Shown here in pieces: positions 1 through 40,913 of a stretch of DNA of 40,913 bases; position 1 is the first letter of the stretch; each line of letters opens with the position of its first letter. The DNA comes from Bacillota bacterium. GTDB lineage: Bacteria; Bacillota; Sulfobacillia; Sulfobacillales; JAIMBI01. The notes beneath the pieces are model-generated. The model made no database searches and was not told the DNA's origin. It was given only the letters and a program-made list of their open reading frames with translations. The stretch covers positions 1 to 40,913 of the forward strand of contig JAKADP010000015.1 in assembly GCA_021820465.1 (NCBI GenBank), written 5' to 3'. The translations under genes and the position numbers were made by a program.

Positions 1-420
1 CGAGCAGCATCTTGCGTCGATAGCGATCGCGATGGCGAAAGCCGTAGCTCAGGCGTTTCTGCGCCTTGAGTTTCGTGTGGCAGCCTTCAATGAAGCCGTT
101 GGTGACCGCGCGGCCGAGGTCCCACCGCGCCAGGATCGCGGGCCGCCACCGCTTGACCGTCTGGGCCCACGCATAGCCTTCCGCATGGTCGCAGGCCTCG
201 GCGTTGATGAGCCCGCGCGCGGGGCGACGGCGGGGCGGTCCGGGGGCTGCAGCCACCGGCGCCGGTCCTCCTTCAGGCGGTGCAGGGCCCCCAGCGCGGG
301 ATAGGCGTGCTGGAGAGCGGCCAGCGCCTCGGCCTGGCGGGGCCGCAGATGCTCCACCCCCTTGAGGAGCGGCCACCGGCGGATGGGGGTGCCCCGCAGC
401 CGGGGATAGCCATCCCCGGC
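1..420 (-). pseudogene. ISL3-family transposase remnant, C-terminal part, frameshifted and cut by the window edge
   Basis: Reading leftwards on the minus strand, bases about 250 to 1 encode the C-terminal signature of ISL3 transposases: a WAQTVKRWRP stretch, then RWDLGRAVTNGFIEGCHTK, LKAQKRLSYGF and RHRDRYRRKMLL. The segment just upstream, about 420 to 250, carries the preceding ISL3 region (HLRPRQAEALAAL, AYPALGALHRLKEDRRRWL) in a different frame. The two halves therefore meet at a frameshift around 210-250. Nothing resembling the N-terminal zinc-finger or early DDE half is seen to the right of 420, so the copy is truncated at its 5' end as well. The last residues run off the left edge. It is a dead insertion sequence. 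The family call rests on motif memory, but the C-terminal string is very characteristic. Confidence 0.8.
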
Positions 421-878
421 CGCCGCACCCCGACGGCAAGCTGCCCCTCAATCCGCGTCGATCACGGCCGCCGCGACCTCGAGAAGGACCGACCTGGAGG
501 ACCGCGCATGACCGCGAAACGATCCGCCCTCTGGCGAAGGCGGATGACGGAATGGCAAGTGGCCTCGGCAGGGATCCCTGCCGCTAACACGGAAGGCTGC
601 TCACCCGCCGCCCCACCAAGGGCGGTTCTCCTGCAAGATAGCGCGGGCACGGCCGTCTGTCGAGGGCGTCTCGCCTCTATGCGGTAACGTCACAGTCGGA
701 GCCGCTACGGGGGGAGGCGACGACGAGAAGCGCCACACGACGCGCGGAGCATTGGGGGGGCGTGCCACGCCGTGCGTGCGCGACGCGAATCCACCTCAGG
801 GCCTTCGCGTGGCAGAGGTCGAACCCGGACGGGCGCCTAGGGCGGTACGCGGGACGGGCGAGGCCGACGGCGTTCGGT
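421..878. other. Gene-free stretch between two transposase remnants
   Basis: No reading frame here looks like a protein: the available frames are short, arginine/proline-rich and have no family motif. No terminator, tandem repeat or RNA gene was recognised. It is most simply decayed insertion-sequence DNA or spacer. Confidence 0.5.
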
Positions 879-1249
879 GCCGAGGAGCCCGGCCGCCACG
901 TGGTCCGGGTGGCAATTAAGATGGCGCACTGCCCGCTGGAGATTGGGGACGGCCAACCGATGGAGGAGGCTCAGTGCGGTGTTGCGCCAGCTCGCCATGC
1001 CACGCCGGCCGTGGCTGGCGCGGCCGGTCTTCGTCATAGATCCCATCGCGCTCCCCGCGCCACTTCCCTTCGATACGCCAGCGCCGGGACCCACGCCCCG
1101 ATTTGCGCAGCCGTGGCCTGGTCGGCCGGGAAGTCGGGTAGGCCAAACGCGAGGGCGTCTGAATGCCGCCCTCCCGCCGGTCGCCCACCGACAGGCCCGG
1201 GCCGAGGCCGTGGCAGCGGCGGCTCCAAGACGATCGTGGGATGGTGCAT
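879..1249 (-). pseudogene. ISAs1-type transposase remnant, C-terminal part, spread over three frames
   Basis: Three consecutive minus-strand pieces in three frames reassemble into the C-terminal end of an ISAs1-like transposase. The first (about 1249-1110) has PADQATAAQIGAWV, matching the family's stretch before the conserved W-IEN. The second (about 1110-1030) has RWRIEGKWRGERDGIYDEDR, matching the HW-IEN...HW-RDV-FDEDR block. The third (1013-879) has HGRRGMASWRNTALSLLHR followed by a region ending HPDHVAAGLLG, matching the ASLRN-A-LLR...LL-L terminus. At least two frameshifts are needed and the N-terminal two thirds is absent. It lies only 27 bases beyond the end of the hydrogenase-like operon. 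Confidence 0.65.
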
Positions 1250-1276
1250 GGTCAGGGTATCCGGGCCGCCGCGCGG

Positions 1277-3385
1277 CTAGGTGATGCGGACCAGCAGCAG
1301 GGCGGCCAGCAGCGCGATAAAGGCGTAGCCCACATATGCGTTGACACTGCCGCGATGCATCCGCGCGAAGAGGTGGGCCAGCGTCCGTGCCCCCCGAATG
1401 GCGGGATCCACGATAAGGCGGTCCACCACATAGCGCGCCCCGTCTTCGCGCCGAACGCTGACCCGAAAGTGCTCCGCCACCACCTCCTCGCGGTCCACCG
1501 TCTGACCTGGGCTCAGGACGGCGCGAAAGATCACCCAGATGGGGCGGGCCATGCCGGTGGCCGTGTAGGTGAGGCCTGCATCCACTGTGCGCGCACCGCC
1601 CATCCAAGAATGCCCCCGGCGCACTCGGCCCCGCCCCAACAGCTGGGCTAGGGCAAAGGCCAATGCCAGCGCCACGGCGATCGCCACCGTGAGATACGTG
1701 GGCGACATGGCGAATACGACGCCGGCGTGCAGGCGGGTGCTCGGGTGCATGAACACCACCCCGGGCGCGGGCAGCACGCGCTGCCCGAGGGCCGCCCCCA
1801 GGGGATAGAACGCGGACGCCAGCGCCGGCGGGAGTGTGGCCGGCCGAAAGAACGTGGGAATGAAGGCCTGCACGTCGCGACTTTGAGCTAAGCTGCCCGC
1901 CACCCGGGCCAAGCCGGATGCCACGTACGTGGGCACTATGCCCAGCATCAGCGCCAGCGCCGCAAGAAAGCCCATGGCGGCTCGCTGGCTGACGGTCACT
2001 TCTCGCGCGCGCGCCGCATGGTCGGACCGGTGCCGCCCCAGAAAGGTCATGCCGTAGAACCGAATGAAGGCGGTGGCCGCCAGCCCAGCGGCCAGCGCCA
2101 CGGTGGCGCCGGCCAGGGCGAAGGCCACCTCCAGGGCGGGGTTGGCCATGGCGACGCTGCGCAGCAAGCTTTGCAGCAACAGCCACTCGCTCGCAAATCC
2201 GTTGAACGGCGGGATGGCCGCGATGGCCATCGTCCCGGCCAGCAGGAATGCGCTCGTCCACCGGAGGCGCCGCCCCAGCCCGCCAAGATGGTCCATGTTG
2301 AGTTCGCCGCTCGCTTGGTCGATGGCGCCTGCTCCTAAAAACAGCAGCGTCTTGTACACCGAGTGATTCAGCAGCTGATACAGCGCCGCGATCCACGCCA
2401 GGAGGCCCAGCACCGGCAAGCCCATCCGGTCGAAGGTCATGGCGGCGCCTATCCCGATGGTGATGAGGCCCATGTTTTCGATCGAGCTGTGAGCTAGCAG
2501 GCGCTTGATGTGTGTCTCGGTGGCCGCATAGAGAATCCCCAGAAAAGCGGTGGCGGCGCCCAGACCGAGGACGATAGCCCCGGCGGCTGGGCTGGGTGCG
2601 GGCAGGAGCTGGACGTTGGTCAGGATGATGCCATACAAGCCCAGATTGAGGATGGCGCCCGACAAGACCGCCGACGCATGGGCGGGCGCCGCGGGGTGGG
2701 CGCGCGGCAGCCAACTCATCGTGGGGAACAGGCCGGCCTTGACGCCAAATCCTACGAGCGAGAGTCCAAAGACGGCCCACCGCACTCCTGTCGGCAGCCG
2801 TGCGGGTGCGGCGGCGGCGATGGTCGAAAACGCGATGCTGTGGGCGGCCAGCACCAAAGGCAGCCACGCGGCCACCACCATCAGGAAGCCCAATTCACCG
2901 GCGCCCAGCATGGCGTAGGCGGCCCGGGGATTCTCGGGGGCCTCGTGGTCAAAGACCACCGCGATGTACGACAGCACCGACATCAGCTCCCACGCGACCA
3001 GAAAAGTCACGACGTCGCCCGCCAGGAGGATCAGCGCGATGGAGCCCAACAGCAGGGCCAGCGTGGCGCGAAGCGGCCGCAGGTCGTATCGGTCCCCGTA
3101 TCGGGCCAGGTAGCCTGGGGCAAAGAGGTGCACCGCCAGAAACACAAGGGCCGTCACGACCAGCAGAAATCCTCCCAGGGCCGTGAACGTGAGGCGCAGG
3201 ATCCCCCAACCGGCCAAGGGCCACAACAGCCACTGGTGCCCTGGATGGGTGAGCACTGTCCCGGCCAGCGCCAGCAGCGCCAGGACCTGCGCGACCCCCG
3301 CCGGCGCGGCCCAGCGAGGCGCACGAGACAGCCCTGCCGCTGCTGCGGCCAGCGTCAGGGCGAAGAACAGCGGCACCATGATCAC
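1277..3385 (-). CDS. hyfB: Hydrogenase-4 subunit B-like antiporter-type membrane subunit (HyfB/NuoL family)
   Basis: A polytopic membrane protein of about 702 residues from the Mrp-antiporter / NuoL-N / HyfB family, predicted to move cations through the membrane arm of the complex. Visible family features are LVAWELMSVLSYIAVV, the GFGVKAGLFPTMSWLPRAHPAAP block with the buried lysine and histidine, LAHSSIENMGLI, and a long C-terminal extension after the last antiporter helix. HyfB proteins are usually about 670 residues, so length fits. The start is a GTG at 3385 whose last bases overlap the stop of the upstream gene (GTGA), with GGAGG ten bases before it; an ATG two codons on (3379) is the alternative. 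The long open frame further upstream on this strand is not coding. It is the last gene of the operon, whereas hyfB usually stands near the front of hyf operons. Confidence 0.88.
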   Translation of the reverse strand: MIMVPLFFALTLAAAAAGLSRAPRWAAPAGVAQVLALLALAGTVLTHPGHQWLLWPLAGWGILRLTFTALGGFLLVVTALVFLAVHLFAPGYLARYGDRYDLRPLRATLALLLGSIALILLAGDVVTFLVAWELMSVLSYIAVVFDHEAPENPRAAYAMLGAGELGFLMVVAAWLPLVLAAHSIAFSTIAAAAPARLPTGVRWAVFGLSLVGFGVKAGLFPTMSWLPRAHPAAPAHASAVLSGAILNLGLYGIILTNVQLLPAPSPAAGAIVLGLGAATAFLGILYAATETHIKRLLAHSSIENMGLITIGIGAAMTFDRMGLPVLGLLAWIAALYQLLNHSVYKTLLFLGAGAIDQASGELNMDHLGGLGRRLRWTSAFLLAGTMAIAAIPPFNGFASEWLLLQSLLRSVAMANPALEVAFALAGATVALAAGLAATAFIRFYGMTFLGRHRSDHAARAREVTVSQRAAMGFLAALALMLGIVPTYVASGLARVAGSLAQSRDVQAFIPTFFRPATLPPALASAFYPLGAALGQRVLPAPGVVFMHPSTRLHAGVVFAMSPTYLTVAIAVALALAFALAQLLGRGRVRRGHSWMGGARTVDAGLTYTATGMARPIWVIFRAVLSPGQTVDREEVVAEHFRVSVRREDGARYVVDRLIVDPAIRGARTLAHLFARMHRGSVNAYVGYAFIALLAALLLVRIT

Positions 3386-4095
3386 GAGTCGCCCACCTCC
3401 CGCGCTTCCCGGCTCGAGCCCGTGACCAGCTCCAAGGCGTGGAGGATGGCCAGCGGGGGTGGGGGGCAGCCGGGGACCGTCACGTCCACGGGCACCACGC
3501 GGCTGGCGCCGCCCACCACCGCAAAGCTGTCGGCAAAGAGCCCCCCGTTCAGCGCGCAGACGCCGACCGCCACCACCCGCTTCGGGTCCGGCATCGCCGC
3601 GTAAGTTTCCTCCAGCGCCACCCGCATGCCCACCGTCACGGGGCCGACCACCAATAAGACGTCGGCATCGCGCGGAGTGGGCGAGACGTAGATGCCATAG
3701 CGGTGCAGGCTGTACACGGGACCGAACAGCTGCCGTAATTCGCTCAGGCAGCCGCCGCAGTCGCCGGCGTCTAGGATGCGCACATGGATGGACCGCTGGA
3801 AGCGCGGCGGCAGGGGCGGCGCTGCCGCTAGAGCCCACCGGTAGTCATCCTGCCACTGCACGGGGGATGCGGGTGGCCGGCAGCGCATGCAGTGGATGCA
3901 GTGGTCAAAGTCTACGGCGATGGCTCCGTCCTGCGGCGCCAGGGCGCCGACCGGACAGAGCTCCGGGTCCAAGGAGGCGCCGGCTGGCACAGCCGTCGTG
4001 GCGGGTCGGCCCGGGGTCACACCCGCGGGCAGGCGGGGAGCCCTCGGCCGCAGCGTTCGGACACCGCTTTTCAGTCCCTCCCAGAACCAAGGCAT
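3382..4095 (-). CDS. hyfI: NuoB-like small subunit (HyfI) with an N-terminal half-ferredoxin domain
   Basis: A 237-residue iron-sulfur protein. Residues about 100-237 are the NuoB/HyfI domain: DCGGC (C113, C116), GVC (C180) and PGCPPPP (C210) give all four ligands of its [4Fe-4S] cluster. Residues about 45-80 hold CPVGAL (C47) and CIHCMRC (C66, C69, C72), which is what remains of a two-cluster HyfH-type ferredoxin. In such ferredoxins one cluster is held by the Cys-Pro of the first motif plus CxxCxxC of the second, and those four residues are the ones kept. The three cysteines of motif one and the CP of motif two are missing. Start ATG 4095 has GGGAGG seven bases upstream. The stop overlaps the next gene. 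No separate ferredoxin gene is in the operon. Confidence 0.88.
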   Translation of the reverse strand: MPWFWEGLKSGVRTLRPRAPRLPAGVTPGRPATTAVPAGASLDPELCPVGALAPQDGAIAVDFDHCIHCMRCRPPASPVQWQDDYRWALAAAPPLPPRFQRSIHVRILDAGDCGGCLSELRQLFGPVYSLHRYGIYVSPTPRDADVLLVVGPVTVGMRVALEETYAAMPDPKRVVAVGVCALNGGLFADSFAVVGGASRVVPVDVTVPGCPPPPLAILHALELVTGSSREAREVGDS

Positions 4096-4146
4096 CGCGT
4101 CTCCTCCCTTCGCAAGTGCCTCCGGTGAGCCGCGTCGTGACGTGGA

Positions 4147-5691
4147 CTACCGGTCGGCGTCGGCCACCGACAACCCAAACGTGCTGGCGATAATGGGAAA
4201 GTCCTGAAAGGCGAAGTCGCGTACTGTGTCCGGCAGCCCGTGCCAGTTCAGGAAAGCCGGCGTCATGATGTGGCACCGGTCGATGACGCCGCGGCTGCCG
4301 ACCCGCACCCAGTAGGCCAGCGCACCGGATGGCGCCTCGACAGCGGACAGCCCCACGCCGGGCACCACCGGCACGAAAGCGTGGATGGGGCCGGGGGGTA
4401 GCGTGCCGACCAGCCGCTGGATAAGGTCCATGGCGGCCGCCGCTTCACGGAGGAACACCCGGAATCGCGCGTAGCCATCGCCCTCCGACTCGAGCACCGG
4501 CGCGGCAGGATGCTCGCGATACGCGGCATACGGGTGCCATAGGCGCACGTCGGCCCGGATCTGCGACGCTCGGCCCACGGGCCCCACCACACCCAAGGTG
4601 GCGGCGCGTTCGGGAGCCAGGATGCCGACGGCTTCCAGACGGTCCAAAAAGCTGTTGTCAAGGGCGAGCCGGCGGCAGATGTCCTGCACCGACGCCACCG
4701 CCTGGGCGCCGGCCCGAGCGAGAGCGTGCAACGCGTCGTCGCCGGGATCCCGCGTGAGCCCGCCCAGTGCTACCAGTCCAAACAGGTAGCGATGGCCCAG
4801 GTACCGCCCCGACAGCTGCAGCAGGCGTTCTTCGACCGCAGCCAGGAGGTTGGCGGGCACTGAGAGGCCAGTGGATTCGACGATGCCGGCGAGCGTGCCG
4901 ACGTGGCTCCGCAGGCGCTCCCACTCGGCCAACACGGTCCGGATGGCGCGTGCACGGGTCGGGGCCACGACGGAAGCCAGGGCTTCGACGGCTTGCGCGA
5001 AGGCCAGGCCATGCGCCAAAGCCTGGGTGCCGCTGACGCGCTCGGCCACGAGCAGCGCGCGGGTGGCCAGTTGCCCTTCCATGAGCTTCTCCAATCCCCG
5101 GTACTTGTAAAACAAGCGCACGTGCGCGTGCATTATTTCCTCGCCCACGGTTTCCAACAGGAAGCGCACGGATTCCTGGGCCCCAGCAAACACGGGTCCG
5201 ACCGGCATCACGAACTGCCCGGGCGCCTTGACGATCCGCGGGGGCTCGTAGGGGTCGCGCCCGCCGCCGTGGGTGGGCCTCTCGGGCCGCCTGCGCATCG
5301 GCGCCACACTTTCCGCCCAATCCTCATCGTGCAGGACGAAGTCGCCCAGCTGGGGGTGGCCCGCGAACGTCACGCCAAACAGGTCTTCCGCCTCCCGCTC
5401 GGCCCAGTCCGCGGCAAACACGATGGGCGTGATGCTGGGCACGGCCGCGCCGTCCACCGACACGTCCACCACGAGCCAGCGCGCCGCTGGCCTCATCCAC
5501 ACATAATGGAGGTGGTGACGGGGCGGCTCCGACGTGTGTTCCACCACCAGCCCGATGAAGGGCGGGTGATCCTGGCCCACCAGCTGCCGCACGGTGTCTG
5601 GCAGGTCAGCCAGCGGCGCCCCCACCCGAAGGATGGGCCCACTGCCCGGGGTCCCGGGCGCCTTGGGCGCATCTCGGCCGCCATTCATCAT
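4147..5691 (-). CDS. hyfG: NuoCD-like large subunit (HyfG family) lacking NiFe ligands
   Basis: A 514-residue fusion of a NuoC-like domain (residues about 40-135, with DWAEREAEDLFGVTFAGHP) and a NuoD / hydrogenase large-subunit domain (about 155-514). In catalytic group 4 hydrogenases the first metal motif reads RxCGxC; here the same place reads ERVSGTQ (217-223), so both cysteines are replaced by Ser220 and Gln223. The C-terminal DPCxxC is also absent: the protein ends in IIASTFGLSVADADR. The only cysteines (in DICRRL and DRCHIM) form no CxxC pair. It therefore cannot bind a NiFe centre in the known way and matches Ehr-type complexes. The start overlaps the upstream stop (ATGA). It is the peripheral-arm core next to the NuoB-like subunit. 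Confidence 0.9.
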   Translation of the reverse strand: MMNGGRDAPKAPGTPGSGPILRVGAPLADLPDTVRQLVGQDHPPFIGLVVEHTSEPPRHHLHYVWMRPAARWLVVDVSVDGAAVPSITPIVFAADWAEREAEDLFGVTFAGHPQLGDFVLHDEDWAESVAPMRRRPERPTHGGGRDPYEPPRIVKAPGQFVMPVGPVFAGAQESVRFLLETVGEEIMHAHVRLFYKYRGLEKLMEGQLATRALLVAERVSGTQALAHGLAFAQAVEALASVVAPTRARAIRTVLAEWERLRSHVGTLAGIVESTGLSVPANLLAAVEERLLQLSGRYLGHRYLFGLVALGGLTRDPGDDALHALARAGAQAVASVQDICRRLALDNSFLDRLEAVGILAPERAATLGVVGPVGRASQIRADVRLWHPYAAYREHPAAPVLESEGDGYARFRVFLREAAAAMDLIQRLVGTLPPGPIHAFVPVVPGVGLSAVEAPSGALAYWVRVGSRGVIDRCHIMTPAFLNWHGLPDTVRDFAFQDFPIIASTFGLSVADADR

Positions 5692-7118
5692 CGTAAGCTC
5701 CGGGCCGCCATACCCAGCAGGTGGTAGAGCGGCAGCGGCAGGTAGACGCCGAGCACCAGCACCGGAATGATTCCCACCGCCATGGTGGCCGTCATCGCCC
5801 GAGGAAGTCGGGCGGGCGGGTGCGAGGGTTGGCCAAACAACATGCCCCCCGTTCGCCGCAGAATCCCCAGAAACGCTATCCCCAGAAACACCAGCAGCAA
5901 CGCGAGGACAACGTAGTCCTGCGCCGCGGCGGCGGCTCGGAAAATCGTCAGCTCACTCAGGAAAACGGCAAACGGCGGCGCCCCCGCAATAGCCAGGGCG
6001 CCTACCAAGAGAGCCGCGGCCGCCACGGGCGCGCTCCGCAAGAGCCCGCGGACGTCCGCGATGGTGCGGGTGCCGGTTGCCACCAGCACGCTGCCACTGC
6101 CATAAAACGCGAGCGACTTGGTGAGGCCGTGGGTCATCAGCTGGTAGACGCAGGCCAGCGCCCCCAGGGGCCCGAGGCCGAGGCACAACAGCAGAATGCC
6201 CATGTGCTCCACAGTCGAGAAGGCAAAGAGGCGCTTGTAGTCATGCACCTGAAGCAGCAGGAACGCCGCCGTGCCCACGGACACCAGACCCACGACGAGG
6301 GCCCATGACTCGGGTGAGAAGCCCCTAACCGCCATGAACACGGGCCACAGCCGCAGGATGACGTACAGCACGGTGCTGACCTCGACGCCGGACAGCAGCG
6401 CGCACACTGGGGTGGGTGCTTGGGAGTGCGCGTCGGGCAGCCACGTGTGCATCGGGACAAGCCCGACCTTGGCGCCAAAGCCCACCAGGATGAGCACAAA
6501 CGCCAGCTCCACGGCACCTGCCGGCATGTGGGGAGCCGTCCGAATCAGCGCGCTCCAGGTTTGGGTGGCTACGTGGCTCCGGGTCAAGCCCCACAACAGC
6601 AGGAAAATGCCGAAGGCGGCGACGGTGGCGCCCATAATCGTGATGACGGCGTACTTCCATGCGGCCTCCAACGCCTCGCGGCTGTTGGAGAAGCTCACTA
6701 AAAAGATAGAGAGGACGGTGGTCAGCTCGATCGCCACCCAGGTGAGCACCGGCTGCAGCAAGAGCGGCACGACAAACAGCGAGGCCTGAAACAGATTGAG
6801 GTTGGCAAAGTATTGGCGCTGGCGCGCGGGGCTCTCCGCGGCGATGTGCGGGATGTACCCCCACGAGTAGGCGGCCGCCGTGAGGCCTACGAAACTTTGC
6901 AGCACGAGCATCACGGCCGCCAGGGCGTTCACGCCGATCCATCCAGGCAATAGCACCCCGCCGACGTGGCGCGTCACGTCGCTAGCGGCGGCCAGCGACA
7001 GGGCAAACGCCGCCAGCGCGGCCAAGAGCGTGCTGACCTTCGCCCCGACAACATTCTTCACGGCCAGGCCAATCGCCGCGGCGGCCAGCGGAGCGGCCGG
7101 AATCGCCCACAGAATCAT
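5688..7118 (-). CDS. hyfF: Hydrogenase-4 subunit F-like antiporter-type membrane subunit
   Basis: A 476-residue polytopic membrane protein of the NuoL-M-N / HyfF family, the second antiporter-like subunit of the complex. The hallmark block GFGAKVGLVPMHTWLPDAHS, followed by AP and a valine-rich helix with VEVSTVLY, carries the conserved lysine and histidine of the proton path. FAFSTVEHMGIL is the broken-helix region, and LMTHGLTKSLAFYGSGS follows. Length is normal for HyfF (about 480-525). The ATG start overlaps the stop of hyfE (ATGA), so the two are likely translationally coupled, and its own stop overlaps the hyfG start. It may alternatively be called HyfD/HyfF-like, since these paralogues are hard to separate by eye. 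Confidence 0.88.
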   Translation of the reverse strand: MILWAIPAAPLAAAAIGLAVKNVVGAKVSTLLAALAAFALSLAAASDVTRHVGGVLLPGWIGVNALAAVMLVLQSFVGLTAAAYSWGYIPHIAAESPARQRQYFANLNLFQASLFVVPLLLQPVLTWVAIELTTVLSIFLVSFSNSREALEAAWKYAVITIMGATVAAFGIFLLLWGLTRSHVATQTWSALIRTAPHMPAGAVELAFVLILVGFGAKVGLVPMHTWLPDAHSQAPTPVCALLSGVEVSTVLYVILRLWPVFMAVRGFSPESWALVVGLVSVGTAAFLLLQVHDYKRLFAFSTVEHMGILLLCLGLGPLGALACVYQLMTHGLTKSLAFYGSGSVLVATGTRTIADVRGLLRSAPVAAAALLVGALAIAGAPPFAVFLSELTIFRAAAAAQDYVVLALLLVFLGIAFLGILRRTGGMLFGQPSHPPARLPRAMTATMAVGIIPVLVLGVYLPLPLYHLLGMAARSLR

Positions 7119-7780
7119 CGGGGAACCTCCTCGCCCAGCTGCTGGAGGCTGCTCACTTGGGTGCTGCCCAAGTTTTGCGCGATGGTGCGCGTCAGAATGG
7201 CCACGACCAGCACCACCATGACGCCTTCCAAGCCCGCCGCGGCTTCGACGATGGCGGATGACGTGGTGATGGCCACGCCGGCAAAGAAGACGCCGTTGTC
7301 GATAGCCATGAGGCTCAGCACCTGCGCCACCGCTTCGCGGCGAATGACAAGCGTGTAAACGCCGATCAGGAGGGCGGCCAGCCCGAGTGCCAGGTTCACC
7401 TGCGCCTCGGCCGCATGGGGCCCCAGCAGCGGCGCCGCCAGAAAGAACGCCAGCACGGTCGCGCCCAGCATGAGCAGGAGAGACACCGGCACATTGACGA
7501 CGGACTCAATTTCCCGCCGAGCTCGCAGCTCCTGGCCGAGCGTGCGTGTGAGGACGCCCGGGATGACGATGACTTTGGCGGCGACCGTGATGAGGGCCAC
7601 GATCGCCAGCTGCGCCGAGTGGTGGAGCAGCGCCAGGAGCAGGGTGGACAGCACCAGCAGGAGCGACTGCCCCACGAAGGCGCGCAACACGGATTGAATT
7701 TGCCGAGAGACCATGAGCAGGAACGTCATCAGAATGAACAGGGTCCCTACGACTGTGTTGAGACTCGCCACTGCCGCCAC
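7115..7780 (-). CDS. hyfE: Hydrogenase-4 subunit E-like membrane protein (HyfE; NuoK/MnhC-related)
   Basis: A membrane protein of about 221 residues with six or seven hydrophobic helices. HyfE proteins pair with NuoK/MrpC-type subunits of complex I-like machines and sit between the NuoH-like and antiporter-like subunits. Visible are an N-terminal helix beginning LNTVVGTLFILMTFLL, the RELRARREIESV loop, and a C-terminal VLVVAILTRTIAQNLG segment typical of HyfE. The GTG at 7780 is preferred as start because CAGGGGGG stands a few bases before it; an upstream in-frame start at 7822 would add 14 arginine-rich residues of no family value. It follows hyfC by about 80 bases and overlaps hyfF. Confidence 0.78.
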   Translation of the reverse strand: MAAVASLNTVVGTLFILMTFLLMVSRQIQSVLRAFVGQSLLLVLSTLLLALLHHSAQLAIVALITVAAKVIVIPGVLTRTLGQELRARREIESVVNVPVSLLLMLGATVLAFFLAAPLLGPHAAEAQVNLALGLAALLIGVYTLVIRREAVAQVLSLMAIDNGVFFAGVAITTSSAIVEAAAGLEGVMVVLVVAILTRTIAQNLGSTQVSSLQQLGEEVPR

Positions 7781-7861
7781 GCTGCTGCCCCCCTGTCGTC
7801 GATGGCGCGATCGCCCGACCAAGGAACGGACCTGGGTCCCATGCGGACCCCATGGGACGGG

Positions 7862-8812
7862 TTAGAGGTGAAATGGCTGCACTACCATGGCCAGCACCGC
7901 CACCACAAAAGCCAGCCCCAAGAAATTCTCAATGCGAAACAGCCGCAGCTTGGCCAGCGAGGTCTCTATGCCCGCCACCACGGCGATAAACACCAAAAGC
8001 TTTATAGAAACCAGCAAGGCGCCCAGTGCGACGGCGCCTGCCCCCGGAGAGCTGGCCAAGCCCCAGGGGGTGACCAGGACGTTCACCAGGACAAGGCTCA
8101 GCACCATCAGCTTGCTGTGGCTGCCCCACTTGACCAGGGCCGCGGAGCGCCCGGAGAACTCGAGCGTCTTGGCCTCATCGATCATCGCCAGCTCAAAGTG
8201 CCCGGACGGATTGTCCACCGGGATGCGGCCCGTCTCCGCCAGGATGATCATGACGAAGGCCGCCACAATCAGCACGTGGGTGGGCGACACCAATGCCGCC
8301 GCTGACGTGGTCCAGTGCGCCTGCACCACGTATGGGATGGTGGAGTTGGCCGCAAACGACACCGAGAAAAACACGATCATGAAGATGGGCTCCACCAGCG
8401 AACTGACCATCCGGGTGCGGCTGGTTCCCATGGGGCCGTAGGGGTTGCCGCCATCGATGGCGGCCAGGGCCAGAAAGAACCCGCCCAGTCCTAGAATGAA
8501 GCCGGCCGCCACCATGTCCCCCATGAACGCCCAAAACAGCGGGAAGTCCGTCAGCGCCGGAATCAGCATGGTCACCAGCAGGGGCGCCACAAAGTACATA
8601 AAGGGGGCGAAGCGAAAGATCCAGGTGGACTCCTCCGACACCACCTCGTCCTTTTGCAAGAGCTTTATCAGGTCAAAATACGGCTGCCAGATGCTGGGCC
8701 CCAATCGGCCCTGCAGCCGCTCCTCGAAGCGGTTGAGCACGCCGCGGAACAGCGGTGCGGCCGCCACGACGAAGGCGACCTGGGCCGCGTTGAGCGCCAG
8801 GCCCTGGATCAT
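7862..8812 (-). CDS. hyfC: NuoH-like membrane subunit (HyfC / respiratory NADH dehydrogenase subunit 1 family)
   Basis: A membrane protein of about 316 residues homologous to NuoH/HyfC, the subunit that joins the peripheral arm to the membrane arm. Family signatures are RLGPSIWQPYFDLIKLLQKDE near the N terminus, AETGRIPVDNPSGHFELAM and IDEAKTLEFSGR in the middle (the E-x-E-R-P-like loop region), and several hydrophobic helices. Length is normal (HyfC about 315). The ATG at 8812 has GGGGGG seven bases upstream and is preferred over a TTG at 8833. It is the first gene of the operon. A promoter at 8954-8981 and a leader hairpin at 8839-8875 lie upstream. Confidence 0.9.
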   Translation of the reverse strand: MIQGLALNAAQVAFVVAAAPLFRGVLNRFEERLQGRLGPSIWQPYFDLIKLLQKDEVVSEESTWIFRFAPFMYFVAPLLVTMLIPALTDFPLFWAFMGDMVAAGFILGLGGFFLALAAIDGGNPYGPMGTSRTRMVSSLVEPIFMIVFFSVSFAANSTIPYVVQAHWTTSAAALVSPTHVLIVAAFVMIILAETGRIPVDNPSGHFELAMIDEAKTLEFSGRSAALVKWGSHSKLMVLSLVLVNVLVTPWGLASSPGAGAVALGALLVSIKLLVFIAVVAGIETSLAKLRLFRIENFLGLAFVVAVLAMVVQPFHL

Positions 8813-8838
8813 TCCGGTGCCCCCCGTCCGCAAAACAA

Positions 8839-8875
8839 AATGACTCCAGCAGCTCTGAGCCTGCCAGGAGTCATT
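8839..8875 (-). promoter_or_regulatory. Inverted repeat in the leader of the hydrogenase-like operon
   Basis: AATGACTCC (8839-8847) pairs perfectly with GGAGTCATT (8867-8875). After a one-base bulge the stem continues with GCAG/CTGC around an eight-base loop. It lies between the promoter and the hyfC start. It could be an operator or a leader RNA hairpin. A run of T follows on the transcribed strand (TTTTGTTTTG), so it also resembles an attenuator. Confidence 0.5.
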
Positions 8876-8953
8876 AACCGCTCAGCGGTATTTTTGGACT
8901 ATTGTCCGCGGCGGATTCCATCGCCGCTTGGCTTGGGCGTTGGGTCTCTGAAA

Positions 8954-8981
8954 AGTCTAACACCCCGTGAGCCCATGTCAA
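8954..8981 (-). promoter_or_regulatory. Sigma-A-type promoter for the hydrogenase-like operon
   Basis: On the minus strand TTGACA (8981-8976) is followed after 16 bases by TAGACT (8959-8954). The -35 is a perfect consensus and the -10 matches four of six. The surroundings are AT-rich against a GC-rich background. A transcript from here would have a leader of about 135 bases before hyfC. Confidence 0.6.
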
Positions 8982-9217
8982 TAAATTTGGTGGCTCAAGG
9001 GGAAGCTAGAGGGGCTTCTGATTCGTGGGCCAACGCGCGCAGCCTCTCTCGGTGCGGGCAGGGCGCAGGCGCAATGGACGGCGCTGGCGCTTGTGAGGAG
9101 CGCCGCATCTGGCGGGCTTGCGCTGTGCCCAAGCCATGTGCCGCTGGACGCCAAGTGGGCGACTTGTCGGCACGCGCCGCCAGTGCGGCGGGGCTCGCAA
9201 AGCGGCCGGCGTCGTCG
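8982..9217. other. Intergenic stretch between operon promoter and GNAT gene
   Basis: No frame here looks like a gene. A weak hairpin GAAGC/GCTTC (9002-9018) might end transcription of the GNAT gene, but it lacks a T-run. Nothing else was recognised. Confidence 0.4.
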
Positions 9218-9691
9218 TTAATCCGGCAGCGTCTTGCTCATCACGATGTTCGTCGGGGAGTACCCCATCCGCTCATACAGCGCGCGCGCTGCCGCATTGT
9301 GACCGAAGACATGGAGGCTGATCCGCGCGAGCCCACGCTCGCGGACATGCTGCTCCAGCACGGCCATGGCCTGTCGGCCATATCCCTGACGCCGGAACGG
9401 CGGCGCCACGTTAACGTCCCAAATCCAAGCCTCCCGCACTCCCGCTTGTTCGCGAATGCCATACCAGAGCATGCCTATCTCCTGACCGGTCGTCTCGTCC
9501 AACAAGGTCAAGAGGTACTGCCCCGGCGTTTGCGTGCCGTCCGGCAGCAGTTCGGCGAATTCTTTCTCTGCTTGGGCGGAGGCGGTGTCGGGCGACCAGC
9601 GCCCCGAGCGAACATGCTCGTCGGCATAATGCTGTATGGAAGTTGCCACGTATTCCTCAAAGGCCGCCTCCGTCATCGGGTTCAACCTCAC
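9218..9691 (-). CDS. GNAT-family N-acetyltransferase
   Basis: About 157 residues with the GNAT fold, which moves an acetyl group from acetyl-CoA to an amine. The substrate is not evident. The acetyl-CoA loop reads VAPPFRRQGYGRQAM, followed by the helix AVLEQHVRERGL, the strand ARISLHVFGHN and the C-terminal AARALYERMGY motif. GTG 9691 is chosen as start because AGGAGG stands eight bases before it; GTG 9694 would leave only five. The open frame extends about 80 codons further upstream, but that part has no family similarity. The closest relatives are probably RimI/YhfO-like acetyltransferases of stress or resistance type. It is a single gene, not obviously in an operon. Confidence 0.8.
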   Translation of the reverse strand: MRLNPMTEAAFEEYVATSIQHYADEHVRSGRWSPDTASAQAEKEFAELLPDGTQTPGQYLLTLLDETTGQEIGMLWYGIREQAGVREAWIWDVNVAPPFRRQGYGRQAMAVLEQHVRERGLARISLHVFGHNAAARALYERMGYSPTNIVMSKTLPD

Positions 9692-9964
9692 CACCGAGCC
9701 CTCCTGTCCGTGGCACCCCGGGAATCCTGGGGGGCCTATGCCTGTTGCCTTCGAACCGCGTGGCCAGTCTGCGACCCGCGGGAAGGGGGCGCCAGTGTAC
9801 CGGGGACCACTCTTATCGGAGGAACTTCGGTGGGCTCGGCCATGTTCCTGCTGGCCGCGCCGGTGGCCGGCGCCTCGGTCCTCAAATGTCCGGCGCATCG
9901 CGCAGGGGGCGATCTGGCTGTACGACATGGGCGAACGCTTGGCTGCTGGTCACTTCTGTCCCCT

Positions 9965-10735
9965 TCAGCGGCGGACCCCCACCAGCAGGACCCGGTACTT
10001 CAAAAACGTGTCGTCGCAGTACAGGGCCTGGCGGACGGCCTCGGGCCAGCGATCCATCCGCTCAAAGGCGGCCTGCCCTTCGGGAGAGTCGGGGGCGACC
10101 GGGGCAAGCCACTCCTCCCGCGTCATGGGCTCCACGGTCAGCTCCACCCACTGCAGGCCAAAGCCGGCGTCCAACAGGTGGCCGATCCACTGGTCGACGG
10201 TCTGCGCTTGCGCGTGGGAGCGGTCTCGGAGGCGCTCCACCTCGTTCAGGGCATCCATGCTGGCGGCAGGCGCCGTCATGTCGGAGACCGCCAGCCGCCC
10301 CCCGGGCTTGAGCACCCGGCGGCTTTCGCGGAGCACCCGCGGCAGATCCGGGAAGTGGTGCGCGGCCCGGCGGCAGACGACGGCATCAAATTGGCCGTCA
10401 GGGCATGGGAGCTGGGCGGCGTCGGCCTCGATCCACGCAATCGGCTGGGGCAGCGGCCGCTCCTGCTCCGCCGCGCGGGCAACGGCCAGCATTTCGGGGG
10501 TCAGGTCGGCCGCGGTGACCTTGAGGCCGCGCTCCGCGAGGCGAAGGGCGACGTGGCCAGGACCCGTGGCCAGGTCGAGGGCCGCCTGGCCGGGCTGCGG
10601 ATCCAGCGCATCCAACAGCCGGCCCAAGTCTGACCCGCGGGCATGCCGCTCACTGACGGCATACGCGCGGGCATGCTGGCCAAAGTAGCGCTGGACATCG
10701 TGCGGCCCACCCGGTGAAGTCTCTTGTCTGCTCAC
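9965..10735 (-). CDS. Class I SAM-dependent methyltransferase (UbiE/Methyltransf_11 type)
   Basis: About 256 residues. Motif I is LDLATGPGHVALRLAERG, followed by the acidic VTAADLTPEML, then the FDAVVCRRAAHHFPDLP segment and LKPGGRLAVSDM. These are the classic SAM-binding landmarks of UbiE/COQ5-like methyltransferases. The acceptor molecule cannot be read from sequence. GTG 10735 is the likely start: GGGAGG is ten bases upstream, and the open frame beyond it runs back through the intergenic region. A small GC hairpin (CGGGGG/CCCCCG, 10759-10774) stands just before the ribosome binding site. It is transcribed divergently from the LysR-type regulator, which suggests that regulator as its controller. 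Confidence 0.85.
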   Translation of the reverse strand: MSRQETSPGGPHDVQRYFGQHARAYAVSERHARGSDLGRLLDALDPQPGQAALDLATGPGHVALRLAERGLKVTAADLTPEMLAVARAAEQERPLPQPIAWIEADAAQLPCPDGQFDAVVCRRAAHHFPDLPRVLRESRRVLKPGGRLAVSDMTAPAASMDALNEVERLRDRSHAQAQTVDQWIGHLLDAGFGLQWVELTVEPMTREEWLAPVAPDSPEGQAAFERMDRWPEAVRQALYCDDTFLKYRVLLVGVRR

Positions 10736-10827
10736 GACATGGCCACCTCCCTGTAATACGGGGGCGCTCCCCCGACGCCTACTGTAAGGGAATGTCCCAA
10801 GCGAGTGGCGCGTGTCGTGCAACTGTG

Positions 10828-10844
10828 GTTGCATAGATTGCAAC
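10828..10844. promoter_or_regulatory. LysR-type operator (T-N11-A box)
   Basis: GTTGCA, five bases (TAGAT), then TGCAAC: a perfect 6+6 palindrome containing the T-N11-A core expected for LysR-type regulators. A third half-site TGCAAC lies at 10818-10823. It sits between the divergent methyltransferase and lysR genes, 21 bases before the lysR start. Confidence 0.65.
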
Positions 10845-10865
10845 GAAGCAAGAGGGGGTGGAGCC

Positions 10866-11759
10866 GTGAAGCTTCCCGAGCTGGACCTGAAGGACATGGC
10901 GCTGGCGGCGGCACTGGCCGACAGCCGGCACTTGGGGGCGGCGGCTCGGCACGTGGGACTGTCCGTGTCGGCGGCCAGCCATCGCCTGTCCCAGCTGGAA
11001 GAGCGCCTTGGGGTGCCGCTGTTTCATCGCGCGCCCCGCGGCATGGTGCTCACAGACCAGGGAGCGCGCTTTGTGGCCGAGGCGCGGCGCGCGCTGGAGG
11101 CGGCTCAGGCCGCCGCTGCCGCGGTGGGCGGGGAGCACCCCGTCATTCGCGTCGGCTCGGCCTGGCTCATGGCCACCACGTGGCTGCCCCCATTGCTGGC
11201 GTCGCTGACCCACGCCCACGCGGACCAGATGGTCGAGGTGGCCACGGGCCGGTCGCGGGAGGTGGCGCGCTGGGTGGAGGAGGGCCGAGTGCGGGTGGGC
11301 TTGGTGCGAGCCACGGAGGCGCGTCCGGGCGTGCGCGCCTTTGTGGTGGGTGCGGATCCCGTGGTGCTGGTGGCCCCTCGGAGCCACCCGTGGGTGCGCG
11401 AGGGGCCGCTGCCCGAGGAAATGGACCGGGTGGCGTTTGTCGATGTGTCGCGCGACACGGGCTTTGGCCAGTTCGTGGCCGAAGCCCAAGGGCACCTGGG
11501 CATCCACTGGCCCACCGCCGTGCGGGTGGATCACCTGGAGGCGGCGCTGGCGCTGGTCGAGGCCGGAGTGGGCCCGTCCGTCCTGCCGTTTTCGCTGGTG
11601 CACCGGAGAGGGGGGGCAGCCGTCGCGCCGGTGGCCGTCTCGGGGCTCGTGTGGCCCCGACGGCCGCTGGCACTGGTCATTCGCGCCGGTGAGGCGCTCC
11701 CGCCGTGGGCCGCCGCGTGGCCGGCCCTGCTGCGCAGCTTGGTGCAGCGGCAAGGGTAG
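10866..11759 (+). CDS. LysR-family transcriptional regulator
   Basis: About 297 residues, the normal length. The N-terminal winged helix-turn-helix is clear: HLGAAARHVGLSVSAASHR, then LSQLEERLGVPLFHRAPRG and LTDQGARFV (residues about 20-70). The rest is a periplasmic-binding-like effector domain ending near LPPWAAAWPALLRSL. GTG 10866 is chosen because a G-rich site (AGGGGGTGGAG) precedes it and the family normally begins a few residues before the first helix; the frame is open 18 codons further up but overlaps the operator. The effector and targets are unknown. The divergent methyltransferase and its own promoter are the natural targets through the palindrome at 10828. Confidence 0.88.
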   Translation: MKLPELDLKDMALAAALADSRHLGAAARHVGLSVSAASHRLSQLEERLGVPLFHRAPRGMVLTDQGARFVAEARRALEAAQAAAAAVGGEHPVIRVGSAWLMATTWLPPLLASLTHAHADQMVEVATGRSREVARWVEEGRVRVGLVRATEARPGVRAFVVGADPVVLVAPRSHPWVREGPLPEEMDRVAFVDVSRDTGFGQFVAEAQGHLGIHWPTAVRVDHLEAALALVEAGVGPSVLPFSLVHRRGGAAVAPVAVSGLVWPRRPLALVIRAGEALPPWAAAWPALLRSLVQRQG

Positions 11760-11764
11760 GGGCG

Positions 11765-12586
11765 CTACCCGGCAATGGGGTGTCGCTCTAAGAAGTCGAG
11801 CAGCAGGTGGTTGACAATCCCGGGCGTCTCGATGTGCGGCAGATGGCCCGCGTTCTCGATCACCGTCAGCTCGGCCGTGGGCACCCGAGACGCCAGGACC
11901 CGCCCATATTCGACGGGGACAATTTGGTCGTGCCGGCCCCAAATCAGGAGAACGGGCATGGTGAGCCGCGGCAGCGCCTCCGTGCGGTCCGGGCCCACGG
12001 GGGAGGCGCTCATGTATCGCCGAAACGACTCCCGGCCGCGGTTCAGCGCCTCCGCGTCTTCCAATGTCCGGTACGGCGTAGTGCGCCGATAGTGGTCAGG
12101 GTCATGCACCAGCTCCTTGAGGTAGCGGTCGGGCGGAATGTCGAGCGGGTTTTTGGGCGCCAGTCCCTCGATGAGGACCGCCACGGCGTCCAGCAGCACC
12201 AGGTGCGACAGCCGGTCGGGGCGGCGAATGGCGGCCGCCGTGGCCACCCGGCCGCCCATGGAATTGCCTCCCACGACCGCCCGCTCCAAGCCCAGCGCGT
12301 CCATCCAATCCAACAGCACCGGACCCAGGTCATCCACCGTCTGAACCCCCGGAATCCACTGGGAGCCGCCGTGGCCCGGCAGGTCGGGCGCCATCACCCG
12401 AAACTGGCCGGAGAGACCCTCCAGTTGGTACCAGAACGCCTTGCCCGTGCCGCCGCCCCCGTGCAGCAGGACGAGGGGATAGCCCGTGCCCGCCTCCAGG
12501 TGAGTCATGGGCCCTCCGCGCACGGTCGTGGTCACGTGCCGCAGCTCACTCGCCGATGTCCACTCCTCTGCGGGATGCTTCGCCAC
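11765..12586 (-). CDS. Alpha/beta-fold hydrolase
   Basis: A 273-residue hydrolase with a complete catalytic triad in canonical places: nucleophile Ser109 in GGNSMGG, Asp220 in GRHDQIVP, His248 in NAGHLPH. The oxyanion region is LLHGGGGTGKAFW and the DLPGHGGS loop follows. The fold and HGGGG box resemble the 2-hydroxy-6-oxohepta-2,4-dienoate hydrolase / MhpC group, but the substrate cannot be assigned. The GTG start has GGAGGAGG eight bases upstream. It is convergent with lysR (5 bases apart). Confidence 0.85.
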   Translation of the reverse strand: MAKHPAEEWTSASELRHVTTTVRGGPMTHLEAGTGYPLVLLHGGGGTGKAFWYQLEGLSGQFRVMAPDLPGHGGSQWIPGVQTVDDLGPVLLDWMDALGLERAVVGGNSMGGRVATAAAIRRPDRLSHLVLLDAVAVLIEGLAPKNPLDIPPDRYLKELVHDPDHYRRTTPYRTLEDAEALNRGRESFRRYMSASPVGPDRTEALPRLTMPVLLIWGRHDQIVPVEYGRVLASRVPTAELTVIENAGHLPHIETPGIVNHLLLDFLERHPIAG

Positions 12587-12676
12587 TGTCGGGTCCTCCT
12601 CCCGTGGCGCTCCGTTGTCATACAGTTTCCGAGTCGCCGTGCTTTAAATTGTAACCTATGGCGCAGTCCGATGCAT

Positions 12677-12707
12677 GAAAATGGTGGGCCGACGACATCG
12701 GCCCACC
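12677..12707 (-). terminator. Rho-independent terminator after hppA
   Basis: On the minus strand GGTGGGCCGA and TCGGCCCACC form a perfect 10-bp stem (12707-12698 with 12692-12683) around a 5-base loop, followed by ATTTTC. It lies 22 bases beyond the hppA stop. Confidence 0.7.
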
Positions 12708-12728
12708 GCTCTCATGCGCTTGCCGCCC

Positions 12729-14756
12729 TTAGAAGTGGATCAGGTAGTGCACGGCAAACACGGGGCCGATCAGGAGCGCCACAATGTTGACCACCTTGAT
12801 CATGGGGTTGATGGCGGGCCCGGCGGTATCCTTGTAGGGATCGCCCACCGTGTCGCCCGTGACGGCGGCCGCATGCGCCTCCGTGCCCTTGCCTCCATAG
12901 TGGCCCTCTTCGATGTACTTTTTGGCGTTGTCCCAGGCTCCGCCGCCCGCGGTCATCTGGATGCCCAGGAACAGGCCGGTGACAATGACCCCCACCAAGA
13001 GGCCCCCCAGCGCGAGCGGCCCCAGCAAGAGCGCCACGATGATGGGCGCCAAGACGGGAATGAGGCCCGGGAGCACCATTTCCTTTAAGGCGGCCCGGGT
13101 CACGATGTCCACGGTCCGGGCGTAGTCGGGCACGGCCGTCCCCTCCATCAGGCCCTTGACCTCCCGGAACTGCCGCCGCACTTCTTCCACGACAGCCATG
13201 GCCGCGCGGCCGACGGCTTCCATAGCGAGCGCGCCGAACAGAAACGGGAGGATGCCGCCTAGGAACAGCCCGACCAGCACCAGCGGACTCTCCAAGCTAA
13301 ACGTGAGGTGCAGGTGGTTTCGGACGGAGAGCTCCTGCGTGAAGGCGGAGAAGAGGACGATGGCCGCCAAGCCCGCCGAGCCAATGGCGTAGCCCTTGGT
13401 GACGGCCTTGGTGGTGTTGCCGACCGCGTCCAGCGGGTCGGTGATGGCGCGGACCTTCTCGTCCATGCCCGACATTTCGGCGATGCCGCCGGCGTTGTCG
13501 GTGATGGGCCCAAACGCATCAATGGTGATGATGATGCCCGTCATGGACAGCATCCCCATGGCCGCCACGCCCACCCCGTACAGCCCCAGGCCGAAGTGCG
13601 TCCCCAAAATATACGACGCGATGATGCCCGCGACGATGACCAAGACCGGCAGCGCAGTGGCTTTCATGCCCACGGCGAGTCCGGTAATGATGTTGGTGGC
13701 GTGCCCGGTCTGCGACGCGGCCGCAATCCGCCGGACGGGTCCGAAGCTCGAGGACGTGAAGAAGTCGGTAATGTACATGATGAGCACTGTCACCGCGAGC
13801 CCCACTAGGGCGGCTCCAAACAGATAGCGCCAGTTCGGGCCGCCGATGATATCCTGCGACACCAGCCAAAAGCCGACCGCCGACAGGATCACCGTAACCC
13901 ACAGACTGGTGTACAGCGTGCTCATGATCGCCGTGCCCTTGGGCGTGCGGAGCGCCAGCACTCCAATGATGGAGGCGATGATCGCCACGCCGCCGATGTA
14001 CAGCGGATAGAGAATCACGCTCATGGACGGATGCGTGAGGTAGCCCAGCACCATGGCCGCCACCGCGGTGACCGCGTAGGTTTCAAACAGGTCGGCCGCC
14101 ATGCCCGCGTCGTCGCCGACGTTGTCGCCGACGTTGTCCGCAATCACGGCCGGGTTGCGCGGGTCGTCTTCGGGAATCCCAGCCTCGACCTTGCCCACCA
14201 GGTCCGCTCCCACATCGGCCGCCTTCGTATAAATGCCGCCGCCCAGTCGGGCAAACACCGAGATCAAGCTGGCGCCGAAGGCAAACCCCAAGAGGTCGGC
14301 CGGGGCGGAGGCGAACCGGGCTGACACAGACAGGCCCAATAGGCCCAGCCCCACGACAAACAGGCCCGTCACGGCCCCGCCGCGCACCGCCACCTTCAGG
14401 GCAGCGGGGAGCCCATGGGTCGCTGCCTCGGCCGTGCGCACGTTGGCGCGCACCGACACGCTCATCCCGATGTACCCGGCACTGGCGGACAGCACCGAGC
14501 CCACCACGAAAAAGATGGCAGTCTCCAGGTTTAACACGAGCCAAATGACGAAAAACAGGACGACGGCCACCATGCCGATGGTCCGGTACTGGCGGTTCAG
14601 AAAGGCAAAAGCCCCATCTTGAATCGCCTTCGCAATGCGCTGCATCACCTCATTGCCGGGGGGCAGACGGAGAATCCAGCTAATCAAAATGCCCCCATAC
14701 GCCAGAGCGACGAGGGCGGCCACAATAGGAAAAACCAGTTCGCCCCAGTTTGCCAT
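12729..14756 (-). CDS. hppA: K+-independent membrane-bound proton-pumping pyrophosphatase
   Basis: A 675-residue integral membrane pump with about 16 helices that couples hydrolysis of pyrophosphate to proton export. The substrate site is intact: [20 protein letters not shown] (from residue 181), [13 protein letters not shown] (207-219), and later the C-terminal [18 protein letters not shown]. The selectivity segment reads [15 protein letters not shown], with Lys450 and Thr453 where K+-dependent enzymes have Ala and Gly, so the K+-independent class is predicted. The ATG start is preceded by AGGAGG at an unusually long 14-base spacing, inside the imperfect palindrome AGGAGGACATCTCCT. It has its own promoter and terminator, so it is probably monocistronic. 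Confidence 0.96.
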
Positions 14757-14796
14757 AACTTAGGAGATGTCCTCCTCTCATCGGATGCCGCGTCCA

Positions 14797-14825
14797 ATTA
14801 TGGGGAAGGGTCCGGGAAGCGTCAA
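14797..14825 (-). promoter_or_regulatory. Sigma-A-type promoter of hppA
   Basis: On the minus strand TTGACG (14825-14820), a 17-base spacer and CATAAT (14802-14797). Each box matches five of six consensus positions at ideal spacing, about 40 bases before the hppA start. Confidence 0.65.
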
Positions 14826-14949
14826 CAAGCACAATCAATAGAAGGGAGTGCTTTGCAGGGGCACGGGCTCGCGGCGCGGAGAGGCTGGCGCCGGCTGCCC
14901 GGCGCAAGGCTATACTGGGGTCAGCAGATCGGCCCGGCGGAGGTGAGAT

Positions 14950-15966
14950 GTGGCCACGGTGGCGGATGGGGGCGAGGCGTGGGTGATCGAGGCGGTGCGG
15001 CGCCGCATGGGACCCCCGCCGGCCGGCGCCATTGGCATCGGCGATGATGCCGCGGTGCTGGCCGTCCCTGGGGGCGGGCGGATCCTGGCGTCGCAGGACA
15101 TGCTGGTCGAGGGCATCCACTTTCGCCGCGAGTGGATGCCGCCGGAGCGGATCGGCGCCAAGGCCGTGGCGGTGAATGTGAGTGACATAGCCGCAATGGG
15201 CGGTCGGCCCTTTGCCCTGCTGATGGCGCTGGCGCTGCCGGGGGCGCTGGAGCAGGCGTGGGTGCTGCGCCTGCTGGACGGGGTGGCCGAGGCGGCGCTG
15301 CGGGTCGGAGCCCCTGTCGTGGGCGGAGACACCGTCGGGTCGCCGGACGGGGTGGTGCTGGACATCGCGGTCCTGGGCACGGCCGCGCTGCCCACCCTGC
15401 GCGCCGGCGCCCAGCCCGGAGACTGGCTGGTGGTGACCGGCCCGCTGGGCGGATCGGCGGCCGGACTCGCCTGCTTCCAGGCGGGAGCCGTGTGGCCGGG
15501 GGCCGAGCCGCTCGAAGCCGCCGCCCTCTGCCGGCACGCCTGCCCACCCGAGCGGCTTGAGGCGGGCCGCATTCTGGCCGGCCATGCGCACGCGATGACG
15601 GATATTTCCGATGGATTCTGGACCGAGGTGTCTGCTCTGGTGGACCCGGTGGGCCTCGGTGCCGCCGTCGACCAGGAGCGCGTGCCGATATGGCCCCGAG
15701 CCGTCGATGTGGCGCGCCACCTGGGCGCCTCCTCGAGCCAGCCGCTCGGGTGGGCGCTTTGGGGCGGCGAAGACTACGAGCTGCTGGCGGCGGTGCCGCC
15801 CAATGCGTGGGCGGCACTTGAGGGGGAGCTGCTGGCCGTCGGCGTGCAGGCGGCCGTCGTGGGGCGCGTCGAGCCGGGCCCCGGCGTGTGGCTCCAGCGG
15901 GCCGGCCAGCGTGTGCCCATGGACAGCGCATCCCGAGGGGGGTTTGACCACTTTGGCCCACGATAG
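14950..15966 (+). CDS. thiL: Thiamine-monophosphate kinase
   Basis: A 338-residue PurM-fold kinase that phosphorylates thiamine monophosphate to thiamine pyrophosphate with ATP. Visible motifs are GIGDDAAVL near residue 30, the metal-binding MLVEGIHFRREW, NVSDIAAMGGRP, VGGDTVGS, and DISDGFWTEV with WGGEDYELLAA in the C-terminal half. Length is typical (about 320-340). The GTG start follows GGAGGTGAG at six bases. A -10-like TATACT (14911-14916) lies upstream without a good -35. It is the first gene of a plus-strand cluster; its last 14 bases overlap the start of tsaE, an arrangement (thiL-tsaE-tsaB-rimI) found in several bacteria. Confidence 0.93.
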   Translation: MATVADGGEAWVIEAVRRRMGPPPAGAIGIGDDAAVLAVPGGGRILASQDMLVEGIHFRREWMPPERIGAKAVAVNVSDIAAMGGRPFALLMALALPGALEQAWVLRLLDGVAEAALRVGAPVVGGDTVGSPDGVVLDIAVLGTAALPTLRAGAQPGDWLVVTGPLGGSAAGLACFQAGAVWPGAEPLEAAALCRHACPPERLEAGRILAGHAHAMTDISDGFWTEVSALVDPVGLGAAVDQERVPIWPRAVDVARHLGASSSQPLGWALWGGEDYELLAAVPPNAWAALEGELLAVGVQAAVVGRVEPGPGVWLQRAGQRVPMDSASRGGFDHFGPR

Positions 15967-16417
15967 CGCCAGGCTGGTGTGGTCCGCCCAGGCCGCCGAT
16001 GCGGACCACCTGCGGGCGCTGGGGGCGGCGCTCGCGGAGAAATTTCCTCCGCCCCAGGTGGTGTTGCTGTCCGGGCCGCTGGGGGTGGGCAAAACCACGC
16101 TGGTGCAGGGCTGGCTCAGCGGACTCGGGGTCGCCGACCACGTGAAGTCGCCCACGTTTGACTTGGTGCATCCGCACGCCTGGCCGGGCGGCCTGGCGTA
16201 TCACGTGGATTTGTATCGGCTGAGCCCCACCCCGCCGCCCGAGGAGTTGGACGTGCCGCTGCCGCCCGACCACGGCGTGGTGCTGGTGGAGTGGGGCGAG
16301 CCGTGGCGCCGGTACGCGCCCAAGCGGCTAGACGTGGAGCTGTCCTGGCCGCCGTCGGGCGGGGAGGGGCGGTCGGTGGCGGTTTGGGCGGTCGGGAGCG
16401 AGGGCGGCGCACCATGA
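15953..16417 (+). CDS. tsaE: tRNA t6A synthesis ATPase TsaE (YjeE)
   Basis: About 154 residues. It is the ATPase that drives the TsaB-TsaD cycle in making N6-threonylcarbamoyladenosine at tRNA position 37. Walker A is GPLGVGKTT (residues about 41-49). VKSPTFDLVHPH and AYHVDLYRL are the conserved switch-like strands, and VVLVEWGEPW is the Walker B-like end. A TTG at 15953 is proposed as start, ten bases after GAGGGGGG and inside the end of thiL; TTG 15944 is too close to that site. The gene ends in ATGA overlapping tsaB. The start is uncertain, the identity is not. Confidence 0.9.
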   Translation: MAHDSARLVWSAQAADADHLRALGAALAEKFPPPQVVLLSGPLGVGKTTLVQGWLSGLGVADHVKSPTFDLVHPHAWPGGLAYHVDLYRLSPTPPPEELDVPLPPDHGVVLVEWGEPWRRYAPKRLDVELSWPPSGGEGRSVAVWAVGSEGGAP

Positions 16418-17082
16418 CGGCCGCGGGGCCGCTGGTGCTGGCGCTGGACACCGCGGCGGGCTTATCACTGGGACTGACGCGGGCGGGGGCGGTGCTGGCC
16501 CGCCACGTGAGTGAGGCGCCCCAGGCCGCCGACGTGGCTCTCCTGCCCACGGTGGCCGCATGGGCGGAGATCCACGGGGTGCCTGATCGGCTGGTGGTGG
16601 GCACGGGCCCGGGGTCGTTCACCGGCACCCGCGTGGGTGTGGTGGCGGCGAAAACGTTGGCGTGGGCCTGGGCCGTTCCCTTGGTGGGCGTGTCCAGCTT
16701 AGCCGCCGACGCGGCCGCGGCCGGATGGCCGGGCGCGGTGGTGGTGGCCACGACCGAGCTCCTGCGCGGCGAATTGTATATTGGTGTCTATCGCTGCCGG
16801 GCCGACGGGATCGACACCGTGGCTGCGGACCGGGCGTGGCGGCTCGGGGACGTGGGCGAATGGGCGGGCGGACGGGAGGCGGGAGGTGCCATGCTGGTTA
16901 CCGGGCCCCTGGCACAGGAGGCTGCGCTGATGGAGGAGCTGGGAGCCACCCCCGTCCCGCGGGCGGCCGTGTTCCGCGCGGGGGGCTTGGCCACATTGGG
17001 CCGCACCGCCCCGCCCGTGGACCCGCTGACCTTGGAGCCACAGTACTTGCGCCCCGCGACGCGTGCGGCGGAAAGGAGCTAG
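16414..17082 (+). CDS. tsaB: tRNA t6A synthesis protein TsaB (YeaZ)
   Basis: A 222-residue ASKHA-fold protein that scaffolds TsaD and TsaE in t6A synthesis. It opens VLALDTAAGLSLGL, followed by the VVGTGPGSFTGTRVGV signature and AKTLAWAWAVPLVGVSSL. TsaB has no metal site of its own, as is normal. ATG 16414 overlaps the tsaE stop, and the reading frame open upstream of it is just tsaE read in another frame. The stop lies five bases before the rimI start. With tsaE and tsaD nearby, only TsaC/Sua5 of the pathway is not in the window. Confidence 0.92.
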   Translation: MTAAGPLVLALDTAAGLSLGLTRAGAVLARHVSEAPQAADVALLPTVAAWAEIHGVPDRLVVGTGPGSFTGTRVGVVAAKTLAWAWAVPLVGVSSLAADAAAAGWPGAVVVATTELLRGELYIGVYRCRADGIDTVAADRAWRLGDVGEWAGGREAGGAMLVTGPLAQEAALMEELGATPVPRAAVFRAGGLATLGRTAPPVDPLTLEPQYLRPATRAAERS

Positions 17083-17086
17083 GGGC

Positions 17087-17602
17087 ATGGCCGTCTCTAA
17101 TCAGGGGGATCCGTCCCCCGCCGTCGTCATCCGCGACATGTACCTGGCGGACGTGGATGACGTGCTGGTAATCGAGCGCAGTTCGTTTCCGACGCCGTGG
17201 TCTCGACAGTCGTTTCTCTCGGAGCTGGTGGATAATACCTTTGCCGTGTATCTGGTGCTGGAATTCTGCGGCCGCGTGGCTGCGTATGGCGGAATGTGGC
17301 TCATCTTGGACGAGGCGCATGTGACCAACGTCGCGGTCCTGCCGGAGTTTCGCGGCCACGGCTTTGGGGAAGCGATGATGGAGGGGCTTATCGCGCGGGC
17401 GGCGGAGCGCCAGGCGCGGCGCATGACCTTGGAGGTGGCGCGGTCCAACGTGGTGGCCCAGAAGCTGTATGCCAAGTTGGGCTTTGTCCAGCTGGGGATT
17501 CGCCGGGGGTATTACTCCAATCCCGTAGAGGATGCGCTCATTATGTGGCGCGATCCGCTGCTGGCCGATCAGGGTGAGCCGGCGGTCCCGCCCTCCGAGT
17601 GA
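17087..17602 (+). CDS. rimI: Ribosomal-protein-alanine N-acetyltransferase
   Basis: A 171-residue GNAT enzyme of the RimI family that acetylates the N-terminal alanine of ribosomal protein S18 (and sometimes other proteins). It shows the RimI opening VIRDMYLADVDDVLVIERSSF, then FPTPWSRQSF, the acetyl-CoA loop VLPEFRGHGFGEAMM, LEVARSNVVAQKLYAKLGF and the GIRRGYYSNPVEDALIM ending. ATG 17087 follows AAGGAG at seven bases, overlapping the tsaB stop region. The 3' end overlaps the opposing membrane-protein gene by 34 bases. Confidence 0.92.
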   Translation: MAVSNQGDPSPAVVIRDMYLADVDDVLVIERSSFPTPWSRQSFLSELVDNTFAVYLVLEFCGRVAAYGGMWLILDEAHVTNVAVLPEFRGHGFGEAMMEGLIARAAERQARRMTLEVARSNVVAQKLYAKLGFVQLGIRRGYYSNPVEDALIMWRDPLLADQGEPAVPPSE

Positions 17603-18054
17603 GCGGCGCGCTCGGATCGGGCGCCCCACCATGCGGCCAGAAAGCCGACGGCACCGTACAGGGCGCCGCCTGCCACCGCGGTGAGGAGCACTCCCGCCGC
17701 GACGTTCAGGTGCAGGATGGTGGCGGCGGCCGCCGGCGGCACGCCGTGCGGCGCCAGGTTGGCGACAAACGCGGCGGTGGCACGCGGGGAGTGCATCAGG
17801 GCCTGGGTTCCGACGGCGCCCAGCGCCCCGGTGGCCAGCCCCGCCCAGAGGCCGGCATGGGCGGCGCCGCGGCGGCGGTGCCGGCGCCATGCACGGCCCA
17901 GCGCGGCCAGCAGGACGGCGGCCAGGACAAACGCGGCCAGGTGGGCGAGGGGCAAGTAGCCGTAGCCCAGCGGCGTGAGGGTCAGCAGCCCCGGCGCCGC
18001 CAACACTATAACGAGGGCCAGCAGTATGCCCCACGTCCCGACCGGTCCCGCCAC
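17569..18054 (-). CDS. Unrecognised multi-pass membrane protein
   Basis: About 161 residues with four or five hydrophobic segments (GILLALVIVLAAPGLLTL, LPLAHLAAFVLAAVLLAALG, AGLWAGLATGALGAVGT, LNVAAGVLLTAVAGGALYGAV) and a basic loop RAWRRHRRRG. I do not recognise a family. GTG 18054 is chosen as start because GGGGGG stands eight bases before it; the longer frame extends back across the tsaD promoter and leader. It lies between rimI and tsaD on the opposite strand, overlapping rimI by 34 bases and divergent from tsaD by 46 bases. Even hydrophobic spacing and a good ribosome binding site argue that it is real, though a shadow frame is possible. Confidence 0.55.
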   Translation of the reverse strand: MAGPVGTWGILLALVIVLAAPGLLTLTPLGYGYLPLAHLAAFVLAAVLLAALGRAWRRHRRRGAAHAGLWAGLATGALGAVGTQALMHSPRATAAFVANLAPHGVPPAAAATILHLNVAAGVLLTAVAGGALYGAVGFLAAWWGARSERAAHSEGGTAGSP

Positions 18055-18100
18055 GCCATCAACCCCCCGCACTAGTGTTGGGGGGCAGGGAGGAAAGTAT

Positions 18101-19177
18101 GTGCCGGAGTATGTGTCCGAGTCCTGTGCAGGATCTCCTGTCAGTCGCGGGGCCCCAGGATCCCTAATTCTGGGCATCGAAACGTCGTGCGACGAGACGG
18201 CGGCGGCGGTGGTGGCCGACGGCCGCGCCGTCTGGGCATCCCAGGTGGCCTCGTCCGCGGCGCTGCAGAGCCGCTACGGCGGCGTCGTGCCCGAGTTGGC
18301 CGCGCGGCAGCACGTGCGGGCCCTGCCGCTGGTGGTGGCCGCGGCGCTGGATCAGGCGGGCGTGGGCCCGGGTGCGCTGACGGCCGTCGCGGTGACCCAG
18401 GGGCCGGGCCTCTTGGGGTCCCTGCTGCTGGGCTTGACGGCCGCCAAGGCGCTGGCGCTCGCGTGGGGCAAGCCGCTCTGGGGGGTGAACCACCTCGAGG
18501 CGCATCTGCATGCGAATGCCGCCACCGCCCCGATCCAGTTTCCCAACTTGGCGCTTTTGGTGTCCGGGGGCCACACGGGCCTCTTTTGGTGGGACGGGCC
18601 GGGACGCCTGCGCCGCTTGGCGGAGACACGAGACGACGCCGCCGGCGAAGCGTTTGACAAGGGAGCGCGCCTCCTGGGCCTCGAGTATCCCGGAGGGCCT
18701 GCCGTGGAGCGGGTGGCCGCGGCGGCCGTGCGCCCATGGCCTTCGCTGCCCGTCGCACGCATGGGGGACGGCACACTGGACTTTAGCTTCTCCGGCTTGA
18801 AGTCGGCTCTGCAGCGAGCCGTCGCGGCGGAGCCGGTGCTGGCGGCAGGGGATCAGGCTCGCTGGGCCGCGGCGCTGCAGGAGGCCGTGGCCGCCCAGAT
18901 TGCAGACCGCCTGACGCGCGCCTGGGCGACAGCCCCCGTGCCTCACGTATATGCGGCCGGGGGGGTGATGGCCAATCGCGCGCTCCGCGCCCGGCTGGAG
19001 GCATGGGCCGCCGAGCGCGGCGTGGCGCTGCATGTGCCGCCGGTGGCTCTCTGCACCGACAACGCCGCGATGGTCGCCCTGGCCGCCGCGGCACACGGCC
19101 CCGCGGCGGCCATCGGACTGGAGGCGTCTCCTCGCATACCCTGGGAGTTGGCGTCCGGGGCGGACCCTGCCCGATAG
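18101..19177 (+). CDS. tsaD: tRNA N6-adenosine threonylcarbamoyltransferase TsaD (YgjD/Gcp)
   Basis: About 358 residues. It transfers the threonylcarbamoyl group from its adenylate to A37 of ANN-decoding tRNAs. Landmarks are LGIETSCDETAAAVV, the VVPELAARQHV strand, the metal-binding GVNHLEAHLHA (His131, His135), LLVSGGHTGLFW, TRDDAAGEAFDKGARLLGL, DFSFSGLKSAL and the C-terminal CTDNAAMVALAA. GTG 18101 has GGAGG seven bases before it; the frame open further upstream covers the divergent gene's start and has no similarity. About 23 residues precede the usual TsaD beginning, so a slightly later start is possible. Confidence 0.93.
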   Translation: MPEYVSESCAGSPVSRGAPGSLILGIETSCDETAAAVVADGRAVWASQVASSAALQSRYGGVVPELAARQHVRALPLVVAAALDQAGVGPGALTAVAVTQGPGLLGSLLLGLTAAKALALAWGKPLWGVNHLEAHLHANAATAPIQFPNLALLVSGGHTGLFWWDGPGRLRRLAETRDDAAGEAFDKGARLLGLEYPGGPAVERVAAAAVRPWPSLPVARMGDGTLDFSFSGLKSALQRAVAAEPVLAAGDQARWAAALQEAVAAQIADRLTRAWATAPVPHVYAAGGVMANRALRARLEAWAAERGVALHVPPVALCTDNAAMVALAAAAHGPAAAIGLEASPRIPWELASGADPAR

Positions 19178-19206
19178 CGCGGCGGGGTGGCCTCCTGACC
19201 CGAGTG

Positions 19207-19251
19207 AACCGACCGAACCGACCGAACCGACCGAACCGACCGAACCGACCG
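19207..19251 (+). repeat. Tandem repeat, five perfect copies of AACCGACCG
   Basis: Five identical 9-base units in direct succession between the tsaD stop and the next gene, ending 16 bases before the ATG. The array touches the ribosome binding region (GGAAGAGGG). Its length, a multiple of three, leaves one frame open, but no gene uses it. Confidence 0.9.
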
Positions 19252-19267
19252 GAAGAGGGTGCATAAG

Positions 19268-19777
19268 ATGTTGTTGCCGTATCGCGGGCGGGAGCCGGTG
19301 CTGGAGGGCCCGTGCTTTCTGGCGCCCGGCGCGTTTGTCATCGGGGACGTGGTGCTGGCGCGCGACGTCTCCATTTGGTTCAATGCCGTCCTGCGGGGCG
19401 ACGAGGCGCCGGTGCGGGTGGGCGCGGGGTCGAACCTGCAGGATGGGGTGCTGGTCCACACCGACGTAGGGATTCCCGCCGAGGTGGGGGAGAATGTCAC
19501 CGTGGGGCACGGAGCCATTCTGCACGGCGCGGTGCTGGAAGACGGCTGCCTGGTCGGCATGGGGGCGATTGTGTTGAACGGCGCGCGCATCGGCCGCGAA
19601 AGCTTGGTGGCGGCGGGCACGCTCATTCCTGAGGGCCGGGTGATTCCGCCCTTCAGCATGGTGATGGGTTCGCCGGGCCGCGTCGTGCGCACCCTCAGGG
19701 AAGAGGAACTGCAGCGCCTGCGTGAGTCGGCGCCGCACTATGTGTCGCTCTGGAAAGAGAGCGGCTGGCGCCTGTAG
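19268..19777 (+). CDS. Gamma-carbonic-anhydrase-like hexapeptide-repeat protein (YrdA/PaaY type)
   Basis: A 169-residue left-handed beta-helix protein built from hexapeptide repeats. Three histidines in the gamma-carbonic-anhydrase pattern are present: His64 in VLVHTD, His81 and His86 in VGHGAILHG. WFNAVLRGD and VGMGAIVLNGA are further family landmarks. The family binds a metal at trimer interfaces; many bacterial members have weak or no measured carbonic anhydrase activity, so the role is uncertain. ATG 19268 follows AGAGGG at eight bases; a GTG three codons earlier is less well placed. A short tandem repeat sits directly upstream. Confidence 0.88.
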   Translation: MLLPYRGREPVLEGPCFLAPGAFVIGDVVLARDVSIWFNAVLRGDEAPVRVGAGSNLQDGVLVHTDVGIPAEVGENVTVGHGAILHGAVLEDGCLVGMGAIVLNGARIGRESLVAAGTLIPEGRVIPPFSMVMGSPGRVVRTLREEELQRLRESAPHYVSLWKESGWRL

Positions 19778-19848
19778 GGGAATGGGTTGGCGGGAGGTCG
19801 ACGAGGGGCCGATTTGTCGTTGTAGTTGTAACGGAAGCGAGTGACAAG

Positions 19849-21318
19849 GTGGCAAGCAAGGACAGAGACCGGCCGCAAGCTCCGGAAGCGCGGGAGCGGC
19901 CGCTGCAGCATGTGCACTTCATCGGGGTCGGCGGCGTGTCCATGAGTGCCCTCGCTGTGGCGGCGCAGGCACGCGGATTGGTGGTCACCGGCTCGGACGC
20001 CCGCCGGTCGGCGCGGTCGGAGCGGCTGTCGGCCCATGGAATCCCCGTGCAAATTGGGCATCATGGGGACAATGTGGGAGCGGCCGACACTGTCGTGTAC
20101 AGCACGGATGTGCCGGCTGACAACCCGGAGCGCCGGGTGGCCGCGGCGCGCGGGCTGCGGCTCTGGCACCGGGCGGAGATGCTGGCCTGGCTGATGGCGG
20201 GGCGGCGGGCCCTGCTGGTGACGGGCACCCATGGCAAAACCACGACCACCGCCATGGTGGCCGCCATCTGGAAGGCAGCCCACGAGAGCCCGACGGTGCT
20301 GGTGGGCGGCGACGTGCCGACGCTTTCGGGCGGCAACGTCGAGCTGGGGGATGGCCCGTTCCTGGTGGCAGAGGCTGATGAGAGCGATGGGTCGTTTCGC
20401 CACTACCAGCCCGAGTCGCTGGTGTTGACGAATTTGGAGCCGGAGCACTTAGAGCACTACGCCGGGTCATTTGACAACGTCCAAGCGTCGGTCGCGGCCT
20501 TCGCCAGCCGTGTGGCGCCGGACGGGCCGGGGGCCGTGGTGTGGGGCGCGGACGACCCTGTGCTGGCGCGCCTCATGCCGAGCGTGCCTGCGGCCCAGCG
20601 GTCGTTTGGCTGGGCCCTGCCCGGCCGGCGCGTGGACTTCGCGGCCGATGACGTGGACCTGGGGCCGATGGGGTCCCGCTTCAGCGTCATCAGCGGCGGC
20701 GACCGGCTGGCCACGATCACCCTGCAGGTCCCCGGGCGCCACAATGTGCTGGATGCCTTGGCCGCCTTTGCGCTGGCGCAGCACTATGGCGTGGCGCCGC
20801 CCACCGCCGCGGAGGCGCTGGGCCAGTTCTCCGGGGTGCGCCGCCGCTTTGACGTGCGCTCGCGGGCCCGCGGCATCTTGCTGGTGGATGACTACGCGGT
20901 GCATCCCACCGAGGTGGCCGCGGTGCTGACCACCGCCCGCCACTCGGTGCCGGGCCGTGTGCTGGCTATCCTCCAGCCCCATCGCTATGCGCGCACCGCG
21001 CTGCTGTGGCAGGAGATGCTCACCGCACTGGGCCACGCCGACGGCGCCGCGATTTTGCCCGTCTACGCACCGCCCGGCGAGCTGCCGCGGGCGGAGTTCA
21101 CGGGGGAGCGCTTAGCCGCCGCGGCGGCCGCCCGCTACCCGAATCGCCGCATCAGCTACGTGGAGGCGCTGGAAGCCGCCGTGGCGTGGGCCTTGAGCAA
21201 TGCCCGGCCCGGCGATGTGGTGGCCACCCTGGGGGCGGGGGACGTCTGGCAGGTGGCCAGCCGACTGGCCGCAGCGTGGGCTGAGGACGACCCCTCCGAG
21301 CCGAGCCTGGCCCGCTGA
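19849..21318 (+). CDS. murC: UDP-N-acetylmuramate--L-alanine ligase
   Basis: A 489-residue Mur ligase that adds L-alanine to UDP-MurNAc, the first amino acid of the peptidoglycan stem peptide, in the cytoplasm. The UDP-binding start reads HVHFIGVGGVSMSALA, the ATP loop is TGTHGKTTTTAMV (residues about 125-137), followed by AEADESDGSF, NLEPEHLEHY, VPGRHNVLDALAA and VDDYAVHPTEV. These mark MurC rather than MurD/E/F. The GTG start has only a weak upstream site (GGAAGCGAG). It is slightly longer than usual (about 460) because of a charged 20-residue N-terminal tail and a short C-terminal tail. A second cell-wall gene, murA, follows guaB. Confidence 0.94.
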   Translation: MASKDRDRPQAPEARERPLQHVHFIGVGGVSMSALAVAAQARGLVVTGSDARRSARSERLSAHGIPVQIGHHGDNVGAADTVVYSTDVPADNPERRVAAARGLRLWHRAEMLAWLMAGRRALLVTGTHGKTTTTAMVAAIWKAAHESPTVLVGGDVPTLSGGNVELGDGPFLVAEADESDGSFRHYQPESLVLTNLEPEHLEHYAGSFDNVQASVAAFASRVAPDGPGAVVWGADDPVLARLMPSVPAAQRSFGWALPGRRVDFAADDVDLGPMGSRFSVISGGDRLATITLQVPGRHNVLDALAAFALAQHYGVAPPTAAEALGQFSGVRRRFDVRSRARGILLVDDYAVHPTEVAAVLTTARHSVPGRVLAILQPHRYARTALLWQEMLTALGHADGAAILPVYAPPGELPRAEFTGERLAAAAAARYPNRRISYVEALEAAVAWALSNARPGDVVATLGAGDVWQVASRLAAAWAEDDPSEPSLAR

Positions 21319-21351
21319 CGCTTGTTCGCGCCGTCGTGGGCCGCCTGCTGC

Positions 21352-21414
21352 ACAATTTGTAGAGTGCCGCCGCGCAGCCAGTCCCCCTGGTTATGATATT
21401 GTTGATCAAATTGT
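21352..21414 (+). promoter_or_regulatory. AT-rich inverted repeat upstream of guaB
   Basis: ACAATTTG (21352-21359) and CAAATTGT (21407-21414) are exact reverse complements, 47 bases apart, in the AT-richest part of the gap. TATGAT (21392-21397) between them could be a -10 box but no matching -35 is seen. The palindrome TTGATCAA is next to the right arm. This is a possible promoter or operator region for guaB. Confidence 0.4.
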
Positions 21415-21436
21415 CCGAAGCGAGCAGGCGGCGTAG

Positions 21437-22960
<1,524 letters not shown>

Positions 22961-23024
22961 GCGGGCGGCGGCCATGGGGTTTGGGCAGGCGGCGCGAGAG
23001 ACCACGGGTGGAAGAGGGGCCGAG

Positions 23025-24299
23025 GTGGGAAAATTGTTTATTGAAGGGCGGGTGCCGCTGTCGGGGACAGTGGCCGCCAGTGGGTCCAAAAACAGTGGGC
23101 TCGCCATTATTACAGCAGCCATTCTAGCCAGCGAGGGCCGAGTGGTGTTGGAGAACGTCAACGCGGGCAGCGACCTGCAGGACTTGTGCGAAATTATCGC
23201 GGCGCTGGGCGCTGATGTCCGATGGCTGGACGACACGACGCTGGAGATTTTTGCTGAGACGCTCAGCAGCTCGCGGGCGCCCTATGACCTGGCGCGGAAG
23301 CTCCGGGGGTCCACGTATATTGTCGGAGCGCTCTTGGCCCGCGTCGGCGAGGCGGACGTGGCGTTCCCCGGCGGCTGTCAGATTGGCTCGCGGCCGGTGG
23401 ACTTTCACATTCGGGGCTTTCAAGCGCTGGGGGCCGAGGTGGCGCTGGAGCACGGGTCCATTCGCGCCCGCGCCAGCCGGCTGACCGGGTCGCGCATCTA
23501 TGTGGAGCGGGCGTCGGTGGGCACGACGGTCAATCTCATGATTGCGGGCTCCCTGGCGGACGGCACCACGATTTTGGAGAATGCGGCCATGGAGCCGGAA
23601 ATTGTGGACCTCGCGAACTTCCTGAACGCCATGGGAGGCCGAGTGCGGGGGGCTGGCACCAACTTTGTGCGCATTGAGGGAGTGCCCTCCCTGCACGGCG
23701 TGCGGCACGAAATCATTCCGGACCGGATTGAGGCGTGCACCTATCTCATCGGAGGCGCCATCACGCGCGGTGAGGTGCAGGTGACGCGCGTGATTCCCGA
23801 GCACTTCCGGACCGTGCTCCTAAAGTTGGAGCAGACCGGGGCGGAAATCACGGAGACCGATGACAGCGTGACCCTCCGGGCGCCGCGCCGCCCCGTATCT
23901 GTCGATATTGAGACGATGCCGCATCCCGGGTTTCCGACCGACCTGCATCCGCCCATGGTGGCCCTGATGGCGGTGGCCGATGGTGTGTCGGTGGTCCAGG
24001 AGACCGTGTTTGACAATCGATTTGCCTATACGCACGACTTGGCCCGCATGGGCGCCAGCGTGAAGGTCGACCGCGACACCGCGATTGTGCGGGGCACCGA
24101 TACGCTCACCGGCGCACCCGTCGAGGCCCAGGATCTGCGCGGCGGCATGGCGCTGGTGCTGGCGGGGCTGGCCGCGGAGGGCACGACCGAATTGGACGGG
24201 CTGGAGCACGTGGAGCGGGGATACGTGGGGCTGGGCGACAAGCTTCGCGCGCTCGGGGCCCAGGTGCGGGGGGGCGAGCGCGTGCCCCTACTGACATAG
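23025..24299 (+). CDS. murA: UDP-N-acetylglucosamine 1-carboxyvinyltransferase
   Basis: A 424-residue EPSP-synthase-fold enzyme that starts peptidoglycan precursor synthesis by adding enolpyruvate from PEP to UDP-GlcNAc. Catalytic residues are in place: Lys22-Asn23 in ASGSKNSG and Cys118 in PGGCQIGSRPVDFH. The Cys is the fosfomycin target, so a sensitive-type enzyme is predicted. Other landmarks are GTTVNLMIAG, PDRIEACTYLIGGA, PHPGFPTDLHPP and ETVFDNRF. GTG 23025 is chosen because the family begins directly with LFIEG-type residues. An ATG at 22973 would add 17 residues of no similarity and has a poor ribosome binding site. Confidence 0.94.
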   Translation: MGKLFIEGRVPLSGTVAASGSKNSGLAIITAAILASEGRVVLENVNAGSDLQDLCEIIAALGADVRWLDDTTLEIFAETLSSSRAPYDLARKLRGSTYIVGALLARVGEADVAFPGGCQIGSRPVDFHIRGFQALGAEVALEHGSIRARASRLTGSRIYVERASVGTTVNLMIAGSLADGTTILENAAMEPEIVDLANFLNAMGGRVRGAGTNFVRIEGVPSLHGVRHEIIPDRIEACTYLIGGAITRGEVQVTRVIPEHFRTVLLKLEQTGAEITETDDSVTLRAPRRPVSVDIETMPHPGFPTDLHPPMVALMAVADGVSVVQETVFDNRFAYTHDLARMGASVKVDRDTAIVRGTDTLTGAPVEAQDLRGGMALVLAGLAAEGTTELDGLEHVERGYVGLGDKLRALGAQVRGGERVPLLT

Positions 24300-24312
24300 C
24301 GGGAGGGCTGGC

Positions 24313-25503
24313 ATGACACAAGCAGCGACGGACACCGTGGTGGTGGGGTACAGTCGGACCCCGTTTGGCACCTTTGGCGGCGGGCTCAAGACCGTCCCCG
24401 CCACCCAGCTGGGCGCGCACGCGATTCGCCATGCGCTGGAGCGGGCGCGCGTCGAGCCGGGTGAGGTGGACTACGTGTACATGGGCCAGGTGGTGCAGGC
24501 GGGCGCGGGCCAAATCCCGTCGCGCCAAGCCACGATGGCGGCCGGCCTGCCCAACACCGTGCCCTCCGACACGATCAACAAGGTGTGTGCGTCGAGCCTG
24601 CGCGCCGTCAACCTGGCCGACATGGCTATTCGGCTGGGGGAGTCCGGCGTGGTGGTGGCGGGCGGCATGGAAAGCATGTCGCAGGCACCGTATTTGGTGC
24701 CCGGAGCGCGGTGGGGGCTCCGGATGGGGGACGCCCCACTCGTGGACGCGGTCGTGCACGATGGGCTTTGGTGCAGCTTTGGCAACTGCCACATGGGCGT
24801 CTACGGCAGCCAGGTGGCGGCGGAGTACGGCATTGGGCGGGAGGCGCAGGATGACTGGGCGTACCGGAGCCATGTCCGCAGCCTCGCCGCCATCGACAGC
24901 GGCCGCTTTGCGGAGGAGATTGCTCCGTTCACCGTGGCCGAGAAGAAGGGCGCGCGAATCGTGGAGCATGACGAGGGCCCGCGCCGCGACACCTCACCCG
25001 AGAAGCTGGCCCAGCTGAAGCCGGTGTTTGTCTCTGACGGCACCGTGACGGCCGGCAACGCCCCGGGGCTGAACGACGGCGCGGCTGCCCTCGTTCTGAT
25101 GAGCCGCGCCGAAGCCGTGCGCCGGGAGCTTCCGATTCTGGCGACCGTGGTCAGCCAGGGCCAGGTGTCCCAGGCGCCGCCGTACCTCCACACCGTGCCC
25201 GCGCTGGCGGGCCAAGCCGCCCTCAAGAAGGCGGGGCGGTCGGTGGGCGATCTGGCGCTGGTGGAAATTAACGAGGCGTTTGCCGCCGTGGCGCTCACGA
25301 GCATCCAACTCTTGGGGGTAGACCCCGAGCGGGTCAACGTCAATGGCGGCGCGGTCGCCTTGGGCCACCCCATCGGGGCATCGGGCGCCCGCATCCTCAT
25401 GACCCTGATTCAGGAGCTGACACACCGCGGTGGGGGCTATGGCTTGGCCGCGATTTGCAGTGGCGGCGGGCAGGGCGAAGCCACGCTGGTGCGCGTGGGC
25501 TGA
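24313..25503 (+). CDS. Acetyl-CoA acetyltransferase (thiolase)
   Basis: A 396-residue thiolase. The nucleophile Cys92 lies in TINKVCASSLRAV. His352 is in GGAVALGHPIGASGAR, the second catalytic Cys382 in CSGGGQG, and VEINEAFAAVAL holds the Asn-Glu-Ala-Phe motif. This set and the length fit biosynthetic acetoacetyl-CoA thiolases (AtoB/ThlA/PhaA), which join two acetyl-CoA; a degradative role acting on longer 3-ketoacyl-CoA cannot be excluded. The ATG follows GGGAGG by six bases. It starts 13 bases after the murA stop, so it is likely cotranscribed with guaB-murA, although no functional link is evident. Confidence 0.92.
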   Translation: MTQAATDTVVVGYSRTPFGTFGGGLKTVPATQLGAHAIRHALERARVEPGEVDYVYMGQVVQAGAGQIPSRQATMAAGLPNTVPSDTINKVCASSLRAVNLADMAIRLGESGVVVAGGMESMSQAPYLVPGARWGLRMGDAPLVDAVVHDGLWCSFGNCHMGVYGSQVAAEYGIGREAQDDWAYRSHVRSLAAIDSGRFAEEIAPFTVAEKKGARIVEHDEGPRRDTSPEKLAQLKPVFVSDGTVTAGNAPGLNDGAAALVLMSRAEAVRRELPILATVVSQGQVSQAPPYLHTVPALAGQAALKKAGRSVGDLALVEINEAFAAVALTSIQLLGVDPERVNVNGGAVALGHPIGASGARILMTLIQELTHRGGGYGLAAICSGGGQGEATLVRVG

Positions 25504-25576
25504 TGCGACCGGCGGGCGGCGCCGGCTTGGCGCCTGTTCGCTTTGGCCCGGCTTAATTTTGTGACCCCAGAGGTGG

Positions 25577-26521
25577 ATGGCTGTGATTGTCCGTGAGTAT
25601 TTTCAGCCGGGGGCTCCGGACCCGGTGTTGCCCAACGACCGCGTTTTGGGCATTGTCGAGCGCTTCGTGGCCGGAGCCGACCGCGTGGCGTCGATCGACG
25701 AGTCGGGCGGCGAGGCGCGCACGTACCTGGTGAATACCCCGCGGGGCGACGTGGTGCTGAAAGTCCAGCGGCCGCAGCAGCTGCGCACGTGGACGAGCCT
25801 TGAGCGGGAAGTGGTGTTTTTGGACCACCTCGCGCAGGTGGACCCCAGTCTGCCCGTTCCGCGCGTGCTGGGCCACGGCCACGATGGCGACGGGGTGGAA
25901 TATACGGTCATGACGCGCATCTTCGGCGACGCGGTGGTGCGGGCCGGCCTGCCCGCCGCCGCCCGCCCCAGCGCCCTGCGAGCACTGGGCTCCGTGATTC
26001 GCCGCGTGCACGCCGTGCCGCAGGCCCCGCTGGAGGCATCCGGCCTCTTTCCGGAAGAGTGGTCGGCGGCGGACCTGCGGGTCACCCTGCCCGAAGACGT
26101 CCGCGACTACGCGGACGCGCTGGCCCGGCGAGACATTCCGTGGCCCGCCCCGCTCAGCCCCGAGGCTTTGGGCCGGTGGGCGGCCGATCACGTCCCCGAT
26201 GACCCGCCGCGGGTGGCGCTCCACACCAACCCCGGGCCGACCCACACGTTTGTGGATCCCAGCGGCCGCTTGACGGGGCTCATTGACTTTGGCGACGCGT
26301 ACCTGGGGCCGCCGGTCATGGACCTGTCGCGCTGGACGCGCCCCAGCGACCGGCGGGCGCTGCTGGAGGGCTACGAGGCGGAGGGGCCCACGCTGCCGCC
26401 CACCTTTTGGGCGCTCATGCCGGTGGTGGAGGTGCTGGCTGACCTTCTGGGCGTGCTGCGGCGGGATGCCGAGGCGGCGGAGTCGGCGAGCCATCTGGCG
26501 CAGGTGCTGGGTCAAACATAA
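25577..26521 (+). CDS. APH-fold phosphotransferase-like protein with altered catalytic motif
   Basis: A 314-residue protein with the aminoglycoside-phosphotransferase / choline-kinase fold: a VVLKVQRP strand with the ATP lysine (Lys62), REVVFLDHLAQ, a PVPRVLGHGHDG hinge, and GRLTGLIDFGDAYLGPP with the metal-binding Asp237. The catalytic loop, normally HxDxxxxN, reads HTNPGPTH (216-223): the base Asp is Asn218 and the metal-binding Asn is His223. It may be an inactive or unusual member, or belong to a subfamily with a different loop. Its substrate is unknown. ATG 25577 lies only three bases from AGAGG, so GTG 25583 (nine bases away) may be the true start. It is 73 bases downstream of the thiolase. 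Confidence 0.75.
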   Translation: MAVIVREYFQPGAPDPVLPNDRVLGIVERFVAGADRVASIDESGGEARTYLVNTPRGDVVLKVQRPQQLRTWTSLEREVVFLDHLAQVDPSLPVPRVLGHGHDGDGVEYTVMTRIFGDAVVRAGLPAAARPSALRALGSVIRRVHAVPQAPLEASGLFPEEWSAADLRVTLPEDVRDYADALARRDIPWPAPLSPEALGRWAADHVPDDPPRVALHTNPGPTHTFVDPSGRLTGLIDFGDAYLGPPVMDLSRWTRPSDRRALLEGYEAEGPTLPPTFWALMPVVEVLADLLGVLRRDAEAAESASHLAQVLGQT

Positions 26522-26544
26522 GGGCCGGGGTCGGGCGCCTTCGA

Positions 26545-26782
26545 GTGGGATGCGACGCCGCGGTAGCCAGCCTAGGCGGAGCGCGATGACTCGTGGATTC
26601 CGCGATGCGCTTGCGGCACGGCAGTTGACCGCGGCCGTGAGTTCGGCCAAGACGGTGGCGAAAATCGTGGCCGAATGACGCCCGCCCTGCTCGTCACGTT
26701 GAGGTGATCGAGGCGGGAGAGGTATCGCGCCGGCGAGTGTGCGCAAGCGGCGGATGCTGACCGCGTTCTTACCCAGCGGCAG
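26545..26782 (-). pseudogene. Probable transposase remnant (IS4-type C-terminal end)
   Basis: A minus-strand stretch reads KNAVSIRRLRTLAG, then FATVLAELTAAVN and SASRNPRVIALRLG. This order and spacing recall the end of IS4-type transposases (VSF-RTLR...L-EI...R-NPRV-KRK). It has no start, no upstream catalytic domain and no in-frame continuation with family likeness. The match is short and from memory only. Confidence 0.4.
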
Positions 26783-27021
26783 CCATGGAGCAGGCGGTAC
26801 AGAGCCGCGCCGTGCCACAGACGGGGTGTGGGTCGACCCTTGCCCTGACCCACAAGCGGCCCACCGTCCCGAGGCGTACAATGGGGCCAGCAGGGGCGAG
26901 CGCGTGTGTTGGCCCGCCCCGGGCCATGGAGCTGGCCCCCGTCGCATCGGCGACTGATAGCTCCTGCCACAACGGTGCGAGCATGCGCCCAAGAGGGCGG
27001 CTTGCTCAGGAGGCAGGCAAG
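26783..27021. other. Gene-free stretch before the dynamin-like gene
   Basis: No gene is supported here. It contains a TACAAT (26877-26882) that could be a -10 box, without a convincing -35, and the perfect palindrome GGGTCGACCC (26830-26839). The dynamin-like frame is open through most of this stretch, but the upstream residues have no family likeness. Confidence 0.4.
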
Positions 27022-28806
27022 GTGGACTGGGCCGACGAGACCGATGTGACGGCCGCGATCGAGCGGCTTGGCCGGTTGGGGGAGGAGCAGGGGGTCGAGG
27101 GCGTCGCCGCTGCCCTGCACGCGCTCGCCCAACGCGTCCGCCGGCATGAATTTCGGCTCGCCGTGGCCGGCCAGTTCAAGCGAGGAAAATCCACGGTGAT
27201 CAATGCGCTGGTGGGACGTCGCCTCCTGCCTGCGGACGTCCTCCCGCTCACCTCCGTGCCGACCCTGGTGGGGCAGGGCCCCAGGGACCACGTGAGCGTG
27301 GCTCTGCAGACGGGTGCCACGCTGTCCATTCCGCTCGAGGAGCTGCCGGAGTTTGCGACCGAGACGCATAATCCCGGCAACGTGCGCGGCGTGCAGCACA
27401 TCGCCGTGGAGATTCCCGACCCGATGCCGGTCAACAACCTGTGGCTGGTAGACCTACCGGGCATTGGCTCCACCGTGGAAGCCAATTCGAGGATTGCGTA
27501 TGCCAGCTTGGATATGGCGGACGCGGCCGTGTTCGTGACGGGGGTCGATCCGCCGCTGACCGAGCAAGAGTCGCGCTTCCTGGATAACCTGTCCCACCGG
27601 GTGCCTCGCGTGTTTGTCGTGCAGAACAAGCGGGATCTGTTTGCCGAGGGCGACTGGCGCCGAGCCCTTGCGTTCAACGCGGACCAAGTCGCAGCAGTTT
27701 TGGGGCCCACGGCCATTTTCGGAGTCTCGGCCTGGGGGGCCTTGGAGGCGAAGCTGCACCACGACACCTCATACCTGCGGGCGTCCGGCTGGGCTGAGTT
27801 TGAGTCGGCGCTGGTGACGTTTTTCCGCCATGACCGCCAACGGGTTTGGCAAGCGTCGGTCGCGGCCAAGGTTGGGAGTGCCGTTCGTCCCGTGCTGGAG
27901 GCGCTGGCCGTGCGTGAAGCGGTCTTGGGAGCCCCGGTGGAACACCTGCGCGACCGCCTGCGGCATGTTGAACAGCGGGCAGCGGAAGTCCACCGCGCCC
28001 GCGACGACGCCGGGGTGCTGCTGCGCCGCGATCTGGCCCGAGAACTTCAGGCGCTGGACCGCCGACTGGCGGCGTGGGCGGCCGAGACGTGCTCGTCGCT
28101 GAGCGAGCGGCTGGCCGAGCTGGCGACCGCGGGCGCGCAGCACCGGCAGGCCGCCAGCGACCCTCTGTGGAAAGCCGCCGCAGACGCCGCGGCCCGGCAG
28201 CTCGCCGCGGAGGAGGTGGCGTGGCGCGCGTGGTGGCAGGCGCGCCTCGACCAGCTGACGCAAATGGGCGATCGGCTGGCGAAAGACATCCATCAAGCCT
28301 ACGAAGAGGAGTGGGGCGTCCAGTGGAGCGTCTCGTCGGCGTTGGTGCTGCCGCGCCCCGAGATCGCGCTCAGGCTGTCGGCCGTCGACCGCGCCAGCTT
28401 CTTTCCTGACGTGTCAGACAGCATCCTGGGCCTGATGCCGGCGCGAATCCGACGTCGCATGGTGATGACAAAAACCGCGAGGCGGGTTTGGGAAGTGGTG
28501 GACCAGCTTCACGGGCGCGTGCGGCAAGCCGTGGCGGGTGCGGCCGACGCCACGGCCAACGAACTGCTGACGCGCCTTGGCCACGAACTGGGCCACTTGG
28601 AGCAGCGGCTGGCCGCCGTCGTCGAAGCCACCGTGGCCGAGCGGGAAGCGGCCGAGGACGCTGGGCCGCGGATGGCTGCGGAGCTGACGACCCGTCGCGT
28701 CGAATGGCAGCGTGCGCTGGATGACGTCAACGCGGCGCTGCAGCAGGGGCTGACGCGCGAGGCGAGCGAGCCGATGGTGGAAGAGCCGTCACGACCTTTC
28801 GGCTGA
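27022..28806 (+). CDS. Dynamin-family GTPase
   Basis: About 594 residues. The N-terminal GTPase domain shows G1 at GQFKRGKST (residues 50-58), a G2 threonine in LPLTSVPTLV, G3 DLPGIGS (144-150) and G4 NKRD (202-205). The rest is long, helical, rich in Ala, Arg and Glu, and probably coiled coil (about 330-470 and 530-590), with a short hydrophobic ILGLMPARIRRRM segment near 470 that may be the membrane paddle. Bacterial dynamin-like proteins bind and reshape membranes or act in membrane stress and phage defence; the role here is unknown. Most such proteins come in pairs, but only one gene is here. GTG 27022 has AGGAGG eight bases upstream; earlier in-frame starts lack one. Confidence 0.85.
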   Translation: MDWADETDVTAAIERLGRLGEEQGVEGVAAALHALAQRVRRHEFRLAVAGQFKRGKSTVINALVGRRLLPADVLPLTSVPTLVGQGPRDHVSVALQTGATLSIPLEELPEFATETHNPGNVRGVQHIAVEIPDPMPVNNLWLVDLPGIGSTVEANSRIAYASLDMADAAVFVTGVDPPLTEQESRFLDNLSHRVPRVFVVQNKRDLFAEGDWRRALAFNADQVAAVLGPTAIFGVSAWGALEAKLHHDTSYLRASGWAEFESALVTFFRHDRQRVWQASVAAKVGSAVRPVLEALAVREAVLGAPVEHLRDRLRHVEQRAAEVHRARDDAGVLLRRDLARELQALDRRLAAWAAETCSSLSERLAELATAGAQHRQAASDPLWKAAADAAARQLAAEEVAWRAWWQARLDQLTQMGDRLAKDIHQAYEEEWGVQWSVSSALVLPRPEIALRLSAVDRASFFPDVSDSILGLMPARIRRRMVMTKTARRVWEVVDQLHGRVRQAVAGAADATANELLTRLGHELGHLEQRLAAVVEATVAEREAAEDAGPRMAAELTTRRVEWQRALDDVNAALQQGLTREASEPMVEEPSRPFG

Positions 28807-28928
28807 TGCGGACGCAGGCGGCCATGGACCGGGGACGCCCAGGATCCTGGTCCGCCGGGGGGGCGGGTCGCCAAGGAGCCGCCGCAGGTGGGTGGCGTGC
28901 CGGCACGTGATGCCCCCCCAGCGCGGAT

Positions 28929-30404
28929 CTAAGGATGGGCGCCCGGTTGGCTGGCCTGGGCGAAGACCGGTGCCGCGCGACCCGCCGTCAGATAGCGGAC
29001 CACGTCCCGGGCCGTATACGCGGGGCGGCCGCCACGCATGAGATTCCTCGTCTCGAGGATCGCATCCCCGCTGGTCAAGATGGGCGGCTCCGTGCCGCCG
29101 CTCGGCAAGCGCTGCGCAAATCCCGCGGTCGCCATGAGCCCGTTGCACAGGCACTGCCGCCGCACCGTGTCCTCGGCCCGCCCGCCCTTGGCCACATAGG
29201 CCCGGACCGGCTCGGCCGCACAGCGAAATCGCAGGCTGCCCGCCGAGTCCGTATACGCTTCGCGCAGGTATCCCAAGTCACACCGGCGCGGGCGCGCCGC
29301 ATAGGTCGCGGGCTCCGACAGCGTCCCCTCGAGGCGGACGACCTTAAACGGAAATCCAGTGGGGGAGGCATCGGGATCGGTGCGCACGGTCACGGGTCCA
29401 CGCCGCACCGCCGCCAGCACTTGCTCCCGCAGAGGCGAATCCATGCCGGATTCCTCACAGTAGGCAAACAGCGTACCCACCTGCACTCCTTGGGCTCCCC
29501 GAGCCACCGCCTCCGCCAGGCCATCTTGGGTTCCATATCCGCCGGCGATGTAGAACGGCTTGCCCAGGTCTCGCATCACCTGCCAATCCACTTCGTCGCG
29601 TGGCCCGTAAATCGGCTCGCCATCCCGATTGACGTGGCGGGCGCCGCGAGGCGGGGCGCTGTGGCCCCCCGATCGGGCCGTCTCGACGATGAAGCCCTCC
29701 ACGCCGCCTGGGGTCTTCCTTTCCATCAGCAGGGCCAGGCTGTGCGCCCCGATCACGGGGAAAAACGGCGGACGCCGCAGGGGAGCGGCTTGGGCCACTC
29801 CAGTCCATGCCGGGTCGAAGACGATGTCAAAGTGCCCCCCGCCCACGATGTCCCCGCGCAGCGACGCGGCATGGTGGCCTGCCATTCGGTCCAGGGCTTT
29901 GGGGATGTCCCGGGGAATGCCCGCTCCCATGAGGACCACGTCCACTCCGGCACTCATCGCCCCATACAGCACCGCCAAGTTGGGCAGCGGGGCCTTGGTC
30001 AGGAGATTGACGCCAATGGGGCGCGCATGCCCTCGCTTCGCGAGCCAGCACTCGACGAAGCCGCCCATCATCGCCAGCGCGGCACGCCGCGAGCGGGGGC
30101 CCGCGGTCCACGCGGGCAGGCGCACATAAGGCTCGCTCGGGCCTCGTCCGCCCTCGCGGAAGTAGCGCGCCGTGATGTCGTGCGCCAACTCGGGCCACGG
30201 ACTGGCTGCCAGTGCCTGACGGACGGGACCCCCGTCGTCGCCATCTTGGAGTCGCCGGATCAACACGGTATCGATCCCGGTGCCCGACACCACCCCGAGC
30301 CCACCGGCAGCGGCGACGGCGTGGGCCAGCCGCCAATTGGAAATGGCCACCCCCATGCCGCCTTGAATGATGCGCGGCCACGTTTTGTCCACCACGGGCT
30401 GCAC
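28929..30404 (-). CDS. Nitronate monooxygenase / 2-nitropropane dioxygenase-like flavoprotein
   Basis: A 491-residue TIM-barrel flavoprotein of the NMO/FabK/PfaD superfamily. It opens PRIIQGGMGVAISNWRLAHAVAAAGGLGVVSGTG, typical of the family's FMN-binding N terminus. AGGYGTQDGLAEAVARGAQGVQVGTLFAYCEESG is the C-terminal FMN phosphate-binding part. At 491 residues it is longer than common NMOs (about 320-360). The extra C-terminal region holds several cysteines (RRQCLCNGLM, FRCAAEP, RRCDLGYL) and resembles the longer, PfaD-like type. Substrate unknown. GTG 30404 or, better spaced from GAGAGGGG, GTG 30395 is the start. It is monocistronic, convergent with the dynamin-like gene. Confidence 0.82.
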   Translation of the reverse strand: MQPVVDKTWPRIIQGGMGVAISNWRLAHAVAAAGGLGVVSGTGIDTVLIRRLQDGDDGGPVRQALAASPWPELAHDITARYFREGGRGPSEPYVRLPAWTAGPRSRRAALAMMGGFVECWLAKRGHARPIGVNLLTKAPLPNLAVLYGAMSAGVDVVLMGAGIPRDIPKALDRMAGHHAASLRGDIVGGGHFDIVFDPAWTGVAQAAPLRRPPFFPVIGAHSLALLMERKTPGGVEGFIVETARSGGHSAPPRGARHVNRDGEPIYGPRDEVDWQVMRDLGKPFYIAGGYGTQDGLAEAVARGAQGVQVGTLFAYCEESGMDSPLREQVLAAVRRGPVTVRTDPDASPTGFPFKVVRLEGTLSEPATYAARPRRCDLGYLREAYTDSAGSLRFRCAAEPVRAYVAKGGRAEDTVRRQCLCNGLMATAGFAQRLPSGGTEPPILTSGDAILETRNLMRGGRPAYTARDVVRYLTAGRAAPVFAQASQPGAHP

Positions 30405-30429
30405 CCCCTCTCATCAGGTCGAAAAGCCA

Positions 30430-30461
30430 GGCGAAAGGAAAGGCGAAAGGAAAGGCGAAAG
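30430..30461 (+). repeat. Short tandem repeat, 2.7 copies of GGCGAAAGGAAA
   Basis: Two perfect 12-base units (30430-30441, 30442-30453) and a partial third. The tract is purine-rich and lies about 25 bases upstream of the start of the minus-strand flavoprotein gene, where it would be in the promoter or leader. Confidence 0.85.
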
Positions 30462-30507
30462 GGCGCAATGCGGCGGACGGCGCTTGCAACATCGACCGCT
30501 GGCCGCC

Positions 30508-30597
30508 GGGTCCAAAGAGCTATGCTGTCCACTATCGACCCTGGGCAAGGGTTGCGCCATGGGTCGAGCGGTCTCGCTTTTTAGCTCTAATGGACCC
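30508..30597 (+). repeat. 90-base element with terminal inverted repeats and nested hairpins (structured RNA or miniature element)
   Basis: GGGTCCA-A-AGAGCTA (30508-30522) faces TAGCTCT-AA-TGGACCC (30582-30597): two perfect 7-bp blocks separated by a small internal mismatch. Inside is a long hairpin (30535-30567) in which TCGACCC, TGG and GCAA pair with TTGC, CCA and GGGTCGA around a GGG loop, with two single-base bulges. Next comes AGCG-GTCT-CGCT followed by five T (30567-30582), like a small terminator on the plus strand. No protein frame fits. It could be a leader or small RNA, or a miniature inverted-repeat element. Confidence 0.5.
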
Positions 30598-30829
30598 TGG
30601 AGGCAGGGTGCCGCCGCCGCGCGTGGCGCAGCCGGCACCTGATTCGCGGACAGCAGGCGCCTCGCCCGGCCCTGCGGCGGTGCAGTGCCCCTGGGGCGGG
30701 AGAATGGCCGCGGCAGGGCCGCGCACGCCTGGACAGAGGCAACATCTTCTCCATGGCGCCCTTTACGCGAGCCGTCGGCCGTGATAGCCTGACCCTTCGT
30801 GCTAGAGACATGCCGGGGGGGCAGAGGAT
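30598..30829. other. Intergenic stretch with a further hairpin before the GrpB-kinase gene
   Basis: GGTGCCG (30607-30613) and CGGCACC (30630-30636) form another hairpin right after the 90-base element. No gene, tandem repeat or clear promoter was found in the remainder. Confidence 0.4.
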
Positions 30830-31900
30830 ATGGATCCAAAGGACGAGCGGCCGGTGGTGGTGGTGGACCATCAAGCCTCGTGGGCGGCGCAGTTTGAAGC
30901 CGAGGCCGTGGCCATTCACCGCGCCCTGGCGACCGAAGTGGTTTACATTCACCACATCGGGAGCACCGCCGTCTCGGGCCTCGCGGCCAAGCCCATCATC
31001 GATATTCTTCCGGTGGTGCGCGACGTGTCGGTGCTGGACGGCGCCGGGGCCGCCGCCCTGGCGCGCTTGGGCTATGAAGCCCGAGGAGAGTACGGGCTGG
31101 CGGGCCGCCGCTACTTTGTCAAAGTGGACGCCCGGCGCGGGGCGCACCAGGTGCATGTCCACGCTTATGCGGTGGGCCATCCGGACATTGCGCGGCACTT
31201 GGCCTTCCGCGATTATCTCCGCCACCAGTCCAGCGTGGCGGCGGCCTACGGTCGGCTGAAGGCAGCCCTGGCGGAGCAGCATCCGCGCGATATCGAAGCG
31301 TACATGGACGGCAAAGATGCCTTTGTGAAAGAGCAGGAAGAGCGGGCCCTCGCCTGGTGGGCCACGGTGCCGGTGGTGCTGGTGACGGGACCGGTGGGGG
31401 TGGGAAAAACCACCGTGGCGAGTGCGCTGGCCGACGCGCTGGTGGACGAGGGGGTGCCCACGGCCTTTGTCGACGGGGATGCGCTGACGGAGGTGCACCC
31501 CGCGTCCCCCGGGGACGCGTGGGGCGAGGGGGTGCTGGTGGCCAACCTCGAGGCCACCTGGGGCGTATACCGGGCGGCGGGCGCACGCTGCCTCGTGCTG
31601 GCCCAAGTCGTGGAGTCCGAGGACGGCATCCGGCAGTTTGCCGAGGCCATCCCCGGGGCCGACCTCACGGTGATTCGACTGGATGCGCCCTTGGATGTGA
31701 TCCACCGGCGGATTGCTCAGCGCGAGGCGGGCGAGGCCGAGGCCTGGCATCTGGAGCGCGCCCGGACTCTCCACACCCTGTACCGCCAGTCGCCGCTCGG
31801 CCACGTGACGCTGGACGCCGATCGGCCTGTGCCGGCGCTGGTGGACCAGGCGCTCGCCGCCACCCGCGTGATCGAGAGGCTGGTTACCCCGCCGGAGTAG
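30830..31900 (+). CDS. GrpB-family protein fused to a P-loop kinase
   Basis: A 356-residue two-domain protein. Residues 1-175 are a GrpB/UPF0157 domain of the nucleotidyltransferase superfamily, with HHIGSTAVSGLAAKP (Gly44-Ser45), IIDILPVV (Asp58), HQVHVHAY and HLAFRDYLRHQ. Residues about 180-350 are a P-loop kinase: VVLVTGPVGVGKTTVASAL (Walker A 187-195), VDGDAL in the place of the APS/shikimate-kinase-like acceptor site, and a C-terminal RLDAPLDVIHRRI with an arginine-rich lid. GrpB proteins usually stand alone at about 170-180 residues, and some are fused to CoaE. This kinase is not clearly CoaE. Substrates of both domains are unknown. The ATG is preceded by GCAGAGG. Confidence 0.8.
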   Translation: MDPKDERPVVVVDHQASWAAQFEAEAVAIHRALATEVVYIHHIGSTAVSGLAAKPIIDILPVVRDVSVLDGAGAAALARLGYEARGEYGLAGRRYFVKVDARRGAHQVHVHAYAVGHPDIARHLAFRDYLRHQSSVAAAYGRLKAALAEQHPRDIEAYMDGKDAFVKEQEERALAWWATVPVVLVTGPVGVGKTTVASALADALVDEGVPTAFVDGDALTEVHPASPGDAWGEGVLVANLEATWGVYRAAGARCLVLAQVVESEDGIRQFAEAIPGADLTVIRLDAPLDVIHRRIAQREAGEAEAWHLERARTLHTLYRQSPLGHVTLDADRPVPALVDQALAATRVIERLVTPPE

Positions 31901-31906
31901 GCACCC

Positions 31907-32224
31907 TCAGCGGGGCGCGCGGGTGTGGGAGCGGCGGCCCGCCAGCGCATCCCACAGAACAATCAGCAGCACCGCCGCCAGGACCCAAGGCCACAGGGCG
32001 AGCCACATGCCCAGCGCGACCCGCGCCACGGACAGCACCAACAGCGCGGCCAGGGCCCCCGCGAGCCACGGATGGCGCGGCCACAGCCGCCAGACGGCCC
32101 ACAGGACCAGCCCCAGCAGCACCAGCGAGCCCGCCCACAGCAGGAGATTGACGAGGACCCCCACCACAAACAGGGCGACGACCGCCGCCACCACGCAAAC
32201 AAGCCAGCGTCCTGCTCCGCCCAT
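31907..32224 (-). CDS. Small multi-pass membrane protein, unrecognised
   Basis: A 105-residue protein that is almost entirely hydrophobic: about four short helices (VCVVAAVVALFVVGVLVNLL, GSLVLLGLVLWAVWRL, WLAGALAALLVLSVARVAL, LWPWVLAAVLLIVLW) and a basic tail ending SHTRAPR. No family was recognised. The ATG has AGGAGG seven bases upstream, which is a strong argument that it is translated. It follows the polysaccharide deacetylase gene on the same strand after 81 bases and ends six bases from the opposing GrpB-kinase stop. Confidence 0.7.
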   Translation of the reverse strand: MGGAGRWLVCVVAAVVALFVVGVLVNLLLWAGSLVLLGLVLWAVWRLWPRHPWLAGALAALLVLSVARVALGMWLALWPWVLAAVLLIVLWDALAGRRSHTRAPR

Positions 32225-32305
32225 TCGTGCACCTCCTGCGTGCCCGCCCCGATGACATGCTTTGCCCCATGATACTCCACGGGGCTGGGCGCGGGGCGAG
32301 GCGCA

Positions 32306-33004
32306 TCAGCCGCTGGCGGACTGAATGAGGCCGGCCACCGTGACCGCCTGGTAGCCCTGGCGCTTCAGCCACGGCAGGAGGATGGCCAGGGCCGCCACCG
32401 TCTCGGACCGGTTGCCGCCGCCATCATGAAACAGCACGATGCTGCCGGGCTTCACCAGCCGCTCCACCTGCCGCACGATGGCCGACACCCCGGGGCGCGC
32501 CCAGTCCCGGGTGTCCACATCCCACAGCACCAGAGTCAAGTGGGCGGCTTGCAGCTCGCGGTCGAGGCGCGGCGTGCGCAGCCCGTACGGGGTGCGATAC
32601 AGCGTCGGCGGCCGCTGGAGCGCGGGGGCCACGGTGGCCAGGTACTTCTGCTCGGCGAGGGCGTCGCGCACGATGCGCCGAGCACCCACCGCCGACAGGT
32701 TCAGGTGCGTCATGCCATGCAGTCCAATTTCCATGCCGTCGCGCACCTCTTGGCGCAGCAGCGTGGGATATTTGGCGACCTCCCGGCCCACGACAAAAAA
32801 CGTGGCTAAATCGTGGTAGCGCCGCAGGAGCCCCAAGATCTGGCCGGTGTAGGGCGCCTGGGGCCCGTCATCAAACGTGAGGGCGACCACGCGCGACCCG
32901 GTGGGCACTCGCGACAGCGCAGGCTGGCTGGACCGCCCCAGGACGGCCAGGCCGACAGCCAGGATTCCCGCAGCCGCGGCCGCGAGAAGAGTCCGGTGGC
33001 GCAT
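32306..33004 (-). CDS. Polysaccharide deacetylase (carbohydrate esterase family 4), secreted or membrane-anchored
   Basis: A 232-residue protein with an N-terminal signal or anchor helix (LLAAAAAGILAVGLAVLG), so it acts outside the membrane. The NodB domain is complete: motif 1 TFDDGP (43-48), motif 2 with His96 and His100 in GLHGMTHL, motif 3 RTPYG, motif 4 WDVDTRDW and motif 5 IVLFHDGGG. These give the metal-binding Asp-His-His triad and the catalytic base. Likely substrates are peptidoglycan or another N-acetylated glycan. Sporulation-linked PdaA/PdaB-type enzymes are possible relatives, but no specific subgroup is claimed. The ATG follows GAGGGGGAG. It is divergent from moaC by about 100 bases. 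Confidence 0.9.
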   Translation of the reverse strand: MRHRTLLAAAAAGILAVGLAVLGRSSQPALSRVPTGSRVVALTFDDGPQAPYTGQILGLLRRYHDLATFFVVGREVAKYPTLLRQEVRDGMEIGLHGMTHLNLSAVGARRIVRDALAEQKYLATVAPALQRPPTLYRTPYGLRTPRLDRELQAAHLTLVLWDVDTRDWARPGVSAIVRQVERLVKPGSIVLFHDGGGNRSETVAALAILLPWLKRQGYQAVTVAGLIQSASG

Positions 33005-33104
33005 CCGGCTCCCCCTCTCGCTGCGGATCCCGGGCCGTGAGAGGCTATGATAAGTCGCAGGCCGACAGAACGAGAGCGTGCGGCTCAGGGAAAGGAGACC
33101 GCCT

Positions 33105-33614
33105 TTGAGCGAAAGTCAGGATATGGAGGGCCGCCTGCCGCACCTCACCGCTGCGGGGGAGGTGCACATGGTGGACGTGGGAGCCAAACCCGATACCGTG
33201 CGCACGGCCAGCGCCCAGGGGTGGCTGGCGGCCCGGCCCGACGTCATCGCCTTAGTGCGGGACGGCACCGCGGCCAAAGGCGATGTGCTGGCCGTGGCGC
33301 GGGTGGCCGGCATCCAGGGCGCCAAGCACACCGCCGACCTGATCCCGCTGGCGCACCCGCTGGCGCTCACCGGCACCACCGTGGCCATCACGCTGGAACC
33401 GGACCGCATTCGTGTGGACACGACCGTGACCACCCGCGGCCCCACCGGGGTCGAGATGGAGGCGCTGACCGGGACGGCTGCCGCGTGCCTTACCCTCTAC
33501 GACATGCTGAAGGCGCACGACCGGGCGATGGTGCTCGGCCCCATTCAGCTGGTGAGCAAAACGGGCGGGCGCACGGGCACCTGGCGCCGCGAGGACGCGG
33601 CGGCTCATGAGTGA
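33105..33614 (+). CDS. moaC: Cyclic pyranopterin monophosphate synthase
   Basis: About 169 residues. With MoaA it converts GTP to cyclic pyranopterin monophosphate, the first intermediate of molybdenum cofactor. The family string is plain: HMVDVGAKPDTVRTA, KGDVLAVARVAGIQGAKHT, LIPLAHPLAL, GVEMEALTG and YDMLKAHD, with the catalytic lysine and aspartate regions present. TTG 33105 is proposed as start because AAGGAG stands seven bases before it; ATG 33123 would give 163 residues and is also plausible. It overlaps mog by eight bases. MoaA and the other cofactor genes are not in the window. Confidence 0.93.
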   Translation: MSESQDMEGRLPHLTAAGEVHMVDVGAKPDTVRTASAQGWLAARPDVIALVRDGTAAKGDVLAVARVAGIQGAKHTADLIPLAHPLALTGTTVAITLEPDRIRVDTTVTTRGPTGVEMEALTGTAAACLTLYDMLKAHDRAMVLGPIQLVSKTGGRTGTWRREDAAAHE

Positions 33615-34113
33615 GCGGGCGGCTGCGGCCGTAGTCACGACGAGCGACGCGGGCTATCGGGGGCTGCGCGGCGACGAGAGCGGCGACCTTTTGGCGGCGT
33701 GGGTCGCGGGGCGCTTTCGGCTGGCGGCCCGCATCCTGCTGCCCGACGACGTGGACCGCGTCATCGGGACCCTCTATGGCTTAGCTGCCCGAGGCGTCCG
33801 CCTGGTGCTCACGACGGGCGGAACCGGCCTCGGCCCCCGCGACATCACAGCCGAGGCGGTGGAGCGGGTGGCGGTGCGGCGCGTGCCGGGCATCGAGGAG
33901 GCGCTGCGCGCCAGCGCGCGCGGCGCGCTGCCGGCCGCGATGCTGTCGCGCCAGGTGGCGGGGGTGGCGGGCGGCATGGTGATGGTGGCGCTGCCCGGCT
34001 CGCCGCGCGCGGTGGCCGAGGGGCTGGCGGTGTTGGAGCCGGTGCTGCCGCACCTGTTGGACTTGGTGGCGGGCCGCACGCGCCACCCCGCGCCGGAAAC
34101 CCCCACCCCCTGA
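33607..34113 (+). CDS. mog: Molybdopterin adenylyltransferase-like protein (MogA/MoaB family)
   Basis: A 168-residue MoCF-domain protein. Members adenylate molybdopterin before molybdenum insertion. Visible are the N-terminal AAVVTTSDAGYRG, DESGDLL, the LVLTTGGTGLGPRDITAEAV hallmark with the catalytic Asp, and MVMVALPGSPRAV near the end. MogA and MoaB are hard to tell apart, and in Gram-positives a MoaB-type protein often does this work. The ATG overlaps the moaC stop, so coupled translation with moaC is likely. A CIRCE-controlled promoter follows 38 bases after the stop. Confidence 0.9.
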   Translation: MSERAAAAVVTTSDAGYRGLRGDESGDLLAAWVAGRFRLAARILLPDDVDRVIGTLYGLAARGVRLVLTTGGTGLGPRDITAEAVERVAVRRVPGIEEALRASARGALPAAMLSRQVAGVAGGMVMVALPGSPRAVAEGLAVLEPVLPHLLDLVAGRTRHPAPETPTP

Positions 34114-34151
34114 AATCTGGAGAAAAAATTTATCGGGAGGGCGCGTCGGGG

Positions 34152-34179
34152 TTGACTTTGCCCCCCGGCCCGCTATAGT
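34152..34179 (+). promoter_or_regulatory. Sigma-A-type promoter of groES-groEL
   Basis: TTGACT (34152-34157), a 16-base spacer and TATAGT (34174-34179). Both boxes match five of six consensus positions. The transcription start would fall close to the left arm of the CIRCE element, as usual for HrcA-controlled promoters. Confidence 0.75.
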
Positions 34180-34192
34180 AAGCCTGGAGCCG

Positions 34193-34219
34193 TTAGCACT
34201 CGTCTGGACTGAGTGCTAA
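34193..34219 (+). promoter_or_regulatory. CIRCE operator (HrcA binding site)
   Basis: TTAGCACTC, nine bases (GTCTGGACT), GAGTGCTAA: a perfect match to the CIRCE consensus. HrcA bound here represses the chaperonin operon until heat shock. hrcA itself is not in the window. Confidence 0.97.
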
Positions 34220-34255
34220 CAAGTGTGATAAACACCTTTCCAAGGAGGCAGGAAC

Positions 34256-34558
34256 ATGGACATCCGTCCGCTGGCCGATAAGGTCGTGGTCGAGGTTGTT
34301 GAGGAGGAGAAAACCGCCTCCGGCATCGTGCTGCCGGATGTGGCCAAGGACAAGCCGCAGAAGGCCAAAGTGGTGGCGGTGGGCGCGGGCCGCTGGCTGG
34401 CGAATGGCCAGCGCGTGCCGGTCGAAGTGGCCGTGGGCGACGTCGTGCTGTTCACGCCCGGCGCGGGCACCAAGCTCAAAGTGGGCGATCGGGCGCTCTT
34501 GGTGCTGAACGAGCTGGATTTGGTGGCGGTGCTGGAGACGGCCAACGTCGCGGTCTAG
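34256..34558 (+). CDS. groES: Co-chaperonin GroES
   Basis: A 100-residue co-chaperonin that caps the GroEL ring. It has the family opening IRPLADKVVVEVVEEEKTASGIVLPD, the mobile loop (about residues 17-33), VAVGDVVLFTPGAGTKLKVGDRALLVLNELDLVAVL at the end. It differs slightly from common GroES in GDRALLVLNELD where most have KVDGEEYLIL-E-DIL. The ATG follows AAGGAGG at seven bases. It is first in the operon with groEL 52 bases on, under a promoter with a perfect CIRCE element. Confidence 0.96.
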   Translation: MDIRPLADKVVVEVVEEEKTASGIVLPDVAKDKPQKAKVVAVGAGRWLANGQRVPVEVAVGDVVLFTPGAGTKLKVGDRALLVLNELDLVAVLETANVAV

Positions 34559-34598
34559 CCGCGCGGGCTGGGAGATTTGGATCCAAACACATTGATAG

Positions 34599-36239
<1,641 letters not shown>

Positions 36240-36254
36240 CACGGCTTCACGCGG

Positions 36255-36281
36255 GCGGGACCCTCTTTTAGGGGGTCCCGC
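36255..36281 (+). terminator. Rho-independent-type terminator after groEL
   Basis: GCGGGACCC and GGGTCCCGC form a 9-bp stem (36255-36263 with 36273-36281) around a T-rich loop, followed by TCTGCTTTGG. The T-tract is weak. It begins 16 bases after the groEL stop. Confidence 0.7.
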
Positions 36282-36288
36282 TCTGCTT

Positions 36289-36313
36289 TGGCCGAGGGGA
36301 ATCCCCTCGGCCA
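36289..36313 (+). terminator. Second hairpin terminator after groEL
   Basis: TGGCCGAGGGG and CCCCTCGGCCA form a perfect 11-bp stem around a 3-base loop (AAT), followed by GGTTCTTTAC. It stands directly behind the first hairpin, probably as a back-up terminator. Confidence 0.6.
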
Positions 36314-36385
36314 GGTTCTTTACAACCTCAGGCCAACATGGTGAGATCGTCCTGGCACATTGAGCCGGCAATGGAGGATAACAGC

Positions 36386-36406
36386 ATGGCTCGCCGGGCA
36401 TCCTGA
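36386..36406 (+). other. Six-codon leader reading frame (MARRAS)
   Basis: ATG 36386 is preceded by GGAGG at eight bases, an ideal ribosome binding site, but the frame ends after six codons. It is in the same frame as the gene at 36449, separated by two stops. It may be a leader peptide or chance. A weak promoter-like pair (TTTACA 36319, 17 bases, TGAGAT) lies upstream. Confidence 0.25.
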
Positions 36407-36433
36407 GAGTGATGTCGCAATCGAAGGGGGGAA

Positions 36434-36447
36434 CTCCCGCGCGGGAG
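36434..36447. promoter_or_regulatory. Palindrome covering the ribosome binding site of the next gene
   Basis: CTCCCGC-GCGGGAG is a perfect 14-base palindrome. Its right half contains the GGGAGG that would serve the gene starting at 36449. It could be an operator, or an RNA fold that hides the ribosome binding site. Confidence 0.4.
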
Positions 36448-36448
36448 G

Positions 36449-36985
36449 ATGATGGACGTTACGTTGGGTGAGATTGAGCGCGTTTCCCCGGAGGCCGCGG
36501 CGCGGGTGCGCGATGCGATTCGCCAGGGTCTCTTGTCGGCGGACCGCAAGACCGGAGTGGCGGGGCGGCCGTACCTGGTGCGGACCGAGGACGTGCTGAA
36601 GTGGGACGGGGCCTTGGAGCCCATCATGCGTCGGGTGGCGGCCGAGGGGACGGTGCCGACCGACGGCGGCGACGGCCGTGGGCGGCGGATGGCGGGCCGG
36701 CGTGTGTCTCGCGATGGCCTCGGGGCTCGGCTGGGGTCCGACGGCGAGGGCCGCGAGACGATGGGCCGCCTGTTGGCGCTCATGGAGGCACAGGCCGCCA
36801 TGATGCGGACGCTGGTGGACGGCATGAACCGCGCGAACGGGCAGCGGGAGGACCGGATCGACAAAATGCAGGACGAGCTGCAGCAGATGTCGTACAAGTT
36901 GGGCCAAGCCCATCAGGAGATTGGGCGGCTGGAGCGGCGCTTGGCAGACCGCCAAGGCCTGCTGGCGCGCACCGGCGAGGCGTAG
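36449..36985 (+). CDS. Unrecognised protein with HTH-like N terminus and C-terminal coiled coil
   Basis: A 178-residue protein. Residues about 1-60 (IERVSPEAAARVRDAIRQGLLSADRKTG, then YLVRTEDVLKWDG) read like a helix-turn-helix plus wing as in excisionase or MerR-like DNA-binding modules; this is a resemblance, not a family match. A basic, glycine-rich linker follows (GRGRRMAGRRVSRDG), then from about 100 to 172 a strongly charged coiled coil (ETMGRLLALMEAQAAMM, QREDRIDKMQDELQQM, IGRLERRLADRQ). GGGAGG abuts the first ATG (36449), too close for normal use; ATG 36452 or TTG 36464 could be the true start. DUF1540 follows two bases after its stop. Confidence 0.65.
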   Translation: MMDVTLGEIERVSPEAAARVRDAIRQGLLSADRKTGVAGRPYLVRTEDVLKWDGALEPIMRRVAAEGTVPTDGGDGRGRRMAGRRVSRDGLGARLGSDGEGRETMGRLLALMEAQAAMMRTLVDGMNRANGQREDRIDKMQDELQQMSYKLGQAHQEIGRLERRLADRQGLLARTGEA

Positions 36986-36987
36986 CG

Positions 36988-37161
36988 GTGGCGAACCAGG
37001 TGGTGGCCTGCACGGTAGGCGGCTGCCGCTACAACGAATATGGACAGCGCTGTGCTTTAAAGGAAGTGGCCATCGCCGCCGGGCGGCCGTCGGCCGGCGG
37101 CGGGGGGCCCAGCCCCGGGGAGGCGGCCGCCGCATTCTGCCAAAGTTTTGTGTCGAAGTGA
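36988..37161 (+). CDS. DUF1540 small cysteine-rich protein
   Basis: A 57-residue protein with the DUF1540 pattern: VVACTVGGCRYNEYGQRC (Cys8, Cys13, Cys22), a short variable part, then AFCQSF (Cys51). The four cysteines probably bind a metal. DUF1540 proteins are common in Bacillota and are of unknown function. The GTG follows GGCGAGG at seven bases and begins two bases after the upstream stop, so the two genes are likely cotranscribed. A clear terminator overlaps the stop codon. It is easily missed because a longer frame starting inside the neighbouring gene hides its true start. Confidence 0.85.
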   Translation: MANQVVACTVGGCRYNEYGQRCALKEVAIAAGRPSAGGGGPSPGEAAAAFCQSFVSK

Positions 37162-37186
37162 GAGGTGGGGCGGCCCCACCTCTTTT
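37161..37186 (+). terminator. Rho-independent terminator after DUF1540 gene
   Basis: AGAGGTGGGG and CCCCACCTCT form a perfect 10-bp stem (37161-37170 with 37174-37183) with a CGG loop, followed by TTT. The first base overlaps the stop codon. Confidence 0.85.
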
Positions 37187-37227
37187 CCGTGAGCCCGGGG
37201 GAGCGGCCGCTCCGAATGTGTACAATA

Positions 37228-37258
37228 CCAGCAGCACCAGCAGCACCAGCAGCACCAG
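37228..37258 (+). repeat. Tandem repeat, 3.4 copies of CCAGCAGCA
   Basis: Three perfect 9-base units and four further bases, 48 bases before the start of the MerR-type gene and two bases after a TACAAT (37221-37226) that could be its -10 box. If that promoter is used, the array lies at the beginning of the leader. Confidence 0.88.
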
Positions 37259-37305
37259 GCGCCGCCGAGCACAGGCGCGCCGCGCGGCGGAGAGGGGGGC
37301 GTCTC

Positions 37306-37716
37306 GTGGATGGCAGGGAGGCGGTATCCATTGGCGTGGTGGAAGACGCGACCGGCCTAACGGCCCGGCAGATTCGCTACTACGAGCGCTGGGGGCTCGT
37401 GGAGCCCGGGCGGTCGGCCGGGCGCCATCGCCAGTATACCTGGGACGACGTCGACCGCTTGAAGGACATTCGCCGGCGCCTCATGGCGGGCCAATCCCTG
37501 GCGGCCGTGCGGGAGGCGATGATGGCCCGCTCCGCGGAGGCGTCCGCTCCCTCTCCGGACGCCACGGACGCGGCCAGCCACTTTCGCGGCCAGGCGTGGG
37601 TGCGGCGGCATGGGGGCCGGGGGGGCGCCGCCCCCTCCCCCCTGCAGCGGGCGCTGGCCGCGGACCAGCATGCCGATCTCGGCGAGCCAGAGGCCGGCGG
37701 CGAACGAGAGGAGTGA
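37306..37716 (+). CDS. MerR-family regulator resembling GlnR/TnrA
   Basis: A 136-residue protein. Residues about 8-75 form the winged HTH: VSIGVVEDATGLTARQIRYYERWGLVEPGRS, then RQYTWDDVDRLKDIRRRLMAGQSLAAVREAM. The LTARQIRYYE...GLV-P-R string is very like that of GlnR and TnrA of Bacillota, which respond to feedback-inhibited glutamine synthetase. No effector-binding cysteines of the metal-sensing MerR type are seen. The C-terminal part (about 80-136) is low-complexity and unlike a standard effector domain. GTG 37306 has GAGAGGGGGG six bases upstream; the longer open frame includes the tandem repeat and is not needed. It is followed four bases on by hpt and then guaA, so purine genes may be its targets. 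Confidence 0.8.
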   Translation: MDGREAVSIGVVEDATGLTARQIRYYERWGLVEPGRSAGRHRQYTWDDVDRLKDIRRRLMAGQSLAAVREAMMARSAEASAPSPDATDAASHFRGQAWVRRHGGRGGAAPSPLQRALAADQHADLGEPEAGGEREE

Positions 37717-37720
37717 CGGG

Positions 37721-38265
37721 ATGGCACCACCGTATCCGGGGGAGCGCACCGAACCACTAGTCAGGCAGGAGCAGATTGCGCACAAAGTCGAAGTGCTGGG
37801 GCGCCGGATCACGGCAGACTATGAGCAGAAGCCGCTGACGCTGATCGTGATCTTAAAGGGAGCATTCATGTTTGCTGCGGACCTCGCGCGGCACATTGAC
37901 CTACCCATCACCATGGATTTCATGGCGCTGTCGTCGTACGGCGAATCGACCCGGTCGTCAGGCATCGTCAGGATCCAAAAGGACTTGGATCGCAGTGTGG
38001 ATGGGCGCCACGTCCTGATTGTGGAAGATATCGTGGATACCGGCCTCACGCTGAACTATCTCTTCGGCCACCTGAAGGCACGGGGGCCGCTGTCGCTGCG
38101 CATCTGCACGCTCTTGGACAAGCCCGACCGCCGCAAGGTGGCCGTCCCGCTGCACTACAAGGGCTTTGAGATTCCCGACCAGTTTGTGGTGGGCTATGGC
38201 TTGGACGTGGACGAGCGGTACCGGAATCTCCCCGACGTCTGCCGCCTGATCTCGGAGGGAGAGGC

Positions 38266-38269
<4 letters not shown>
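37721..38269 (+). CDS. hpt: Hypoxanthine(-guanine) phosphoribosyltransferase
   Basis: A 182-residue type I phosphoribosyltransferase that salvages hypoxanthine (and guanine) with PRPP to IMP/GMP. The PRPP-binding motif is HVLIVEDIVDTGLTL (residues about 97-111). IVILKGAFMFAADLARHI is the conserved early strand, and DFMALSSYGESTRSSG is the flexible loop with the catalytic Ser-Tyr pair. Near the C terminus, GFEIPDQFVVGYGLDVDERYRNLP is typical of the enzyme from Bacillota. ATG 37721 follows GAGAGGAG. It overlaps guaA by four bases. Confidence 0.94.
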
Positions 38270-39819
<1,550 letters not shown>

Positions 39820-39844
39820 CAGTGGGAGTAGAGAGCCTAGACCC

Positions 39845-39876
39845 AGGAGGAGCCCGCCGCTTGGCGGGCTCCTCCT
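39845..39876. terminator. Bidirectional terminator between guaA and the YflT-like gene
   Basis: AGGAGGAGCCCGCC and GGCGGGCTCCTCCT form a perfect 14-bp stem around a GCTT loop, between two convergent genes. No T-run follows on either strand, so its strength is uncertain. Confidence 0.7.
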
Positions 39877-39892
39877 GCATCGGCGCTCTCCG

Positions 39893-40375
39893 TCAGTGCA
39901 CCACCTGCACGTGCTCCGTGTGCCGCTTGAGGATGTCGGCCGCCCGGTCGCTCTTGGGGGAGTCGACCAGGACGATGGCCTCGCCCCGCTCCACGTCCCG
40001 CTGCAGCCGATGCCCCTCGCTGGCGGGCACGCCCCAGTCGATGAAGGCGCCGGCGAGTCCGCCGGCCGCCCCCATGCCCAGCGTGGCGGCCAGCGGGCCC
40101 AGCGCCAAAATGGGCCCAATCCCGGGAATGATCAGGAGCCCGGCACTGGCCAGCAGGCCAGCGCCTGCGCCCACGCCCGCGCCAATGGCGGTGCCGTCCC
40201 ACAAGCTGTCGTGGCCGTGGGCGGCGTCCCCGCCCTCATGTCTTTCGACCTTGCCAGTGCGTGGATCTTTGGCCACCAGGGACACGTCGCGGTCGGAGAA
40301 TCCTTCGTGTTTGAGATCCTCGATTGCGCGCTCGGCCTTGTCTGCGTCCTGAAACCGACCAATCACCTTGCCCAC
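39893..40375 (-). CDS. YflT/general-stress-protein-17M-like protein with glycine-zipper segment
   Basis: A 160-residue protein. The N-terminal module (GKVIGRFQDADKAERAIEDL, then FSDRDVSLVAKD) is like the YflT/GsiB-associated general stress domain found in Bacillota. A central glycine- and alanine-rich hydrophobic stretch (AIGAGVGAGAGLLASAG, ALGPLAATLGMGAAGGLAGAF, about 63-112) could insert in the membrane or pack as a glycine zipper. The C terminus (GEAIVLVDSPK, AADILKRH) looks like a second half of the same ferredoxin-like fold. Function is unknown; relatives are stress-induced. The GTG start is preceded by GGAGAGG. It is a single gene convergent with guaA. Confidence 0.75.
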   Translation of the reverse strand: MGKVIGRFQDADKAERAIEDLKHEGFSDRDVSLVAKDPRTGKVERHEGGDAAHGHDSLWDGTAIGAGVGAGAGLLASAGLLIIPGIGPILALGPLAATLGMGAAGGLAGAFIDWGVPASEGHRLQRDVERGEAIVLVDSPKSDRAADILKRHTEHVQVVH

Positions 40376-40612
40376 GCCATCACCTCTCCGCTAGCTAGCG
40401 TCCCTGCGAATCCGGGATTCATACGGCCTGCCGGTGGGCGCGGCGCGGCGGTGCGGCGCAAATCCTGACAAAAAGTTTCTTGGGTGGGCAGCAGCCGGTA
40501 CACTACTCAGGATCTAGCGCCCAACAGCAGCCAGGCCGTCATGAATCCATGTGAAGTGCCTGGGATTGAAAGAGGGCAGCGGCCTAGGACCAGCCAGTCA
40601 GGAGGTTTTGCC

Positions 40613-40913
40613 ATGCGGGCATCGCACCGCACGGGGTTCCGTGCATTGACCTTGGCGTCCAGCTTGGTGTGGATGAGTGTGGTGCCGGCGGCGGCGGTGG
40701 TGGCGGCCAGCGGGCCGACCGTGACGCCGGGGTCGGTCACGCTCACGGCCACCAGCCACACGGCGCCCGTGGGCGGGCAGGTCACGTTTACGGCGGCGGC
40801 CCAGGACCCAGGCGGGACACCGGAGTACCAGTGGTGGGTGGAGGCGCCCACGGGCCAGTGGACCGACCTGCAGAACTATTCGACGCACAACACGTTCACG
40901 CTGGCCACCCCGT
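40613..40913 (+). CDS. Start of a secreted protein with Ig-like/PKD-type repeats, truncated by the window end
   Basis: The first 100 residues are visible. A signal peptide (basic MRASHRTGFR, hydrophobic ALTLASSLVWMSVVPAAAVVA) is followed by a beta-rich Ig-like region: VTPGSVTLTATSH, GGQVTFTAAAQDPGG, then EYQWWVEAPTGQWTDLQNYS and NTFTLATP. The Y-WW/F-V---GQWT-LQ-YS pattern resembles repeat modules on extracellular proteins of acidophilic and thermophilic Bacillota. The function depends on the missing remainder. The ATG has GGAGG seven bases upstream. It is the first gene on its strand after a gap of about 240 bases from the divergent YflT-like gene. Confidence 0.75.
   Translation, partial: MRASHRTGFRALTLASSLVWMSVVPAAAVVAASGPTVTPGSVTLTATSHTAPVGGQVTFTAAAQDPGGTPEYQWWVEAPTGQWTDLQNYSTHNTFTLATP

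Follow-up and report, generated by a model that had tools for sequence, protein, structure and literature searches.

The operon and its genome

The window, meaning the whole stretch of 40,913 nucleotides analysed here, carries a six-gene minus-strand operon in the order C-E-F-G-I-B, and the small subunit that it encodes begins with a fused half-ferredoxin. The genes of the operon and the features of the small subunit are as follows.

1277..3385 (start about 3379 or 3385), minus: HyfB-like antiporter subunit (domain and sequence matches)
3382..4095, minus: HyfI/NuoB-like small subunit with fused half-ferredoxin, 237 aa (ORF and domain matches)
3412..3810, minus: NuoB/HycG domain, residues 96-228, with C113, C116, C180 and C210 (Pfam, PDB sequence and structure matches)
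3466..3468, minus: C210 codon (fourth N2-type cluster ligand), with another residue in 30 of the best-scoring 80 of 245 relatives (alignment)
3856..3969, minus: one-cluster ferredoxin domain, residues 43-80 (profile and structure comparisons)
3880..3900, minus: C66-x2-C69-x2-C72, three ligands of the kept cluster (sequence and alignment)
3955..3957, minus: C47 codon (Cys-Pro), fourth ligand of the kept cluster (sequence and alignment)
4069..4092, minus: amphipathic helix at the N-terminus (residues 2-9), resembling that of HycF/NuoI, with a long loop after it (residues 10-42) (helix predicted in both AF2 models; 34-aa N-terminal profile match)
4147..5691, minus: HyfG-like large subunit (NuoC+NuoD fusion) without NiFe cysteines (domain matches and motif inspection)
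5688..7118, minus: HyfF-like antiporter subunit (domain and sequence matches)
7115..7822, minus: HyfE-like membrane subunit (domain and sequence matches)
7862..8833, minus: HyfC/NuoH-like membrane subunit (domain match)

A membrane H+-pyrophosphatase gene lies near the operon (12729-14756), and an ISL3-type transposase fragment lies at the contig edge (2-451).

At the two NiFe motif positions the HyfG-like subunit reads RVSGTQALAH and FAFQDFPIIASTFGLSVADADR, neither of which contains a cysteine, so the complex falls outside the known NiFe hydrogenases; the pair of CxxC NiFe-binding motifs that defines the large subunit of group 4 [NiFe]-hydrogenases is missing. Respiratory complex I has an NADH module and a separate NuoI, and both NuoEFG and NuoI are absent from the operon. 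The composition agrees with the Ehr/Hyq type as it is described in PMC4378227 and PMC3357923, that is, six Hyf/Nuo-like subunits with the NiFe ligands absent. The canonical quinone-binding His and Tyr of NuoD are missing at the aligned positions of the HyfG-like subunit.

The genome comes from a relative of Sulfobacillus, to judge by its order-level relatives. A search of its contigs found no HyfH gene except one HycF/NuoI-like match on contig C162, which also carries the third NuoB-type and NuoD-type matches of the genome and is read here as a complex I region. The same genome has a second six-gene NiFe-less operon (contig C6, locus L036, 4941-11873), which has no HyfH and whose small subunit has zero ferredoxin cysteines, so complexes of this kind can do without a HyfH-like wire. 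The first-pass annotation had proposed that the half-ferredoxin replaces the missing HyfH. The absence of HyfH held apart from the match on contig C162, but the need for a replacement was not supported, because the second operon also lacks HyfH.

The small subunit and its cysteines

Residues 1-112 of the small subunit contain exactly four cysteines, namely C47 (followed by P48), C66, C69 and C72, and no ligand of a second ferredoxin cluster was found in the sequence upstream of C113. This bore out the earlier claim that one cluster's four ligands are kept and those of the other are lost. In the NuoB part C113, C116, C180 and C210 are all present, so the protein has eight intact ligand cysteines in total. 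An artefact of the gene model was ruled out, as the frame is uninterrupted and relatives match it from residue 1 onwards. Pfam gave an Oxidored_q6 match over residues 113-221 (E 6.6e-27), and the best PDB sequence match of the whole protein was HycG (7z0s_G, E 3.8e-31). With its NuoB fold and four cluster cysteines the protein belongs to the NuoB/HycG (Oxidored_q6) family. Of a HyfH/HycF subunit it has the helix, the loop and the colinear homology, and the second cluster's ligands and the C-terminal part are absent; judged by its sequence, the N-terminal domain is a descendant of HyfH/HycF and not a full member.

The AF2 model of the whole protein had a mean pLDDT of 88.2 and a pTM of 0.85, with pLDDT 88-92 across residues 31-70, and placed a helix at residues 2-9 ahead of a long loop, an arrangement that PMC9474812 describes for HycF and further superfamily members. 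In the structure search the C-terminal domain matched HycG 7z0t_G (Z 20.9, rmsd 2.1 over 140), and the listed matches of the full-length model were NuoB chains, which carry no information on the N-terminus. When the N-terminal domain was modelled alone the pLDDT was 72, which is moderate confidence, and the domain-only search had ferredoxins and ferredoxin domains in its top rows, but these matches were weak (Z about 3.2, 1fdn residues 1-53); FrhG also appeared among them.

Two-cluster ferredoxins bind one of their clusters through the Cys-Pro of motif 1 together with the first three cysteines of motif 2, and in complex I this combination of Cys-Pro and CxxCxxC provides the ligands of N6b. E. 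coli NuoI has C70 and C74, and its Cys74 is given within the N6b environment (PMC8357420), which is consistent with N6b being bound by NuoI C70 together with C99/102/105. The path in complex I runs N6a-N6b-N2, so that N6b is the medial cluster (PMC7021789). By homology we infer that the ligand set kept in the window protein is that of medial cluster N6b, nearest to N2, and if the domain docks like NuoI/HycF, this cluster would adjoin the NuoB cluster. In the formate hydrogenlyase relay each step is below 14 Å (PMC9474812).

Conservation among relatives

A scan of named genomes gave 245 relatives, and the residue counts below were made on the best-scoring 80 of these (loci L056-L135), so relatives that have lost the domain could sit among the other 165. 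The two scan patterns drew on the NuoB-domain cysteines C113, C116 and C210 but on no ferredoxin cysteine. The counterparts of C47, C66, C69 and C72 were kept in 80/80, 80/80, 79/80 and 80/80 of these best-scoring relatives, and all four were invariant in the 9/9 sequences of alignment A1, while the mean column identity of the half-ferredoxin domain was only 46% despite its near-fixed cysteines. The earlier note had named close relatives without these cysteines as evidence against it, and this is not what was seen; the same 80 proteins supplied the other NuoB proteins with this N-terminal layout that it had suggested looking for. The best 80 came from eleven phyla, namely Bacillota, Pseudomonadota, Acidobacteriota, Vulcanimicrobiota, Spirochaetota, Planctomycetota, Myxococcota, Thermodesulfobacteriota, Verrucomicrobiota, Actinomycetota and Campylobacterota. 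The half form is widespread, and not peculiar to the window as the first-pass annotation had implied. Metagenome-assembled genomes made up the majority of relatives, and the isolate Acidithiobacillus concretivorus ATCC 19703 (L120) was included. Four relatives (L101, L122, L126 and L133) were considered as two-cluster forms and rejected, since each has a stray cysteine and its sequence identifies it as a half form.

Wherever the large subunit next to a half form was readable, it lacked the NiFe cysteines, and the order C-E-F-G-I-B was kept in most complete relative loci. No redox partner (HyfH, formate dehydrogenase or other) recurred beside the half-form operons in the relative loci, and no viral relatives of the protein were found. 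In large-subunit trees, which were built without any small-subunit column, the half-ferredoxin rows formed one clade (SH-aLRT 99 with 102 rows; 100/99 with 75 rows), and this clade grouped with the zero-cluster type and L047 (99/91). The root of the large-subunit tree rests on a single very long outgroup branch. Comparison of the window with three close relatives gave a Ka/Ks of about 0.19-0.31 for the N-terminal 95 residues and their sub-segments, and 0.045-0.146 for the NuoB domain.

Conservation in at least eleven phyla indicated that the trimmed domain is an established feature of an energy complex that has received little study, and not a gene in decay, and the earlier suggestion of a selected architecture agrees with the eleven phyla, the single clade and these Ka/Ks values. 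That the half-ferredoxin is a decaying remnant of a two-cluster ferredoxin has become very improbable: L096, the only one of the best 80 of 245 relatives without C69, and with Gln at position 210 too, points that way, but the ligands are kept in 79-80 of 80, and this conservation largely refutes the idea.

A dynamin-like GTPase gene (26785-28806; Dynamin_N, 3e-20) lies 18 kb from the operon in the window, and ten named loci from several phyla (L075, L086, L108, L112, L118, L127, L129, L130, L131 and L132) have such a gene no more than a few kb from their half-ferredoxin operon; Sulfobacillus proper was without a strong dynamin-like match.

Position 210 and the NuoB-type cluster

The fourth ligand of the NuoB-type cluster was much more variable. 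At position 210 the best 80 of 245 relatives had Cys in 50, Asn in 15, Asp in 8, His in 4, and Gln, Ser and Thr in 1 each, with replacements in L060, L071, L081, L082, L096, L107, L118 and others. Misalignment was excluded because the surrounding PGxPPPPLA motif is intact, and since one of the two scan patterns contained C210, its true conservation is lower, if anything. On the large-subunit tree at least 4-5 changes between Cys and non-Cys occurred at this position, and outside the half-ferredoxin clade C210 was present in all aligned rows. Three Planctomycetota copies (L116, L134 and L135) had Val instead of C116.

With C210 replaced in 30/80 of the best-scoring relatives, the half-ferredoxin is the better-kept cluster, and the natural reading would be that some members of the family have altered the type of their NuoB cluster and left the half-ferredoxin cluster unchanged. 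A bolder and tentative version, to which we give well below even odds, is that the fused medial-type cluster, and not the N2-type one, is indispensable, and that the NuoB cluster with C210 replaced is a [3Fe-4S] cluster or some other modified centre of high potential. If so, the complex I wire would have been rebuilt around the other key cluster, feeding new non-NiFe chemistry.

The same replacements could be taken to mean that the half-ferredoxin cluster is a structural or docking aid and passes no electrons to the NuoB cluster, and the zero-cluster paralogue operon adds to this, as the complex can exist without that cluster. We consider it unlikely, because all four ligands are nearly fully conserved and their position lines up with HycF, which is proven to relay electrons (PMC9474812).

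Origin of the half-ferredoxin

The N-terminal domain profile matched E. coli HycF from residue 1 with 22.9 bits and HyfH with 16.1 bits, and against PDB HycF (7z0s_F) profile positions 1-76 aligned with chain positions 1-82 (E 6.9e-4). This colinearity from residue 1 supports a descent of the domain from HyfH/HycF. A full two-cluster HycF-HycG fusion was found in Bacillota (L136-L152), with 87 bits to HycF 1-110 and 178 bits to HycG 19-160 in one chain, and several of these loci have true NiFe motifs in the large subunit. Given this fusion in other Bacillota, the half form is most easily explained as HyfH joined to HyfI and cut down; on the sequence evidence the simplest history would be that the fusion came first and one cluster was then lost. 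We infer the trimming from a tree rooted, as noted above, by one very long outgroup branch. At a Proteobacteria locus (L064), P0003 (11078-11884, minus) is a two-cluster HyfI fusion with an N-terminus in the style of the half forms, which adjoins a half-ferredoxin operon and looks like an intermediate.

The best PDB profile match was the ferredoxin domain of DsrA (3mm5_A, E 1.1e-6), with the identical layout CP...CxxCxxC, so an independent origin was retained as a rival, in which a separate one-cluster ferredoxin domain, for instance a DsrA/DsrB-like one, was fused to the small subunit and no HyfH was trimmed. This is quite unlikely in our view, because the HycF match alone spans helix, loop and cysteines, the Cys-free 34-aa N-termini of the half forms match the profile of HycF/HyfH and two-cluster fusions, and related complexes contain two-cluster fusions of the same layout.

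In the zero-cluster paralogues TTGYP-like segments hint at a vestigial HycF N-terminus, but we do not claim one, as most of these proteins scored near chance against the HycF N-terminal profile. In four NiFe-containing Bacillota operons (L138, L143, L145 and L154) the first motif of the fused ferredoxin is irregular, with a spacing unlike CxxCxxC, which is possibly another partial-cluster form.

Proposed role

Our preferred reading, to which we assign a probability of about 0.7, is that the protein serves as small subunit in a six-subunit complex of Ehr/Hyq type that lacks NiFe, and that its HyfH/HycF-derived N-terminus, trimmed to an N6b-like cluster, relays electrons that drive a pump. A low-potential soluble carrier, probably ferredoxin, would reduce the half-ferredoxin cluster directly, and direct ferredoxin input near this segment of the wire has a precedent in NDH-1 (PMC7021789). 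Electrons would then pass to the NuoB-type cluster, both clusters presumably being [4Fe-4S], and on to a two-electron acceptor at the old NiFe pocket in HyfG, and this transfer would drive ion pumping through HyfB/F/C. The acceptor is perhaps a quinone, which is only a guess because NuoD's His and Tyr are absent at the aligned HyfG positions. The persistence of a paralogous operon without any fused ferredoxin cluster counts against this relay.

The two-, one- and zero-cluster small subunits of related complexes form a natural series, in which the fourth N2-type ligand has changed several times, and the series bears on the minimum working length of the cluster chain in complex I, formate hydrogenlyase and their kin. 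Cultivable acidophiles, e.g. Acidithiobacillus, allow direct tests of which clusters are required and of the function of NiFe-less Ehr/Hyq complexes.

Comparison with known systems

NiFe-less six-gene complexes are already known. Ehr of Sulfobacillus is, as here, a NiFe-less group 4-like six-gene cluster, and its function is stated as unknown (PMC4378227). Acidithiobacillus thiooxidans orf1-orf6 is likewise a NiFe-less group 4-like six-gene cluster of function stated as unknown, in which orf4 is the large and orf5 the small subunit, fitting C-E-F-G-I-B (PMC6002666). Hyq of Azorhizobium caulinodans (HyqBCEFGI) has the same six subunit kinds, lacks both CxxC NiFe motifs and has a NuoB-type small subunit, and H2 activity is reported for it (PMC3357923); there HyqI is described with NuoB-type cysteines only (55, 58, 112, 152) and no ferredoxin cluster is reported, unlike in the window protein. 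The available parts of PMC4378227, PMC6002666 and PMC3357923 made no mention of a fused half-ferredoxin. A literature search, with subscription journals mostly outside its coverage, found no description of such a fusion, and its novelty is provisional.

FrhG, the gamma subunit of F420-reducing hydrogenase, has a NuoB-type domain and a ferredoxin in one chain, as here, but its ferredoxin is C-terminal and it belongs to a NiFe enzyme. The inserted ferredoxin domain of DsrA/DsrB (3mm5) shares CP...CxxCxxC, and its host is a sulfite reductase, which is unrelated. The E. coli pairs HycF+HycG and HyfH+HyfI (7z0s/7z0t) resemble the window protein, HycF having the helix, loop and ferredoxin and HycG the NuoB domain, but E. 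coli formate hydrogenlyase has these as two proteins, with two clusters and a C-terminal metal site in HycF, and with a NiFe site.
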